Shown: in pieces, positions 1-64,000 of the stretch
Layout: each line of letters opens with the position of its first letter
Position numbering within the stretch: position 1 is the first letter of the stretch
Assembly (NCBI RefSeq): GCF_001570525.1
Contig: NZ_BBXC01000007.1
Coordinates: 103,085-167,084 of the forward strand
DNA: 64,000 nucleotides
Reading direction: 5' to 3'
Origin: Herbidospora sakaeratensis
GTDB lineage: Bacteria; Actinomycetota; Actinomycetes; Streptosporangiales; Streptosporangiaceae
Notes under the pieces: model-generated
Databases searched by the model: none
What the model was told of the DNA's origin: nothing
Seen by the model: the letters and a program-made list of their open reading frames with translations, nothing else
Made by a program: the position numbers and the translations under genes

Positions 1-49
1 CGCGTGGCCGGGGGTCGGTGCGTCCGGCCCACCTGATGGGGGAGCTGCG

Positions 50-838
50 ATGAAACGGGTCGACTATGACCGGGAGCAGTACCGCGACTACGCGCGCGGC
101 CGGGCGCTGACCGAGCGGCAGCGGCAGGTGTGGATCAGCGCCTTCGCCGCCGTGCTGCCCGATCGGCGGCCGCTCGACGGGCTTGACGTCGGCTCGGGGA
201 CCGGGCGGTTCACGCCCGCGCTGGCCGAGGAGTTCGGGCCGGTCGTCGGGGTCGACCCGTCGGTGCGCATGCGGGAGGTCGCGCAGGAGCAGTCGCGGCA
301 TCCCGGGGTGCGTTATCTGGCCGGGTCCGCCGAGGACCTGCCCGTGGAGTCCGAAAGCGCCGACTACGCGCTCATGTTTCTCTCCTGGCACCACGTCCAG
401 GACAAGCGGCGGGCGGCGCGGGAGCTGGCGCGGGTGCTGCGGCCCGGCGGGCGGTTGCTGCTGCGCGCCAACTTCAGCGACCACCACCCCCGGCCGTGGT
501 GGCTGGAGCACTTCACCCGGGGTTTCGAGATCGACGCCGCCCTGTTCCAGCCGCTCCACGAGGTCATCGAGATCTTCACGTCGGCGGGGTGGCGGGTGGC
601 GAGCTTCGGCACGGTGGTGCAGCCGTCGTCCGGCAGCCGTCAGGAGGTGCTCGAACGGTTGCGGCTGCGGACGTTGTCGTTCTTCGCCCAGCTGGGCCCC
701 GAGGAGCTGGAAGAGGGCTTCGAGCGGCTGGAGAGGGCCGTGGCGGCCGATCCGGACGCGCCGGCGCCGGAGTTCGCCGACACGCTGCTCACTCTCGAGC
801 GGTCCTCGACGCCTTCGCCAGGGCCCGCGTCCTCCTGA
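50..838 (+). CDS. class I SAM-dependent methyltransferase
   Basis: A 262-residue protein with a class I (Rossmann) methyltransferase fold. Motif I reads GLDVGSGTGRF near residue 45, an acidic residue follows in VVGVDPS, and the post-I/motif II region is DYALMFLSWHHV with a later LRPGGRLLLR strand, as in Methyltransf_11 proteins. It presumably transfers a methyl group from SAM to a small molecule in the cytoplasm; the substrate cannot be read from sequence. A GGGGGAG Shine-Dalgarno precedes the ATG. Its last 50 bases overlap the 3' end of the convergent DUF4126 gene. Confidence 0.85.
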   Translation: MKRVDYDREQYRDYARGRALTERQRQVWISAFAAVLPDRRPLDGLDVGSGTGRFTPALAEEFGPVVGVDPSVRMREVAQEQSRHPGVRYLAGSAEDLPVESESADYALMFLSWHHVQDKRRAARELARVLRPGGRLLLRANFSDHHPRPWWLEHFTRGFEIDAALFQPLHEVIEIFTSAGWRVASFGTVVQPSSGSRQEVLERLRLRTLSFFAQLGPEELEEGFERLERAVAADPDAPAPEFADTLLTLERSSTPSPGPASS

Positions 839-1400
839 AGCGCGCGAGTCTGCGCAGCGCCACCCAGCCGATCGCGATCATCCCCGCCAGGAAGACCAGC
901 ACCAGCACGGGCGTGAACACCGCCACGAGGCTGAGCGAGAGCGACCCCGCGTCCTCCACGGTGCTCACGACGGGCGCGCCGACGCCGGCCGTGGTGGCGT
1001 TCACCACCGGGCGGGCGCCCGACTTGACCAGGTGGACGATCAGCGCCGTCACGATGCCCAGGATCCAGCCGACCGCCGGGTGTTCGGCCATCCACGTCGA
1101 GTTGTCGAGCTGCGAGGCCGCCGAGGTCGCGCTGAAGACCACGCCGCCCGCCGCGGGCCGCACCGCGGTCTGGATCATGTCGTTGACGTGGTCGACGACC
1201 GGGACCTTGTCCAGGACGAACTCGGCCAGCAGCAGCACGCCGATGACGCCGAGCACCCAGCCGTTCGACAACCACGCGTACTCCGACGGCAGCCGCACGG
1301 CGTCGGTCACGTTGGCCAGCACGCCGACGACCATGAGCGGGATGTAGGCGTTCAGGCCGGCCGCCGTGGAGAGCCCTAAGCCGGTCAGTGTCGCGAACAC
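789..1400 (-). CDS. DUF4126 family membrane protein
   Basis: A 203-residue protein starting at a GTG with a GGGAGG ribosome site about 10 bases upstream. It opens with TGLGLSTAAGLNAYIP, typical of DUF4126 proteins, and has about five hydrophobic segments, including an N-terminal helix pair, a central segment (WILGIVTALIVHLV) and a C-terminal one (PVLVLVFLAGMIAIGW), ending in a basic tail. The function of the family is unknown. It is convergent with the methyltransferase and the two reading frames share 50 bases at their 3' ends. Confidence 0.8.
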   Translation of the reverse strand: MFATLTGLGLSTAAGLNAYIPLMVVGVLANVTDAVRLPSEYAWLSNGWVLGVIGVLLLAEFVLDKVPVVDHVNDMIQTAVRPAAGGVVFSATSAASQLDNSTWMAEHPAVGWILGIVTALIVHLVKSGARPVVNATTAGVGAPVVSTVEDAGSLSLSLVAVFTPVLVLVFLAGMIAIGWVALRRLARFRRTRALAKASRTARE

Positions 1401-1439
1401 AGCAGATCGACCTCCCTTCGAGGGGACAACGACCCACTA

Positions 1440-2108
1440 TTACGAAATATCCCCGGAACTTCCCGCGATCCGCATCAACCGGACTTCCGGCGCCACCCAG
1501 CCCTCCTCGGGGGAGTACCGCCGCACGATCTTGGCGGGCACTCCGGCGATCACGCAGTGGTCGGGGAACTCGCCCCTGACCACCGCCCCACCGGCCACGA
1601 CGCACTGCCGGCCGATCCTGGTGCCCGGGAGGATGATCGCCCCCGTCCCGAGCCAGGAGCCCTCGCCGATGCTGACCGGATTGTTACGCGGCCACTGCCG
1701 CCCGACCGGCACCGAAGGGTCGTCGTAGACGTGGTTCTGGTCGGTGATGTAGACGTACGGGCCGGTGAAGACGTGGTCGCCGATGTCGATCGACTGGTGG
1801 CCGACGATGTGGCTGCCCCGGCCGATCGAGCAGGAGCCGCCGATCCGGACGAGGGAGTCGGGGCCGAGGTCGACCCCGGGGCCCATCCCGGCCGAGATCG
1901 AGACCCGTTCACCGATCAGGGTGTGGTCGCCGATCTCGATCCACTGCTCGCCGAAGATGGCCCCGACCGGGAACGCGATGCAGACGCCGTCGCCCAGTTT
2001 GCGGAACCGGTAACCGGCCGGGGAGAGGGGGGTGAGGGCCCCGGCCTCGCGGATGTACGCCCACATCCGGTGGATCAGACGGCCCATCAACCGTTGCCGC
2101 ATCGACAT
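1440..2108 (-). CDS. left-handed beta-helix (hexapeptide repeat) acyltransferase
   Basis: A 222-residue protein with the imperfect hexapeptide pattern of trimeric left-handed beta-helix acyltransferases, in two blocks (IEIGDHTLIGERVSIS at about 60-75 and GEGSWLGTGAIILPGTRIG followed by VVAGGAVVRGEFPDHCVIAGVPAKIVR near 150-200). The last motif is the classic end of the coil in acetyl-CoA-dependent O- or N-acetyltransferases. The acceptor is unknown. A divergent promoter region of about 135 bases separates it from pyrG. Confidence 0.8.
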   Translation of the reverse strand: MSMRQRLMGRLIHRMWAYIREAGALTPLSPAGYRFRKLGDGVCIAFPVGAIFGEQWIEIGDHTLIGERVSISAGMGPGVDLGPDSLVRIGGSCSIGRGSHIVGHQSIDIGDHVFTGPYVYITDQNHVYDDPSVPVGRQWPRNNPVSIGEGSWLGTGAIILPGTRIGRQCVVAGGAVVRGEFPDHCVIAGVPAKIVRRYSPEEGWVAPEVRLMRIAGSSGDIS

Positions 2109-4514
<2,406 letters not shown>

Positions 4515-4529
4515 ACCAGGGGACCTACG

Positions 4530-5447
4530 CTGAGCTCGCCGGAAGCCGTACTCACCAGCTACCTCGCCCACCTGGCGGTGGAGCGGGGCCTTTCGGCGAA
4601 CACGCTGGCCTCATACCGCCGTGACCTGCGTCGTTACGTCGACCACCTGACCTCGCGCGGCCTGGCCTCCATCGGCCAGGTCGCCGAGGCCGACGTGGTG
4701 GCGTTCCTGGCCGCGCTGCGGGAGGGCGACGACGAGCATCCGGCCCTGGTCGCCAGTTCGGCGGCCAGGGCCGTCTCGGCCGTCAGGGGGCTCCACCGGT
4801 TCGCGCTGCGCGAGGGCGTCTCGGGGCACGACCCGGCCAACCAGGTGCGGCCCCCGCGCACGCTGCGCCGGCTCCCCAAGGCGATCACCGTCGACGACGT
4901 GGAGCGCCTCATCGCCGCGTCGGGTCCCGACGAGTCGCCCCTGACGTTCCGGAACCGGGCCCTTCTGGAGGTCCTGTACGGAACCGGCGCCCGCATCTCC
5001 GAAGCGGTGGGCCTGGCCGTCGACGACATCGCCACGGCCTCGCAGGTGGTGCTGCGCGGCAAGGGCGGCACGACCAGGATCGTGCCCCTCGGCCGCTACG
5101 CCCGGTCGGCCCTCGACGCCTACCTCGTGCGTGCGCGTCCTCAGATCGCCTCTCACGGCCGGGGAACCCCCGCGCTGTTCCTGAACGCCCGGGGCGGCCG
5201 GCTGACCCGTCAGGGCGCCTGGGAGGTCCTCCAGTCGGCGGCCGAGCGGGCCGGCCTGTCGGGGGTCTCGCCCCACATGCTGCGCCACTCGTTCGCCACC
5301 CACCTGCTCGACGGCGGCGCCGACGTCAGGGTGGTGCAGGAACTGCTCGGCCACGCCTCGGTGACGACCACCCAGGTTTACACCCTCGTGACGGTCGACA
5401 AGCTCAGAGAGGTGTACGCCGCCGCCCATCCCCGTGCCCGCAGGTGA
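4530..5447 (+). CDS. xerD: site-specific tyrosine recombinase XerD, probable CTG start
   Basis: Resolves chromosome dimers at dif with XerC. The N-terminal SAM-like DNA-binding domain ([19 protein letters not shown]) is followed by the catalytic domain with the Arg in [17 protein letters not shown], the [12 protein letters not shown] stretch with the active Tyr, in correct order. The first standard start is a GTG at 4578, which would cut off the first helix that XerD proteins have. Fifteen bases after the Nudix stop there is AGGGGA at 4518-4523, then six bases, then CTG at 4530, giving a 305-residue protein of normal length. I therefore place the start at CTG. Confidence 0.85.
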
Positions 5448-5550
5448 TTCAGTTCCGTTACCCTGGCTTTGCTTGGGCGCGGCGCCTTGCCGCATACGTG
5501 ACTACCCTCTAGATTCGGTCCGATTCGGGACCGTCAGGGAGGATCAACAG

Positions 5551-6441
5551 GTGACTGCGACCACAGACGAGACGTGGACCGCGGGGAGCCCGGGTGCCCT
5601 GGGTCCGACCGGGCGCCCCCGTCCCGTCTTCCCCGAGCCGCCCACGCCCGAGAGCCACGGCCCGGCGCGGGTCGTCGCCATGGTGAACCAGAAGGGCGGC
5701 GTCGGCAAGACGACCACCACGATCAACCTCGGCGCCGCGTTAGCCGAGGTCGGGCAGAAGGTTCTGCTGGTCGACTTCGACCCGCAGGGCGCCCTGTCGG
5801 TGGGCCTGGGCATCGACCCCCGCCCCCTCGAGACGACGATCTACGACCTCCTAATGGAGGAGCCCGACGTCACCGCCGAAGACGTGCTGCTCGGCACCAG
5901 CGTCGAGGGCATGGACCTGCTGCCCAGCAACATCTTCCTGTCCGGCGCGGAGATCCGGCTGGTCAACGAGGTCGCCCGGGAATACGCCCTCCAGCGCAGC
6001 CTGGAGCCCCTGCTCCCGTACTACGACATCTGCCTGATCGACTGCCAGCCCTCGCTCGGCCTGCTGACGGTCAACGCGCTGACCTGCGCCCACAGCGTCA
6101 TGATCCCCCTGGAGTGCGAGTTCTTCGCGCTGCGCGGCGTGGCCCTGCTGATGGAGTCGATCTCCAAGGTCCAGGAGCGCCTCAACAAGAACCTCGAGAT
6201 AGACGGCCTCCTCGCCACCATGTACGACCCCCGCACCCTCCACGCCCGCGAGGTGCTGGCGACGATCATGCAGGGCTTCGGCGACAAGGTCTTCCACACG
6301 GTGATCAACCGCACCGTGCGCTTCCCCGACGCCACCCTGGCCGGTGAGCCGATCACCCAGTTCGACCCGGGTTCGATGGGCGCCACCGCCTACCGCGAGC
6401 TGGCCCGCGAGGTGCTGGCCCGCTGGCCCGCGCGCTTGTAG
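5551..6441 (+). CDS. parA: ParA family partition ATPase
   Basis: A 296-residue Walker-type ATPase of the ParA/Soj family, with the deviant Walker A box KGGVGKTTT, Walker A' LVDFDPQGALSVGLG and Walker B CLIDCQPSLG. These proteins bind DNA and ATP in segregation; this copy, next to scpAB, is the conserved chromosomal ParA-like protein rather than the one at the origin with parB. The start is GTG with AGGGAGGA seven bases upstream; the frame is open further upstream but without a ribosome site. A rare TTA leucine codon lies at 5740-5742 (residue 64). Confidence 0.92.
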   Translation: MTATTDETWTAGSPGALGPTGRPRPVFPEPPTPESHGPARVVAMVNQKGGVGKTTTTINLGAALAEVGQKVLLVDFDPQGALSVGLGIDPRPLETTIYDLLMEEPDVTAEDVLLGTSVEGMDLLPSNIFLSGAEIRLVNEVAREYALQRSLEPLLPYYDICLIDCQPSLGLLTVNALTCAHSVMIPLECEFFALRGVALLMESISKVQERLNKNLEIDGLLATMYDPRTLHAREVLATIMQGFGDKVFHTVINRTVRFPDATLAGEPITQFDPGSMGATAYRELAREVLARWPARL

Positions 6442-6481
6442 TTCACGCGAACCTGCCTCGAATACGCGCGACAATGGCTCG

Positions 6482-7306
6482 ATGACCGAGCCGGAGACCA
6501 CCGCGCCAGCCGAAGGGTTCCACGTCCACCTCGAGGTGTTCGAGGGGCCCTTCGACCTGCTGCTCGGGCTGATCGCCAAGCACAAGCTCGACATCACCGA
6601 GGTCTCGCTCAGCAAGGTCACCGACGAGTTCATCTCCTACATCCGGTCGCGCGGGCCCGAATGGGACCTCGACCAGACCAGCCACTTCCTGCTGGTCGCG
6701 GCCACCCTGCTCGACCTCAAGGCGGCCCGGCTGCTGCCGACCGGCGAGGTGGAGGACGAGGAGGACCTCGCCCTCCTGGAGGCCCGTGACCTGCTGTTCG
6801 CGCGGTTGCTGCAGTACCGGGCGTACAAGGAGGTCGCGAAGATCTTCTCCGGCCGCATGGCCGAGGAGGCGCTGCGGTTCCCGCGCCTGGTGCCGCTGGA
6901 GCCCGCGTTCGCGAACCTGCTGCCGGAGCTGGTGCTCGGGATCGGGCCCGAACGGCTGGCCGAGATCGCCCGCCGGGCGTTCACCCCGAAGTTGCCGCCG
7001 ACCGTTTCCGTCACCCACATGTACCAACCACTCGCCTCGGTACGCGAACAGGCCGCTATCCTGGTCGAGCGGTTGCGCCGGGCGGGCACCGCGACGTTCC
7101 GGGCGCTGACCTCCGACTGCGCCGGCCCTTTCGAAGTGGTGGCGAGGTTCCTCGCCGTTCTGGAGTTGTTCCGCGAGGCGGCGGTCTCCTTCGAGCAGGC
7201 CGAGCCGCTGGGAGACCTCTACGTGACCTGGACCGGAACCGCCGACGGCACCGTGCTCGTCGGCGACGACTACGACGAGACCCGACAGGGGGAGAACGAT
7301 GTCTGA
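6482..7306 (+). CDS. scpA: segregation and condensation protein A
   Basis: Kleisin subunit of the SMC-ScpAB condensin complex. The 274-residue protein begins MTEPETTAPAEGFHVHLEVFEGP, with the family signature GPFDLLLGLIAKHKLDI and LLVAATLLDLKAARLL, and a C-terminal winged-helix stretch. No Shine-Dalgarno is visible; GACAAT at 6470-6475 lies six bases before the ATG, so the gene may also be read from a leaderless transcript. It overlaps scpB by eight bases. Confidence 0.95.
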   Translation: MTEPETTAPAEGFHVHLEVFEGPFDLLLGLIAKHKLDITEVSLSKVTDEFISYIRSRGPEWDLDQTSHFLLVAATLLDLKAARLLPTGEVEDEEDLALLEARDLLFARLLQYRAYKEVAKIFSGRMAEEALRFPRLVPLEPAFANLLPELVLGIGPERLAEIARRAFTPKLPPTVSVTHMYQPLASVREQAAILVERLRRAGTATFRALTSDCAGPFEVVARFLAVLELFREAAVSFEQAEPLGDLYVTWTGTADGTVLVGDDYDETRQGENDV

Positions 7307-7841
7307 GCTGACCATGGGCCTCGAGGCCATCCTGCTCGTCGTCGACGAACCCGTCGCGGAGATCACCCTCGCGCAGGTGCTCGAACGGCCGACCGCCGAG
7401 ATCGCGGCCGCCCTGCGCGACCTGTCGGCGGAATACACCTCCGCCGGGAGGGGTTTTGACCTGAGAGAGGTCGCCGGAGGATGGCGCCTCTACACCCGCG
7501 CCGAATGCGCCCCCCTGGTGGAGCGGTTCGTGCGCGACGGCCAGCAGGCGCGGCTGACCCAGGCCGCGCTCGAGACCCTCGCCGTGGTCGCCTACCGGCA
7601 GCCCGTCAGCCGGGCCCGGGTGGCGGCGATCCGCGGCGTCAACAGCGACGGCGTCATGCGCACGCTCGCCGCCCGCGGCCTCGTCGAAGAGGCCGGGACC
7701 GACCCGGAGAGCCAGGCCGTGCTCTACCGGACCACCAGCTACTTCCTGGAGAGGTTGGGCCTGCGGGAGCTGTCGGAGCTCCCCGAACTGGCGCCCTTCC
7801 TCCCCGACGACGTTGACACCCTTGAGGAGCAACCCAAGTGA
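7299..7841 (+). CDS. scpB: segregation and condensation protein B
   Basis: A 180-residue ScpB with two winged-helix domains. The first covers about residues 10-75 and the second has the family motif TQAALETLAVVAYRQPVSRA followed by VNSDGVMRTLAARGLVEEAG and TTSYFLERLGL. It dimerises and binds the ScpA kleisin in the SMC complex. The ATG lies inside the scpA end with GGGGGAG upstream, and its stop overlaps the rluB start (GTGA), so scpA, scpB and rluB are translationally coupled. Confidence 0.95.
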   Translation: MSELTMGLEAILLVVDEPVAEITLAQVLERPTAEIAAALRDLSAEYTSAGRGFDLREVAGGWRLYTRAECAPLVERFVRDGQQARLTQAALETLAVVAYRQPVSRARVAAIRGVNSDGVMRTLAARGLVEEAGTDPESQAVLYRTTSYFLERLGLRELSELPELAPFLPDDVDTLEEQPK

Positions 7842-9751
7842 ACAAGCGCAGCACCCCGTCCGGTGATGGACGCGGTCGAGGCAACTCCTTCCGCGCGGGC
7901 CGATCAGGCTCCCGCGGCACCGGCTCGGGCGGCCCCGCCAAACGCGGCGGGTTCGGCGGCGGCTCGTCGGGCGGCGGCTCCGGCTCCCGCGACGACCGGG
8001 GCGGCCGCGACTTCCGCGCCCGCGACGACCGCGCCCCGCGCGGCGACAGGAGTTACGGATCCCGCGACGACCGGGCTTCCCGTGGTCCGCGCGACGACCG
8101 AGGCTACGGCTCGCGCGACGACCGCCCGCAGCGTTCCTCCCGCGACGACAACCCGCGCTCCGACCGGCCCTACGGCGACCGGCCCCAGCGCTCCTACGGC
8201 GACGACCGCCCCGCCCGCTCCTACGGCGACCGCCCGCAGCGGCCCGGCGGTTCTTACGGTGACCGGCCCCAGCGGTCGGGCGGTTCTTACGGTGACCGCC
8301 CGCAGCGGTCCGGTGGTTCTTATGGCGACCGCCCGCAGCGGCCCTCCGGCGATGACCGTCCCGGCCGTTCCTTCGGTGACCGGCCCCAGCGTTCCTACGG
8401 CGACGACCGCCCGCAACGTTCTTACGGCGACCGGCCCCAGCGCTCCTACGGCGACGACCGTCCCGCCCGTTCCTACGGCGACCGGCCGCAGCGGCCCTCC
8501 GGTGACGACCGTCCCGGTGGCTTCCGCTCGGACCGCCCCTCCGGCGGCGACCGGCCCCAGCGTTCCTACGGCGACGACCGCCCCGCCCGCTCCTACGGCG
8601 ACCGGCCGCAGCGGTCCGGCGGATCTTACGGCGACCGGCCCCAGCGGTCCGGCGGGTCTTACGGCGACCGGCCGCAGCGGTCCGGTGGTTCCTACGGCGA
8701 CCGCCCGCAGCGGTCCGGTGGTTCCTACGGCGACCGCCCGCAGCGGTCCTTCCGGGATGACCGGCCCGCTCGTGACGACCGGCCCGAGCGGTCCTTCGAA
8801 TCCCGTGACGACCGCGGCAACCCGGCCGCCAAGGGCTCCCGGGCGCGGTTCGGCAAGGTCGAGCGGCCGATGCGCGCCGACCGGGGCGGGCGTCGTGACG
8901 ACGTGCAGACGGTCGGGAAGCCGGTCCGTCCCAAGGCCCAGCCCTTCAAGACGTCCGCCCAGCCGAAGCGGGACCCCGACTTCTGGGAGCCCGGCTACAA
9001 GGACGAGCGCGACACCACCGAGATCCCCGGCGGCGAGCGGCTGCAGAAGGTGCTCGCCCAGGCGGGCGTCGCCTCGCGGCGCGCGTGCGAGGACATGATC
9101 GGCGAGGGGCGCGTCACCGTCGACGGCCAGGTGGTCCGGCGGTTCGGGGCGCGGGTCGACCCGGCCAAGCAGGTCATCCACGTCGACGGCAAGCGCATCC
9201 CGACCGCGCCCGACCTCGTCTACTACGCCCTGAACAAGCCCATCGGCGTCGTCTCCACGATGGAGGACCCGGAGGGGCGGCCGTGCCTGGCCGACTTCGT
9301 CCAGGAACTGGCTCCGCGGCTGTTCCACGTCGGGCGGCTCGACACCGAGACCGAGGGGCTGCTGCTGCTCACCAACGACGGCGAGCTGGCTCACCGGCTG
9401 ACGCACCCGAGCTACGGCGTGCCGAAGAAGTACTGGGCGAAGGTGCCCGGCCCGGTCCCGCGCGACCTGCACCGCACGCTGCGCAAGGGCGTCGAGCTGG
9501 AGGACGGGCTGGCCAAGGTCGACTCGTTCACGATCGTGCAGGAGCACGGTCAGCAGGCGCTCGTCGAGGTCGTCCTGCACGAGGGGCGCAAGCACATCGT
9601 GCGCCGCCTCCTGGAGGAGACCGGGCACCGCGTGATCGACCTGGCCCGCATCGAGTTCGGGCCGGTCAAGCTCGGCCGGCTCAAGCCCGGGACGATCCGC
9701 GCGCTCAGCCTGCACGAAGTCGGCGAACTCTACGCATCGGTCAAGCTGTAG
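7838..9751 (+). CDS. rluB: 23S rRNA pseudouridine synthase (RluB family) with long repetitive N-terminal extension
   Basis: The C-terminal 245 residues form a normal RluB/RsuA-type enzyme: an S4 RNA-binding domain from about residue 397 (GERLQKVLAQAGVASRRACE) and a catalytic domain with the nucleophile Asp502 in GRLDTETEGLL. It would make pseudouridine in 23S rRNA. The first 390 residues are low-complexity and Arg/Gly/Asp/Ser/Tyr/Pro-rich, dominated by YGDRPQRS units, and must be disordered. Extensions of this kind occur on actinobacterial RluB but this one is long. The start overlaps the scpB stop. Confidence 0.93.
   Translation: MNKRSTPSGDGRGRGNSFRAGRSGSRGTGSGGPAKRGGFGGGSSGGGSGSRDDRGGRDFRARDDRAPRGDRSYGSRDDRASRGPRDDRGYGSRDDRPQRSSRDDNPRSDRPYGDRPQRSYGDDRPARSYGDRPQRPGGSYGDRPQRSGGSYGDRPQRSGGSYGDRPQRPSGDDRPGRSFGDRPQRSYGDDRPQRSYGDRPQRSYGDDRPARSYGDRPQRPSGDDRPGGFRSDRPSGGDRPQRSYGDDRPARSYGDRPQRSGGSYGDRPQRSGGSYGDRPQRSGGSYGDRPQRSGGSYGDRPQRSFRDDRPARDDRPERSFESRDDRGNPAAKGSRARFGKVERPMRADRGGRRDDVQTVGKPVRPKAQPFKTSAQPKRDPDFWEPGYKDERDTTEIPGGERLQKVLAQAGVASRRACEDMIGEGRVTVDGQVVRRFGARVDPAKQVIHVDGKRIPTAPDLVYYALNKPIGVVSTMEDPEGRPCLADFVQELAPRLFHVGRLDTETEGLLLLTNDGELAHRLTHPSYGVPKKYWAKVPGPVPRDLHRTLRKGVELEDGLAKVDSFTIVQEHGQQALVEVVLHEGRKHIVRRLLEETGHRVIDLARIEFGPVKLGRLKPGTIRALSLHEVGELYASVKL
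8155..8760 (+). repeat. tandem coding repeats for SYGDRPQRSGG units in rluB
   Basis: About twenty imperfect tandem copies of a short unit encoding (S)YGDRPQRS, in forms of 8 to 12 codons (SYGDRPQRSGG, SYGDDRPARSYGDRPQRP, RPSGDDRPGRS). The most regular block, 11 codons or 33 bases each, is at about 8615-8745. The encoded segment is an RGG/YGD-like disordered tract. Codon choice varies between copies (tct tac, tcc tac; ggc, ggt), which shows the array is not brand-new. It should be variable in length between strains. Confidence 0.9.
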
Positions 9752-9783
9752 CCTTTGCGGACGATCAGATAGGAGTCAGGCAT

Positions 9784-10143
9784 ATGGTCAGGGCGGTCCG
9801 CGGCGCGATCCAGGTTGACGGGAACGACCGTGAGTCGATCATCACGGGAACGACCGAGCTGGTCACCGAAGTGATGGAGCGAAACCGGCTCACCACCGAC
9901 GAGGTGATCAGCGTGATCTTCACCGCGACACCCGACCTGACCGCCGAGTTCCCCGCTCTGGCCGCCCGTAAGCTGGGATTCCACGACGTGCCGCTGCTCT
10001 GCGCGTCGGAGATCGGCGTCCCGGGCGCGCTGCCCCGCGTGGTGCGGCTGATGGCCCACGTCGCCGTCGACCGCCCGCGCCAGGAGATCCACCACGTCTA
10101 CCTGCGCGGCGCGGTCGCGCTGCGGGTCGACATCGCTCAATAG
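9784..10143 (+). CDS. aroH: chorismate mutase, AroH type
   Basis: A 119-residue protein with the AroH trimeric fold: VRAVRGAIQVDGND at the N-terminus holds the catalytic Arg7, followed by TTDEVISVIFTATPDLTAEFPA and the C-terminal HHVYLRGAVALR with another active-site Arg. It converts chorismate to prephenate. AGGAGTCAGG just upstream is the ribosome site. It lies directly before tyrA, whose product uses prephenate, so the two steps towards tyrosine are linked. Confidence 0.95.
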   Translation: MVRAVRGAIQVDGNDRESIITGTTELVTEVMERNRLTTDEVISVIFTATPDLTAEFPALAARKLGFHDVPLLCASEIGVPGALPRVVRLMAHVAVDRPRQEIHHVYLRGAVALRVDIAQ

Positions 10144-10159
10144 ATCACCGAGGAAATCC

Positions 10160-11248
10160 ATGACCGAGGGTGGCTCACTCAGCAGTGCTCTGGTCGTCGG
10201 CACGGGCCTCATCGGCACGTCGCTGGCGCTGGCGCTGCGCCGCCGTGACATCAGGGTGCTGCTGACCGACCGCGACCCGGGGGCCGTACGGCTGGCCAGC
10301 GAACTGGGCGCCGGCGAACCCTGGGACGGCGGCGAGCGGGCCGACGTCGCGGTCATCGCGGTGCCGCCGCAGTTCGTCGCCGACCAGCTGCTCGAACTGC
10401 AGAAGAACGAGGCGGCCCGGTTCTACACCGACGTGGCCAGCGTGAAGGCGCTGCCGATCGCGCAGGCCGCGGTGCTCGGGTGCGACCTGTCGGTCTTCGT
10501 CGCGGGCCATCCGCTGGCGGGGCGGGAGAAGTCCGGCCCCGGGGCGGCCCGCCACGACCTGTTCCTCGGCCGCCCGTGGGCGCTGTGCCCGACGATCGAG
10601 TCGGGCCCGCGCGCCCGGGAGGCGGTGGCCGAACTGGTCGCCCTCTGCGGGGCGAACGCCGTCACCATCGGGGCCCAGGAGCACGACCGGGCCGTGGCGG
10701 TGATCTCCCACGCGCCTCACGTGACGGCGGCGGCGGTGGCCGCCCGGCTGGCCGAGGCCCCCGAGACGGCGCTCGGCCTCAGCGGGCAGGGCGTCCGCGA
10801 CGTGACCCGCATCGCGGCCAGCGATCCCGCCCTGTGGACGGGCATCCTGTCCGGGAACGCCGCCCCCGTGGCGGAGGTCCTGGAGGCGGTCGCCAACGAC
10901 CTCAACGTGGCGGCCCGGTCGCTGCGCGAGTTCGCGATCGACGGCACCTCGATGGACGAGGTCATCGACCTGCTCCAGCGGGGCGTGGCCGGCACCGGCC
11001 GCATCCCCGGCAAGCACGGCGGCCCCGCGCGCACCTACGCGGTGGTCCAGGTGGTCATCGGCGACCGTCCCGGCGAGCTGGCGCGGTTGTTCCAGGTGGC
11101 CGAGCAGGCGGGGGTCAGCATCGAGGACGTGCGGCTGGAGCACGTGCCCGGGCTGCCCCTGGGCGCGGTGGAGCTGTCGGTGCAGCCCGAGGCGGCCGAG
11201 ATCTTCGCGACCGCGCTGCGGGCGCAGGGCTGGCAGCTGCAGGGCTGA
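10160..11248 (+). CDS. tyrA: prephenate dehydrogenase with C-terminal ACT domain
   Basis: A 362-residue enzyme making 4-hydroxyphenylpyruvate from prephenate. The NAD(P) site is ALVVGTGLIGTSLALALRRR (residues about 9-28). The catalytic His region is VAGHPLAGREKSGP and the helical domain has VAVISHAPHVTAAA. The last 70 residues (VVQVVIGDRPGELARLFQVAE and on) form an ACT domain that may bind tyrosine as feedback inhibitor. It starts at ATG 16 bases after aroH with a GAGGAA site. Confidence 0.94.
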   Translation: MTEGGSLSSALVVGTGLIGTSLALALRRRDIRVLLTDRDPGAVRLASELGAGEPWDGGERADVAVIAVPPQFVADQLLELQKNEAARFYTDVASVKALPIAQAAVLGCDLSVFVAGHPLAGREKSGPGAARHDLFLGRPWALCPTIESGPRAREAVAELVALCGANAVTIGAQEHDRAVAVISHAPHVTAAAVAARLAEAPETALGLSGQGVRDVTRIAASDPALWTGILSGNAAPVAEVLEAVANDLNVAARSLREFAIDGTSMDEVIDLLQRGVAGTGRIPGKHGGPARTYAVVQVVIGDRPGELARLFQVAEQAGVSIEDVRLEHVPGLPLGAVELSVQPEAAEIFATALRAQGWQLQG

Positions 11249-11313
11249 GGCCGGGTCTGAGCCCCGGTAGCCTTTCTGGGGTCGCAACACACACGAGAAC
11301 AGGGGAGTGGACC

Positions 11314-11991
11314 GTGCCGGGTCTGGTCGTCGCCATGGACGGGCCTTCGGGGTCGGGCAAGTCGAGCGCGTCCCGCGGGGTGGCCCGCGCGCTGGGCCTG
11401 CGTTATCTCGACACGGGGGCGATGTACCGGGCGCTCACCTGGTGGGTGCTCGACCAGGGCATCGACCTGGCCGACGCCGAGACCATCGCGGCGCGGGCCG
11501 TCGAGCCGGTGCTGGAGATGTCCACCGACCCGGAGAACTCCGGCGTCACGATCGACGGGATCGACGTCAACGGCCCGATCCGGGAGGCGACCGTGACCGG
11601 CGCCGTCTCGGCCGTCGCCGCGGTCCCCGAGGTCCGGGCCCACCTGGTCGCCCTCCAGCGGGCGCTGATCGCCGCGACCCCCGAGGGCATGGTCGTCGAG
11701 GGCCGGGACATCGGCACCGTCGTCGCCCCCCACGCCCCCGTCAAGATCTACCTGACCGCCAGCGCCGAGGCCCGCGCGCGCCGGCGCAACGCCGAGCTGA
11801 CCGGGTCGACCGTCGAGGCGCAGGTGGCCGACATGGCCCGCCGCGACACGCTCGACTCCACCCGCAAGGCCGACCCGCTGACCATGGCCGCCGACGCGGT
11901 CGAGGTCGACACCACTGAGCTGGGGCTCGACGAGGTGATCGCCGAGATCCTGCGGCTCGTGAAGGAGCGCGCCCCGATCGAGGCGCGCTGA
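11314..11991 (+). CDS. cmk: cytidylate kinase
   Basis: A 225-residue CMP/dCMP kinase. The P-loop is [15 protein letters not shown] at residues 8-22, followed by [15 protein letters not shown], the insert domain with [11 protein letters not shown] and the ARRRNAEL lid. It phosphorylates CMP and dCMP with ATP. The start is GTG, eight bases after AGGGGAG; the open frame goes on upstream inside tyrA only as a shadow. It sits before der, the common actinobacterial order. Confidence 0.95.
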
Positions 11992-12007
11992 CAGGAGGAA
12001 TGCCGCG

Positions 12008-13414
12008 ATGAGCGCGGAGTACGACGACGACGGCTGGATCGAGGCCGAACTGGCCACCCTCGACGTCGAGGGAGGCCACGACGACGAGCCCGATTCGGGT
12101 CCGCTGCCCGTCGTGGCGGTGGTGGGTCGCCCCAACGTGGGCAAGTCGACCCTGGTCAACCGCATCATCGGCCGCCGGGAGGCGGTCGTCGAAGACGTCC
12201 CCGGCGTGACCCGCGACCGGGTCACCTACGACGCCAACTGGCGGGGCCGCCGGTTCACGCTGGTCGACACCGGCGGGTGGGACCCCGACGCCACCGGCAT
12301 GGCGCTGAAGATCGCCGAGCAGGCGCAGGTGGCGGCCGAGCTGGCCGACGTGATCCTGTTCGTGGTCGACGCCACGGTCGGCATCACCGACTCCGACGAG
12401 GCCGTCGGCGGGGTGCTCCGCAAGGCGGGCAAGCCGGTCGTGCTGGCCGCCAACAAGGTCGACAACGCCCTCCAGGAGCTGGAGGCCAACGAACTGTGGT
12501 CGCTCGGCCTCGGGCAGCCCTACCCGGTGTCGGCCCTGCACGGCCGCTCCAGCGGCGACCTGCTCGACGTGGTGCTCGACGCGCTGCCCGAGACCCCGCC
12601 GCTGAAGTTCGGCGAGCAGCGCGGCCCGCGCCGGGTGGCCCTGCTCGGCAAGCCCAACGTGGGCAAGTCGTCGCTGCTCAACCGGGTCGCCGGCGAGGAG
12701 CGGGTGCTGGTCGACCCGATGGCCGGCACCACCCGTGACCCGGTCGACGAGCTGATCGAGCTCGGCGGGGTGCCGTGGCGCTTCATCGACACCGCCGGCA
12801 TCCGGCGGCGCGACCGCGAGCTCAAGGGCGCCGACTTCTACGCCGCCATGCGCACCCGCGCGGCCCTGGAGCGGGCCGAGGTGGCGATCGTGCTGATCGA
12901 CGCCTCCGAGGTGCTGACCGAGCAGGACCTGCGCATCATCGGGCTGGTCATCGAGTCGGGCCGGGCCATGGTGGTGGCGTTCAACAAGTGGGACCTGGTC
13001 GACGAAGACCGGCGTTACTACCTGGAGAAGGAGATCGAGCGCCAGCTCGTCCGCACCCCGTGGGCGCTGCGGGTGAACATCTCCGCCAAGACCGGGCGTC
13101 ACGTCGAGAAGCTGGTCCCGGCGCTGGAGCGGGCGATCGACTCGTGGACGACCCGGGTGCCGACCGCCCGGCTCAACCAGTTCCTCACCGAGCTGGTGCA
13201 GGCGACGCCGCCGCCCGTGCGGGGCGGCAAGCAGCCAAAGATCCTGTTCGCGACGCAGGCCGCGACCGAGCCGCCGAAGTTCGTGTTGTTCACCTCCGGC
13301 TTCCTGGAGGAGACCTACCGGCGCTTCATCGAGCGGCGGCTGCGCGAGGAGTTCGGCTTCGAGGGCTCCCCGATCGAGGTCACCATGAAGATCAGGGAGA
13401 AGCGCAAGAAGTAG
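12008..13414 (+). CDS. der: ribosome biogenesis GTPase Der (EngA)
   Basis: A 468-residue protein with two tandem GTPase domains: G1 boxes GRPNVGKST (near residue 42) and GKPNVGKSS (near 217), G3 boxes DTGGWD and DTAGI, G4 boxes NKVD and NKWD. A C-terminal KH-like domain follows ([15 protein letters not shown]). It acts in 50S assembly. The N-terminal 35 residues are acidic. The AGGAGG-like ribosome site lies 10 bases before the ATG. A strong hairpin follows the stop. Confidence 0.96.
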
Positions 13415-13423
13415 CACGTTCTC

Positions 13424-13453
13424 CACGGGCCGCGCCTCCGGGCGCGGCCCGTG
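13424..13453 (+). terminator. hairpin downstream of der
   Basis: A perfect 13-bp stem (CACGGGCCGCGCC paired with GGCGCGGCCCGTG) and a four-base TCCG loop begin 10 bases after the der stop. There is no T-run, as is common in high-GC actinobacteria. It probably ends the pyrG-der transcript. Confidence 0.75.
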
Positions 13454-13548
13454 GCGGTTCAGGCGCCTGTGATGGTGGTGCCAGCCCTACCATCGGTCGG
13501 GTGTACGCGGGATCGTGAGGAAAGCCGCCGATTTCTAAGTTGATGGGC

Positions 13549-14796
13549 ATGAGAACACATCTGCGCCGCCTGGCCGCCGACACCGGCTACCTGATGCTGG
13601 GCTTCCCCCTGGCGACGGTCGCGTTCTGCCTGATGGTCGCCGGACTCTCCGCCGGAGCCGGGACCGTCGTCGTCGGAGTCGGGGTGGCCGTCCTGGCGGT
13701 CACCCTGCTCATCGCCCGTCTGTTCGGCGACCTCGAACGGGGTCGCATCGCGCTGGTCCTGGAGCGGCCGGTGCAGCGTCCGCGTTATCCGGCGCCGCCG
13801 GTGGGCGCGGGCTGGGTCCGGCGGCTGGTCAACCCGATCATGACCCCCCAGTCCTGGCTCGACGTGCTGCACCAGGTGATCGTCTTCCCGATCGCGGTCG
13901 CGACGTTCTCGGTGACGATCGCGATGTGGGGGCTGGTGCTGGGCGGGGTGACCTATCCCATCTGGGGCTGGTTCACCAGCCAGATCCCCGGCAACGTCGA
14001 GCTGCCCGAACTGCTCGGCTTCAGCGGGACCTACCTGTCCAACACCCTGTTCTACGCGGTGCTGGGCGTGTTCGCGACGGTGGTGCTGTTCCCGGTCATC
14101 CGGTTCATGGCGACGCTCCAGGCCAACCTCGGCCGGACGCTGCTCAGCGGCATGGCCGAGCTGCAGGGCCGCATCGACGACCTCACCGAGGGCCGGCACG
14201 CCGCCGCCCACGCCGAAGCCGACGCGCTGCGCCGCCTGGAGCGGGACATCCACGACGGCCCGCAACAGCGGCTCGTCCACCTGGCGATGGAGTTGTCGCG
14301 GGCCCAGCGGCTGCTGGAGCGCGACGCGGTGGCCGCGTCGACGACGATCGGGCAGGCGATCACCGCCACCCGGGAGACGCTCGACGAGCTGCGGGCCCTG
14401 TCGCGGGGCATCGCCCCGCCGATCCTGGCCGACCGGGGGCTCAACCCGGCGCTGTCGGCGCTGGCGGCCCGCTGCACCGTGCCGGTCGAGCTCGACGTCC
14501 GGATCGAGGAGCGGTTCGCGGCGCTGGTCGAGAACACCGTCTACTTCGTCACCGCCGAGGCGCTCACCAACGTTGCCAAGCACAGCCGGGCCACCGTGTG
14601 CCGGGTCATGCTCGACCGCACGGGCGACTCGCTGCTGCTGACCATCGGCGACGACGGAGTCGGCGGCGCCCATGTCGCCAAGGGCCACGGGTTGTCCGGT
14701 CTGGCCGACCGGCTGCGCGCGGTCGACGGCGAGTTGTCCGTTCAGTCCCCCACCGGGGGGCCGACCCTGATCGTGGCGGAGGTTCCGTGCGGGTAG
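13549..14796 (+). CDS. sensor histidine kinase, HisKA_3 (NarL-partner) type
   Basis: About 415 residues. The N-terminal half has four hydrophobic segments (near 15-55, 110-140 and 170-195 of the protein) of the putative-sensor type. The phosphoacceptor His is in RDIHDGPQQRLVHLAMELSRAQ and a HATPase_c domain follows (VTAEALTNVAKHSRA; GDDGVGGAHVAKGHGLSGLADRL). The stimulus is unknown. Several in-frame starts lie together (TTG 13540, ATG 13543, ATG 13549) without a clear ribosome site, so the first residues are uncertain. It overlaps the response regulator by 10 bases. Confidence 0.9.
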   Translation: MRTHLRRLAADTGYLMLGFPLATVAFCLMVAGLSAGAGTVVVGVGVAVLAVTLLIARLFGDLERGRIALVLERPVQRPRYPAPPVGAGWVRRLVNPIMTPQSWLDVLHQVIVFPIAVATFSVTIAMWGLVLGGVTYPIWGWFTSQIPGNVELPELLGFSGTYLSNTLFYAVLGVFATVVLFPVIRFMATLQANLGRTLLSGMAELQGRIDDLTEGRHAAAHAEADALRRLERDIHDGPQQRLVHLAMELSRAQRLLERDAVAASTTIGQAITATRETLDELRALSRGIAPPILADRGLNPALSALAARCTVPVELDVRIEERFAALVENTVYFVTAEALTNVAKHSRATVCRVMLDRTGDSLLLTIGDDGVGGAHVAKGHGLSGLADRLRAVDGELSVQSPTGGPTLIVAEVPCG

Positions 14797-15434
14797 TGGT
14801 GGCCGACGACGCCGTGCTCATCCGGGAGGGTCTGGTACGCCTCCTCGAAGAGTTCGGTTGTGAGGTGGTCGCGACGGTGGGGACGGGCGATGAGCTCGTG
14901 TCCGCCGTCGCGGCGCATCGGCCTGACGTGTCCGTGGTCGACGTGCGCATGCCGCCGACCTTCACCGACGAGGGCCTGCGCGCCGCCGTGGCGGCCCGCA
15001 AGGAGGTGCCCGGGGCGCCGGTCCTCATCCTGTCGCAGTACGTCGAGGTCTCCTACGCCGACGACCTGCTCGCCGACGCCCGGGGCGGGGTCGGCTACCT
15101 GCTGAAAGACCGCGTGGTCGACGTCGAGGAGTTCATGGCCGGGCTGCGCGGCGTCGCCTCCGGCGGCACCGTCTTCGACCCGCAGGTGATCTCCCAGCTG
15201 ATGGTCCGGCGGCGGCGCGACGACCCGGTGGCCCTGCTGACGCCCCGGGAGCGCGAGGTGCTGGCCCTGATGGCCGAGGGCCGCTCCAACCCGGCGATCG
15301 GGCGTCACCTCGTGGTGAGCGAGGGCGCGGTGGAGAAGCACATCCGCTCGATCTTCGCCAAGCTCGGCCTGTACGCCGACGACGCCGACCAGCACCGCCG
15401 GGTGCTCGCGGTGCTGGCCTTCCTCCGTTCCTAG
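14787..15434 (+). CDS. LuxR/NarL-family response regulator
   Basis: A 215-residue response regulator. The receiver domain has the acidic pair VVVADD, the phosphoacceptor Asp in SVVDVRMPP near residue 53 and the conserved Lys in YLLKD. The C-terminal LuxR HTH reads LTPREREVLALMAEGRSNPAIG with VVSEGAVEKHIRSIFAKL. The start is a GTG inside the kinase gene with GGAGG at 14778-14782. Its TAG stop is shared, in the palindrome CTAG, with the stop of the convergent multicopper oxidase gene. Confidence 0.93.
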   Translation: MRVVVADDAVLIREGLVRLLEEFGCEVVATVGTGDELVSAVAAHRPDVSVVDVRMPPTFTDEGLRAAVAARKEVPGAPVLILSQYVEVSYADDLLADARGGVGYLLKDRVVDVEEFMAGLRGVASGGTVFDPQVISQLMVRRRRDDPVALLTPREREVLALMAEGRSNPAIGRHLVVSEGAVEKHIRSIFAKLGLYADDADQHRRVLAVLAFLRS

Positions 15435-17278
15435 GCCGGGTGGTTGCCCGCCGGGCCGCCGATGTCGAACGGGGTCGTGATCCCCTCGTACGCCAGATGG
15501 AACTCCATGCCCTGGACGGCGTGGGCCAGGTCGTGGCAGTGGGACATCCACAGGCCCGGGTTGTCGGCCGTCAGGGCCACCACCCAGACCTCGCCCGGTT
15601 CGACGTCGAAGGTGTCGACGAGCATGCCGTTGGCGGGCCGCCCGTCGCGTGACAGCACCTCGACGTGGTGGCCGTGGGGATGCATCGGGTGCAGGTCGCC
15701 CGACCGGTTCACAATCGTGATCTTGACCCGGTCGCCCTCGCGCACGACCGGCGTCGGGATGTTCGGATAGCCCTTCCCGTTGACCGTGTGGGCCAGCCTC
15801 GGCACCCCGCCGACCATGGCGAAGGTCTTGTCGAGCACCCAGACGATCTCCCGGTCGAACTCCTCCCGCAGGCCGGGCAGCGTGCCGTAGCGGGTGACGT
15901 CGAGCAGGTCGCCGGTCGCGGGCGCGGCCCGGCCGTTCAGGGCCAGGCCCGGATGGCCGTCGACGCTCAGCATGACCGGGCCGTCGGGCATCGTGAAGGT
16001 CAGGTCGTACCGGCCGCCGGCGGCGAGCTTGAGGCGGCGGTCGCGCAGCGGCGTGGCGCTGGCGACGTCGCGGGCGTCGACCGACCGCAACCGGAAGTCC
16101 ACGCCCGACAGGCCCAGGGTCACCGGCAGGCTGTTGGTGTCGGCGATGCGCAGCCGGACCGGCGTGCCGGGCGGGAGGTCGGCCGTGACCAGGCCGTCGG
16201 CGGGGGCCCGGTCGTCGAAGGAGAGGGTCTGGACGTCGCCGTAGGAATGGATCGCCACCGTGTGGTCGCCCTCGGCGGGGTCGACGATCAGCAGCCCGAA
16301 CAGGCCCTTGGCGACGGCGACGCTGGAGTTCTGGTGGGAGTGGTACCAGTACGTGCCGGGATCGTCGGCCCGGAAGCGGTAGACGTGCTCGCCGCCGGGT
16401 TTGACCGCGTCCTGGGTGACGCCGGGCACGCCGTCCTCACCGGCGGGCAGGTCGTAGCCGTGCCAGTGGATCGTCACGCCCTGGTCGCCGGGCAGTTCGT
16501 TGCGCAGCGTCACCTCGATCGTCTCGCCCTGCTTGACCCGCAGGGTCGGGCCGGGGTTCTGGCCGTTGAACGACCACGTCTCCACCCTCCGGCCGCCGAC
16601 GGTCAGGCTCGACGCCTTCGCCGTCAGGGTGTACCGGCGCGCGGCGGGGTCGGCCGGGCCGCGCAGGGAGGCCACCGATACGCCCTCGGCGGCGACGCCG
16701 TGGCCCGCGTGCATCGGCGGGCCCGAGAAGCTGCCGGTGATCGCCCACACGACGCCGGTCAGCGCCACCGCGAACCCGGCGATCCGCCACCGGTCGCCGC
16801 CCTTGCGGGCGACCAGCCGCCACGCCAGGGCCGCCGCGCCGCCCCCGACGAGCATCACGACCAGCGCCGACGACAGGGTCACCGGGTAGGAGACGAGCAC
16901 GTCGCAGGCCAGCCCGGCGACCGCGCCGATCGCGGTCAGGATCAGCGGGTAGGCCCGTCTCGGGTCCCGGTCACGCCGCAGCAGCGCCGGGACGGTGGTC
17001 GTGAGGGCGTACACCATCGGGACCAGCAGCAGCGGCAGGGCCAGCAGCACCTTCTCGGCGGCGAACCACCACCCCGCCTCCAGGAGCCGCACGGTCAGCG
17101 CCACCCGCAGCCCGCTCACGACGACCGCCCCGGCGCTCAGCGCCAGGGCGGCCAGGTGGAACCGAGGGTCGTGCGGCGGCCGGAACGCCGCGACGGCGAA
17201 CCCGGCCGCGGCGGGCCACAACACGGCGGCGACGACCAGGACGATCTGGTCGAGGCCGCCGGCGAGCGCGGTGGTCAC
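15431..17278 (-). CDS. membrane-anchored multicopper oxidase
   Basis: A 615-residue protein. The first 200 residues hold about six transmembrane segments; the extracytoplasmic part is a cupredoxin-type multicopper oxidase. Copper-binding motifs are in order: TIHWHGYDLPAGEDG, TYWYHSHQNS, LHPMHPHGHHVEVL and SHCHDLAHAVQGMEFHL, the last with the type 1 Cys, His and axial Met. All expected ligands are present. It may oxidise Cu(I), Mn or phenolics; the substrate is not evident. It follows the DUF6220 gene with a four-base overlap, so the two are one operon. Confidence 0.9.
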   Translation of the reverse strand: MTTALAGGLDQIVLVVAAVLWPAAAGFAVAAFRPPHDPRFHLAALALSAGAVVVSGLRVALTVRLLEAGWWFAAEKVLLALPLLLVPMVYALTTTVPALLRRDRDPRRAYPLILTAIGAVAGLACDVLVSYPVTLSSALVVMLVGGGAAALAWRLVARKGGDRWRIAGFAVALTGVVWAITGSFSGPPMHAGHGVAAEGVSVASLRGPADPAARRYTLTAKASSLTVGGRRVETWSFNGQNPGPTLRVKQGETIEVTLRNELPGDQGVTIHWHGYDLPAGEDGVPGVTQDAVKPGGEHVYRFRADDPGTYWYHSHQNSSVAVAKGLFGLLIVDPAEGDHTVAIHSYGDVQTLSFDDRAPADGLVTADLPPGTPVRLRIADTNSLPVTLGLSGVDFRLRSVDARDVASATPLRDRRLKLAAGGRYDLTFTMPDGPVMLSVDGHPGLALNGRAAPATGDLLDVTRYGTLPGLREEFDREIVWVLDKTFAMVGGVPRLAHTVNGKGYPNIPTPVVREGDRVKITIVNRSGDLHPMHPHGHHVEVLSRDGRPANGMLVDTFDVEPGEVWVVALTADNPGLWMSHCHDLAHAVQGMEFHLAYEGITTPFDIGGPAGNHPA

Positions 17279-17727
17279 GCGACGGCGGCCTGGGGCGCGG
17301 GCGCCGCGGCCCTGGTCAGGTCACGGGCCTTCTTCATCAGCACGACCGACGCCCACAGGATCGCCACGCCGTCGAGGGCGTGGAAGCCGAGCACGACCAG
17401 GCTCGCGGTGGTGGTCGTGTCCGTTCCGGCGCCCGCCAGCCCGGCCAGCTCGAAGATCACGAACAGCTGCACGACGACCAGCAGCAGCGGCGTGATCGAC
17501 AGCAGGATGAGCCGCCCCCCGGCCTTCGCGACGGCGGCCACGATCGTGGTCAGGATCGACAGGAGCGGCAGGACCATCGTGCCGTTGAGGATGTGCGGCA
17601 TGATCGCGGCGTCCTCCGCGCCGAAGGCGGGCGCGGGCCGCTCGAAGGCGCCGAACGTGGCGAAGTAGAACTGGGCGATCACGGAGATGAACATGATCAC
17701 CGTGAACCCGAAGAAGACCTTACGCAT
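17275..17727 (-). CDS. DUF6220 family four-helix membrane protein
   Basis: A 150-residue protein of four transmembrane helices, starting MRKVFFGFTVIMFISVIAQFY and with FGAFERPAP after the first helix, as I remember for DUF6220 proteins. The function is unknown. It lies directly before the multicopper oxidase with a four-base overlap and may form a membrane complex with its helices; that is inference from context. Confidence 0.7.
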   Translation of the reverse strand: MRKVFFGFTVIMFISVIAQFYFATFGAFERPAPAFGAEDAAIMPHILNGTMVLPLLSILTTIVAAVAKAGGRLILLSITPLLLVVVQLFVIFELAGLAGAGTDTTTTASLVVLGFHALDGVAILWASVVLMKKARDLTRAAAPAPQAAVA

Positions 17728-17874
17728 GTGGGATCCCCCAGACAGAGTGGTGTCGCTGGCGCCAACTGTGGGCCAAGGGGTGTCCCGAGCACATGGGACC
17801 GGCGTCCTGAACGCCCGGGATCGCGCCCCCTTGCGATGGTCGCCCCGCTCTGTCGAGGTGGCTTGAGTATCCCC

Positions 17875-19377
17875 CTACTCCATGGCGAGCGCCACCACGG
17901 CCCCGATGCCGCAGAGCACCGCGGTGATGAGGAAGATCTCGGAGTACTCGGTGTGCAGGGCCGCCTGCACCGCCTGGGTGTAGACGTCGAGCTGCTTTTG
18001 GTACGTCTCGGGCGACACCCCGAACGGCAGAGGGGTGTCGAGGTCGGCGGTGAGGGTCTGGAACCGGTGGAACCCGTAGGCCGACAGCGCCGCCACCCCG
18101 AGCAGCATGCCCATCATGCGGGCCACCACGACGGCGGCCGAGGCGACGCCGTGCTGCGCGGCCGGGATGGTCTTCAGGACGGCCGAGCTGACCGGCGCGA
18201 TGACCAGGCCCAGCCCGAGCCCGGCGACGACGAGGTCGACGTCCATCGACAACCCGCCCGGCGCCACCGGCCACCGGCTGATCAGCACGTAGCCGGCGGT
18301 CGCCACGACCATGCCCGCCACGGTGACCGGCCGTTCGCCGAACCGGCGCGCCAGCGCGCCCCCGGCGAACGCGGCGACGGCGAGCGCGACCAGGAACCGC
18401 GTGAGCACCAGCGCCCCGCCGGTCGCGTCGGTGCCGAGCAACGTCTGGGCCACCAGCTGCACGTCGACCAGCGTGACCAGCAGCGCCGCCCCGGCCAGGA
18501 AGCTGACCGTCAGCGTGGCGAACACCGGCCGTTTGGGGATGCCGGTGAGGTCGAGGATGCGGGTCCGGGTGCGCAGCTCCCAGACGACGAACACGACCAG
18601 GACGACCGCCCCCGCGATCACCGCCGGGACGCCCCACGAGGGGAGGACCTGCTTGTCGGGCTCGGGGTTGTAGAGCCCGGCGACGAGCAGCCCCAGCCCC
18701 AGGGCCAGCAGCACCCCGCCCGGCACGTCGACCCTGGTGGCGGTCCGGGTTCCGGCCGGGACGTAGCGGTGCACCGCCACCGCCGCCAGCGCGGTCAGCG
18801 GGAGGTTGATCCAGAAGATGGTGCGCCAGCCGTCGAGGAAACCGACCTGCACGAGCGCCAGCCCCGCGCCGTAGAGCGGACCCAGGACCGCGCCGAGCTC
18901 TTGCGCCGCCCCGACCGCGCCCAGGGCGGTGGGCCGCCTGCGGACGTCCCACAGGTCGCCGATGAGGGCCATGGTGATCGGCAGCAGCGCGCCGCCCGCG
19001 ATGCCCTGGATCGCCCGCCCGGCGGTCAGCAGGGGGATCGAGGCGGCCAGCGCCGTGATCAGCGACCCGAGGGCGAACCCGGCCAGGCAGACCTGGATGA
19101 CCGCCCGCCGCCCGAACCGGTCGGAGAACTGCCCGAGCAGGGGCATCGCGGCGACGTAGCCGAGCAGGAACCCGGTGACCACCGGCGTGACCCGCTCCAG
19201 CCGGTTGACCGGCACGTTCGCCGACGCCGCGATGTCGACCAGGACGGTGACGACAACATAGGCGTCGAGCGCCGCCAGCAGCACGGCCGCGCCGGTGACC
19301 CCGAGCACGACGCGCCGGTTCGACCGTGCCGCCACGACCCGGGGCTCCTGCTCCACGGACTCCACGGGAGACTCCAC
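17875..19377 (-). CDS. MFS transporter, DHA2 (14-TM) drug efflux type
   Basis: A 500-residue major facilitator protein with about 14 hydrophobic segments. The motif between helices 2 and 3 is [15 protein letters not shown] and the antiporter-type stretch [20 protein letters not shown] lies in helix 5. DHA2 members export drugs or metabolites by proton antiport; no substrate can be assigned. It starts just after the lipoprotein gene (four bases between), so both could be co-transcribed. The 147 bases that follow its stop up to the DUF6220 start hold nothing I recognise. Confidence 0.88.
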
Positions 19378-19381
19378 GGGG

Positions 19382-20020
19382 TCAGACCGCCGGGGCTTCG
19401 ATCGTCACCGGGGCGTCGTAGTCGGTGAGGGCCACCTTGACCGTGCCGCCGTTCAGCGGCAGGTCGATGGCCGTCACGCGGCTGGTCGCCTTGTCGATCA
19501 TCAGGGTGCCGGGCTGGTCGCCCGTCACGCCCGGCACGATCTTCTTCAGCGGGTCGCCCGGCAGGGTCACCTTGACCGTGTAGACGCCGTTTTGCTCGCC
19601 CTCGATCGTCGCGCCCTTCGCCGACGACAGCAGGGTCGGCACCGCCGTCACCACCGCGCTCGGGTCGTAGAGCGCCGCCAGCTGGGCCCGGGACATCGAC
19701 TTCTGGAAGCCGCCCGTCGGGCCCTTGATGTAGACGGCGTCGCCGGCCAGGACGAACTCCAGCTCCTGGAGCGCGCCGATCATGATCTGGAGCTTGCCCT
19801 TGGCGTCGCCCTCGCGGGTCAGGTCGCCCTCGGCGGTCTTCACGGGGATCGGCGGGTTGCCCTCGGTCGTCAGGGAGAAGGCCACCGTCTTGACGGCCCC
19901 CATGGCCGCCGCCGACTTCTTCAGGACGTCGGGCGCCGCCGGGAGGCCGCCTTCGGTCGTCGCGGAGGAGCAGGCCGTGACAAAGGCCACCAAGGCCGCC
20001 AAGCACAGGATTCTTCTCAC
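19382..20020 (-). CDS. LppX/LprAFG-like lipoprotein
   Basis: A 212-residue lipoprotein. From a GTG start, a short signal peptide ([20 protein letters not shown]) ends in the lipobox VTAC. The mature part begins with a [21 protein letters not shown] segment, then [18 protein letters not shown] and a C-terminal [10 protein letters not shown] strand, the pattern of LolA-like/LppX_LprAFG proteins that carry lipids or glycolipids in mycobacteria. It is next to the MFS gene; in mycobacteria the LprG lipoprotein is linked to the MFS transporter Rv1410c, so this pair may be functionally similar (inference). Confidence 0.82.
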
Positions 20021-20045
20021 GCCAGGGATGCTAGCCGCCCGGGCG

Positions 20046-20501
20046 CTACCTCCCCTGGAGATGTGCCACGACGGGTGTGTAGATCTCTTCGACCTTCTGG
20101 ATCTGTTCGGGATCGAGCAGGTCGATGAAGTGGGCGCGCACCCCGGCCACGTGGTCGGGGGCCACCCGCTCGATCGTGTGGTAGCCGAGAGAGGTGAGCA
20201 CCGCGAACGTTCCACGGCGGTCGTCTTCGCACAGTTCCCTGCTCACCAGGCCCGCCTGCTCCATGCGGGAGATCTGGTGGGACAGGCGGCTGCGCGACTG
20301 GACGGTCGCGTCGGCCAGGTCGCTCATCCGCATGCGGTGGTCGGGGCTCTCCGACAGGTTGACCAGGATCTCGTAGTCGTTGAACGACAGCCCGTGTTCC
20401 TGCAACTCGCGGTCGAGGCGGTGGGTGAGGAGCCGGTGGGCCGTGAGATGGGCCCTCCAGGCTCTCTGCTCGTCGGCCGTCAGCCAGCGGGGGTCTGCCA
20501 T
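20046..20501 (-). CDS. MarR family transcriptional regulator
   Basis: A 151-residue winged-helix regulator. The domain is SFNDYEILVNLSESPDHRMRMSDLADATVQSRSRLSHQI with the beta-wing SRELCEDDRRGTFAVLT, both typical of MarR. It faces the divergent CDF transporter gene across 51 bases, and lies upstream of the lipoprotein-MFS genes on the same strand. It may regulate either; no clear inverted repeat is seen in the short gap. Confidence 0.88.
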   Translation of the reverse strand: MADPRWLTADEQRAWRAHLTAHRLLTHRLDRELQEHGLSFNDYEILVNLSESPDHRMRMSDLADATVQSRSRLSHQISRMEQAGLVSRELCEDDRRGTFAVLTSLGYHTIERVAPDHVAGVRAHFIDLLDPEQIQKVEEIYTPVVAHLQGR

Positions 20502-20552
20502 CCCACCAGTCTAAAGATCGTCTGTCACGGTCGTACACGCGAGCATGACACG

Positions 20553-21500
20553 ATGTCGAACATGAACGACAAAACCGATGGCGGTGACTCCCTCCTTACG
20601 GTCATCGTCGCAGGTGGGGCCAATCTCGCCATCGCGGTCGCCAAGTTGGTGGCGGGGTTGGTGAGCGGCTCGGCGTCCATGTTGTCGGAGGCCGCGCACA
20701 GCGCCGCCGACACGGTGACCGAGGTTCTGCTCTTCACCGCGATCAAACGCGGCGAGCGGCCCGCCGACCGGCGCCACCCCCTCGGCTACGGCAACGCCGC
20801 GTTCCTGTGGGCGCTGATCGCGGCCTGCTTCACCCTGGTGGTCGGGGCCGGGTTCTCCGTCACCCACGGGTTCCACACGATCTTCGACGGCGAGGAGCTG
20901 ACCGACTTCACCGTCTCCTACGTCGTGCTCGCGGTCTCGTTCGCGCTCGAGAGCGTCTCGATGTTCCAGGGGCTGCGGCAACTGCGCCAGTCGGCCACCC
21001 GGTGGGAGACGCGGCCGTTCGCGCTGCTCAGACGCACCTCCGACACCATGCTGAAGGCCGTCGTCCTGGAGGACAGCGCGGCGCTGGCCGGCATCCTGAT
21101 CGCGTTCGGCGGGCTCGGCCTGACCCAGCTCACCGGCAACACCGCGTGGGACGGCGCGGGGTCGGTCGCGATCGGCCTGCTGCTGCTGTTCGTGGCGGTC
21201 ACCCTGATCAGGGCCAACGCCAGCCTGCTGCTCAACCGGTCGGCCTCGCCCGGCCTGGAGCGCCGGATCCTCGCCCATCTCCAGGCGTTTCCCGAGGTCG
21301 AGCGGGTGGTCGAGCTGCTGACCGTCGTCATCGGGCCCAACCGGATGCTGGTCGCGGCGCGCATCGACTTCGTCGACGAGGCGACCGGGGCCGCGCTCGA
21401 AGCGGCCTCGGCCGAGGTCGAGCGGCGGTTGCGGCGGGAGTTCCCGGAGATCCGCGAGGTGTTCCTCGATCCGACCTCCTCGGCCGAAGACCGGTTCTAG
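20553..21500 (+). CDS. cation diffusion facilitator (CDF) transporter
   Basis: A 315-residue CDF protein. Helix 2 contains SMLSEAAHSAADTVTEVLLF, where the HxxxD-type metal site of Zn/Fe/Mn efflux proteins is found, and RRHPLGYGNAAFLW follows. Five or six helices precede a C-terminal cytosolic domain. The start could be ATG 20553 or ATG 20562; no good ribosome site is present for either. The TAG stop is shared in CTAG with the convergent PPTase gene. Confidence 0.9.
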   Translation: MSNMNDKTDGGDSLLTVIVAGGANLAIAVAKLVAGLVSGSASMLSEAAHSAADTVTEVLLFTAIKRGERPADRRHPLGYGNAAFLWALIAACFTLVVGAGFSVTHGFHTIFDGEELTDFTVSYVVLAVSFALESVSMFQGLRQLRQSATRWETRPFALLRRTSDTMLKAVVLEDSAALAGILIAFGGLGLTQLTGNTAWDGAGSVAIGLLLLFVAVTLIRANASLLLNRSASPGLERRILAHLQAFPEVERVVELLTVVIGPNRMLVAARIDFVDEATGAALEAASAEVERRLRREFPEIREVFLDPTSSAEDRF

Positions 21501-22135
21501 CCGCCGATGATCTGCAGGTCGCCGGGCTCGTCGAAGATCGCGGTGGCGATCACGGTCCCGGCGGTCCACTCGACCAGGTGACGGCCCTCCCATTGGTGGG
21601 TGCGCCCGTCGAACGGCAACTTCGACAGGTCGGCGTCCCGCAGCCGGTCGAGGGCCAGCTCGCCCCGCTTGACCAGCGCCTCCTTGCGCACCCACTGGCG
21701 GATCAGCCGCCGGTTGTCCATGCCGACCAGCCCCGCCTCGGCCGGCGTGAGGGCCAGCGCGACCAGGTTCTCGTCGGCCTGCCCGCCGGTCGCGTGCTCG
21801 GCGTCCACGCCGACCTTGCCGGCTCCGGCGGCGGCGGTGACGTAGCCGGCGGTGTGGGCCAGGCTGACCGAGAGCTCGGGGGCCTCGGTGATGAAGGGAC
21901 GGCCGTGCGGGCGGCCGCAGCGGTCGCAGCGCTGTTCGAGGGTGAGCACGCAGGCCCGCATGTCGAGGATCTTCGCCGCGCAATACCGGACCAGCAGGTG
22001 GGCGGCCACGAAGTCGAGCCGGTCCTGCTCCCGGGTGAACCGGTCGGCGCGGGCCCGCTCGGTCTCGGTGAGCGTCCCGCCGACGGCGTCCAGGACTTCG
22101 TCGGTGTAACCGGCGACGGCCAGAGGGGCGCGCAT
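21497..22135 (-). CDS. 4'-phosphopantetheinyl transferase superfamily protein
   Basis: A 212-residue Sfp-type PPTase. The magnesium site is KVGVDAEHATG near residue 105 and the WVRKEALVKRGE motif follows near 140. Upstream are the usual DFVAAHLLVRYCAA stretch and CDRCGRPHGRPFI. It transfers phosphopantetheine from CoA to carrier proteins, so it probably primes polyketide, peptide or fatty-acid synthases encoded elsewhere. A GTG directly before the chosen ATG is an equal alternative start. Confidence 0.9.
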   Translation of the reverse strand: MRAPLAVAGYTDEVLDAVGGTLTETERARADRFTREQDRLDFVAAHLLVRYCAAKILDMRACVLTLEQRCDRCGRPHGRPFITEAPELSVSLAHTAGYVTAAAGAGKVGVDAEHATGGQADENLVALALTPAEAGLVGMDNRRLIRQWVRKEALVKRGELALDRLRDADLSKLPFDGRTHQWEGRHLVEWTAGTVIATAIFDEPGDLQIIGG

Positions 22136-22189
22136 CACCTCAGCGTATTGGAGGTATATGTCGATCAAGTGAACTACGGGGGGTAAGCA

Positions 22190-22888
22190 ATGAGCCGTTC
22201 GAAATGTCTGGTTGTGCTGGTCGGAGCCGCTGTGGGCGCGGCGCCGGTGGCCGTGGCGCACGCCGAGCGGTGGCCCATCAAGGTGACCCAGCGTCACCAG
22301 GCCGACGTGCCGAAACCGGGCACGACGAGCGCGGCGAACCGGCGGCTGCAGAAGGACCTGTCCGCGCTGGGGTACTTCACCGGGCCGTGGAACGGCTACT
22401 ACGGCCCCGACATGGCGCAGGCGATGTTCGCCGTGCAGAAGGTCAACGGGCTCAGGACCGACGCCCGGTGGAGCGAGGAGGTCGAGCGGAAGATCCGCAG
22501 GGGCTTCGTGCCCGTCGCGCGCAGCACCAGCGGCGACCTCGTCGAGGTCGACATCGGGCGGCAGCTGCTCATGGTCGTCAGGAACGGCAAGGTGGTGAAG
22601 GTCTTCAACACCTCCAGCGGGAACGGCAAGCCGTACGGCGGCGGCAAGATCGCCAACACGCCCCGGGGCGTGTTCACCGTGCAGCGGCAGGTGAACAAGA
22701 TGGAGAAGTCGCCGCTGGGCCTGCTCTACCGGCCCAAGTACTTCAGCGGCGGCTACGCCATCCACGGGTCGGGGCGCGTCCCGCCCAAGCCGGCCTCGCA
22801 CGGGTGCGTGCGGGTGTCGTACGAGGCCATGAACTGGTTGTGGAAGACGAACAGCCTGCCGGTCGGCGGGCGGGTGTGGATCTACTGA
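22190..22888 (+). CDS. L,D-transpeptidase with peptidoglycan-binding domain
   Basis: A 232-residue secreted enzyme. A signal peptide covers about residues 1-25 (ends VAHA). A PG_binding_1 domain (residues 46-105) precedes the YkuD domain, whose catalytic motif is IHGSGRVPPKPASHGCVRVS with Cys206. It would make 3-3 cross-links in peptidoglycan or attach proteins. GGGGGGTAAGC upstream supplies the ribosome site. Its stop overlaps the 3' end of the convergent aminopeptidase by seven bases. Confidence 0.92.
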   Translation: MSRSKCLVVLVGAAVGAAPVAVAHAERWPIKVTQRHQADVPKPGTTSAANRRLQKDLSALGYFTGPWNGYYGPDMAQAMFAVQKVNGLRTDARWSEEVERKIRRGFVPVARSTSGDLVEVDIGRQLLMVVRNGKVVKVFNTSSGNGKPYGGGKIANTPRGVFTVQRQVNKMEKSPLGLLYRPKYFSGGYAIHGSGRVPPKPASHGCVRVSYEAMNWLWKTNSLPVGGRVWIY

Positions 22889-24207
22889 AGCCCGTCGAGC
22901 CACGCCTCGATCGCGTCGGCCGAGCGGGGCAGCCCGCCGGACATCAGGCGCGCGCCGTCGGCGGTGATCACCAGGTCGTCCTCGATCCGCACCCCGACGC
23001 CGCGCAGCTCCGGCGGCAGCGTCAGGTCGTCGGGCTGCAGGTAGAGGCCGGGTTCGACGGTCAGCACCATGCCCTCTTCGAGCACGCCGTCGAGGTAGGT
23101 CTCGGCGCGGGCCCTGGCGCAGTCGTGCACGTCGAGGCCCAGCATGTGGCCGCTGCTGCACAAGGTGTAGCGGCGGTAGAGACCCGTCTCGAAGTCGGAC
23201 TTCAGGCCCCAGCCGGCCAGCCCGTCGGCGATCACCCGCATCGCGGCCAGGTGGAAGTCGCGGAAGCGGGCCCCCGGCCGCAGGGTGGCGATGGCGGCGT
23301 TCTGGGCGTCGTACACGAGGTCGTAGACCTGGCGCTGGATCGGCGAGAACCGGCCCGACAGCGGGAAGGTGCGGGTGACGTCGGCGGTGTAGAGGCCGTC
23401 GGTCTCCACCCCCGCGTCGAGGAGCAGCAGGTCGGCGGGGTTCAGCGGGCCGTCGTTGCGGATCCAGTGCAGCACGCAGGCGTGCGCGCCCGAGGCCACG
23501 ATCGAGTCGTAACCGGTCGCGTTGCCCTCCAGCCGCGACCGCAGGCCGAAGATCCCCTCGACGTAGCGCTCGCCCCGGGGGTGCGCGAGCGCCTGGGGGA
23601 GGGCCCGGACGACGTCCTCGAAGCCCCGCGCGGTCGCGTCGACGGCGTGCTGGAGCTCGGCGATCTCGTGCTCGTCCTTGATCAGCCGCATCTCCGAGAG
23701 GTACGAGGTGAGCTCGGCGTCCTGGTCGAGGGTGCGCCCGCCGGGGCGCAGGTCGTCGATGTGGGCGGTCTCCAGGCCGTACAGGGAGGAAGCCTCCTGG
23801 AGGTCGGGGCGGCGGCCCACCCAGAACTCCCCGAACCGCCGGTCGCGGTAGAACTCCTCGCCCTGCGCCCGGGGCGAGCGGGGCCGCAGGTAGAGCACGG
23901 CCTCGCCGGACGGCTCGATGACCAGCACGTCGGCGGGCTCCTGCGCGCCGGTCAGATAGGTGTACGCGCTGTGCGCCCGGAACCGGTAGTCGCTGTCGTT
24001 GCTGCGGACCTTCAGCTCGCCGGCCGGGATCACCAGCCGCTCACCGGGGAACCGCTGGGCCAGCCGGGCCCGCCTCTTCCGCGTGTACGCCGCCACGGGC
24101 AGCTGCGGCAGATCGTCGTGCCGCGTGTCGGCCCAGCCCGTCGTCATGAACGCGGCCAGCTCCGGCGTGATGGGGAGGTCATGGGAACCGGTGTTCTCGG
24201 TCGTCAT
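22882..24207 (-). CDS. pepP: Xaa-Pro aminopeptidase (M24B, aminopeptidase P)
   Basis: Releases N-terminal residues before proline. The protein (441 residues from the ATG at 24207) has an AMP_N domain (RRARLAQRFPGERLVIPAG) and a pita-bread M24 domain with all five metal ligands in order: LLLDAGVETDGLYTADVTRTFP (two Asp), SGHMLGLDVHD (His), LTVEPGLYLQ (Glu) and GVRIEDDLVI (Glu). An ATG nine codons upstream is possible but lacks a ribosome site. Confidence 0.93.
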   Translation of the reverse strand: MTTENTGSHDLPITPELAAFMTTGWADTRHDDLPQLPVAAYTRKRRARLAQRFPGERLVIPAGELKVRSNDSDYRFRAHSAYTYLTGAQEPADVLVIEPSGEAVLYLRPRSPRAQGEEFYRDRRFGEFWVGRRPDLQEASSLYGLETAHIDDLRPGGRTLDQDAELTSYLSEMRLIKDEHEIAELQHAVDATARGFEDVVRALPQALAHPRGERYVEGIFGLRSRLEGNATGYDSIVASGAHACVLHWIRNDGPLNPADLLLLDAGVETDGLYTADVTRTFPLSGRFSPIQRQVYDLVYDAQNAAIATLRPGARFRDFHLAAMRVIADGLAGWGLKSDFETGLYRRYTLCSSGHMLGLDVHDCARARAETYLDGVLEEGMVLTVEPGLYLQPDDLTLPPELRGVGVRIEDDLVITADGARLMSGGLPRSADAIEAWLDGLQ

Positions 24208-24341
24208 GACCTCGCATGGTATTTCACATTCCATCGCGACATTAAGAGTGATTTCGGAGAAGGGGAAAAATCCGGTCCCGCTCTTGACGCAGCGTCACCA
24301 CAGGTTGTTGCCTGAGGAGACAAGCAGAAGGGTGGTGTCGA

Positions 24342-24770
24342 TTGCTCATCGGGACGATCGTGCAGGGAAAGGGCGCCCACGTGGTGACCGTTCCCCCGGA
24401 TGCCAGTGTGACCGACCTGCTCAGCCTGCTGGCCGAGCACAACATCGGCGCCGTGGTCGTCTCCGCCGACGGCCAGACGATCGCGGGCATCGTGTCGGAG
24501 CGGGACGTGGTCCGGCACCTGCACATGCGAGGCGGAGCGGTGCTCGGCGAGCCCGTCTCCAGCATCATGACCGTCGAGGTCCGCACCTGCGGCCCCGACG
24601 AGAACGTCGACGATCTACGCAAGACCATGACCGTTCACCGATTCCGGCACGTTCCGGTCGTCCAGGACGGACGCCTCATCGGCATCGTCAGCATCGGCGA
24701 CGTCGTCAAGAGCGCGATCGAGGAACTGGAGACCGAGCGCGCCCACCTCGTCGGCTATCTGCACGGCTGA
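24342..24770 (+). CDS. CBS domain protein
   Basis: A 142-residue protein of two CBS domains. The first holds VTVPPDASVTDLLSLLAEHNIGAVVV and GIVSERDVVRHL; the second RTCGPDENVDDLRKTMTVHRFRHVPVV and GIVSIGDVVK. Such stand-alone pairs bind adenosine nucleotides as energy sensors. The start is a TTG with AGAAGG upstream. The partner protein is unknown. Confidence 0.9.
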   Translation: MLIGTIVQGKGAHVVTVPPDASVTDLLSLLAEHNIGAVVVSADGQTIAGIVSERDVVRHLHMRGGAVLGEPVSSIMTVEVRTCGPDENVDDLRKTMTVHRFRHVPVVQDGRLIGIVSIGDVVKSAIEELETERAHLVGYLHG

Positions 24771-24781
24771 CCTCCTGGGAA

Positions 24782-24812
24782 GACGGCCCGGCGGCACGCC
24801 CGCCGGGCCGTC
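24782..24812. terminator. bidirectional terminator hairpin
   Basis: A perfect 13-bp stem (GACGGCCCGGCGG with CCGCCGGGCCGTC) and five-base loop, followed on the plus strand by GCCTTTCT. It lies between the convergent CBS gene and subtilase gene and probably terminates both. Confidence 0.85.
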
Positions 24813-24818
24813 GCCTTT

Positions 24819-27800
24819 CTACTGGACGGTGATCTTGTCGACCTCGACGGTCACGCCCTTCACCTTCTCGGTGGAGGTCGCCGTCGTGACCGTGCCCTCA
24901 CCCGCCGACACGCCCTTGACCTTCAGGGTGTACGTCAGCGACTCGCCGGGCGCCCCCGGCGTGCTGGTGACCCGGTAGTCGGAGGCCGCGCCGGCGCCCG
25001 CCGGGATCCGGCCGCCCCGGGTGCCGTCGACGTTCTCAGCCCCGATCGTCAGCCCGTAGGCGTCGCCCGGGTAGGCGATCGGCGACGGGTAGGCGAAGAC
25101 GACGTCCTCCGGCCCGTTGACCCCGATCCACGACTGGAACGTCTTCAGGTCGCCCGTGCCGAACAGGTTGACCCGCCACTCGACGACGATCCACGACGAC
25201 ACGCCGTCGGTCAGCGTCGCGACGTAGACGCCGGGCGCGCCGGTGCCGTCGAGGTCGGTCCAGAACGGGGCCAGCACCGCGTTCGGCCGCGCCGGGTCGG
25301 GCAGGTTCTGTGGCACGAAGGCGACGTCCTGCGTCCCGTCGGTGCCGCCCGCGACCAGATATCCGTTGGACGTGACGCCCAGGCGGGTGAAGGTCTGGCC
25401 GGCGAACCGGAAGCCCGGGACGGTGAAGTCGAGCGCCTCCTCGTCGCCGATCGGGACCGGCGTGACGCCGAAGGCGTCGAGCGGGAGGTAGCCGAACAGC
25501 GTGTCCGGGGCGATCGACGGCGCGTCCGGCTCGCGGCCGGCCAGCGTCTTCTTGGCGGTGGCGACCTGGGTGCCGACCTTCGTGGCCCCGGTGACCGTGT
25601 TGAGCCGCAGCCGCGCGTTGAGCGTGCTCAGCGCGGTGACCTCGGTGTCGTCGAGGGTGTCGTTCCGGACCGTCACCGTGCAGGTCGACTCGCCGGTGTT
25701 ACGCGGGATCGACGCGGGCGCGCAGGTCTGCTCGACCCCCACGGCGCCCTCGCCGCGGACGAACGCCACCGGCAGGTGCTGCTGCCGGGAGCCGCCGACC
25801 TGCTTGAGGTCGACCTGCCCGAAGTACTGCCCGTCGGGCAGGTCGGGGGCGGCGATCACGATCTGCACGGTCTGCGTCTTGCCCGGCTTGACCGTGAACA
25901 CCGGCGGCACCACCACGATGGACGCCCCGGTGACCGTCTTGCCGGTCGCGGTGTAGGTCAGGGTCGCGTTCGTGACGTTGGTGAAGGTGCGCTTGGCGGT
26001 GATGAGGCCCGGCATCGTGGTGGCGTTCACCGACGGCAGGTTCAGGTCGATCCGGTTCAGCGGGTCGGCCGCCGAGGCGGCGAAGTTCTCCGCCGACTCG
26101 TCGAGGGTCAGCGCGGCGTCGCCGGCCTTCGTCAGGTCGATGCGGCCGCCGCCCATGTCGAACGCGTCGGCCGGAGTCGTGCCGTTCTGCTTGACGACCG
26201 AGGTCTTGGCCGTCGTCTCCAGGGCGGTCTTGACCTGGCCGGGCGTCCACGTCGGGTGCAGCGCGAACAGCAGCGCCGCCGCGCCCGCCACGTGGGGCGA
26301 GGACATCGAGGTGCCCGCGATCGACATGTAGAGGTTGCCGGGCGGCCCTTCGAGCGGCGACTCGGGAGTGGGCGTGGTGCCGGCCAGGATGTGCAGGCCC
26401 GGCGCGGTCACGTCGGGCTTCAGGAAGTCGCCGCCCGGCCCGCGCGAGGAGAACGTGGTGATCACGTCGCCCTGCCAGGTGGCCTTGGCGCCCCGGGTGA
26501 ACGACGCCGTGCCCGCCGGGTTGGCCGCCTTCCAGGCGAGCAGCTGGTCGGTGGCCGGCTTGTCGATGTGCACGGTGGGCAGCCAGTGGTTGTCGGTCAT
26601 CACGTCGAGCGGCTCGGCGTTGTAGAGGATCATGCCGGCGGCGCCGCCCTGACGTACCGAGAAACCCTTCAGCACCCGGTTCGGCCCGCGCTGACAGGCC
26701 ACGATCTTCCCGGTGAACAGTCCAGGAGGCGCGGGGGTGAGGCACAACGCGTCGCCGTACGGCGGCGCCGACGCCAGCACCACCGGCAGGTTCCCGGCCA
26801 CCCCCTCGGTCACGCTCGCGCCCTTGAGGGCAGTCCCGCCCGACAGGGAGATCGTCGACTGGTAGGTCCGCGTCTGCGTCGAGGCCGCCACGGTCGTCAC
26901 CCACGGGCTCAGGTGGTCGGCGGTCGCCGCCCCGGGCCCGGCGTTCCCGGCGGAGGCCGCCACGAACACCCCCGCCGCGTAGGCGTCGAGGAACGCCAGC
27001 TCGACCGGGTCGCTGTACGGATCGGCGCCCCCGCTGATCGAGAAGTTGATCACCCGCACCCCGTCGAGGACCGCCTGCGCGACGGCCTGCGCCGAGTCGG
27101 ACTGGTAACACCCCTCGGCCCCGCACACCTTGTAGACCGCCACGTGCGCGGCCGGCGCGACGCCGTGGATCGGCCCGCGCGAGATGCCGAGCGGGTTGGC
27201 GTCGGCCACCGGCCCGCCGGCCGAGGTGGTCGCGGTGTGCGTGCCGTGCCCGTTGGAGTCACGCGCGCTGTCGCCGTAGACCTCGCCGCCGACGACGGCG
27301 TTGTAGGTGTCGAGGAAGGGTTGCCCCGAGATCAGCTTGTGGTTGCACACGAACACGTCGGCCGCCGGAGTCAGCGGATTGTCGCCGAAGTCGCAGGTCC
27401 GGGCCGTGCCGTCGGCCTTGGCGGGCGGAGCGGGAACGTTCGCGGACGCGGCGAACTGCGGATGCTCCGGCCACGCGCCGGAGTCGAGGACACCGACGAC
27501 GACCCCCTTGCCGGAGTTCGGCGCCCCGCCCAGCTTCGAGTAGACGGCCGGCGCCCCGATGAAGGCCGGGCTGGAGTCGGTGAGCGGCTGCACCATCTTG
27601 TCCTCCTGGACGGCCGCCACCCCCTTGATCTTCAACAACTCGGCGGCCTTGTTCGCCGGCACGGTCAGCGCGACCCCGCCGTAGACGGTCCGCAACCGCT
27701 GGCCCACCTTCGCGCCCCCCACCCGCTTGGGCAGCTCGGCGAGGAAGCCGTTCTCGATGCCCTCGATGTGCTTCAGGTAGTTCCTGGCGGCCGTGCTGCG

Positions 27801-28124
27801 CAGGTCGAGCGCCTTGCCGGTGACGGAGGGGGAGGTGCCCGCCAGCCCGTCGACCCCGCCCTCGTAGGCGGCCAGCGCGTCGTAGTCGAGCTTGACCACG
27901 ACGTTCACGGGGGTGGACGCCCGCGACCGGATCAGCGCCGGGTCGCTCTGGGCGAGCTGACCGGTGGGAGACTTGGCGCCGGTGACCCGCTCGGGGTTGG
28001 TCAGCGGGGTGGCGGTGAGCGTGGGGCTCGGTGAGGGAGAAGGGCTCGCGGTCGCCGGGGGTGAGGCCGCGACCACCAGACTCAGTGCTGCGGCTACGGC
28101 GGCTAACCGTGACTTCTTTGACAC
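24819..28124 (-). CDS. secreted subtilisin-like serine protease (S8) with PA domain
   Basis: A 1,101-residue secreted protease. From the GTG at 28124 a signal peptide (to about residue 26, ATA) is followed by a Ser/Pro-rich stretch, an I9-type propeptide (about 70-180), and the S8 domain with Asp214 in [12 protein letters not shown], His293 in NGHGTHTAT and Ser606 in [16 protein letters not shown] domain (about 445-550) is inserted. The last 400 residues are beta-rich. The start choice rests on GGGAGG four bases before GTG; the ATG 12 bases upstream overlaps that ribosome site and is unlikely. Confidence 0.93.
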
Positions 28125-28243
28125 GTAACCTCCCATAGGGGCTGCGGGGCGGGGTTTGGAACGGTCTAATCTGAGCCGGAGTCTAACTAGAGAGGTTGAC
28201 GCCGCCTAGTGTCCACATGTGGCCGCGACCTAGACTCCTGACC

Positions 28244-28501
28244 ATGAAGCTGAAGCTGGACCTGCACGACATCTTCAACAAGGGCGACCAGATCGACCGG
28301 GCCCTGCGCGGGATCATCCAGGAGGCCATCGACAAGAAGGCGACCGAGGTCGAGATCATCCCGGGGAAGGGATCGGGCCAGCTGAAGAAGAAGGTGCTGC
28401 GTTTCCTGGACCAGAAGGAGATCAAGGCGCTCTACCACCGGATCGACAAGGACGCGAAGAACCACGGACGCCTGTTCGTGTACTTCCGGCACAACAAGTG
28501 A
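28244..28501 (+). CDS. small Smr/MutS2-like domain protein
   Basis: An 85-residue protein that is essentially one Smr domain: LKLDLHDIFNKGDQIDRAL, EVEIIPGKGSGQLKKKVLRFLD and a C-terminal HGRLFVYFRH. LDLH and the PGKGSG turn are the family hallmarks; Smr domains bind or nick nucleic acids. The ATG at 28244 is chosen because upstream in-frame codons show no ribosome site. The stop overlaps the next start (GTGA). Confidence 0.85.
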   Translation: MKLKLDLHDIFNKGDQIDRALRGIIQEAIDKKATEVEIIPGKGSGQLKKKVLRFLDQKEIKALYHRIDKDAKNHGRLFVYFRHNK

Positions 28502-28782
28502 TCGACCTGGTCGTCGTCTACACCGACCGGCTCGACGAGTGCCACGCCTTCTACACGGCCCTCGGCCTGACGTTCACGAAGGAACGGCACGGCGCCGGGC
28601 CCGAGCACTTCGCCGCCCAGCTCGGGCCGGCCGTTTTCGAGCTCTATCCGGCGGCCGGCAAACCCCCGACGGGCCGCCTCCGCCTCGGCCTGACCCTCCC
28701 GCCGGGCCACGGCCGGGAACCCGGCCTGCACACCGTGACCGACCCCGACGGCCGGACGATCGCCCTCACCGTCACCTCCTGA
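28498..28782 (+). CDS. VOC (glyoxalase/bleomycin resistance) family protein
   Basis: A 94-residue single-module VOC protein: IDLVVVYTDRLDECHAFYTALGLTF at the N-terminus and HTVTDPDGRTIALTV at the C-terminus are the paired beta-alpha-beta-beta-beta elements. Activity is unknown; the usual metal-binding His near the start is not evident. The GTG start overlaps the Smr stop, so the pair is co-translated. Confidence 0.8.
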   Translation: MIDLVVVYTDRLDECHAFYTALGLTFTKERHGAGPEHFAAQLGPAVFELYPAAGKPPTGRLRLGLTLPPGHGREPGLHTVTDPDGRTIALTVTS

Positions 28783-28793
28783 GCGGGGGATGA

Positions 28794-29128
28794 CTAAAGG
28801 TCGGGATGGATCAGCAGCACGCCGAAGTGCTTGGAGATCTTCTGGAAATCGCTGAGGTCCTGGGTCACGATCGGCAGCGGCGGTGATTGGCTCAGGGCGC
28901 AGGCGGCGGTCCACAGGTCGTTGGCCCCGCCTGACTTGAGATGGCCCTGAAGCTTCGCGGACATGGCAGCTCGCCGACGGTGGCGAAGCTCATGCAGAGC
29001 AGATGGCCTCGCGTGAGCACCTCGAACTCCTCCCATCGGCTTCCCGGCTTGCGGTCCTGGAAGAAGTAGTGGGAGGCGACATTCGTGTCCAGCACCAACG
29101 GGCCCGGGGGGACGTCGGCCGGTGTCAC
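28794..29128 (-). pseudogene. PIN-domain (VapC-like) toxin, frameshifted and internally deleted
   Basis: A GTG that overlaps the stop of the upstream gene (GTGA) opens a PIN domain: GPLVLDTNVASHYFF, then LCMSFATVGEL. After VGEL (about 28969) the reading frame is lost and continues out of frame for 25 residues. The rest of the domain (SGGANDLWTAACALSQSPPLPIVTQDLSDF) is in the next frame down to 28794. About 30 residues normally found between VGEL and GANDLW are missing. So the toxin carries a deletion plus frameshift and is probably dead. The acidic residues D, E, D of PIN nucleases can still be seen across the two frames. Confidence 0.8.
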
Positions 29129-30099
29129 TCGTCGGCCCCCGAGAAGAAGTCGTCGATCTCCTCGTCGGTGAAGGTGAGCCGGGTGCGCAGGTCTTCGGTC
29201 CGTTGCGGCACGACGACGCCCTGTTCGCGCGCCAGCTGCTCGACTGTCGAGTGATGCCAGAAGGAATCGGCCTCGATGCCGAGCGCGAGGGGTTCGGCCA
29301 CGCGCAGCTCCTCTACTGCCATCCGGTTGACGGCGGAGGTCGCCGGATCGAGGCTGACCTCGCCGTGCCACTCTCCGACGTGCCGGAGGTTCGCCTGGAC
29401 GAGATCGGCCATCTCGTCGGGGAAGGTGATCTGCACAGGGGGGCCGGCGACCGGCTGAACCCGGGCCGTGTTCCGCTCGAAATCGGCTTCCACGAGGTTG
29501 CCGACGATCACGTCGTCTCTCCGTGGCGGTCGTCTCCGCGCCGTGCGGTTCATCCGGCTCCGGGTTTCGGCGTCGAGGACGCCGGACCGGTGGCCGGACG
29601 ACGTCAGTTCGAGCCGGCGGCCCCCGACTCCGATGTTCAGGTCGTTCCCCAGACGGGCGATCGCCCTCGCGAGCTCGGGGTCGAGATCGGCCTCGTCGGC
29701 GCGCAAGGCGTCGACGAGTCGCCCGAAGGCCAGTTGGCTGAGGTCAGGGGCATCGTCGCGGCCGGCCCCGTCGTCGAGCTGAACCTCGGGCAGGGCGAAC
29801 ACCGCCCTGACACTTCCCGGCTCGACTCCTTGGAAGCGCAGACGCGAGGCGGCCTCGATCGCCGCGGGATGGCGGCCGGTCCCGCTCCGCCGACGCTGCC
29901 GCACCACCGTGGAGGCCGCTGCCGCCAATGCGGACTGCAGGCCCAGGATGAGCTTGGCGAGATCCCCGGCAGGGATTTCGCCCAATTCGTCCTGCTCTCC
30001 TGTCAGGATCGCTCGGATCACGGTCTCCACCCCGCCAGCGTTACACACCTCGGGCACCGCCATGAAGCCCTCAATGCGGTGACATGCGGTCATTGCCAT
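29125..30099 (-). CDS. hypothetical protein, putative antitoxin partner of the PIN gene
   Basis: A 324-residue protein of no family I recognise. It has an N-terminal helical part with AKLILGLQSALAAAASTVVRQRRR, a central basic MNRTARRRPPRRDD stretch, a strand-rich region (VEADFERNTARVQPVAG) and an acidic C-terminus, FTDEEIDDFFSGADE. Its stop overlaps the start of the PIN pseudogene and the C-terminus resembles the last residues of small VapB-type antitoxins, so it may be the antitoxin. It is much longer than usual antitoxins. An alternative start is Met13. Confidence 0.6.
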   Translation of the reverse strand: MAMTACHRIEGFMAVPEVCNAGGVETVIRAILTGEQDELGEIPAGDLAKLILGLQSALAAAASTVVRQRRRSGTGRHPAAIEAASRLRFQGVEPGSVRAVFALPEVQLDDGAGRDDAPDLSQLAFGRLVDALRADEADLDPELARAIARLGNDLNIGVGGRRLELTSSGHRSGVLDAETRSRMNRTARRRPPRRDDVIVGNLVEADFERNTARVQPVAGPPVQITFPDEMADLVQANLRHVGEWHGEVSLDPATSAVNRMAVEELRVAEPLALGIEADSFWHHSTVEQLAREQGVVVPQRTEDLRTRLTFTDEEIDDFFSGADE

Positions 30100-30174
30100 T
30101 TCACGGAGTGTACTTGAATCCTCGTGCTCGGAAACCGCAAGTCATTGCATCGTCACCGTTCGGGAGCGGCGGGT

Positions 30175-30549
30175 TCAGGTGACGGCGAGCGGAGCCTGGT
30201 AGCCCGGCAGCGACGGCCATCTGACCGTCAGCACCACCGACTCCTCCTCGGCCACCCACGAGTGGTCGACCCCGTGACCCCACACCAGGTAGTCGCCCTG
30301 CTTCTCCAGGACCACGCTCCGGTCGGGCAGTTCCATGCGGAAGCGGCCGCTGATCAGGACGATCATCGCGGTGCGGGACTCGCCTCTCACCCACTGGGTG
30401 CGTTCTTCGCCCGCCGGGTGGACGCCCCACTTGATCTCGACCTCGTCGCTGTGCCGGGCGTCTCCGGACGGCCGGAAGTGGCCGAGCAGCCAGCCTCGGT
30501 CGAGCAGCGCGTCGGCGTTCGCGTTGCCTACGTACACCCGTTCTGTCAC
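30175..30549 (-). CDS. cupin-fold protein
   Basis: A 124-residue protein from a GTG start. RTAMIVLISGRFRMELPDRSVVLEKQGDYLVWGHGVDHSW reads as the two beta-strand halves of a cupin barrel, with VDHSWVAEEESVVLTVRWPS as the closing strands. HGVDH could hold metal. Function unknown. It begins 11 bases after the dhaM stop on the same strand and may be the last gene of that operon. Confidence 0.65.
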   Translation of the reverse strand: MTERVYVGNANADALLDRGWLLGHFRPSGDARHSDEVEIKWGVHPAGEERTQWVRGESRTAMIVLISGRFRMELPDRSVVLEKQGDYLVWGHGVDHSWVAEEESVVLTVRWPSLPGYQAPLAVT

Positions 30550-30560
30550 GAGCGGCGAGG

Positions 30561-30940
30561 TTAGCAGAGTTTGCCGATCGTCCTGGCCTCCTCCGCGGCC
30601 GCCACCACCTCGTCCAGGGCGGCGCCGGTTCCGGCTGTGACCAGGGCGTTCACGGCGCCTTCGACGAAGGGGGCGTCGGCCAGGACCACATCGGCGCGGT
30701 CTTCGACGAAGGTGCGGGCGGTGAGGACGGCGCTGCCCAGGTCCATGATGAGGACCACGCCGTCGCCCTGGTCGACCTCGGCGACGGCCTCCTCCAGTTT
30801 GGTCAGGCTGGTGCCCAGATCGCCGTCGTCGGTGCCGCCCGCGGGGCGGATGGGGGCGTCTTCGCCGGCGATGCCGACGGCCAGGGCCACCGCCTCCTCG
30901 GCCAGGGCGGCGCTGTGGGAGATCAGCACGATGCCGACCA

Positions 30941-30941
<1 letters not shown>
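30561..30941 (-). CDS. dhaM: PTS-dependent dihydroxyacetone kinase, phosphotransfer subunit DhaM
   Basis: A 126-residue EIIA-mannose-like domain: MVGIVLISHSAALAEEAV with the phosphorylated His9, GTSLTKLEEAV and VVLIMDLGSAVL. It passes phosphate from the PTS to ADP bound on DhaL. This is the short form, without fused HPr or enzyme I parts, so general PTS proteins must supply phosphate. Its ATG overlaps the dhaL stop by one base (TGATG). Confidence 0.92.
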
Positions 30942-31527
<586 letters not shown>

Positions 31528-31528
<1 letters not shown>

Positions 31529-32520
31529 CAGCGTCCCCACCGCAGGCCCGGGGTCTCCACCGGATGGTCCCAGAGCGAGGTCAGCTCGGCGTCGAGCAGG
31601 CAGGTCGTGATGGCGAAACCGGCCATGTCGAGGCTGGTCACGTAATTGCCGACCAGGCAGCGGGTGGCGGTCGCGCCCTTCTCGCGCAGGTAGGCGTCGA
31701 CCTCCCCGTAGGCCACGTAGAGCTCCATGAGGGGGGTCGCGCCCATGCCGTTCACCATCACCAGCACGTCGCCGGAGAACGGGAGGTCGGCGTCGATGGC
31801 GTCCATGGCCAGGCGGACGAGCTCCCTGGCCTCGCGGAAACCTCCGCGTGAGCGGCCCGGTTCGCCGTGGATGCCGATGCCGAGTTCGATCTCCGTGGGG
31901 CCCAGGTCGAAGGTCGGCTTGCCGACCGCGGGGACCGTACAGGCCGAGAACGCCACGCCGAACGAGCGGCTGCGGTCGTCGACCGTCCGGGCCATCGCGG
32001 CGACCGCCTCCAGGGGCGCGCCCTGTTCGGCCAGGGCGCCGGCCATCTTCTCGACGAACAGGGTCGCGCCGGTGCCGCGGCGGCCCGCCGTGTAGGTCGA
32101 ATCCTGGACGGCGACGTCGTCGTCGACCAGGACGCTCACCACCCGGGCCCCCTCGTCGGCGCACAGTTCGGCGGCCATCTCGAAGTTGAGCACGTCGCCG
32201 GTGTAGTTCTTGACGATGTGGAGCACCCCCGCGCCGCCGTCGACGGCCTTGGTGGCCTCGATCATCTGGTCGGGGACGGGGGAGGTGAAGACCTCGCCGG
32301 GGCAGGCGGCGTCGAGCATGCCGTAGCCGACGAAGCCCGCGTGCAGCGGTTCGTGGCCCGAGCCGCCGCCCGAGACCAGGCCCACCTTGCCCGGGGTGGG
32401 TCCGGCGGCGCGCAGCACGATCCGGTTCTCGACGTCGACGCGCAGCGACGGGTGGGCGGCGGCCATGCCCCTGAGCGTGTCGGGCACGACGTCGCCGACC
32501 GCGTTGATGAGTTTCTTCAC
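31528..32520 (-). CDS. dhaK: dihydroxyacetone kinase substrate-binding subunit DhaK
   Basis: A 330-residue DhaK that binds dihydroxyacetone covalently through the His in GIHGEPG; the other site motif is SGGGSGHEPLHAGFVG. VKNYTGDVLNFE is also typical. The GTG at 32520 is chosen because GGAGG lies five bases upstream and the protein then begins VKKLINAVGDVV like other DhaK; an ATG 12 codons earlier has no support and falls inside the upstream hairpin. Confidence 0.95.
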
Positions 32521-32537
32521 GTGCGCCTCCACGGCGA

Positions 32538-32567
32538 AAGGGGAAGCCGTTCTCACGGCTTCCCCTT
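32538..32567 (-). terminator. hairpin between sortase operon and dhaK
   Basis: A 13-bp perfect stem with TCTC loop (AAGGGGAAGCCGT with ACGGCTTCCCCTT), starting about 10 bases after the sortase stop on the minus strand and followed by TTTCGCC. It fits a terminator for the sortase operon. It also ends only eight bases before the dhaK ribosome site. Confidence 0.75.
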
Positions 32568-32575
32568 CCCGGCGA

Positions 32576-33133
32576 TCAGCGGGCGAACACCACGATGTTG
32601 TCGCGGTAGGAGCGCCGGCTGCGGTCGAACGTGCCGCCGCAGGTGATCAGCCTGAGCTGGGCGCCGCCGCCGGAGGCGTAGACCAGCTTGTTCGGGACGT
32701 TGTTCTTGGGATACCGGGCGACCCGGTAGACCGTGAAGGTCACGCTCGATCCGTCCGCGCGGTTGACGGTGATCTTGTGGCCGGCCCTCAGCTCCCGCAG
32801 CCGGTAGAAGACCGCCGGGCCCGACTTCGAGTCGACGTGCGCGGCGATGACCGCGACGCCCTTCTCACCCGGTTCCGGGCCCGACTTGTGCCAGCCCGCG
32901 ACGTCGAACCGCTTCGGGGCGATGAGCTTGCCCTTCTTGTCGAGCTTCAGCGGGATGATCGCGGAGTTGACCTTGATGGCCGGGATGCGGACCCGCGTCG
33001 GGTTCGCGACGTCCTCGCTAGCACTCACGGGGGCGACGGACGCCCGCGCCGGCGGTGCGCCCTCCCCGGCGCACGCCGCGAGCAGCAGCGCGCCGGCCAG
33101 AAAAGCTCCGGCTCTCATCGTGTACGTCTTCAC
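32576..33133 (-). CDS. class F sortase, probable lipoprotein
   Basis: A 185-residue sortase. The GTG start overlaps the stop of the repeat-protein gene (GTGA). An N-terminal hydrophobic stretch ends LLLAACAG, a good lipobox, so the enzyme may be lipid-anchored rather than held by an uncleaved helix. The catalytic set is His in VIAAHVDS, Cys in LRLITCGG and Arg in RSYRDNIVV. PTRVRIPAIKVNSAIIPL is the usual first strand region. Class F enzymes are typical of actinobacteria and their substrates are poorly known. It is the last gene of a five-gene operon. Confidence 0.9.
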   Translation of the reverse strand: MKTYTMRAGAFLAGALLLAACAGEGAPPARASVAPVSASEDVANPTRVRIPAIKVNSAIIPLKLDKKGKLIAPKRFDVAGWHKSGPEPGEKGVAVIAAHVDSKSGPAVFYRLRELRAGHKITVNRADGSSVTFTVYRVARYPKNNVPNKLVYASGGGAQLRLITCGGTFDRSRRSYRDNIVVFAR

Positions 33134-33735
33134 GACTCGGCGCCCTGACGACGCCGGGCCAGCACGATCAGACCCGTCACCGCGCCCAGGCCGGCCACCC
33201 CGGCGACGCCGAGCGGCACCCACGGGTTCGTGCCCTCCTCGGCCGAGACGAACCGCAGATCGGCCGCGCCGCCCATACCGGTGTCCACGCCCCCGCTGGG
33301 CCGGTCGTCATCGTCGTCGTCCTGCGTGCCGCCCGCGCCGGTGTCGACGCCGCCGCGCGGCCGGTCGTCATCGTCGTCGTCGGACGCGCCGCCCTTGCCC
33401 GTCTCCACGCCGCCTCGGGGGCGGTCGTCGTCGTCATCGTCGTCGTCGGAGGTGCCGCCGGCCCCGGTCTCGACGCCGCCGCGAGCGCGGTCGTCGTCGT
33501 CATCGTCATCGTCCGACGTGCCGCCCTTGCCGGTTTCCACGCCGCCTCGGGGGCGGTCGTCGTCATCGTCGCCGCCCTGGCGGTCGTCATCGTCGTCGTC
33601 GCGGGAGTCGTCGTCCGCGACCGTGGCCGTCCACGTCGGGGACGCGTGGGCGGCGGCCGGGAGGGCGGCGGTCGCGCCGCCCACCGTGGCGAAGGCGGCG
33701 AGGGCCAGGAGGGCTCGGCGTGCTTCGAGGTTCAT
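33130..33735 (-). CDS. Asp-rich repeat surface protein, putative substrate of the adjacent sortase
   Basis: A 201-residue secreted protein: signal peptide (1-31, AHA), five tandem repeats between about residues 56 and 158, a linker, a transmembrane helix (about 173-193) and the tail ARRRQGAES. Each repeat is a run of 5-8 Asp followed by R(P/A)(R/S)GGV(E/D)TGxGG. There is no LPXTG. The layout of signal peptide, C-terminal helix and positive tail is that of a sortase substrate. Its stop overlaps the sortase start, and the RR gene lies upstream by 80 bases. Confidence 0.85.
   Translation of the reverse strand: MNLEARRALLALAAFATVGGATAALPAAAHASPTWTATVADDDSRDDDDDDRQGGDDDDDRPRGGVETGKGGTSDDDDDDDDRARGGVETGAGGTSDDDDDDDDRPRGGVETGKGGASDDDDDDRPRGGVDTGAGGTQDDDDDDRPSGGVDTGMGGAADLRFVSAEEGTNPWVPLGVAGVAGLGAVTGLIVLARRRQGAES
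33262..33570 (-). repeat. five tandem repeats, poly-Asp plus GGV(E/D)TGxGG
   Basis: Five coding repeats of 60-66 bases. The GGVxTGxGG motif falls at residues 64-72, 86-94, 108-116, 128-136 and 148-156, so the period is 22, 22, 20, 20 residues. The poly-Asp part is made of alternating gac/gat codons (read as gtc/atc on the plus strand), which may be prone to slippage. Confidence 0.92.
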
Positions 33736-33814
33736 CTCAGCTCCCTGTTCGGGTTCGTGTTCCGGTGCTGAGATCAGCCTCCTGAGCGGGGGTTGGGGGT
33801 CTCTGAGAGCCGGG

Positions 33815-34477
33815 TTAGAGGGATCTCATGCGGTAGCCGGTGCCGCGTACCGTCTCGATGCGGTCGGAGCCGATCTTGCGGCGGAGGTAGCGCACGTAGA
33901 CGTCCACGACGTTCGAGCCCGGGTCGAAGTCGAAGCCCCAGACCTGGCTGAGCAGTTGTTCCCGCGACAGGACCTGCTCGGGATGCCGGAAGAACGCCTC
34001 GGCCAGCGCGAACTCCCGGGTCGACAGGTCGATGGAGCGTTCCCCCGCGTGGGCGCGGCGGGTGCGCAGGTCGAGGGCCAGGTCGCCGACGCGGAGCACG
34101 GTCGCCTCGGGGGCGCGTTCGCTGCGCAGCCGCAGGCGGACCCGGGCCAGCAGTTCCTCGAACGCGAACGGCTTGGCGATGTAGTCGTCGGCGCCGCCCT
34201 CCAGGCCCGCGACGGTGTCGCCGACGCTGTCGCGGGCGGTCAGGATGATCACGGGGATCTCGGCGCGGGCCGCGCGCAACCGCCGTAAGACGGTGAAGCC
34301 GTCGCTCAGCGGCAGGCCGATGTCGAGGATCATCAGGTCGTGGTTCCCGGTCCGGGCGTGCTCGTAGGCGGCCAGGCCGTCGGTCACCACCGTGGTGACG
34401 AAACCGCTGGCCCGCAGGCCCTTCTCCAGGAACGCGGCGATGCGGTCCTCGTCCTCGGCGATCAGGATGCTGTTCAC
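33815..34477 (-). CDS. OmpR/PhoB-family response regulator
   Basis: A 220-residue regulator with receiver domain ([17 protein letters not shown]; phosphoacceptor in [14 protein letters not shown]; Lys in [15 protein letters not shown]) and a C-terminal winged helix ([44 protein letters not shown]). Its ATG overlaps the kinase stop. It lies directly upstream of the repeat protein and sortase, so it may control them. Confidence 0.93.
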
Positions 34478-35868
34478 GCCATCTCCATCTTCTCCGCCAC
34501 CATCGGGAACGTCAGGACGAACTGGGCGCCCCCGCCGGGGGCGTCCATCACGAAAACGCGGCCGTCGTGCGCCTCGGCGATCGACCGCACGATCGACAGG
34601 CCCAGGCCCGAGCCCTCACCCGCGATGCGGGCGCGTTCGAACCGCTGGAAGATGCGTTCGCGGTCTTCCACCGGCACCCCCGGGCCGCTGTCGCGCACCC
34701 ACAACACGACGTGCCCGTCGCGCACCGCCGAGCCGACCGCGACGAGGTCGCCCTCCCGCGTGTGGCGCACCGCGTTTGCCGTGAGCTGCATCAACGCCTG
34801 GGTGAGCCGCTGCTGGTCGGCGACCGCGTACTCCTCGGCGACCTCGTCGACGCGCCACTTGCGGTCGGCCAGGCCGCGGGCGCGGGCCACCACGGCCACC
34901 GGGAGCTCGGCCAGCTCGACCGGCTCCAGGGTGAGGAAGTTGGGCTGGCCCGCCTTGGCGAGCGTCAGCAGGTCGTCGACCAGGCGGTTCATCCGGATCA
35001 GCTCGTCGTTGACGAGGGCCAGGGTGTCGCGCTGGTCGTGCGGGTCGTCGCCCATCAGCTCCAGGTGGCCCCGGATGACGGTGATGGGGGTGCGCAGTTC
35101 GTGGCCGGCGTCGTCGGCGAACTTGCGCTGCGCGGCGAACGCCTGGTCGAGCCGGTCGAGCATGTGGTTGAAGGTGGCCGCCAGCGCCGCCACGTCGTCG
35201 TTGCCGGTCACCTCCAGCCGCCGGGTCAGGTCGGAGCTGTCGGAGATGGCCTCGGCCGTCTGGCGCACCAGGCGGATGGGGGCCAGCACCCGTCCGGCGA
35301 CGAACCACCCGGCCGCGCCCGCGAGCGTCAGCGCCGCCAGGCCGGTGATCGCCAGGACCTGCACCGACGCCACGACCTCCTCGCGGTGGCGGTCGTAGAA
35401 GACGGCCACGACGAACTGGCCGATCGCGGGGTCGCCGGTGATCTGGACGGGGATCGCCGCGTAGCGCACCCGTCCGGCCGTGCTGTCGGTCCAGCCGGCC
35501 ACCGGCCGGTCGGTGACGCCGGCGACCTTCCGCACGAGGTCTTCATCGGCGTCGAGCGCGGCCGGGGGACGGTCGCCGCCGGGGATCGACTCGATGCGGC
35601 CGCCGACGACCGTGAAGTAGGTCTCCCACCGGTCGGGCGGGTTCACCGACAACCAGCCGTCGAGCAGCGTCTTCACGCTGGCGGGCGGGCCGCCGGCGGT
35701 CTCGTTGGCGACGTGCCGGCGCAGCTTCTCGGTCTCGTTCTCCAGTTCGGCGCTGACGCGGGCGTCCAGGCGGCTGAGCAGGATGCTCCACGTCGCCGAC
35801 AACGACACCGACAGGGCCAGCGCCACCAGGAAGAGCATCCAGCCCACGATCCGGGCACGGGCGCTCAT
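34474..35868 (-). CDS. two-component sensor histidine kinase (HisKA type)
   Basis: A 464-residue kinase. Transmembrane segment 1 is near residues 10-30 and segment 2 near 175-195, enclosing an extracytoplasmic sensor of about 145 residues. A HAMP domain follows ([17 protein letters not shown]), then HisKA with [20 protein letters not shown] and HATPase_c ([38 protein letters not shown]). It is the second gene of the sortase operon. The signal is unknown. Confidence 0.93.
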
Positions 35869-35880
35869 CGCACCCCGCGA

Positions 35881-36162
35881 TCAGTCGTCGTCACCGTCAT
35901 CGTCGTCGTCATCTCCGTCGTCGTCGTCCCCGCCCTGCTTCGGGGGTGGCGGTTTGACCGGTTCACCACGAGTCTTCTTCGCCGGGGACGTCGAGGGGCG
36001 GGGGCTGGGTTCCTTCGCGGGCGCGGACGGCTCGGCCGTGACGACGACGGGGCCGCCCAGCTGGGGGCCGTCGTCGCCGAACGCCGCGAAGACGCCGGAC
36101 ACGGCCAGCGCGGCGACCACCGCCCCGGCGATCAGCAACAGCACCGACACCCTGCGACCCAT
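35881..36162 (-). CDS. small single-pass membrane protein with acidic tail
   Basis: A 93-residue protein: MGRRVSVLLLIAGAVVAALA is a signal anchor or signal peptide, then a Pro/Ser/Lys-rich linker (EPSPRPSTSPAKKTRGEP) and a C-terminal tail of Asp and Gly only (DDDDGDDDDDDGDDD). The tail resembles the poly-Asp runs of the repeat protein three genes later. It starts the operon, 12 bases before the kinase. ATG 36162 is preferred over an ATG 20 codons upstream because the latter adds non-secretory residues. It could bind divalent cations and feed the kinase; this is a guess. Confidence 0.65.
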   Translation of the reverse strand: MGRRVSVLLLIAGAVVAALAVSGVFAAFGDDGPQLGGPVVVTAEPSAPAKEPSPRPSTSPAKKTRGEPVKPPPPKQGGDDDDGDDDDDDGDDD

Positions 36163-36282
36163 GGCCCCAGTCTCGGGCCGTTTCGGGAGAACATCATGGG
36201 AGCACGATGAGAAGACTCTCATCTTCCCCGCGCCGCCGAACCTGTAGGAAGATCACCGCAAGCTCATGGAAAGGGTTCTCTC

Positions 36283-37056
36283 ATGTCGGTGCTGCGTGAT
36301 CTCGTCGAAGGCATCCAGGGCGGTTCGATCGAGGTGATCGACCTGACCGCGCCGCTGGCCGAGTCGACCCCGATCCTGATGCTGCCCGAGCCGTTCGGAA
36401 ACACCGTGCCGTTCACGCTGCAGGAGATCAGCCGGTACGACGACCGCGGCCCCGGCTGGTACTGGAACAACATCTCGACCGGCGAGCACACCGGCACCCA
36501 CTTCGACGCGCCGATCCACTGGGTCACCGCCCGCGATGGCGAGGACGTCTCGCAGGTCGCCCCCTCGAAGCTGCTCGCGCCCGCCGTGGTGCTCGACTTC
36601 GCCGCCCAGGCCGCCGCCGACCCCGACTTCCTGCTGGAGATCGACCACGTGAAGGCGTGGGAGGCCGAGCACGGGCCGCTGCCCGACGGCGGCTGGCTGC
36701 TCTACCGGACCGGCTGGGACGTGCGCGCCCACGACCAGGCCGAGTTCCTCAACGCGAACGAGACCGGCCCGCACACGCCCGGCGTCTCGGTCGAGTGCGC
36801 CCGCTACCTGGCCGAGCAGACCCCGATCGTCGGGCTCGGCGTCGAGACGGTGGGCACCGACGCGGGTGCGGCGCACTCCTTCGACCCGGCCTTCCCGTGC
36901 CACTCGTTCCTGCTCGGCGCCGGGAAGTACGGCCTGACCCAGCTCCGCAACCTCGACCGGCTGCCGGTCACCGGGGCCGTGGTGGTCGCGCCGCCGCTGC
37001 CGATCGCGGGCGGGTCGGGGTCGCCGGTCCGGGTGCTGGCCCTGGTCGAGCGGTGA
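36283..37056 (+). CDS. cyclase family protein (kynurenine formamidase-like metal hydrolase)
   Basis: A 257-residue member of the cyclase family (PF04199). The metal motif is GEHTGTHFDAPIHW near residue 70, the usual HxGTHxDxPxH, and the strand IVGLGVETVGTD follows, with a later H in SFDPAFPCHSFLLGAG. Members hydrolyse aryl formamides or lactam-like rings. It overlaps the following TPP enzyme by four bases (GTGA), so the two are probably in one pathway, perhaps degradation of a cyclic compound. Confidence 0.88.
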   Translation: MSVLRDLVEGIQGGSIEVIDLTAPLAESTPILMLPEPFGNTVPFTLQEISRYDDRGPGWYWNNISTGEHTGTHFDAPIHWVTARDGEDVSQVAPSKLLAPAVVLDFAAQAAADPDFLLEIDHVKAWEAEHGPLPDGGWLLYRTGWDVRAHDQAEFLNANETGPHTPGVSVECARYLAEQTPIVGLGVETVGTDAGAAHSFDPAFPCHSFLLGAGKYGLTQLRNLDRLPVTGAVVVAPPLPIAGGSGSPVRVLALVER

Positions 37057-38747
37057 GGCGAGACGCGGACGGCCGAAGGCCGGTCGTGGCTCGCGCCGTG
37101 AACCCGCCCGAAGTCCACGTCGACGAGGCCATCGGGCGGGCGCTGGCGGCAGAAGGCGTCCGTACGGTCTTCGGCGTCGTCGGCTCCGGCAACTTCCACG
37201 TGACCAACGCCCTCGTGGCCGGGGGAGCACGCTACGTCGCGGCCCGCCACGAGGGCGGCGCCGCCACCATGGCCGACGCCTACGCCCGCATGTCGGGCGA
37301 GGTCGGCGTGGTGACCGTGCACCAGGGTCCGGGGCTGACCAACCTGATCACCGGGCTGGCCGAGGCGGCCAAGAGCCGCACCCCGCTGCTCGTGCTGGCC
37401 GGCGAGGTGACCTCGCCCCTGTCCAACTTCTGGGTCGACCAGGCGGCGCTCGCCCAGGCGGTCGGGGCCCTCTCGGGCCGGATCACGTCGGGGGAGACGG
37501 CCGTCGCGGAGGCCGTCGCGGCCTATCGCCTGGCCCGGCGGGAGCGGCGGGCCGTGCTGCTGAACCTGCCCCTCGACGTGCAGAGCCACCAGGCCGGGGA
37601 CCTGCCCGCCGAGGCACTCCCCGCCGGGCCGCCGGAGGACACTCCGGTCGTGGCCGCCGACCTCGGCACGGTCGAGCGGCTGGCCGAGGTGCTCGCCGCC
37701 GCCGAGCGGCCGGTCTTCGTGGCCGGACGCGGGGCCCGGCACGCGCGCCGCGAGCTGGAACTGCTGGGCGAGCGCACCGGGGCGCTGCTGGCCACCTCGG
37801 CCGTCGCGCGCGGGTTGTTCAAGGGCAACCCCTGGGACCTGGACGTCTCGGGCGGCTTCGCCACGCCGCTCGCGGCCGAGCTCATCCGCGACGCCGACCT
37901 CATCGTGGGCTGGGGGTGCGCGCTGAACATGTGGACGATGCGGCACGGCGCGCTCATCGCCCCCACGGCCACCGTGGTGCAGGTCGACCTCGACGCCTCG
38001 GCGCTGGGCGCGCACCGGTCGGTGAGCTTCGGGGTCGTCGGGGAGGTGGCGGGGTGTGCGACAGCCGTAACGGAACTGATCGGGGCTCAGCGCGACGGAT
38101 ACCGGAGCGATGAGCTGGCCGCCCGCATCGCGGCCGGACGGCGCTGGCAGGACGTCGCCTACGACGACGAGAGCGGCGCGGGGCGCATCGACCCCCGCAC
38201 CCTGACGATCCGGCTCGACGAACTGCTGCCGGCCGACCGGATCGTGTCGGTCGACTCGGGCAACTTCATGGGATATCCGGCGATGTTCCTGGACGTGCCC
38301 GACGAGCACGGGTTCTGCTTCACCCAGTCGTTCCAGTCGATCGGGCTGGGCCTGGCCACCGCGATCGGCGCGGCGCTCGCCCGGCCCGACCGGCTGCCCG
38401 TCGCGGCGCTCGGCGACGGCGGCGCGCTCATGGGCGTCGCGGAGCTCGAAACGGTGGTGCGGCTGGGGCTGCCGATGGTCGTCGTGGTGTACGACGACGA
38501 GGGCTACGGCGCGGAGGTCCACCACTTCCACGGGGCTCCGCACGACACCGTCACCTTCCCGCCGGTCGACCTCGCCGCCATCGGGCGCGGGTTCGGCTGC
38601 GCGGCCGTCACGGTCACCTCCGCCGCCGATCTCGATGCGGTGCGTGAGTGGCTCGACGGGCCGCGTGACCTGCCGCTTCTCGTGCACGCGAAGGTGACGC
38701 GGGAACGCGGCTCGTGGTGGCTGGAGGAGGCGTTCAGAGGGCACTGA
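37053..38747 (+). CDS. thiamine pyrophosphate-dependent enzyme (acetolactate synthase-like)
   Basis: About 564 residues with the three domains of the POX/ALS family: N-terminal PYR domain (VRTVFGVVGSGNFHVTNAL; the catalytic Glu in RHEGGAATMADAYARMSG), a central domain and a C-terminal PP domain (GDGGALMGVAELETVVRLGLPMVVVVYDD, where GDG and the later Asp/Asn bind Mg-TPP). Real acetolactate synthase is unlikely because there is no small subunit nearby; a decarboxylase, lyase or hydrolase role with the cyclase is possible. The GTG overlapping the cyclase stop is taken as start; GTG at 37086 or 37098 are alternatives. Confidence 0.88.
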   Translation: MRRDADGRRPVVARAVNPPEVHVDEAIGRALAAEGVRTVFGVVGSGNFHVTNALVAGGARYVAARHEGGAATMADAYARMSGEVGVVTVHQGPGLTNLITGLAEAAKSRTPLLVLAGEVTSPLSNFWVDQAALAQAVGALSGRITSGETAVAEAVAAYRLARRERRAVLLNLPLDVQSHQAGDLPAEALPAGPPEDTPVVAADLGTVERLAEVLAAAERPVFVAGRGARHARRELELLGERTGALLATSAVARGLFKGNPWDLDVSGGFATPLAAELIRDADLIVGWGCALNMWTMRHGALIAPTATVVQVDLDASALGAHRSVSFGVVGEVAGCATAVTELIGAQRDGYRSDELAARIAAGRRWQDVAYDDESGAGRIDPRTLTIRLDELLPADRIVSVDSGNFMGYPAMFLDVPDEHGFCFTQSFQSIGLGLATAIGAALARPDRLPVAALGDGGALMGVAELETVVRLGLPMVVVVYDDEGYGAEVHHFHGAPHDTVTFPPVDLAAIGRGFGCAAVTVTSAADLDAVREWLDGPRDLPLLVHAKVTRERGSWWLEEAFRGH

Positions 38748-38775
38748 CCCGGCGTGCGTAGGTTACGGTTCTCGC

Positions 38776-39525
38776 ATGGCTGAGCGCGTGTATCCCCCGG
38801 TGATCGGGGCCGCCCTGACGATGTTCAAGGTCCTCGGAATGAAGATCGAGATCGAGGGCGCCGAAAACATCCCGACCACCGGCGGGGCGGTCCTCGTCAG
38901 CAACCACATCAGCTATCTCGACTTCATCTTCGCCGGGTTCGCGGCGCGGCCGTCGCGGCGGCTGGTGCGGTTCATGGCCAAGAAGGAGGTCTTCGACCAC
39001 CGGATCTCCGGGCCGCTGATGCGGGGCATGCACCACATCCCGGTCGACCGCGCAGAGGGCGCCGGGGCCTACATCGCCGCGCTCAAGGCCCTCAAGGCGG
39101 GCGAGGTGGTGGGCGTGTTCGCCGAGGCGACCATCAGCCGGTCGTTCACCGTCAAGGACATCAAGAACGGCGCGGTCCGCATGGCCGCCGCCACCAACGT
39201 GCCGCTGATCCCGATCTCGTTGTGGGGCACCCAGCGGTTGTGGACGAAGGGCCGCCCGCGCAAGATCATGCAGCGGAACATCCCGGTCACCATCTCGATC
39301 GGCGAGCCGATGCGCCCGCAACGCCGCGAGGACATGGACGCCGCCACCGCCGAACTGCACCGCCGTCTGTCGGAGCTGGTCGACAAGGCGCAGCGGTCCT
39401 ACCGCGACGACGGAACCGGCACCTGGTGGCAGCCCGCCCATCTCGGCGGCACGGCCCCGACCCCCGAAGAGGCGGCGGCGATGGACGAGGCGGAGCGCAA
39501 GGAACGCGAGAACCGCGACGACTGA
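38776..39525 (+). CDS. lysophospholipid (1-acylglycerol-3-phosphate) acyltransferase
   Basis: A 249-residue PlsC-type acyltransferase. NHISYLD is the HX4D motif near residue 42, GVFAEATISRS stands at the FPEGTR position, and VPLIPISLWGTQRLW is motif IV. It would make phosphatidic acid or modify a related lipid. TACGGT at 38764-38769 lies six bases before the ATG and suggests a leaderless transcript. The 20 C-terminal residues are highly charged. Confidence 0.88.
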   Translation: MAERVYPPVIGAALTMFKVLGMKIEIEGAENIPTTGGAVLVSNHISYLDFIFAGFAARPSRRLVRFMAKKEVFDHRISGPLMRGMHHIPVDRAEGAGAYIAALKALKAGEVVGVFAEATISRSFTVKDIKNGAVRMAAATNVPLIPISLWGTQRLWTKGRPRKIMQRNIPVTISIGEPMRPQRREDMDAATAELHRRLSELVDKAQRSYRDDGTGTWWQPAHLGGTAPTPEEAAAMDEAERKERENRDD

Positions 39526-41015
<1,490 letters not shown>

Positions 41016-41028
41016 TACGGTTGCTTGC

Positions 41029-41247
41029 ATGCCGCCCGAACTCAGTGATCCCGCCGACGCCCTGGCCGCCGTGGCCGCGCTCCGCCGGCTCGCCGACCAG
41101 CTGGAGGAGGCCGCCGTCGAGCAGGCCATGCGCGACGGATGGAGCTGGCCCGAAGTGGCCGAGGCGTTGGGCATCACCCGCCAGGCGGTCCACAAGAAAC
41201 ACGCCAAACGGCTCATCGAAGCCGGTGTGTCCCTGAGGAGGCGCTGA
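41029..41247 (+). CDS. small helix-turn-helix DNA-binding protein
   Basis: A 72-residue protein. An N-terminal helix rich in Ala/Leu is followed by DGWSWPEVAEALGITRQAVHKKHAKRL, a sigma-region-4-like or HTH_38-type helix-turn-helix. Such proteins are paired with stand-alone Clp-N proteins in actinobacteria. It ends one base before the next gene. Likely it binds the perfect palindrome in front of it. Confidence 0.8.
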   Translation: MPPELSDPADALAAVAALRRLADQLEEAAVEQAMRDGWSWPEVAEALGITRQAVHKKHAKRLIEAGVSLRRR

Positions 41248-41248
41248 C

Positions 41249-41710
41249 GTGGCCGCCATCGACCACTACCTGAACTCCGTCATCGAGCAGGCGCGCCTTG
41301 CGGCCTTCGACGACGGCTCGGCCACCCTGGAGGCCCACCACCTGCTGCTCGGCATCGCCGTCGCGGGCGAGAACGCCGAGCTCATCGCGGCCGGCCTCGG
41401 CCACGACCAGATCCGCGCCGCGCTCCAGGGGGAGTTCGAGCACAGCCTCCAGACGGTGGGGGTGTCGGCGGCGGCCTACCGCCTGCCGAAGCCGACCCGC
41501 GTGGGCGACCCGCCGACCACCCTGGGGGCGTCGGCCAAGCTCGCGTTCGACCGCGCCTTCTCCTGGGCGCGCAGGAAGAAGGACCTGCGGCCGGTCCACC
41601 TGCTGCTCGGCATCCTGCAGGCCGAGATCGGCACCGTGCCCCGGGCGCTGGCCCTGGCCGGGTTCGACCGGGCCGCCCTGATCGCCCGCTTCTCCGGGGA
41701 CGCCGCGTGA
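41249..41710 (+). CDS. stand-alone Clp N-terminal (R) domain protein
   Basis: A 153-residue protein made of two Clp repeats: LEAHHLLLGIAVAGENAELIAAGLGHDQIRAAL and PVHLLLGILQAEIGTVPRALALAG with KLAFDRAFSWARRK between. There is no ATPase module. It may act as an adaptor or sensor for protein quality control. GTG start with GAGGAG upstream. Stop and next start overlap (GTGA), so the hydrolase is coupled. Confidence 0.85.
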   Translation: MAAIDHYLNSVIEQARLAAFDDGSATLEAHHLLLGIAVAGENAELIAAGLGHDQIRAALQGEFEHSLQTVGVSAAAYRLPKPTRVGDPPTTLGASAKLAFDRAFSWARRKKDLRPVHLLLGILQAEIGTVPRALALAGFDRAALIARFSGDAA

Positions 41711-42651
41711 TCCAGGACATCCTCGACCGCGCCGTCGCCGAAGGCGGCCTGCCCGGCATCGCCGCCGAGGTCCGCGACGGCGACGAGCACTGTTTCTTCA
41801 CCGCCGGCGCGCCGCGCGAGCGCGACCACGAGTTCCGCATCGGCAGCACGACCAAGACCTTCGTCGCGACCCTGATGCTCACCCTCGTCGCCGACGGCCT
41901 GGCCGGCCTCGACGACCCGCAACCGGGCGGCACGACCCTGCGCCAGTTGTTGTCGCACACCAGTGGCCTGGCCGACTACCTGCGGTTCCAGGACGAGGTC
42001 AACCAGTATGAATGCCCCACCCCCGCCCAGCTGATCGCCATCGGCCTGGCGAAGCCCCCGGCGTTCCCGCCGGGCGAGGGGTGGCACTACTCCCAGACCA
42101 ACTACGCCCTCATCGGGCGGCTCATCGAGACGATCACCGGCCGGCCGCTGAGCCAGGCGCTCGGCCGGATCACGGAAGCCCTTCCCGGCACCTATCTGCC
42201 GGTCGGAGACGACGCGGGCTTCCGCGGCCCGCACGGCCGTCACCACAGCCGTCTCCACGACCCTTCCCCGGAAGCGGAGACCTACGACCTCACGGAACTC
42301 AACCCGTCACCCTTCTGGGCGGCGGGCGGGATGATCTCCACCATCCCCGACCTGGCCGACTTCTTCACCTCCTTGCTGCGTGGCGACCTGCTGCCCCCGC
42401 ACCTCCAGGACGAGATGTTCACGACGGTGCCCACGGCCGATTGGCTGGCGACCGGCCGCTATGGCCTGGGCGTGTCGTCGCTGACGTTGTCGGACGGAGA
42501 GACGGTGTGGGGCATGGGCGGCGCGATCTTCGGCTCGTGGACGTACGCCTACGGGAGCCGGGACGGGCGGAGGATCCTGGTGGCGAACACGAACGGCGAC
42601 TGGTCGGATCCGATCGCGATCTTCACCGAACTCCTGGAAGCGGCCTTTTGA
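41707..42651 (+). CDS. serine hydrolase, beta-lactamase class C/DD-peptidase fold
   Basis: A 314-residue protein without a signal peptide. RIGSTTKTFVATL holds the SxxK nucleophile motif; the second motif is HYSQTNYALIGRLIE, with YSQ in place of the usual YSN; LLSHTSGLADY is also typical. Cytoplasmic members of the family are usually esterases. It is the third gene of the operon led by the small HTH protein. Confidence 0.87.
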   Translation: MIQDILDRAVAEGGLPGIAAEVRDGDEHCFFTAGAPRERDHEFRIGSTTKTFVATLMLTLVADGLAGLDDPQPGGTTLRQLLSHTSGLADYLRFQDEVNQYECPTPAQLIAIGLAKPPAFPPGEGWHYSQTNYALIGRLIETITGRPLSQALGRITEALPGTYLPVGDDAGFRGPHGRHHSRLHDPSPEAETYDLTELNPSPFWAAGGMISTIPDLADFFTSLLRGDLLPPHLQDEMFTTVPTADWLATGRYGLGVSSLTLSDGETVWGMGGAIFGSWTYAYGSRDGRRILVANTNGDWSDPIAIFTELLEAAF

Positions 42652-42704
42652 TCGTGGAACTAGAGGCTCCCGATGGCGAGTGCTGGAGTCTGCTTTCTTG
42701 GATC

Positions 42705-43134
42705 AGGTGCGGGCCCCACGCGAACCGGCCCCGAGTGGTGTTCCAGGTCAGGTCGGAGACGGACGTGCGCACCCCCGCCCGCCGCACGGGGAGGCCGCCT
42801 ACTCGGGCGCATCCGCGACTGAGGGCCGCTCGGCCGTGTCCCGTCACGGCACGTGCCGGCCTCGGCCTACGCCCACCTGTCGAAGTGGGTGGCCAGAGGC
42901 ACCCCGCCCCCGACCGCGCCGCCGCCGCTGTTCAACGCCGATCGGCCTGGCCCAGGGCGGCATCCGCGTGTCGCAGCGCCGACGGCGGTGAAGGACGGCA
43001 ACAACTCGGACGAGTCGTCCTGCCGGTTGTGCGGCGCCCACATCCCGTTCGAGGAGGTCGCCTACCTGGCCGCCGTGGTAAAGGCCGACACGTCGAACAT
43101 CCGCAAGGGCTACCTCAACGACGCGACCCGGTGA
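42705..43134 (+). pseudogene. remnant of an alpha/beta-hydrolase-domain protein
   Basis: Pieces of one protein family appear in changing frames: RVVFQVRSETDV (about 42737-42772), YAHLSKWVARGTPPPTAPPPLFN (42868-42936) in a second frame, IGLAQGGIRVSQ (about 42942-42977) in a third, and CRLCGAHIPFEEVAYLAAVVKADTSNIRKGY (about 43020-43117) back in the second. From memory, this is the C-terminal third of a large actinobacterial alpha/beta-hydrolase-domain protein, in the same order. At least three frameshifts and the loss of the N-terminal two-thirds make it non-functional. Confidence 0.6.
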
Positions 43135-43138
43135 GCCG

Positions 43139-43909
43139 TCACAGGTCAGCCGAGTCGATCACCTGGTCAGCCGGCGGCGCGGTGACGACCAGGGGGAACC
43201 CCCAGTCGAGGAAGCGGGTGTCGTAGCTGAGGCCCATCTTCGGCTCCCGGCCATAGACGAGGTCCGTGGTCCGGAGCCGGGTGGGCAGGCCCTTGGCGTC
43301 GGTCCAGAGGGACCAGTGGATCTCGTCTTTCACGTCACCGGTGGGAGGAAGCCCCAGCCGCTTGTGGCTCACGACGCCGCGATAGACATACCCGCCGGAA
43401 ACGGCCTTGCCGGTGACCCCGCGCAGCAGAGTGCGCAGAACGCGTTCGTCGAACACGTTGATCGCCTGACTGCCGAAAACCGCGACCTCCGGCGCCTTCC
43501 AGTCCCACCGGATCCACGACTTACCGTCGGGGAGACTGCCGGGCGGTTCATGCGTGTACGTGACCCCGCCGACGTACGTGGTGTCGTCCCAGTCGGCGCC
43601 GCCAAGAGCGGCCCGCCAGGAGGTTTCCCGGTCGTCGTACGGAACGAGAATGGAGTGACTGGTGGCGTCGTAGGCGACCGGCCCCTTCGGGCTCAGTTCC
43701 ACCTGACCGCGTATGCGGGCCGCAGCGGTGGAGTGTGTCCCGTCGATCATCGCGGCGAGCTCGGAGATCCGCACCCCGTGCCCCTGACGCAACTGCTTCT
43801 GCACGGCCCGCACGGGGTCGGGCGGCCGGGTCTGCGCGCTTGCCGCAGCGGGCTCGGCCACCCCACCGGCCAGCAGCGCGGCCACGAGCAAAGCTGACGA
43901 TCGCCTCAT
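43139..43909 (-). CDS. secreted protein of unknown function
   Basis: A 256-residue protein with a signal peptide (MRRSSALLVAALLAGGVAEPAAASA). The mature part has an N-terminal PVRAVQKQLRQGHGVRISELAAMI segment then alternating strands (ARIRGQVELSPKGPVAYDATS; WIRWDWKAPEVAVFG; DEIHWSLWTDAKGLPTRLRTTDLVYG) that look like a LolA/LppX-type half-barrel. No lipobox Cys. The ATG at 43909 is chosen because it begins the signal peptide. It is flanked by degenerate sequence on both sides. Confidence 0.7.
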   Translation of the reverse strand: MRRSSALLVAALLAGGVAEPAAASAQTRPPDPVRAVQKQLRQGHGVRISELAAMIDGTHSTAAARIRGQVELSPKGPVAYDATSHSILVPYDDRETSWRAALGGADWDDTTYVGGVTYTHEPPGSLPDGKSWIRWDWKAPEVAVFGSQAINVFDERVLRTLLRGVTGKAVSGGYVYRGVVSHKRLGLPPTGDVKDEIHWSLWTDAKGLPTRLRTTDLVYGREPKMGLSYDTRFLDWGFPLVVTAPPADQVIDSADL

Positions 43910-43942
43910 CACGACTCCGTCCATCCCAGAAGACGTGGCCAT

Positions 43943-44167
43943 CGTCGCAGGCGGCGATAACGAAACCGATCAGCATTGGCCTCGAACCAGCTGGACGATC
44001 ACCGTATCGGGGAAGACCTTCGTGCATCTGGCCGAGGTGTCCCGGCAGACCATACCCACGATCAGTGACCACCGCCGGCCTGTTCCTCGGACGCCGATCA
44101 CGTCATGCTGCACCACGGACGGCCAGGTCGCCAACCGGCCGGTCCATGTGGCGATGGCGGTCACTGT
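43943..44167. other. degenerate intergenic sequence before the transposase remnant
   Basis: About 225 bases between the secreted-protein gene and the IS982-type fragment. Short open frames here give no recognisable protein. It may hold the left part of the decayed insertion; no terminal inverted repeat or target duplication could be picked out by eye. Confidence 0.4.
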
Positions 44168-44910
44168 CGATGGCGCACATCGACGACCGGCTGAAGACCC
44201 GGCGGCGACGTGGACGGCCACCCTGGCTGACCGATGCCGAACTGCTCGCCCTGGCCCGTGGCCCAGGCCATGCCGGGATTCCACGGTGAGGCACGCTGGC
44301 TGCGTTTCGCCCACGCCCATCTGCGCGGCATGTTCCCGTACCTGCCTTAGCGGCCGGGCTACAACAAACGCCTGCGCGGCGATCCGGTCGCTGGCGGCCG
44401 ACACCGACCTGTGGGCCGACCGGTGCTGGATCGTGGACTCCACCCCCGTGGAGCGCGCCCGCTCCCGGCCCGCCGTCCTACGCTCGAACCTGGCCGACTG
44501 GGCCGGCTACTGCCACTCCCGCTCACGCTTCTACTGGGGCCTGAAACTCCATCTGATCTGCACCCCGGCCGGACCGCCGATCACCTGGGCCCTGGCCGAC
44601 CCGAAGGTCGACGAACGCCAGGTGCTGATGGCCATCTGCGACCTGGAACCCGACCTGCTCGCCGCCCGGCCCGGACTGCTGATCCTGGCCGGCAAGGGCT
44701 ACGTCGCCGCCGAACTCGACAGGTTCCTGGCCGCCCGGGGTGTCAGCCTGCTGCGCCCTTCCTACCGCAACCGCGGCACACCACGTCCAGGAGAATTGCT
44801 GCTCAAGACGGTCCGGCAGCTGATCGAGTCCGTCAACGACACCCTCAAAGGCCAGCTCGGTCTCGAACAGCACGGCGGCCGGACCATCGAAGGCGTCGGC
44901 GTCGATCGCC
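44168..44910 (+). mobile_element. IS982-family transposase remnant
   Basis: MAHIDDRLKTRRRRGRPPWLTDAELLALARG (44168 on) is the N-terminus of an IS982-type DDE transposase, then the frame shifts (FHGEARWLRFAHAHLRGMFPYLP followed by a TAG at 44348). From about 44385 a third frame runs TDLWADRCWIVDSTPVE, GLKLHLICTPAGPPITWALADPKVDERQVL, LILAGKGYVAAELDRFL and LIESVNDTLKGQLGLEQHGGR. After GVGV at about 44910 the C-terminus is lost. The usual DKGYV is AGKGYV, so one catalytic Asp is changed too. The element is dead. Confidence 0.85.
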
Positions 44911-44956
44911 CCGCTTCGCCGCGTGCCTGGCATTCGGCGTGGTGGAGTCGATGCGT

Positions 44957-45817
44957 TCACCGATCTCGGAGGAGCTCCTCGGCGCTGTTGACGTGGAAAA
45001 CACGTTCCAGCCACGTCTCCGTCAGGTCCGGGTCGGCGCAGTCGAGGATGCGGTCTCGGACGTCGTCGGTCACCGTGAGCCGCCGGTGCGCGAGGATCGC
45101 CAGAACGGCTTCCGCTCTGCCCTCCGCGACGTATCCGCGGGCCCACTCGCTGCGGTATTCCCTGGATGCCACACCCATCAGTGTCCTCCACAGCTGGGAG
45201 GCGGCTTCGCTCAACGCCTCCGAGAGATAGTCAGTGTACGTTCTGGCTTCTTTTGCGTCTTTTTTCCCGAATGCCAGCACGCCGGCGCTGGTCGCGGCGA
45301 GCACCGCTTCACGCTCCGGGCCGTCGGAGTGGGCGAGGGCGGAGAGGGTCGCGAGTTCGGGATTGGCGATGGCCTGCGCCGGATCGGTCACCAATGGGAG
45401 GGCGGTCAGCCCGATCACGTAGGGCGTCACGACGGAGGAGGGGCCGAGGACGATCGGCGCGGAGACGCGCTCGGCGCCGCCGGCGCGGGGCCACATCACC
45501 AGCAGGATGGTCTGGCACTTGTGGCGGGCCCGGACGGCGGTGAGGTATTTCGGCCAGGTCCACTCCTTGCGCGCGTCATGGTCGCGCTGCACCTCGATGA
45601 CGCAGGCGAGGACCGGCCGCCCCCTGTTGCGCAGGACGATCACCGAGTCGGCGCGTAGTTCGACGGGCGTGGCCTCGTTCATCACCGGGGTCTCGACGCG
45701 GGCCTCCTCGTAGAAGGGCACGTCGACACTGAAGGTCTCGGACAGGAGGTCGGGGGCCAGGCGGGGGTTGTTGGCGAACAGGTCCAGCCACATCTCGTGC
45801 TCGGTCGTGGGCGGCAT
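44957..45817 (-). CDS. Rpn/YhgA-like PD-(D/E)XK nuclease family protein
   Basis: A 286-residue protein of a group that is repeated in actinobacterial genomes. LRADSVIVLRNRGRPVLACVIEVQRDHDARKEWTWPKYLT carries an Asp and an E-x-Q pattern as in PD-(D/E)XK nucleases of the Rpn (recombination-promoting nuclease) type. The C-terminal half is helical (RTYTDYLSEALSEAASQLW; EWARGYVAEGRAEAVLAIL). The family is linked to mobile DNA, which suits the site. ATG 45817 (MPPTTEHEMWLDLF) is preferred to one six codons upstream. Confidence 0.75.
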   Translation of the reverse strand: MPPTTEHEMWLDLFANNPRLAPDLLSETFSVDVPFYEEARVETPVMNEATPVELRADSVIVLRNRGRPVLACVIEVQRDHDARKEWTWPKYLTAVRARHKCQTILLVMWPRAGGAERVSAPIVLGPSSVVTPYVIGLTALPLVTDPAQAIANPELATLSALAHSDGPEREAVLAATSAGVLAFGKKDAKEARTYTDYLSEALSEAASQLWRTLMGVASREYRSEWARGYVAEGRAEAVLAILAHRRLTVTDDVRDRILDCADPDLTETWLERVFHVNSAEELLRDR

Positions 45818-46100
45818 GGCTCTGACATTACGCACCGCGACCGGGAAAACCCGGCGTGTTATCGAAGCGTTATAGGTCTAGTGGACGTACAAGCTGGTTC
45901 ACGAATCTATGGCGGCCGCCCGTGGGGGCGGTTAAACGATCATGAAGAGAACGTTCCCTCACCAGGGTGACCCGCGCTGGCTGTGCTCGTCAATGGCTCG
46001 TACCGGCCCCTGTCAGCGAATCGGCCCGTGACGTCGCCGAAAAGCGTTCCATTGGATATTCAAAGCTCAAACGCTCCTCTTCGATCCCGGGGTCGCTGCG

Positions 46101-46114
46101 GGAGAGCGCTCTCC
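46101..46114. promoter_or_regulatory. LacI-type operator 1 (CebR-like)
   Basis: Perfect 14-bp palindrome GGAGAGCGCTCTCC, with the central AGCGCT of the Streptomyces CebR box (TGGGAGCGCTCCCA) and related LacI-family sites that control glycoside hydrolase genes. Confidence 0.65.
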
Positions 46115-46201
46115 GATCCAGTTAACCCTTTCGTATTCGTTACGTCAGAGTTAATTTGATACTTGACAGATATCGGAACAAAAGGAGAACCTCAGGGCCC
46201 A

Positions 46202-46213
46202 GGGAGCGCTCCC
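46202..46213. promoter_or_regulatory. LacI-type operator 2 (CebR box)
   Basis: Perfect palindrome GGGAGCGCTCCC, identical to the 12-bp heart of the CebR box, 34 bases before the GH16 start. It is 101 bases from operator 1, so looping or cooperative repression by one LacI-family protein is possible. No LacI gene is in the window. Confidence 0.72.
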
Positions 46214-46247
46214 CGAACTTCACCCCCCGCCCTCCCGAGGAGACACG

Positions 46248-48425
46248 TTGAGTTCATCGCGCAGTCCGGGCCGGTTACGCCTGGGCGTGCTCATCGCGGC
46301 AGCGCTGGCGCTGCTCGCCTCCTACGTCGCCATCCAGCCGGCCCAGGCCGCCGACGCCCTGCTCTCGCAGGGGAAGACCGCCACCGCCTCCTCGGTCGAG
46401 GGGGCCTTCACGGCGTCCGCCGCCGTCGACGGCAGCACCGGCACCCGGTGGGCCAGCGCCTTCTCCGATCCCCAGTGGATCCAGGTCGACCTGGGCGCCT
46501 CGGCGGCCATCAGCCAGGTCGTGCTGAACTGGGAGGCCGCCTACGGGCGGGCGTTCCAGATCCAGACCTCCGCCAACGGCACCACCTGGACGACGATCCA
46601 CACCACCACCGCCGGAACGGGCGGCGTCCAGACGCTCAACGTGACCGGCACCGGGCGCTACGTCCGGATGTACGGCACCCAGAGGGGCACCGCCTGGGGC
46701 TACTCCCTCTGGGAGTTCCAGGTTTACGGGTCCACCGGCCCGACCGGCACGTGCGGCGGCAACGCCGCCCTCGGCAAGCCGATCACCGCGACCTCCACCG
46801 AGGGGACCTTCGTGGCGGCCAACGCCGTCGACGGCGTCGCCGGCACGCGGTGGGCCAGCGCCTACGGCGAGCCCCAGTCGGTGACGATCGACCTCGGCGC
46901 CACCACGTCGATCTGCGGCCTGACGCTGGTCTGGGAGGCCGCGTTCGCGCGGACGTACCAGGTGCAGGTCTCGCCGAACAACACCACGTTCACGCAGATC
47001 CACTCGACCACGACCGGCGCGGGCGGCACGGAGAACATCACGCTCAGCGGCAGCGGCCGCTACCTGCGGATCGTGATGTCGAACCGGGCGCTGCCCTTCG
47101 GCGTCAGCCTCTTCGAGATCCAGGTGCGCACCGGAACCACGACGACGAGCCCGTCCCCGTCTCCGAGCCCCTCCCCGTCCCCGAGCCCCAGCCCCTCTCC
47201 CTCCCCGTCACCTGACCCGGGCGGGGAACGGCTGCTGTCGTACAACAAGCCCGCCGTCGCCTCCACGTCGCAGAGCGACGGGAACTGCTACGAGTGCACG
47301 CCGGCCCGCGCCTTCGACCTCGACCCGGCCAGCCGCTGGGCGACGAGCTCGACCACGGGCTGGGTCGACCCGGGCTGGATCTACGTCGACCTCGGCGCGG
47401 TGGCCCAGATCCGCAGGGTCGTCCTGCAGTGGGACCCGGCGTTCGCGCGGTCGTTCAACATCCAGACCTCCAACGACGCCACGAACTGGACCAACATCTA
47501 CTCCACGACCACCGGGACCGGCTTCAAGCAGTCGATCAACGTGACGGGGAGCGGGCGCTACGTCCGGATGTACGGCACCCAGCGCGCCACCCCCTACGGC
47601 TACAGCCTGTGGGAGTTCCAGGTGTACGGCACCGGTGGCGCCCCGAACACCCCGCCCGCCGCGCCGCCCGACCCGCGCAACCCCCCGCAGCTGGTCTGGA
47701 GCGACGAGTTCAACGGCGCGGCGGGCACCAAGCCCGACGCGGCCAAGTGGCGGCCCGACCCCGGCACCGGCCCGAACAACGAGCTGGAGTACTACACCAA
47801 CAACAACAACGCCAACATGAACGGCGCCGGGCAGCTGGTCATGGAGGCCCGCCAGGAGGTCACCCCGGGGTCGGCATGCCCCGGCGGCACCTGCCAGTAC
47901 ACCTCCCACCGGATGAACACCGGCACGAAGTTCCACTTCACCTACGGCCGGGTCGAGGCCAGGATCAAGGTGCCCAAGGGCAACGGCCTGTGGCCGGCGT
48001 TCTGGATGATGGGCGCCGACTTCCTGACCGGCCGTCCGTGGCCGTACAACGGTGAGATCGACATCGTCGAGGTGCTCGGCAAGGACGTGAAGACGTCGTA
48101 CACCACGATCCACGCGCCCGCCTACAACGGCGGCGGCGGGATCGGCGCGCCGAACACCCTGCCGAACGGCGCCGACTTCTCCGACGACTACCACGTGTGG
48201 GCCCTCGACTGGAACAGCCAGGGCATGACGTGGAGCGTCGACGGCCGCCAGGTCTTCACGCTCAGCAAGGCCCAGGTCGAGGCGACCCGCGGGCCGTGGG
48301 TCTACGACCACCCGTTCTACATCATCCTCAACCTCGCCGTCGGCGGCGACTGGCCGGGTCCGCCGGACGCCTCCACCGGCTTCCCCAAGCAGATGCTCGT
48401 CGACTACGTGCGCGTGTACCAGTGA
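46248..48425 (+). CDS. secreted glycoside hydrolase family 16 with three F5/8C (CBM32-like) domains
   Basis: A 725-residue secreted enzyme from a TTG start (GAGGAG five bases upstream). Signal peptide to about residue 35. Discoidin-like domains at about 36-161, 168-293 and 328-461; the first and third are near copies (ending GRYVRMYGTQR, GYSLWEFQVYG). A Ser-Pro linker covers 301-322. The GH16 domain (480-725) has the catalytic motif GEIDIVEVLG with nucleophile Glu603 and acid/base Glu608. It probably cuts beta-1,3-glucan or another beta-glycan; specificity is not certain. Confidence 0.93.
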   Translation: MSSSRSPGRLRLGVLIAAALALLASYVAIQPAQAADALLSQGKTATASSVEGAFTASAAVDGSTGTRWASAFSDPQWIQVDLGASAAISQVVLNWEAAYGRAFQIQTSANGTTWTTIHTTTAGTGGVQTLNVTGTGRYVRMYGTQRGTAWGYSLWEFQVYGSTGPTGTCGGNAALGKPITATSTEGTFVAANAVDGVAGTRWASAYGEPQSVTIDLGATTSICGLTLVWEAAFARTYQVQVSPNNTTFTQIHSTTTGAGGTENITLSGSGRYLRIVMSNRALPFGVSLFEIQVRTGTTTTSPSPSPSPSPSPSPSPSPSPSPDPGGERLLSYNKPAVASTSQSDGNCYECTPARAFDLDPASRWATSSTTGWVDPGWIYVDLGAVAQIRRVVLQWDPAFARSFNIQTSNDATNWTNIYSTTTGTGFKQSINVTGSGRYVRMYGTQRATPYGYSLWEFQVYGTGGAPNTPPAAPPDPRNPPQLVWSDEFNGAAGTKPDAAKWRPDPGTGPNNELEYYTNNNNANMNGAGQLVMEARQEVTPGSACPGGTCQYTSHRMNTGTKFHFTYGRVEARIKVPKGNGLWPAFWMMGADFLTGRPWPYNGEIDIVEVLGKDVKTSYTTIHAPAYNGGGGIGAPNTLPNGADFSDDYHVWALDWNSQGMTWSVDGRQVFTLSKAQVEATRGPWVYDHPFYIILNLAVGGDWPGPPDASTGFPKQMLVDYVRVYQ

Positions 48426-48430
48426 TCCAC

Positions 48431-48459
48431 CTCTCCGGGGGCTGCACGCCCCCGGGGAG
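48431..48459 (+). terminator. intercistronic hairpin after GH16
   Basis: A 12-bp stem with one G-T pair (CTCTCCGGGGGC with GCCCCCGGGGAG) and TGCAC loop, five bases after the GH16 stop. It may terminate or dampen transcription into the DUF1996 gene, 25 bases further. Confidence 0.65.
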
Positions 48460-48483
48460 CACCCCCCACCATTGGAGTACGCG

Positions 48484-49761
48484 ATGTCCCTGACCATCAC
48501 GTGGGCCAGGATCGCCGCGATCGGCGTGCTGATCCTGGCGATGCTCACGATCGTCACCCAACGGGCCGAAGCGGCCCCCATCTCACAGGGCAAGACCGCC
48601 ACCGCGTCGTCGGTCGAGGGCGGGCACGTCGCCGCCAACGCCGTCGACGGCAACGCCGGCAGCCGGTGGTCGAGCCTGTTCTCCGACCCGCAGTGGCTGC
48701 GCGTCGACTTCGGCGCCGCGACCACGATGAACCAGGTCGTGCTGCGCTGGGAGGCGGCCTACGCCACCGCCTACCAGCTCCAGACCTCCTCGAACGGCAC
48801 GAGCTGGACGACGGTCGCCAACCGCACCGCCCAGACCGGCGGCGTGCAGACGATCTCCTTCACCCAGACCTCCGCCCGCTACATCCGCGTCTACACGACC
48901 GCCCGCGCCACCGGCTACGGCGTCTCCCTCTGGGAGTTCGAGGTGTACGGCCCCGGCGGCGGCCCCACCCCGACGCCCACCCCGACCCAGCCGCAGGGCC
49001 CGATCGTGCGGGTGTCGGAGTTCCTGGCCGACTGCCCGTTCACCCACCGGCTGCCCGACGACCCGATCATCTACCCGAACCTGCCGGGCGCCTCGCACAT
49101 GCACTCGTTCTTCGGCAACCTGACGACGAACGCCAGCTCGACCGTGGAGACGCTCCTCGCGGGCGACTCCAACTGCAACCCGCGCATCGACCTGTCGTCG
49201 TACTGGGTGCCGACGCTCTACGTCAACGACCAGCCCGTCGAACCGGTCATCACGACCTTCTACTACCTCGGCGAGGGCGTGCGGCCCGACATCACCGCGC
49301 AGATCCAGCCGCTGCCGCTGGGCCTGCGCATCGTCGCGGGCAACGCCAAGGCCACCGCGCCCGACAGCACGACGATCGCCCGGTGGTCGTGCCTGCACGC
49401 CAACGAGGCGGGGGCGTCGAAGGACTTCGTGAACTGCCCGGCCGGGACGATGCTGGAGTCGTACCTGGACTTCCCGCAGTGCTGGGATGGGGTGAACCTC
49501 GACTCGCCCGACCACAAGAGCCACATGGCCTACCCGGTCAACCAGGCGTGCCCGTCGACCCACCCGGTCCCGGTGCCGAAGTTGCGCCAGGTGCTCCGTT
49601 ACCCGGTGAGCGGCGATCCGTCGCGGATCCGCCTCTCGTCGGGCCGGGGATTCACCATGCACGGTGACTTCTTCAACGCCTGGCCCGAGGCCGAGATGTG
49701 GCAGCGGGTGCGCGACTGCATCCGTCCGGTCATCAAGTGCGGGGCCAACGGCCGCCCATGA
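48484..49761 (+). CDS. secreted F5/8C-DUF1996 protein
   Basis: A 425-residue secreted protein. Signal peptide to about residue 30 (AEA), one F5/8C domain (about 33-155) very like those of the GH16 protein, a Pro/Thr linker, then a DUF1996 domain: SEFLADCPFTHRLPDDPIIYP, ASHMHSFFGN, WVPTLYVNDQPV and CWDGVNLDSPDHKSHMAYP. DUF1996 is found in fungi and actinobacteria, often with sugar-binding domains; the His and Asp residues suggest a hydrolase but activity is unproven. ATG 48484 is chosen for GGAG eight bases upstream. Confidence 0.9.
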   Translation: MSLTITWARIAAIGVLILAMLTIVTQRAEAAPISQGKTATASSVEGGHVAANAVDGNAGSRWSSLFSDPQWLRVDFGAATTMNQVVLRWEAAYATAYQLQTSSNGTSWTTVANRTAQTGGVQTISFTQTSARYIRVYTTARATGYGVSLWEFEVYGPGGGPTPTPTPTQPQGPIVRVSEFLADCPFTHRLPDDPIIYPNLPGASHMHSFFGNLTTNASSTVETLLAGDSNCNPRIDLSSYWVPTLYVNDQPVEPVITTFYYLGEGVRPDITAQIQPLPLGLRIVAGNAKATAPDSTTIARWSCLHANEAGASKDFVNCPAGTMLESYLDFPQCWDGVNLDSPDHKSHMAYPVNQACPSTHPVPVPKLRQVLRYPVSGDPSRIRLSSGRGFTMHGDFFNAWPEAEMWQRVRDCIRPVIKCGANGRP

Positions 49762-50303
49762 GAAGACTCGTTCTCGCCGCCCTGATGCTCGCGCTCTGCT
49801 CCTGTACGCCGGAAGCGCCGCAAGCGCCGCCCCCGCCGAAGCCGGTGGTGGCCGTGGCCGCGTACAACCCGACGGACGTGGCGTGGGCGCAGCTCATGGC
49901 GGCGATGAACGAGCGGGTGCTGAAAGTGCTCGACCTGGCCCCGGGCCGGGCCGCGGACCCCGCGCTCGCCGAACTGGCGGGGTCCGTCGGCCAGGGCCAC
50001 CGGGCCGAACTGGCCCGTCTTCGCGCGCTCCTGACCAGCGCGAAGGCGGGCCCCAACCCGCACGAGGGGCACGACATGCCGGGCATGCCGACCCCGATCG
50101 TGATCGAGGCGGCGGCCAAGGCCAAGGGGAAGGCGTTCGACAGGCTCCTCGTCACGAGCCTGAAGGGCCACCTCGACCAGTCGGCCATGGTGACCGCCAG
50201 CGAGCAGAAGGCCGGCGCGGCCGAGGAGGCCCTCGACCTGGCGGCCGACATGACGGCGGCACGGACCGAGCAGCTCGCCGCCCTGTCCGGAATTGCGAGG
50301 TAA
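49758..50303 (+). CDS. DUF305-like lipoprotein
   Basis: A 181-residue lipoprotein; MRRLVLAALMLALCSCTPE gives a lipobox (LCSC). The mature part follows the DUF305 layout: YNPTDVAWAQLMAAMNERVLKVLDLA, later GHDMPGMPTP and LKGHLDQSAMVTASEQKAG. In ordinary DUF305 proteins the first motif is MMxPHH; here the His pair is missing, so metal binding may have changed. ATG overlaps the DUF1996 stop (ATGA), so it is in the same operon. Confidence 0.78.
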   Translation: MRRLVLAALMLALCSCTPEAPQAPPPPKPVVAVAAYNPTDVAWAQLMAAMNERVLKVLDLAPGRAADPALAELAGSVGQGHRAELARLRALLTSAKAGPNPHEGHDMPGMPTPIVIEAAAKAKGKAFDRLLVTSLKGHLDQSAMVTASEQKAGAAEEALDLAADMTAARTEQLAALSGIAR

Positions 50304-50322
50304 TGGCGGTAAGAATGTAAGC

Positions 50323-51183
50323 ATGAAGGTTGGACTTCAGATCCCGAGTTTCACGTACCCCGGCGACCCGGTGCTCAGTGACCGGCTCGCCCAGATCGTC
50401 ACCACCGCCGACCAGGCCGGATTCGACGCCGTCGCGGTGATGGACCACTTTTGGCAGATCCACGGCGTGGGGGCGCCCGAGGAGCCGATGCTGGAGGCGT
50501 ACACCACCCTGGGGTGGATCGCCGCGCACACCTCGCGGGCGCGGCTGCTGGCCCTGATCACCGGGGTGATCTACCGGCAGCCCGGCCTGCTCGCCAAGAT
50601 CGTCACCACCCTCGACGTGTTGTCGGGGGGCCGCGCCTGGCTGGGCATCGGCGCCGCCTGGAACGAGGAGGAGTCGAAGGGCCTCGGCTTCCCGTTCCCG
50701 CCGCTGGCCGAACGTTTCGAGCAGCTCGAAGAGGCGCTGCAGATCTGCCACCGGATGTGGGAGGGCGACGAGAGCCCGTACCGGGGACGGCACTTCCAGC
50801 TCGAACGGCCGCTGAACTCCCCGCAGCCGATCACCCGCCCGCACCCGCCGATCATGATCGGCGGCGGCGGCGAGAAGAAGACCCTGCGCCTGGTCGCCCA
50901 GTACGGCGACGCCTGCAACCTCTTCCCGTCGGACCAGCTCCAGCACAAGCTCGACGTGCTGCGCGGCCACTGCGAGGCGGTCGGCAGGAACTACGACGAC
51001 ATCCAGAAGACGGTCTACTACGCCTACGACACCACCCACGGCGTCCAGAAGATCGTCGACGACCTCGGCGGCTACGCCGAGATGGGCTTCAGCCTGGCGA
51101 TCGGCCAGGTCAAGGGGGTGTACGAGCTGACCCCGCTGGAGCAGATCGGCTCAGAGGTGATCCCGGTCGTGCAGCTGATCTGA
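50323..51183 (+). CDS. LLM class F420-dependent oxidoreductase
   Basis: A 286-residue luciferase-like TIM barrel. MKVGLQIPSFTYPG, DAVAVMDHFWQIHG, RLLALITGVIYRQPGLLAKIVTTLDVLSGGRAWLGIGAAWNEEE and PIMIGGGGEKKTLRLVAQYGDACN are typical of actinobacterial F420 enzymes. It reduces or oxidises an unknown compound with F420. The ATG at 50323 gives the family N-terminus; the ten codons upstream do not. Confidence 0.92.
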   Translation: MKVGLQIPSFTYPGDPVLSDRLAQIVTTADQAGFDAVAVMDHFWQIHGVGAPEEPMLEAYTTLGWIAAHTSRARLLALITGVIYRQPGLLAKIVTTLDVLSGGRAWLGIGAAWNEEESKGLGFPFPPLAERFEQLEEALQICHRMWEGDESPYRGRHFQLERPLNSPQPITRPHPPIMIGGGGEKKTLRLVAQYGDACNLFPSDQLQHKLDVLRGHCEAVGRNYDDIQKTVYYAYDTTHGVQKIVDDLGGYAEMGFSLAIGQVKGVYELTPLEQIGSEVIPVVQLI

Positions 51184-51202
51184 GATTGGGTAACTTGGCG
51201 GC

Positions 51203-52240
51203 GTGGGCTCAGCGACCCTCGTCCCCCAAACCCAGTCCATGACCGGCGACGACCTGTCGGCCGACGACGCGTGGGCGGCCCTGCGCGCCTACGGCGCGTG
51301 GCGGCTGGCCCGCGACTCGTTCGTGCGGTTCCGCTACGGCGACGGCATGAGCCATTCGCGCGCCCTGGCGTTCCAGATGTGCCTGTCGATCATCCCCGGC
51401 GCGATCGCCCTGGTCGGGCTCTCCTCGGTGGTGCACACCGAGGAGCTCGGCCAGGTCCTGGCGCTCACCCTGAGCCAGCTGAGCCCGGGAGAGGGCGTCG
51501 CGGCCGTGCGCAGCATCCTCGACGGCGGCTCGCGTTCCGACGCCGTGGCGTTGTGGGCGGGCCTCGGCACCTCCGTGTTCGCCCTGGTCAGCACCATGGC
51601 CCAGGTCGAACGCGGGGCCAACCGCATCTACGGCATCGAACGCGACCGCCCCTTCCACCGCAAATACCTGCGCGGGCTGGTGCTGGCCACCACCGCCGGC
51701 TCGTTCATGGTGGCCGGTTTCGTGATCATGGTCGGCGGCGACGCGCTCAAAGAGGCCCTCACCCGCGTGTACGACTGGGGCCCGGCCCTGCGCTTCGCCT
51801 TCGACCTGATGAGATGGCCGCTCGGCTTCCTGCTGGCCCTGGTGGCGACCTCGGTCATCTTCCGCGCCGCGCCCCGCCGCCGCCAGCCCGGCCACACGTG
51901 GCTGGCCTTCGGCGCGCTCGTCACCCTGGTGTTGTGGACGACCTTCACCCTCGGCCTGGCCCTCTACACGAGCCTCAACGAGAGCTTCGGCGAGACCTAC
52001 GGCCCGCTGACGGCGGTGATGGCGCTGCTGCTCTGGTCGTTCCTGACCTCGATCGCGCTGTTCCTCGGCCTGGCCTTCGCGGCCCAGCTCGAAGCCTCCC
52101 GCACGCACCGCACCGAACCCGCCCTGCCCGACCCCGGCCCCACGAAGGAGGAGGAGCGCGAACCGATCGTGGGCGCGGTCGGCATGGCCCTCCTGGCGGC
52201 CGCGCGGGTGCTGCTGGCGCGGGTCACCAGACGCCGCTGA
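51203..52240 (+). CDS. YihY/BrkB family membrane protein
   Basis: A 345-residue protein with six transmembrane segments and the YihY/BrkB pattern: GDGMSHSRALAFQMCLSIIPGAIALVGL, then FALVSTMAQVERGANRIYGIERDRPFHRKYLRGLVLA, and YGPLTAVMALLLWSFLTSIALFLGLAFAAQLEA. The function of the family is not settled. TAACTT at 51191-51196 lies six bases before the GTG start, so a leaderless transcript is likely. The 3' end overlaps the convergent DUF3592 gene by 17 bases. Confidence 0.9.
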   Translation: MGSATLVPQTQSMTGDDLSADDAWAALRAYGAWRLARDSFVRFRYGDGMSHSRALAFQMCLSIIPGAIALVGLSSVVHTEELGQVLALTLSQLSPGEGVAAVRSILDGGSRSDAVALWAGLGTSVFALVSTMAQVERGANRIYGIERDRPFHRKYLRGLVLATTAGSFMVAGFVIMVGGDALKEALTRVYDWGPALRFAFDLMRWPLGFLLALVATSVIFRAAPRRRQPGHTWLAFGALVTLVLWTTFTLGLALYTSLNESFGETYGPLTAVMALLLWSFLTSIALFLGLAFAAQLEASRTHRTEPALPDPGPTKEEEREPIVGAVGMALLAAARVLLARVTRRR

Positions 52241-52655
52241 CGACCACGCCGACCGCGACGGCCAGCACCGCCGCCCCGAGGCCCGTGAGCAGCCGCCCGG
52301 CCGTCGTGCCGTGGCCGGTGACGTTGTCGATGCGCACGTCACGCGGGTCGGCCGGGTCGTAGAGCACGCCGACCCGGTCGCCCTTCGCGGCCGGTGCCGG
52401 GTTGCCGCCGACGGGAGAGCGGGCCTCCACGACCTCGCCCTCGGCGGTGCGGAACCGCAGCACCGGCAGGTAGACGTGGGCCGGCCGGGGCCGCTGCGCC
52501 ACCCCCGCCCGGCTGACCTGGAGCGCGATCACCTCGCCCTCGGCGCGGACCGCGGTGGCCAGGAAGGCCCGCGCCGCCCGCCGCACCGCCTGCCCCTGGG
52601 CCAGCAGGTGAAGGCCGACGAACTCCAGGATCAGCCCCAGGACGATGCGTTCCAC
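52224..52655 (-). CDS. DUF3592 domain membrane protein
   Basis: A 143-residue protein with hydrophobic ends (IVLGLILEFVGLHLLAQG and LLTGLGAAVLAVAVGVVVSGVW) and a soluble middle: AEGEVIALQVSR, YLPVLRFRTAEGEVVEARSPVG, GDRVGVLYDPADPRDVRID. This is the DUF3592 pattern. Function unknown. It lies nine bases after the aldo/keto reductase stop and may be transcribed with it. Confidence 0.8.
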   Translation of the reverse strand: MERIVLGLILEFVGLHLLAQGQAVRRAARAFLATAVRAEGEVIALQVSRAGVAQRPRPAHVYLPVLRFRTAEGEVVEARSPVGGNPAPAAKGDRVGVLYDPADPRDVRIDNVTGHGTTAGRLLTGLGAAVLAVAVGVVVSGVW

Positions 52656-52664
52656 CCCCGCAGG

Positions 52665-53717
52665 CTAACGAGACAACGCCATTCCGGGAACGCGGGCGCG
52701 GATGGCGTCCATCGCGGCCTCGTCGGAGACGCCCTGCCAGTCCCAGCGCGGCGTGTAGGGGGCCTCCAGTTCCCGTGCATCCTCGTCGGTGAGCTCGACG
52801 TCCAGTGAGGCCACGGCCTCGTCGATCTGGCGGGTCGACCCCGCGCCGACCAGCGGCGCGGTGACCACCGGCTGGCGGCGCAACCAGGCGAGGGCGATCT
52901 GCGCCCGGCTCACGCCGCGGGCGTCGGCGACCCGGCCGACGGCGTCGACGATCAGGCGGTTGGCGGCCTCGTCGGACGGCGGGTAGAGCAGGTCGGCGAA
53001 CGCGCCGTCGGTCTCCGACCGGGCGGTCGTCCGGACGTCGTCCCAGGCGCGGGCGAGGCGGCCCCGGGCCAGCGGCGACCAGACGACGGCGCCGACGCCC
53101 TCGTCGAGGCACAACGGGATCATCTCCCGCTCCTCCTCGCGGGCGAGCAGGTTGTAGTGGTCCTGCATCGACGCGAACCGCGCCCAGCCGTGCTGTTTCT
53201 GCAGGTGGAGGGCTTTGGCGAACTCCCAGGCGCGCATCGACGACGCGCCGAGGTAGCGCACCTTGCCGGCTCTCACCAGGTCGTCGAGCGCGCCGAGGGT
53301 CTCCTCCCACGGCGTCGAGTGGTCGTTGCGGTGGATCTGGTAGAGGTCGATGTAGTCGGTGCCGAGCCGCCGCAGCGAGTGGTCGACCTCGGTCATGATC
53401 GCCTTCCGCGACAGGCCCCGGCCGTTCGGCCCCAGGCGCATCGGGTGGCGCAGCTTCGTGGCGATCACCACGGCGTCGCGGTCGGCGTAGTCGTGCAGGG
53501 CGCGGCCGAGGATCTCCTCGCTCGACCCGTTGGAGTACATGTTCGCGGTGTCGAAGAAGTTGACGCCCGCTTCCAGCGCGTGCCTGATCAGCGGCCGCGC
53601 CTCCGCCTCGCCCTTCGACCACACGGGGTGGCCCCGGCCGGGCTCGCCGTAGGTCATCGCGCCGATCGCGATGGGGGACACGTCGAGGCCGGTCGTGCCG
53701 AGTTTGATGTAGCGCAT
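52665..53717 (-). CDS. aldo/keto reductase
   Basis: A 350-residue NADPH-dependent reductase of the AKR12/YhdN-like group. The catalytic tetrad is visible: Asp in NFFDTANMYSNGSSEEILG, Tyr of the same motif, Lys in VVIATKLRH and His in DLYQIHRND. The NADPH site is GAGSTRQIDEAVASLD. It is divergent from the tetR gene across 76 bases that hold two operators, so it is very likely repressed by that TetR protein. Confidence 0.92.
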   Translation of the reverse strand: MRYIKLGTTGLDVSPIAIGAMTYGEPGRGHPVWSKGEAEARPLIRHALEAGVNFFDTANMYSNGSSEEILGRALHDYADRDAVVIATKLRHPMRLGPNGRGLSRKAIMTEVDHSLRRLGTDYIDLYQIHRNDHSTPWEETLGALDDLVRAGKVRYLGASSMRAWEFAKALHLQKQHGWARFASMQDHYNLLAREEEREMIPLCLDEGVGAVVWSPLARGRLARAWDDVRTTARSETDGAFADLLYPPSDEAANRLIVDAVGRVADARGVSRAQIALAWLRRQPVVTAPLVGAGSTRQIDEAVASLDVELTDEDARELEAPYTPRWDWQGVSDEAAMDAIRARVPGMALSR

Positions 53718-53734
53718 CGGTCCCTCTAAAATAT

Positions 53735-53750
53735 GTGGAGAACTCTCCGT
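53735..53750. promoter_or_regulatory. TetR operator, imperfect copy
   Basis: GTGGAGAACTCTCCGT, matching the perfect site 24 bases away except at three positions. It lies 18 bases before the aldo/keto reductase start. Confidence 0.75.
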
Positions 53751-53758
53751 TTAACGTA

Positions 53759-53774
53759 GTGGAGAGCTCTCCAC
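53759..53774. promoter_or_regulatory. TetR operator, perfect 16-bp palindrome
   Basis: GTGGAGAGCTCTCCAC, a perfect palindrome 20 bases before the tetR start. Together with the copy at 53735, centre-to-centre distance 24 bases (about two helical turns), it can hold two dimers on one face and control both divergent genes. Confidence 0.85.
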
Positions 53775-53793
53775 ATAGCAAGGTGGGAGCCCG

Positions 53794-54318
53794 ATGGTCC
53801 GTTCCGACGCCCGGGAGAACCGGGTCCGCATCCTCGCGGCCGCGCGCGAGGCGCTCGCCGAAGACGTGGGCGCGTCGATGAACCAGGTCGCCCGGCGGGC
53901 GGGCGTCGGCGCGGGCACGCTCTACCGCAACTTCCCCACCCGCGAGGCGCTGCTGCTGGCCGTCTACCAAGATGAGGTCGACCGCATCCTGGGCACGGTG
54001 CCCGACCTGCTGGCCGCCCACCCGCCGCTCGAAGCGCTCCGCCACTGGACCCTCGACCTGGTCGAGGCCATGCGCAGAAAGCACGGCCTCGGCGACGCGC
54101 TCAGCCCCGGCGCCCACCAGGCGATGACCGAGCGCACCTACGGCCCGGTCGTCGCCGCCATCGCCGAGCTGCTCGACGCGGGCAAGGGCGAGGGCAGCAT
54201 CCGCGCCGACGCCGATCCCGCCGACTTCCTCCAGCTCAGCGGCGCCCTCTGGCGCGCCGCGCCCGACCGGTCGCCCCACATGCTGGGGCTCGTCCTCGAC
54301 GGGCTCCGGGCGCGCTAG
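53794..54318 (+). CDS. TetR/AcrR family regulator
   Basis: A 174-residue regulator. The N-terminal HTH is RILAAAREALAEDVGASMNQVARRAGVGAGTLYRNFPTREALLLAVY; the C-terminal ligand domain is of the SCO-type tetR_C. GGTGGGAG gives the ribosome site. It probably represses itself and the divergent aldo/keto reductase through the two palindromes. Its TAG stop lies in CTAG shared with the convergent flavin-protein gene. Confidence 0.92.
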   Translation: MVRSDARENRVRILAAAREALAEDVGASMNQVARRAGVGAGTLYRNFPTREALLLAVYQDEVDRILGTVPDLLAAHPPLEALRHWTLDLVEAMRRKHGLGDALSPGAHQAMTERTYGPVVAAIAELLDAGKGEGSIRADADPADFLQLSGALWRAAPDRSPHMLGLVLDGLRAR

Positions 54319-54698
54319 CCCTCCAGCCGCCGCCCGGTGACCCGCTGCGGCCTGATGGTGATCAGGTGGTCGCGGCCCTCGACCCACGAGCCGCCCGGCG
54401 TGCCCTGCGCGTGGTGGCAGGGGCCCTGGACCAGCACGCTCCAGCCCTCCCGGTGCTCCGGGTCGATCGCGTCGACCTCGAAGGCGACCACGATTTCCAG
54501 GTCGTCGACGTGGGTGCGCAGGTCGTCGTCCATGGCCCCGCCGGTGCGGACGCTGAAGACGATCACGCCGTCGTCGAGGCGGTAGTTGACCGGGAGGATG
54601 GTCGGCCCGTGGGAGCCGCTGAAGGCGATCCGGCCGACGCCGCCGGGGGCGATGAGGGCGAGGCATTCGTCGGCGGTGAGGGTGCGCAGGGTGCTCAT
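54315..54698 (-). CDS. pyridoxamine 5'-phosphate oxidase-fold flavin protein
   Basis: A 127-residue split-barrel protein: LTADECLALIAPGGVGRIAFSG, ILPVNYRLDDGVIVFSVRTGG, EIVVAFEVDAIDPEHREGWSVLVQG. This is the FMN/F420/heme-binding PPOX-like group common in actinobacteria (DUF of the MSMEG_3356 type). Start at ATG 54698; the longer open frame upstream has no family resemblance. Confidence 0.85.
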   Translation of the reverse strand: MSTLRTLTADECLALIAPGGVGRIAFSGSHGPTILPVNYRLDDGVIVFSVRTGGAMDDDLRTHVDDLEIVVAFEVDAIDPEHREGWSVLVQGPCHHAQGTPGGSWVEGRDHLITIRPQRVTGRRLEG

Positions 54699-54861
54699 GG
54701 GTTCCACTGTGGACGACCCGCCGGCCTGCGGACATGGCCGTTGGGCCCCTCGCGGGCGGGCCGAAGGTCCTTCGCGGACGGGTCCTCCTGCCCTGCTGCC
54801 CGGCCTGGTGAACGCGTGTGATTGGGGGGCGAGCTCATCCCCCCTATCGAAGGAGCCTCCC

Positions 54862-55350
54862 ATGACCCCTGACGTCCGCGCCGGCCACGTCTGGGCGGTC
54901 GCCCGGATCGCCCTCGGCTGGATCTTCCTGTGGGCCTTCCTCGACAAACTGTTCGGGCTCGGCTTCGCCACCCCCGGCGAGCGGTCGTGGCTCAACGGCG
55001 GCAGCCCGACGACCGGCTTCCTGAAGGGCGCCGCCGACGGCCCGCTCGGCGGGCTCTACGGCGCCCTCGCGGGGCACTGGTGGGTCGACGTGCTGTTCAT
55101 GGCCGGGCTGCTCGGCGTCGGCGCGGCCCTGATCCTCGGCATCGGGATGCGGGCCGCGGCCGCCGCCGGGACGGTCATGCTGGTGATGATGTGGGGCGCC
55201 GCGCTGCCCCTGACGACCAACCCGTTCCTCGACGACCACATCGTCTACGCGATCGTCCTGATCGGGCTGGCCGCCGCCGACGCGGGCGACACGTGGGGCC
55301 TCGGCCGCCGATGGGCCGCGGTCACCGCCGGGTCGCCGGTCCTCAGGTAG
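54862..55350 (+). CDS. DoxX-like membrane protein
   Basis: A 162-residue protein with four transmembrane helices. ARIALGWIFLWAFLDKLFGLGFAT is the first helix and its usual DKLFG follow-up; WWVDVLFMAGLLGVGAALILGIGMRAAAAAGTVMLVMMW gives the next two, then DDHIVYAIVLIGLAA. It resembles DoxX/thiosulfate-quinone oxidoreductase membrane subunits. GAAGGAG is the ribosome site. It overlaps the convergent ROK gene by eight bases. Confidence 0.8.
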   Translation: MTPDVRAGHVWAVARIALGWIFLWAFLDKLFGLGFATPGERSWLNGGSPTTGFLKGAADGPLGGLYGALAGHWWVDVLFMAGLLGVGAALILGIGMRAAAAAGTVMLVMMWGAALPLTTNPFLDDHIVYAIVLIGLAAADAGDTWGLGRRWAAVTAGSPVLR

Positions 55351-56188
55351 CGTTCAGCGCCTGGCGGGCCAGCTCGGCCGCGCCGGTCACCCCCGACAGG
55401 TTCCCCAGCCCCGGCGCGCAGATGAGCGTGTCGAGCGCGTAGCCGCCCGCCAGGTCGGCCGCGCGGGCCCGCACCAGGTCGAGCAGCCCCGGCCGCCCGC
55501 CGACCCCGCCGCCGATGACGACGGCCTGGGGGGAGAGGGTCGAGGCCAGGTTGTGTACGGCCTTCGCCAGGTATTCGGCCTCCAGCTCCCACGGCTCGCC
55601 GTCGCCGAGCTCCTGCGCGGGCCGCCCCCAGCGCTCCCGCATCGACGTCCCGGACGCCAGCCCTTCGAGGCAGTCGCCGTGGAACGGGCACACCCCCGGG
55701 AACGGGTCGCGCCCGGTGTCGTGGGGCACCAGCATGTGCCCCGCCTCGGGGTGGGTGCGCCCGTGCAGCGGCCGGCCGTCGACGACGACGCCGACCCCGA
55801 TGCCGGTGCCGACCGTCATGTAGGCCAGCGTGTGCAGCCCCCGCCCCGCGCCGTAGCGCCACTCGCCGATCGCCGCGCCGTTCACGTCGGTGTCGAGCCC
55901 GACCGGGACGCCCAGCCCCTCACGGAACGGCGTCACCACGTCGGCCCCCGACCAGCCCGGCTTGGGCGTGGCGGTGATGTGCCCGGTCGACAGGTCGACC
56001 GGGCCGAACGTGGCGACGCCGACCGCCGCCGGGGCGGGATGACGCCGGAAGAAGTCGACGGCGGCCGGGATGGTCTCGTCGGGGGTCGTCGTCGGGACCA
56101 CTTCGGTGGCCACGATGTTTCCGTCGGTGTCGGCGAGCGCGCACACCCATTTCGTACCGCCCGCTTCGACGGCTCCGTACCTGATCAC
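55343..56188 (-). CDS. ROK family sugar kinase, fructokinase-like
   Basis: A 281-residue ROK kinase. The ATP site is GAVEAGGTKWVCALAD, catalytic Asp in GLDTDVNGAAIGEW, and the zinc motif is THPEAGHMLVPHDTG...CPFHGDCLEGLASG with the His and three Cys/His ligands in place. This arrangement is that of the fructokinases of the YdhR/Mak group. No transporter or regulator of sugar use is adjacent, so the substrate is an inference. Confidence 0.88.
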   Translation of the reverse strand: MIRYGAVEAGGTKWVCALADTDGNIVATEVVPTTTPDETIPAAVDFFRRHPAPAAVGVATFGPVDLSTGHITATPKPGWSGADVVTPFREGLGVPVGLDTDVNGAAIGEWRYGAGRGLHTLAYMTVGTGIGVGVVVDGRPLHGRTHPEAGHMLVPHDTGRDPFPGVCPFHGDCLEGLASGTSMRERWGRPAQELGDGEPWELEAEYLAKAVHNLASTLSPQAVVIGGGVGGRPGLLDLVRARAADLAGGYALDTLICAPGLGNLSGVTGAAELARQALNAT

Positions 56189-56203
56189 CCCGACAGTCTG
56201 CCG

Positions 56204-57859
<1,656 letters not shown>

Positions 57860-57969
57860 CGAAATCCTCCAGTGTGAATGCCTCGCGGTTCGGGATGCGG
57901 GAAGCGCGCGACGCGGAGCAGCGCGTTGTTCTCCGGTTTTTCCCGATGCGCGACGCTAAACTTTTTGCC

Positions 57970-59163
57970 ATGTCCCGCTATCGGCTTCAGCCGACGCAGG
58001 CACAGGCGGCTGCGCTGCTGGAACATTGCAGGCACGCACGTTTCGTATGGAACCTTGCGGTCGAGCAGAGCTCGTTTTGGAAGCCGGGAAGAGGACACGC
58101 GCCGGGATTCGCGGAGCAGTGCCGCCAACTGACCGAAGCGAGAGCCGAGTACGCCTGGCTTCGCGCCGGATCGGCAATCGTTCAGCAGCAGGCGCTCAAG
58201 GATTTCGCGCGTGCCATGGCGCAATTCTTCGCCAGGACCCACCGGATGCCGACTTTCCGGCGGCGTGGACAGAACGAAGGATTTCGAATCGTCGCCTTCA
58301 AGAAGGAGGACGTGCGTCGCCTGTCCCGAAATGTGGGAGAGGTCAAGATTCCCAAGGTCGGCTGGGTCCGCTTCCGATGGTCCAGGGCTGTGCCCGCCGG
58401 CGCCAAGTCCTTCCGGGTCAGTCGCGATCAATTGGGACGATGGTTCGTTGCCTTTGCCGTCGCCCCGATGCCCATCGCCAGGCCGGGCAATGACGAAGTC
58501 GTCGGCGTGGACCGGGGGGTGGCCGTCAGCGCCGCGCTGTCCACGGGTGAACTGCTCAGGGCCCCCACTCTTCGGGCGGTTGAGCGAGCCCGGCTGCTCA
58601 AGCTGATCCGACAATTGGCCCGTGCGCGTAAGGGTTCCAAGCGGCGTGACGACGTCAGGACCGCGATTGGCAGGTTGAGGGCCCGTGAGACCGCCAGGCG
58701 CAAAGACTGGGTCGAAAAGGTCACCACCAGCCTTGCCCGCCGTTTCGATGTGATCGGCGTCGAAGATCTGAGAATCGGGAATATGACCCGCTCGGCTCGG
58801 GGGACCATCGAAGCGCCAGGGCGAAATGTCCGCCGAAAGGCGGGCCTCAACCGGAGTATTCTCTCCGCCTGCTGGGGCCGACTCGTCATGCGGCTGGAGG
58901 ACAAAGCGCCAGGCCGCGTCATCAAGGTGAATCCCGCGTTCACGAGTCAGCGTTGTTCGGTTTGCGGGGTCGTCGATGGAAAGGCACGCGAGAGCCAAGC
59001 TGCCTTCCGCTGCCGATCCTGCGGCCATGCCGGCAACGCAGATGTGAACGCGGCCCAGAACATCGAGGTCATCGCCGCAGGGCATGCGGTGAATGCGCGG
59101 GGAGGCGACCGGAAGACCGGGCCTGGGAACCGCGAACCTCAACTCGTCCTCCGTCCAGTGTGA
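57970..59163 (+). CDS. tnpB: TnpB RNA-guided endonuclease (IS605/IS607 OrfB type)
   Basis: A 397-residue TnpB. The N-terminal part is MSRYRLQPTQAQAAALLEHCRHARFVWNLAV. The split RuvC nuclease is complete: Asp in VVGVDRGVAV, Glu in VIGVEDLRIGNM, Asp in GNADVNAAQNI, with the zinc ribbon CSVCG and CRSCG in between. So it can be active as a guided nuclease that helps the element stay in the genome. The ATG at 57970 begins the family N-terminus; upstream in-frame ATGs at 57946 and 57874 are weaker. It runs against putA and pruA. Confidence 0.93.
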   Translation: MSRYRLQPTQAQAAALLEHCRHARFVWNLAVEQSSFWKPGRGHAPGFAEQCRQLTEARAEYAWLRAGSAIVQQQALKDFARAMAQFFARTHRMPTFRRRGQNEGFRIVAFKKEDVRRLSRNVGEVKIPKVGWVRFRWSRAVPAGAKSFRVSRDQLGRWFVAFAVAPMPIARPGNDEVVGVDRGVAVSAALSTGELLRAPTLRAVERARLLKLIRQLARARKGSKRRDDVRTAIGRLRARETARRKDWVEKVTTSLARRFDVIGVEDLRIGNMTRSARGTIEAPGRNVRRKAGLNRSILSACWGRLVMRLEDKAPGRVIKVNPAFTSQRCSVCGVVDGKARESQAAFRCRSCGHAGNADVNAAQNIEVIAAGHAVNARGGDRKTGPGNREPQLVLRPV

Positions 59164-59210
59164 GATGAGTTGGAATCCCGCTTGTTCACTAGCGGGAGGG
59201 TGCCAACCCC
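59060..59210 (+). ncRNA. predicted omega/right-end guide RNA of TnpB
   Basis: Right-end RNAs of TnpB systems overlap the end of tnpB and run to the element border. Here the end of tnpB is followed by nested stems: GTTGG at 59169-59173 with CCAAC at 59203-59207, and inside CCCGCT (59177-59182) with AGCGGG (59191-59196). The guide would begin just after the border, at about 59208-59210, and so match the 3' end of putA. Left limit is arbitrary. Confidence 0.5.
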
Positions 59211-60110
59211 AAGAGAGCGCAGGAAGAAGGCCACGTTGGCCGGTCGTTCGGCCAGGCGGCGCATGAAGTAGCCGTACCAGTCGTCGCCGTAGGGCACGTA
59301 CACGCGGACCAGCGCGCCCGAGTTGGCGAGCGCCTGCTGCTTGTCGGTGCGGATGCCGTAGAGCATCTGGTACTCGTAGGTGTCGCGGGCCCGGTCGTGC
59401 CGGTCGGCGAGCAGTTCGGCGATCGAGATCAGCCGGTCGTCGTGGGTGGCCACCATCGGGTGCCCGGCGCCGGCCATCAGCACCTTCAGGCAGCGCACGT
59501 AGGCCAGGTCGACGTCGTTCTTCTTCTGGTACGCCACCGACGCCGGCTCCCGGTAGGCGCCCTTCACCAGCCTGACCCGCGAGTCGCGCAGGTCGTGGCA
59601 GTCGGCCTCGCTCCGGAACAGGTAGGCCTGGATCGCCACCCCGACGTCGGAGAAGTCGGCCCGCAGGTCGCGCAGGATGTCCAGGGTGGAGTCGACCGTG
59701 GTGTGGTCCTCCATGTCGAGGGTGACCGTCGCCCCCGCGCTCAGCGCGGCCTCGCAGATCTCCCGGGCGTGTTCGAGGGCCATCGAGTCGTCGAGCGCCT
59801 GCCCGACGGCCGACAACTTCACCGACACCTCCGCCCGGTGGCCCAGCCCCAGCGGGGCGAGCGCGTCGAGCAGCTCCACGTACGCCTTCGTGGTCGTCAC
59901 GGCGGCGTCGGTGTCGCGCACCTCCTCGCCCAGATGGTCGATGGTGACCATGAGCCCCGACCGGGTGAGCCGGTCGACCGCGGCCACGGCGTCGGCGGTG
60001 GCCTCTCCGGCGACGAACCGGTCGACGACGCGACGGGTTGGCGGCAGGGCCGTGACGGCCTTGCGCGCGAGCGGATTCCTCGACACGGCGAGGAGCGTGG
60101 AACCGAGCAT
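59139..60110 (-). CDS. putA: proline dehydrogenase, C-terminus altered by the insertion
   Basis: First step of proline degradation. The protein (323 residues from ATG 60110) has LMVTIDHLGEEV, VSVKLSAVG, VTLDMEDHTTVDSTL, QAYLFRSEADC, RLVKGAYREP, VATHDDRLI, YEYQMLYGIR and VYVPYGDDWYGYFMRRLAERPANVAFFLRSL, which are the FAD- and proline-binding motifs. After FFLRSL natural proteins stop within a few residues; here the frame runs 18 residues into the TnpB element and ends inside tnpB. The catalytic part is whole, so it is probably active. Confidence 0.92.
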   Translation of the reverse strand: MLGSTLLAVSRNPLARKAVTALPPTRRVVDRFVAGEATADAVAAVDRLTRSGLMVTIDHLGEEVRDTDAAVTTTKAYVELLDALAPLGLGHRAEVSVKLSAVGQALDDSMALEHAREICEAALSAGATVTLDMEDHTTVDSTLDILRDLRADFSDVGVAIQAYLFRSEADCHDLRDSRVRLVKGAYREPASVAYQKKNDVDLAYVRCLKVLMAGAGHPMVATHDDRLISIAELLADRHDRARDTYEYQMLYGIRTDKQQALANSGALVRVYVPYGDDWYGYFMRRLAERPANVAFFLRSLGVGTLPLVNKRDSNSSHTGRRTS

Positions 60111-60193
60111 GCACACAGCGTAATTCGCCCGGAAAGTACCCTTCCACGGACATCCGGCCAAGTCTCTTCAGACAAATGCACAATAATGTCTGC

Positions 60194-61207
60194 ATGCAAG
60201 ACCTGGTGGACGAGATCGCCCGCCTGCTCGACGCGTCGGTCACCGTCGAAGACCGCGCCTTCGAGCTGGTGGCCTACGGCGTGCAGAGCGGCGTGGTCGA
60301 CGAGGTCCGCCAGGAGTCCATCCTCCGCCGCCGCGCCACCGCCGCGACCAAGGCCCACTTCGAGGCGTACGGGATCGCCGCCGCCGACCGCCCGGTCCGC
60401 ATCCCCGAGGCCCCCGGCTTCCTCGCCCGCGTCTGCGTCCCGCTGCGGCACAGGGGCGTCACCTACGGCTACCTGTGGCTGCTCGACAACGACCGGCTCT
60501 CCGACGCCCTGCTCGACCGGGCCGGCCCCCTGTTCGCCCGCCTGGCCGCCGCCCTCGCCCACGAAGCGCAGATCCGCCGCGCCCCCCTCGACGACCTGTT
60601 CTCCCCGAACCCTCAGGCCCGTGCCGAGGCCGCCCGGGGTGTCGAGGGCCCGCTGGTCGCCCTGGCGGTGGCGGCCGGTCCGGCCGAGGTGCCCATCTCG
60701 TGGTCACTGCCGAGAGACGTGCTGACCGGCCAGGCCGGCGCCCATCCCGCCTTCCTGGCCCCACCGGTCCGCGCCCGCGAGGCCGCCGCCCGCCTCACGG
60801 AGATGTACGGCGTCCCCGTCGGCGCGGGCGACCCCCGCCAGGACCCCGAGGACGCCTGGGAGAGCTGGCGCGAGGCGTTGAACGCGCTGCGGGTGGCGGA
60901 GAAGACCGGGCAGCCCGTCGCCCACTGGTCGGAACTGGGCGTCTACCGCTACCTGGTCAGGCTCCCCCATCACGAGCTCGCGGAACTGGCAGGGGAGACC
61001 GCCGCGCTTCCGGAGGACCTGGCGGTCACGCTGGAGACCTACCTCGACAGAGCGGGCCACGTGCAGAAGACGGCGGCGGAACTGGGCATCCACCGCCAGA
61101 CCTTGTACTACCGCCTGGGCCGCGCCGAGGAGTTCACCGGCAAGGACCTCTCGGACGGCCAGGACCGCCTGCTCCTGCACCTGTCACTCAAGGCGCGGAG
61201 GTTGTGA
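60194..61207 (+). CDS. PucR-type regulator, likely controlling proline use
   Basis: A 337-residue regulator. The N-terminal GAF-like part (ASVTVEDRAFELVAYGVQSG; FLARVCVPLRHRGVTYGYLWLLD) is followed by a C-terminal PucR HTH: LAVTLETYLDRAGHVQKTAAELGIHRQTLYYRLGRAEEFTG. It is divergent from putA by 83 bases, as in actinobacterial proline operons whose PucR-type regulator activates putA and pruA. ATG 60194 (MQDLVDEIARLL) is taken; ATG 60176 is also open. Confidence 0.87.
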   Translation: MQDLVDEIARLLDASVTVEDRAFELVAYGVQSGVVDEVRQESILRRRATAATKAHFEAYGIAAADRPVRIPEAPGFLARVCVPLRHRGVTYGYLWLLDNDRLSDALLDRAGPLFARLAAALAHEAQIRRAPLDDLFSPNPQARAEAARGVEGPLVALAVAAGPAEVPISWSLPRDVLTGQAGAHPAFLAPPVRAREAAARLTEMYGVPVGAGDPRQDPEDAWESWREALNALRVAEKTGQPVAHWSELGVYRYLVRLPHHELAELAGETAALPEDLAVTLETYLDRAGHVQKTAAELGIHRQTLYYRLGRAEEFTGKDLSDGQDRLLLHLSLKARRL

Positions 61208-61442
61208 AGCGCGAATCGGACCGTGCGCGTCGCCGAAGGCGGAAGGCCGTCGAAACGCCGGTCGAAGGTCTGTCGCGGCGGGTCGCCGAAGCGGTTGCGG
61301 GGCGCCGGCTACGGCGGGCGCGGAACGGCGGCGGTCGGTGCCGGCCGGGCGAAGCCGTAACGGAAAAGGATGAAAACGGGCCGAGCGCCCGCGATGGCCG
61401 GAGCATCGCGGGCGCTCGGGTGTTTCCCTCAGGGGAGAGGTC
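61208..61442. terminator. intergenic region with bidirectional terminator
   Basis: A 235-base gap between the convergent PucR-type gene and glycosyltransferase gene. It holds a perfect 16-bp stem, CCGAGCGCCCGCGATG (61381-61396) with CATCGCGGGCGCTCGG (61404-61419), loop GCCGGAG, followed by GTGTTTCCC. This terminates one or both genes. The rest, 61208-61380, shows no gene. Confidence 0.88.
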
Positions 61443-62486
61443 TCAGGCGCAGGCGCTCTCGTAGACGCGCAGGAGCTCCTGGCTGACGCGCTCCAGCGAG
61501 TAGCGGGAGCGGGCGCGGTCGGCGCCGGCGTAGCCGAGGGCCGAGCGCAGGGTGCGGTCGCCGAGGAGGTCGCGGATGCGGGCCGTCACCTCGGCGGGGC
61601 GGCGGACCAGGAAGCCGGTCACGCCGTCGACGACCGAGTCGAGGTGGGCTCCGGACGCGGAGGCGATCACCGGGATGCCGCAGGCCATGATCTCCAGGGC
61701 GGCGGTGCCGGTCGGCACGGTCGGCTGGAGCGTCAGGGCGACGTCGACGCTGCGGATCAGCTTCGGCATCGCGTTGTGGGGGACGTCGCCGAGCAGGGTC
61801 AGCCGGTCTTCGACGCCCCGGGCGCGGGCCAACATGCGCAGCCGCTCCAGGACCGGGTCGTCGCCGCCGGCCACGACCAGCTCGGCGTCGGGGATCGAGG
61901 TCAGCGAGTTGACGACCGCGCCCGCGCCGGTGGCGCCCACGTGGAGCAGGCGCGGACGGCCGTCGCGGGGGAAGGCCGGGCCCTGGCGGCGGAACCGCTC
62001 GATGTCGACGCCGCCGGGCACGATCGAGATGTTGCGGCGCGGCACGCCCAGCTGGATCAGCTGCGACTCCTCGCCGGCGCAGGTCGCGATGACCGCGCGG
62101 GCCCGGCGGCCGATCGCCCGCTCCAGGCGCAGGACCTGGGCGGAGGGCCGGTCGTCGTGGTGGAAGGTCTGGGTCACCGGGACGTCGAGCCCGTCGGAGC
62201 CGGCGATGGCCGCGAGGCCGCCGGTCCACGAGTGGGCGTGGATGACGTCGGGGCGCTCGGCGTGCCAGCGGCGCTTGAGGCCGTCGCTGAAGTCGGAGAT
62301 GTAGGGGAGCAGGTCGTTCTCGGAGAGGTCCTTGTCGGGCCCGGCGGGCACCCGCTCGACCCGGACGCCCTTGATCTGCGCGTCGTCCCGCGTGTAGACG
62401 GTGACCTCGTGACCCCGGCCCAGTTCACGGGCGACGGCGGGGGCGGTGACGGAGAGGTTGTTCGTGGCGACGATGGCGATATGCAT
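61443..62486 (-). CDS. glycosyltransferase family 4
   Basis: A 347-residue GT-B enzyme. MHIAIVATNNLSVTAPAVA starts the N-terminal Rossmann domain, VIHAHSWTGGLAAIAGS and VTQTFHHDD follow, then the donor domain IVPGGVDIERF, RLLHVGATGAGAVVNSL, and PTVPTGTAALEIMACGIPVIASASGAHLDSVVDG, the EX7E-like region. It moves a sugar from a nucleotide donor to an unknown acceptor. ATG 62486 is chosen as the family start. Confidence 0.88.
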   Translation of the reverse strand: MHIAIVATNNLSVTAPAVARELGRGHEVTVYTRDDAQIKGVRVERVPAGPDKDLSENDLLPYISDFSDGLKRRWHAERPDVIHAHSWTGGLAAIAGSDGLDVPVTQTFHHDDRPSAQVLRLERAIGRRARAVIATCAGEESQLIQLGVPRRNISIVPGGVDIERFRRQGPAFPRDGRPRLLHVGATGAGAVVNSLTSIPDAELVVAGGDDPVLERLRMLARARGVEDRLTLLGDVPHNAMPKLIRSVDVALTLQPTVPTGTAALEIMACGIPVIASASGAHLDSVVDGVTGFLVRRPAEVTARIRDLLGDRTLRSALGYAGADRARSRYSLERVSQELLRVYESACA

Positions 62487-62601
62487 GGCACACCTCATGG
62501 CGATAAGCGCGATGAAAGGGGTGTGCCTGCGTCTTAGGCACGAACTGTGTTGTGGTCTTTACCGTACACCTAAGAGCTTTAAACGCAAGTTTTCAGATGA
62601 A
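62487..62601. promoter_or_regulatory. AT-richer promoter region of the glycosyltransferase
   Basis: 115 bases, lower in GC than the surroundings. Upstream of the glycosyltransferase on the minus strand there are TTGACG and TTGCGT hexamers and several TA-rich spots, but no combination stands out enough to name a promoter. Confidence 0.3.
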
Positions 62602-63408
62602 TCAGGCGTCAATGCGAAGGCCCGGGGTGGTGTGCCAGCCGATCAGCCGGATCAGGTGGCTGACGTGGTCGGGCACCGGGTCGAGCACGAGTTCGCGCTG
62701 GTCACCGAGGTTCTTGGCGGTGTCGACGAGGGCTCGGAGCCCGGCCAGGTCGATGAACGTGACCCCGTGGAGGTCGACGTGAAGATCTCCGGAAACCGCC
62801 CCGGTTGCCTGGGAGAGCTCGCGGGCCAGATCGGCCGAGGAGGTCGCGTCGATCTCTCCCTCGACCCGGATGCCGTCGGGGCCGGAGGTCCGCCGGATGC
62901 GCAGCAGGGCCGTTTCGAGCAGCAGGTCGCCGTCGTCGGGCCGGTGCAGCCGGAGCAGGTCGGCCAGCACGCCGGGCGCGAACAGCCGCTTGTCGAACTG
63001 GCACACCCCGAGCGCCGTGCCGGTGTCGTAGACCTCCTGGATGCCGGTCTCGAACTCGGCCAGCCGGTCGGTGCCGACACGGACGGCCCAGCTCATCTCG
63101 CCGGTCACCCGCAGCGCCCGGTAGCCCTCTGACCTGGCCCGCGCCGCCTCGGCGGCGACGTCGGCGACCATGGCGACCGGGTCGAACGCCTCAAGCCGGC
63201 GGATGTCGAGCCGCCCGGAGGCGACCGCCCCGTCGGTGTCGACGCCCCAGCCGCGCAGCAGGCCCGTGACGACCGCCGGATGGGTCACGTCGGTCAGGTA
63301 CAGCACCTTGTCCGCGCCGGCCAGCCCTTCGGCGATGAAGGGGGCCAGCACGGGCTCCAACTCGGCCTCGTCGGAGTAGGCGACGGACCTGTGGTCACCG
63401 GGCTGCAC
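62602..63408 (-). CDS. MEDS-STAS sensory protein (anti-sigma antagonist type)
   Basis: A 268-residue protein of two domains. The N-terminal MEDS domain (HRSVAYSDEAELEPVLAPFIAEGLAGADKVLYLTD; YRALRVTGEMSWAVR; ALGVCQFDKRLFAPGVL) is a sensor domain seen with methanogen/actinobacterial regulators. The C-terminal STAS domain (IRVEGEIDATSSADLARELSQATG; DLHVDLHGVTFIDLAGLRALVDTA) has the Asp-Leu-Ala in place of the phosphorylatable Ser: FIDLAG, so regulation by kinase phosphorylation may be lost. It lies 10 bases after the phosphatase gene. Confidence 0.9.
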   Translation of the reverse strand: MQPGDHRSVAYSDEAELEPVLAPFIAEGLAGADKVLYLTDVTHPAVVTGLLRGWGVDTDGAVASGRLDIRRLEAFDPVAMVADVAAEAARARSEGYRALRVTGEMSWAVRVGTDRLAEFETGIQEVYDTGTALGVCQFDKRLFAPGVLADLLRLHRPDDGDLLLETALLRIRRTSGPDGIRVEGEIDATSSADLARELSQATGAVSGDLHVDLHGVTFIDLAGLRALVDTAKNLGDQRELVLDPVPDHVSHLIRLIGWHTTPGLRIDA

Positions 63409-63417
63409 CAGGCAAGG

Positions 63418-64000
63418 CTAGCGGGAACGACGGAGGGTGAGAACCGTGACCTCGTCGACGACCTCGTCGTCGCAGAAGGCGCGGTGGTCCTCCTCGATGG
63501 CCTTGACCACCGCCGCGGGGGGCTGGTTGACGCACCGCGCGAGCACCTCGGTGAGCCGCGCCTCGCCGTAGTTCTCCCCGGCCGAGCTGCGGGTGCCGAC
63601 CAGGCCGTCGGAGTAGAGCACCAGCGTCTCGCCCGAGGCCAGGGTCAGTTCCTCGGCGGCCGGCACGGCCCCCTCCTCGAAGCCGAGCGGCACCCCGCCG
63701 CCCTCGGTGAAGCGCACCCCGCCGTCGGGCTGGAGCAGCGCGGCCGGGTGGTGCCCGGCGGAGGCCAGGCGGACCTTGCGGCCCCGGACGAACCCGGCGG
63801 CGGCCATCACGAACAGGCCGGTGTGCTGGGCCAGCAGGGCGTCGTTGACCTTGCGGAGGGCCTCTCCGGGGTCGCGTTCGAAGGCGCTGAGCACCCGGAT
63901 GCCGTTGCGGACCAGCGAGGTCACCGAGGCGGCCTCCTCGCCTCGGCCGGCCGCGCCGCCGATGACGAAGCCCCAGCCGCCCTTCATCGGGAAGACGTCG
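63418..64000 (-). CDS. PP2C/SpoIIE-type phosphatase, C-terminal part only
   Basis: The gene runs over the window end; the frame is open through the border (DVFP before the first Met in view). The visible 194 residues are the end of a SpoIIE/RsbU domain: GWGFVIGGAAGRGEEAA, LLAQHTGLFVMAAAGFVRGRKVRLASAGHHPA, GETLVLYSDGLVGTRS and DEVTVLTLRR. IGGAAGRG has Gly where the metal-binding Asp of (I/V)GDVSGxG normally stands. It would dephosphorylate STAS proteins; the next gene codes for one. Confidence 0.85.
   Translation of the reverse strand, partial: DVFPMKGGWGFVIGGAAGRGEEAASVTSLVRNGIRVLSAFERDPGEALRKVNDALLAQHTGLFVMAAAGFVRGRKVRLASAGHHPAALLQPDGGVRFTEGGGVPLGFEEGAVPAAEELTLASGETLVLYSDGLVGTRSSAGENYGEARLTEVLARCVNQPPAAVVKAIEEDHRAFCDDEVVDEVTVLTLRRSR

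Follow-up and report, generated by a model that had tools for sequence, protein, structure and literature searches.

A class F sortase of Herbidospora sakaeratensis and an overlapping secreted-type protein with five copies of the GVDTG sorting tag

Analysis of the window, i.e. the whole 64,000-nucleotide stretch under study from the genome of the soil actinomycete Herbidospora sakaeratensis, revealed a class F sortase gene overlapping the gene of a secreted-type protein with five copies of a GV(E/D)TGxGG tag, only the last of which is followed by a C-terminal helix and basic residues. The two proteins very probably constitute a cognate pair of enzyme and substrate. For the locus as a whole it is proposed, with slightly less than even confidence, that the terminal copy would be the sorting signal and that the internal copies may be kept as extra sortase sites. 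Class F sortases, which are widespread in actinobacteria and were first studied in Cutibacterium acnes, are known already, as are the GVDTG tag and its presence in one copy per substrate; the tag arrays, the distinct consensus of the internal copies and the fusions of the tag region with the sortase were not found described.

The sortase and its probable substrate

The following features have been identified in the two genes:

32576..33133, minus strand: class F sortase (NF033748; PF04203)
32837-32839 (His), 32639-32641 (Cys) and 32615-32617 (Arg), minus strand: catalytic residues of the sortase, invariant in A1
33071..33073, minus strand: Cys of the lipobox-like LAAC in the sortase N-terminal signal (sequence pattern)
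33130..33735, minus strand: substrate gene, 201 amino acids (open reading frame; NF058571 match in five stretches)
33643..33735, minus strand: apparent signal peptide MNLEARRALLALAAFATVGGATAALPAAAHA of the substrate (read from sequence)
33520..33543, minus strand: tag copy 1, GVETGKGG (pattern match and codons)
33454..33477, minus strand: tag copy 2, GVETGAGG (pattern match and codons)
33388..33411, minus strand: tag copy 3, GVETGKGG (pattern match and codons)
33328..33351, minus strand: tag copy 4, GVDTGAGG (pattern match and codons)
33268..33291, minus strand: tag copy 5 (terminal), GVDTGMGG (pattern match and codons; the NF058571 match runs on through the helix)
33157..33222, minus strand: C-terminal hydrophobic helix WVPLGVAGVAGLGAVTGLIVLA of the substrate (read from sequence)
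33133..33156, minus strand: basic tail RRRQGAES of the substrate (read from sequence)

The sortase may start at GTG 33133, giving 185 residues, or at ATG 33118, giving 180; from the GTG start the gene overlaps the substrate stop by 4 nt. It scores 187 bits against the class F family NF033748 (cut-off 166), and H94, C160 and R168, numbered from ATG 33118, are the invariant catalytic residues. A relative from Nonomuraea dietziae has a sortase fold in its AlphaFold model, for which the best Foldseek hits are all sortases; a PDB sequence search with the window sortase gave no match at E 0.01. By family score, triad and the fold of the relative, the window enzyme is a class F sortase and a predicted transpeptidase. 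The N-terminal signals of sortases in this group mostly end in a lipobox-like Cys (LAAC, TIGC, VGGC, LTGC), as seen in the window (33071-33133) and at L104-L110, L143-L153 and L160-L165, and these enzymes may therefore be lipoproteins. Sortases of the Micromonosporaceae and Geodermatophilaceae relatives mostly have no such Cys.

In the substrate the apparent signal peptide is followed by a short acidic segment, the five repeat units, the hydrophobic helix and the basic tail, in this order. Each repeat unit is an Asp run followed by R(P/A)(R/S)GGV(E/D)TGxGG, and the five tags read, with their flanks, PRGGVETGKGG, ARGGVETGAGG, PRGGVETGKGG, PRGGVDTGAGG and PSGGVDTGMGG. The peptide of the terminal type is PSGGVDTGMGGA, that of the internal type PRGGVETGKGGT. 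A preliminary description of the locus, made from the sequence, had noted that the gene overlapping that of the sortase encodes a secreted, C-terminally anchored protein lacking LPXTG, and the open reading frames agree with this; inspection of all 201 residues detected neither an LPXTG nor an LAXTG pentapeptide. Its five RxRGGV(E/D)TGxGG motifs spaced by 20-22 residues held in number and spacing (22, 22, 20 and 20 residues), but the last copy is preceded by RPS and not by RxR.

Five separate stretches of the substrate match NF058571, the NCBIfam “GVDTG sorting domain”, with a score of 72.5 bits (cut-off 29); the strongest spans residues 146-196 and model positions 2-44 of 44. In the 8.6-Mb genome the DNA pattern for GV(D/E)TGxGG has five matches, all inside this open reading frame, and the reversed control pattern has none; the five-copy array is thus not due to chance.

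Pairing of the tag with class F sortases

The tag is already a curated NCBIfam sorting domain and hence not a discovery of this work. The preliminary description had stated that short proteins beside class F sortases in Streptomyces carry a single (P)xGxVxTGxGG tag before the helix; as to the single tag this is right, since NF058571 is curated as a sorting domain, and most class F neighbours do carry one such tag. The open-licence literature that was searched yielded no paper naming the GVDTG tag and no experiment on cleavage or wall attachment at it.

The preliminary description had also read the motif as a possible sorting signal, in which case the protein would have five cleavage sites and might form chains, release short acidic pieces or be anchored at alternative lengths; this interpretation is supported in part. 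It had been made dependent on an enrichment of the motif beside class F sortases, and an enrichment was found. Across 60 related genomes the DNA pattern has 73 matches, against 9 for the reversed control. Of these 73, 42 lie no more than 3 kb from a class F sortase; they represent 14 of the 45 distinct places, compared with an expectation of 0.13 (p about 6e-25, a value that treats the places as independent, yet many are orthologous). A search of class F neighbours for the motif near C-terminal helices, also suggested at the outset, covered 80 named loci of the wider group, and most of the recognisable neighbours have one GGV(D/E/A)TGxGG before the helix.

The H. sakaeratensis genome encodes six class F sortases. 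The proteins adjoining the other five have a C-terminal helix and one tag apiece, related to a varying degree: PDGGVATGGGG twice, PQGAVDTGLGG, PDGAPQTGGGVP and APGAGGGG, the last two being weak resemblances judged by eye. At one of these places (L116 4938-7203, contig C11) two adjacent, similar secreted proteins lie between two class F sortases, each with one PDGGVATGGGG tag before its helix. Elsewhere, a GVDTG-domain match of 32.5 bits, above the cut-off, was noted with no class F sortase nearby (G018:C2:266977-267099, L025); its protein is possibly a substrate served from a distance.

Tag arrays among the relatives

An orthologue of the substrate is present in all seven Herbidospora genomes examined (that of the window and six others), with 2, 3, 3, 3, 5, 6 and 8 copies of the tag, degenerate copies included. 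Other relatives have arrays, too: 6-7 copies in Acrocarpospora, 2-7 in Nonomuraea, 3 in Thermocatellispora, 5 in Allonocardiopsis, 2-3 in Actinomadura and up to 7 in further relatives. The orthologues as a whole range from 1 to 8 copies, with single-copy orthologues in the same clade, and in most other actinobacteria a single copy precedes the helix. A supported clade of the sortase tree (97/88), mostly of Streptosporangiales, contains nearly all arrays, whereas single copies prevail almost throughout the other side. Tandem, internal or multiple LPXTG motifs were also sought in the open-licence literature, with nothing relevant found.

Internal and terminal copies

The main rival explanation concerns the internal copies. 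Only the terminal copy would be a sorting signal, and the internal ones would have arisen incidentally by unequal crossing-over, the acidic repeat being GC-rich and of low complexity, and would act at most as a flexible spacer, with a copy number drifting without effect. This reading has a substantial chance of being correct, although clearly below even. The variation in copy number even among close species of Herbidospora and the single-copy orthologues within the clade are in its favour, as is the distribution of damage: all but two of the degenerate copies are internal, and the last Gly, kept in 26 of 26 terminal copies, is found in 70 of 84 internal ones and missing from 14 (17%). Ala replaces Thr in 9 of the 84 internal copies (about 11%).

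Other features of the internal copies do not fit a drifting by-product. Between internal copies of one gene the core positions have remained fixed while synonymous sites diverged (pS 0.43, pN 0.033, ratio 0.08; 139 pairs, which are not independent and come from a motif search that conditions on part of the core). For these two reasons every unit between Asp runs was also counted, and among about 117 units only one, GSVDTGAGG of H. mongoliensis, is without GGVx(T/A)GxG. The internal copies also have a consensus of their own. The residue after TG is Met, Leu, Phe or Ile in 27 of 35 terminal copies and in 21 of 111 internal ones, counts that ignore the kinship of the sequences; Met, Leu and Phe are typical of terminal copies and Lys, Ala and Val of internal ones. 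Terminal and internal copies do not differ significantly in how often they are intact overall (23 of 26 and 60 of 84, respectively; p 0.12). In N. antri and Prauserella endophytica it is the last copy that is damaged (GGVNAGFGG, distant from the helix, and GGVEAGNGG, respectively), with Thr lost and the upstream copies intact. From these comparisons the internal copies look maintained. That they are simply decayed terminal copies was considered separately and rejected, given the non-significant difference in intactness and the internal consensus.

Fusions of the tag region with the sortase

In five species the tag region is located in one open frame with a class F sortase domain:

L155 4737-5438: Rhizohabitans arisaemae, 1 tag copy
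L112 4767-5708: G010, 3 tag copies
L224 1084-2013: G257, 3 tag copies
L159 4548-5447: Nonomuraea dietziae, 4 tag copies
L227 1417-2232: G275, 3 tag copies

The junction lies a few residues past the last tag, and the fusions possess neither the helix and tail of the substrate nor the N-terminal signal of the sortase. The fusion thus links the tag region with the enzyme, and the tags are retained though no helix stands behind them. The N. dietziae protein is above both family cut-offs and is encoded downstream of the same kinase and regulator genes as the window substrate. Three of the fusions form one clade (99/96); a single origin of all five is neither rejected (p-AU 0.28) nor shown. AlphaFold modelled the sortase domain of the N. 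dietziae fusion confidently and the tag region with a pLDDT below 57; no docking of a tag in the active site is seen.

Proposed mechanism

According to the preferred explanation, the substrate would be exported and then held by its C-terminal helix. We infer that the sortase would cut the last tag, GVDTGxGG, by analogy with LPXTG sorting probably at the Thr-Gly bond, and would join the acidic ectodomain to cell-wall material. The tag together with its acidic spacer would have been duplicated, and the internal copies may have been kept by selection as further sites of sortase recognition, allowing anchoring at alternative lengths, trimming of C-terminal units or a higher local occupancy of the enzyme. 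This explanation draws on the family matches, the enrichment of the tag, the single tags before the helix and the orthologues with 1-8 copies. The use of the internal copies is its weak step. Purifying selection, the distinct internal consensus and the fusions of the array to the enzyme argue indirectly that these copies matter, and the loss of Thr from the last copy in N. antri and P. endophytica, with upstream copies intact, is consistent with their use.

The same explanation is weakened by the absence of docking in the AlphaFold model and by the internal copies with Ala for Thr or without the last Gly. It is weakened further in that the tag in LPXTG sorting normally acts near the membrane helix. 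A bolder version, in which the internal copies would be true sortase sites yielding a ladder of wall-anchored acidic chains and released units, and in which the fusions would be self-processing sortases acting on the tags of their own chain, is considered unlikely.

Neighbouring genes and a possible acidic surface polymer

Three further genes upstream of the substrate gene were characterized:

33815..34477, minus strand: OmpR-type response regulator, conserved upstream neighbour (Pfam; synteny)
34474..35868, minus strand: histidine kinase, conserved upstream neighbour (Pfam; synteny)
35881..36222, minus strand: 113-residue protein, hydrophobic in its N-terminal part and Asp-rich at its C-terminus (open reading frame; orthologues)

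The kinase and regulator genes are also upstream in Herbidospora, Acrocarpospora, Thermocatellispora, Allonocardiopsis, Actinocorallia and part of Nonomuraea. The 113-residue protein, whose gene lies upstream of the kinase, ends in GGDDDDGDDDDDDGDDD.

A further explanation sees in the repeats an acidic polymer at the surface that would bind cations and be controlled by the adjoining two-component system, with the motif as a structural spacer and the sortase anchoring only the whole. The long Asp runs in nearly all arrays and the kinase and regulator upstream in many relatives accord with such a polymer, as does the second Asp-tailed protein, with orthologues at a kept position in Herbidospora, Acrocarpospora and two Nonomuraea loci. 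As a full account it is improbable: it leaves the fixed V and G and the mostly kept T of the internal tags unexplained, as well as the sortase fusions, and at several Nonomuraea loci no kinase-regulator pair occurs within the flanks examined. This reading is compatible with the preferred explanation and does not exclude it.

Comparison with known systems

The substrate shares with the NF058571 domain (GVDTG_CTERM) the tag, the helix and the basic tail. That model, however, describes one tag and a helix in 44 positions, whereas the substrate matches it five times, and four of these matches have no helix after them. A C-terminal signal in three parts, tag, helix and basic tail, is found likewise in the LPXTG or LAXTG substrates of class A and E sortases; the window substrate differs from them in its tag, in the five copies and in the internal copies without a helix. 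The family score, the His-Cys-Arg triad and the sortase fold place the window enzyme with the class F sortases of NF033748.

The class F sortase of C. acnes reportedly uses LPXTG (PMC13257024), in contrast to the window sortase, which adjoins a protein without LPXTG and has a lipobox-like Cys in its own N-terminus. In Actinoplanes missouriensis a quadruple knockout of class F (srtF) genes gave no phenotype in sporangium formation or the other traits examined (PMC13251363). Both reports weaken the preferred explanation. SrtF1 (AMIS_11010) and SrtF4 (AMIS_36440) of that species adjoin a secreted protein in which no pentapeptide was recognised but which ends in a helix and a basic tail; this protein, according to the authors, may be a substrate (PMC13251363). 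As far as the description in that paper goes, the likeness to the window lies in a class F sortase beside a helix-tailed secreted protein; unlike for the window substrate, no repeated tag is reported (PMC13251363).

The locus resembles class C sortases and their pilins in that a Lys of the substrate motif might in principle serve as a nucleophile. Pilus-like chains would form if the Lys after TG in internal copies (GGVETGKGG) accepted the cut terminal tag of another molecule. Lys occupies this place in 32 of 111 internal copies and 1 of 35 terminal ones, again without regard to kinship, which accounts for 33 of the 50 Lys of the repeat regions, and the only two Lys of the window substrate stand there, in tags 1 and 3. 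Nevertheless, such chains are very improbable as the general explanation, because such a Lys is absent from most Nonomuraea arrays and from one Herbidospora (G002), NCBIfam assigns the enzyme to class F and not to class C, and the substrate is acidic and apparently disordered; in some genera only, chain formation through this Lys is possible.

Significance

The physiological role of class F sortases is described as unknown (PMC13251363). The locus connects one subgroup of these enzymes with a defined non-LPXTG tag and supplies testable peptides. Together, the orthologues with 1-8 copies and the fusions provide a natural series for asking whether a sortase uses tags distant from the membrane helix. 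If it does, the usual view that a tag functions only within the C-terminal tripartite signal of tag, helix and basic tail would have to be revised, and such enzymes may provide a ligase that recognises a new sequence.

What the first reader, a model, noticed from the sequence alone, without database searches (positions are those of the whole stretch)
57866..60110. TnpB element splits putA from pruA and supplies a new end for proline dehydrogenase
The minus-strand order is putA, then a 1.35-kb element with an intact, oppositely oriented tnpB, then pruA with its ribosome site intact. PutA homology stops at FFLRSL and the frame ends 18 codons later inside tnpB. So the operon is interrupted without destroying either enzyme, and pruA may now rely on read-through or on a promoter in the element.
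Basis: partly seen in the sequence, partly recalled or inferred. Interest (0 to 1): 0.65.

Follow-up and report, generated by a model that had tools for sequence, protein, structure and literature searches.

The report
TnpB element parked on start/stop codons
A small TnpB mobile element sits exactly where the proline-degradation gene putA ends and pruA begins, and its relatives do the same elsewhere: most sit on the start or stop codons of genes, where their ends can rebuild the stop signal and sometimes supply a ribosome site.

Summary
A 1,347-bp tnpB-only (IS1341-type) element, 57860-59206, lies antisense between putA and pruA in this Herbidospora genome and one sister species; five other Herbidospora have putA-pruA uninterrupted, PutA ending SLGGK* in a TGATG overlap. 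PutA here ends in 22 element-encoded residues instead of GK. The wider pattern is the real interest. In 104 relatives (window copy excluded) the insertion motif TCAY, RTGA on the other strand, is called a gene start in 50, a stop in 49, either in 72; RTGA sites in the same flanks give 404, 150 and 504 of 6,152. At all 49 stop sites the right end, read antisense as TTGA, puts TGA back in frame, changing only the last codon's third base. The window copy has lost this (TTGG, plus 4 bp missing), which explains PutA's tail. Survival at harmless sites is the likeliest cause; target preference is not excluded. Function in vivo is untested.

The parts
57860..59206 (+). tnpB-only (IS1341-type) element, 1,347 bp, in the direction of tnpB
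   Evidence: borders from uninterrupted relatives and family consensus of left and right ends
57856..57859 (+). insertion motif TCAT (TCAC in uninterrupted relatives); reads ATGA on the minus strand, start of pruA
   Evidence: motif is TCAC or TCAT in 106 of 108 copies
57860..57960 (+). left end (LE), non-coding
   Evidence: 2 of 101 bases differ from the G005 copy
57866..57870 (-). GGAGG Shine-Dalgarno-like sequence supplied to pruA by the element, 6 nt before the ATG at 57859 and 9 nt before the native ATG at 57856
   Evidence: sequence; anti-SD duplex -9.3 kcal/mol
57970..59163 (+). tnpB, RNA-guided nuclease, 397 aa, RuvC D-E-D residues aligned with those of a solved TnpB-type nuclease
   Evidence: dN/dS 0.255 against G005
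59057..59206 (+). right end with conserved reRNA/omegaRNA-like scaffold; hairpin 59177-59196; ends GTGCCAA where most of the family ends GTCAA
   Evidence: 22 sequences, paired changes in stems
59207..59222 (+). presumed guide (first 16 nt of flank): last codons of putA read antisense
   Evidence: position relative to right end; guide use inferred from PMC8612924
59139..60110 (-). putA, proline dehydrogenase, 323 aa; last 22 residues encoded by the element
56204..57859 (-). pruA, L-glutamate gamma-semialdehyde dehydrogenase (TIGR01236, 756.6 bits); native start is the second ATG, 57856
60176..61207 (+). divergent PucR-type regulator gene next to putA (context)
   Evidence: PF13556, 1.5e-20

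Best explanation
A tnpB-only IS200/IS605-type element inserted antisense next to TCAC, which on the operon strand is GTGA: the putA stop TGA and the A of pruA's ATG (GGT AAG TGATGG). Insertion leaves that tetranucleotide to the downstream gene, and the right end, read from the operon strand as TTGACATCC in the family, gives the upstream gene xxT TGA. The upstream gene thus loses only the third base of its last codon and gets a stop back; the downstream gene keeps its start and, in this branch of the family, gets GGAGG from the left end. Such sites are where most copies persist, most simply because insertions elsewhere harm a gene and are lost. In this copy the right end later changed (TTGA to TTGG) and 4 bp were lost, so PutA now reads 22 residues into the element; pruA can no longer be coupled to putA translation and probably uses the element's GGAGG. 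SHOWN by sequence: positions, codons, tail, motifs, enrichment. INFERRED: order of events, selection as cause, translation of both proteins, guide RNA activity.
For: Uninterrupted putA-pruA in 5 of 7 Herbidospora genomes, insertion in 2. 104 other insertions: start codon at the motif in 50, stop in 49, either in 72, both (4-nt overlap) in 27; control RTGA sites in the same flanks 404, 150, 504 and 50 of 6,152. The excess holds against control sites outside genes: first set, window copy included, either 22/28 v 103/337 (ATGA) and 23/31 v 125/496 (GTGA), p 7.5e-7 and 4.9e-8; second set, mostly from another actinobacterial family, 12/16 v 30/160 and 10/15 v 48/276. TGA restored in frame at 49 of 49 stop sites, last codon synonymous in 28, one residue changed in 21. 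Of 9 joined empty sites in the genus, all 9 have uninterrupted orthologues spanning the junction; junction exact in 7, alignment ambiguous in 2. Copies with no sampled relative of 80% identity or more: 33 of 34 at start/stop codons; with one: 39 of 70, as expected if badly placed copies are lost. Left ends of the TCAC group carry a Shine-Dalgarno-like sequence beyond shuffles (mean -5.5 v -4.1, 0 of 100).
Against: Left ends of the TCAT group have less Shine-Dalgarno potential than shuffles (-1.5 v -3.4), yet sit at starts even more often (30 of 49 v 20 of 53), so ribosome-site supply does not explain the start-codon pattern. 32 of 104 copies are at neither start nor stop. Even copies with a 90%-identical relative are at punctuation in 12 of 23, so selection must be fast or insertion itself biased. 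The age trend is strong at one cut-off (80%, p=7.4e-6) and weak at 82.5, 85 and 90 (p 0.07-0.09); rank test p=0.002. The 4-bp loss in the window copy is unexplained. The gene-start caller is home-made, and I had noticed the pattern before fixing the borders of the first set.
Confidence: 0.72

Rival explanations
1. Target preference: the transposase, or the element's spread by TnpB-guided repair, favours translation start/stop junctions themselves (accessible DNA, or a longer hidden target motif), so the pattern is made at insertion and not by later loss.
For: Copies with a 90%-identical relative are already at start/stop codons in 12 of 23, against 504 of 6,152 control sites. The 4-nt overlap is enriched even among sites outside genes (11/28 v 16/337; 9/31 v 19/496).
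Against: Copies without a close relative are at such sites more often (33 of 34 v 39 of 70 at the 80% cut). No conserved motif beyond TCAY was seen by eye in the flanks; no formal motif search was made.
Confidence: 0.25
2. Different border for this copy: the element inserted after TTAC rather than TCAC, 4 bp nearer putA; the PutA tail then arose at insertion, and 4 bp were later lost on the pruA side.
For: In the uninterrupted site the flank next to the right end is preceded by TTAC (G002: TTACCCCCAAGAGAGCGC); the number of changes needed is the same (4-bp loss plus C to T).
Against: Only 1 of 108 copies has TTAC as motif, against 106 with TCAC or TCAT.
Confidence: 0.12
3. The TnpB here has been recruited by the host, for example as a guided regulator of putA-pruA.
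For: tnpB under purifying selection (dN/dS 0.255); no Y1 transposase found in this genome; scaffold kept.
Against: RuvC residues are intact; the guide differs between the two species (CCCCAAGAGAGCG v CCCCAAGGGAACG), as expected of passive flank. In one search the only one-mismatch rows listed are empty putA sites preceded by TTAC (G002, G004); rows for G000 itself were not printed, so own targets were not excluded.
Confidence: 0.04
4. Chance: start/stop codons are simply the commonest RTGA sites outside genes, and the putA case is a coincidence.
For: 15-26% of control RTGA sites outside genes are called starts, so the base rate is not small.
Against: For 'start or stop' the excess over controls outside genes is 2.6- to 4-fold in both sets and for both motifs.
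Confidence: 0.03

Closest known systems
IS1341 group of the IS200/IS605 family (tnpB alone between LE and RE; PMC9956272, passages read)
   Same: One tnpB gene, short non-coding ends, insertion 3' of a short motif without target duplication, no own transposase.
   Different: Motif TCAY, whose complement RTGA is a start and a stop codon; right end TCAA restores TGA. None of 9 paper searches listed a paper that describes this.
ISDra2 / IS605 with TnpB nuclease and reRNA (PMC8612924, passages read)
   Same: TnpB with RuvC residues, guide from right end plus about 16 nt of flank, motif next to the target.
   Different: ISDra2 uses TTGAT and carries tnpA; here no Y1 transposase was found in the genome, and the window copy's guide is shifted by 4 nt from the TCAC motif of the empty site.
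IStron (PMC4227781, start of abstract and passages read)
   Same: An IS605-related element that makes its insertion harmless to the host gene.
   Different: IStrons splice out as RNA through a group I intron; no Rfam family matched here. Here the harmless state comes from codon punctuation.
Stop/start gene overlaps of 4 and 1 nt (PMC10666635, abstract read)
   Same: The insertion site in putA-pruA is a 1-nt overlap (TGATG); 27 of 104 other copies sit in 4-nt overlaps.
   Different: After insertion the two genes are 1.3 kb apart, so coupling by reinitiation should be lost.

Membership tests
IS1341-type IS200/IS605 element | single tnpB gene of the guided_TnpB family | tested here: met
   no second gene assigned between the borders
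IS1341-type IS200/IS605 element | defined left and right ends next to a short motif, no target duplication | tested here: met
   family copies: exact in 7 of 9 junctions; the window copy has in addition a 4-bp loss
IS1341-type IS200/IS605 element | subterminal hairpin in the right end | tested here: met
IS1341-type IS200/IS605 element | mobilised by a Y1 transposase | tested here: inconclusive
   PF01797 found in 1 of 7 Herbidospora genomes (G002), not in G000
TnpB nuclease | RuvC catalytic D, E, D and zinc-ribbon cysteines | tested here: met
   alignment
TnpB nuclease | RNA-guided DNA cleavage | not testable with these tools
   needs protein and RNA
TldR (nuclease-dead TnpB regulators; definition recalled) | loss of RuvC catalytic residues | tested here: not met
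IStron | group I intron in the element | tested here: not met
   no Rfam match up to E=1 in 57600-60300

The most novel reading that the evidence does not exclude
A lineage of TnpB elements in Actinobacteria has ends adapted to gene punctuation: the motif is the complement of the RTGA stop/start overlap, the right end rebuilds the stop in frame, and in one branch the left end supplies a ribosome site, so that the element can enter translated operons at almost no cost, a codon-level counterpart of a self-splicing intron.
Probability: 0.4. Interest if true: 0.75.

Novelty: new variant of a known kind. Interest (0 to 1): 0.6.

Why it matters
TnpB elements are ancestors of Cas12 and very common, but how they avoid harming hosts is mostly discussed through excision and intron splicing. 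Here a simple rule, visible in sequence, links the insertion motif to the genetic code and predicts which insertions persist. It is directly testable with an active relative, and it warns annotators that new C-terminal tails and new ribosome sites can be element-made.

Tried and rejected
Ribosome-site supply as the general reason for the start-codon pattern: rejected, because the TCAT group lacks it. A promoter in the element for pruA: 0 found by a sigma-70 scan, not informative for Streptosporangiaceae. Terminator between the genes: one weak match inside putA, with 1 found against a shuffle mean of 1.4. Group I intron: none. A second putA: none; of 23 aldehyde dehydrogenase matches only pruA passes the TIGR01236 cut-off. 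Selection for keeping TTGA at stop sites: 0 of 49 changed v 3 of 55 elsewhere, p=0.25, no support. A 40-residue start of one downstream protein gave no NCBIfam match; longer pieces did.

Rows dropped: of 82 matches, 76 were used as loci (window included) and 6, at contig edges or truncated, were not fetched; 3 degenerate Herbidospora copies were added (79 loci in all). Of these, 8 had no usable border at first (L188, L189, L192, L196, L205, L206, L241, L246); L188, L189 and L192 were resolved later. L244 was dropped as doubtful and L249 as the same insertion as the window. Of 36 new matches, 35 were fetched and L284 dropped; L273 was dropped as the same site as L257. The genome search scores only a few candidates per genome in large runs, so copies are missed. 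The sets of 69 and 37 include the window copy and L273; the 104 exclude both. Borders were set by eye from the consensus of the ends; for the first set I had already noticed the start codons. The lists of start and stop copies were typed from the printed results.

Full report
OBSERVATION. The window is G000:C7:103085-167084 of an 8.6-Mb genome. The nearest named loci for its PutA are Herbidospora (94-98%). On the minus strand putA (60110-59139) is followed by pruA (57859-56204), with a + strand tnpB between them. Families: PutA, Pro_dh PF01619; pruA, TIGR01236 at 756.6 bits; tnpB, NF040570 guided_TnpB at 238.9 bits. This genome has one putA and one match above the TIGR01236 cut-off.

BORDERS. 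Among the seven Herbidospora genomes held, two (G000, G005) have the element and five (G001, G002, G003, G004, G006) have putA and pruA joined. The five joined sites, printed, read ...GGG GGT AAG TGATGG: PutA ends in GGK, and TGA overlaps the ATG of pruA by one base. In the window the putA side runs ...CTTGGGG then TTGGCACCCTCCC (element), and the pruA side runs ...GGAGGATTTCG then ATGATGGACGCC. Against the empty site four bases (GTAA) are missing and GTGA has become ATGA. PutA now ends FFLRSLG-VGTLPLVNKRDSNSSHTGRRTS*, with the same tail in G005. The solved proline dehydrogenase 4h6q aligns to residue 299 of 323, so the tail follows the catalytic domain.

RIBOSOME SITE. The native site GGGGGTAAGTG-ATG (anti-SD duplex -9.8 to -10.7 kcal/mol in the five Herbidospora) remained at the putA end. 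The GGAGG now before pruA (-9.3) is the family's left end read antisense. It is a replacement of similar strength, not an intact site.

THE ELEMENT. tnpB differs from the G005 copy with dN 0.018, dS 0.072, ratio 0.255; 2 of 101 left-end and 1 of 46 right-end bases differ. RuvC and zinc-ribbon motifs align with a solved TnpB-type nuclease. The last 150 nt of the element form a scaffold with paired changes in 22 relatives, in the place where ISDra2 makes its reRNA (PMC8612924, passages read). A Y1 transposase was found in 1 of 7 genomes and not in this one, so this copy is probably stranded.

THE FAMILY PATTERN. Copies of the tnpB were collected in the family and the class and their ends defined. 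The four bases 5' of the left end are TCAC in 54, TCAT in 52, CCAT in 1 and TTAC in 1 of 108 copies, window and G005 included; the right end, read antisense, begins TTGA in 102 and TTGG in 6. TCAY read from the other strand is RTGA, a start codon (RTG) fused to a stop codon (TGA). A codon-usage test was applied alike to the insertion points and to every other RTGA in the flanks. In 104 independent insertions without the window copy: start codon 50, stop codon 49, either 72, both 27; controls 404, 150, 504 and 50 of 6,152. The excess holds at three thresholds, in a second set of 37 drawn mostly from another family, and against controls outside genes for nearly all measures; the exception is GTGA starts outside genes in the second set (3/15 v 33/276, p=0.28).

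STOP CODONS. At all 49 stop sites the sequence after insertion is xxT TGA: the upstream gene keeps its reading-frame end and changes only the third base of its last codon, silently in 28 and by one residue in 21. Examples named by family: NuoA, matched to residue 199 of a 200-residue piece; RapZ followed by YvcK; IolC followed by IolB; a protein ending before an RNase H gene. Nine joined junctions of the genus were checked against relatives: all nine have an uninterrupted orthologue across the junction; the junction is exact in seven (five without any gap, two with a small gap beyond RTGA) and ambiguous in two, L176 and L177. So clean insertion is the rule, and the 4-bp loss at putA is an exception.

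START CODONS AND RIBOSOME SITES. In the TCAC group the left end carries a Shine-Dalgarno-like sequence (mean duplex -5.5, shuffles -4.1 with sd 0.41, 0 of 100 reach it); in the TCAT group it is -1.5 against -3.4, so it is lacking. TCAT copies nevertheless sit on starts (30 of 49), and the native flanks they were cut from average -6.3. How those downstream genes are translated, if they are, is open. Short distances are needed for reinitiation (PMC10666635, abstract), so coupling should be lost after any such insertion.

CAUSE. Copies with no sampled relative at 80% identity or more are at start/stop codons in 33 of 34; those with one, in 39 of 70 (p=7.4e-6). At cuts of 75, 77.5, 82.5, 85 and 90% p is 0.054, 0.020, 0.089, 0.088 and 0.071; rank test p=0.002. 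This favours loss of badly placed copies. Yet 12 of 23 copies with a 90% relative are also at such sites, so biased insertion is not excluded.

THIS COPY. With TCAC as motif, the fresh insertion would have left PutA as SLGGN* and pruA its start (inference from the sequence). The right end then changed TTGA to TTGG, and four bases were lost, giving the 22-residue tail. The alternative, insertion after TTAC, would make the tail at once; it is less likely because TTAC is rare as motif. As the flanks stand, the guide does not match the sequence directly 3' of TCAC in empty relatives.

NOVELTY. Nine paper searches listed no paper describing TnpB or IS605 elements at start/stop codons; terms were searched in PMC8612924, PMC9956272, PMC4227781, PMC9208149 and PMC11043419, and in none does 'start codon' occur in the main text held. 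Most subscription papers are not in that library. The element itself is a member of a known kind; the punctuation habit looks new, as far as these searches go.

Noticed in passing
L188, L189, L192 (left-end region, antisense to tnpB); diverged forms in L262, L267, L272: Relatives with a long left end (about 245 nt) carry a small ORF antisense to tnpB, MKQITLRLPDD..., a ribbon-helix-helix protein (FitA-like_RHH 1.1e-8, Arc 3.7e-6). It lies beside the tnpB promoter region and could be a repressor of tnpB. The diverged forms match Arc weakly (0.012, 0.046) or not at all.
   Followed up: partly
G000:C11:532233-539325 (L246) and G001:C34 (L183): The same nuoA-nuoB junction holds a tnpB element in two Herbidospora species, the G000 copy damaged in its left end and in tnpB: apparently an old shared insertion in complex I genes.
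   Followed up: partly
window 57970-59160 v 56207-57859: tnpB has a lower synonymous divergence between G000 and G005 (0.072) than pruA (0.179) although both lie at the same place; not explained.
   Followed up: no
window 60176-61207: A PucR-type regulator gene is divergent from putA, a likely activator of the operon (role inferred).
   Followed up: no
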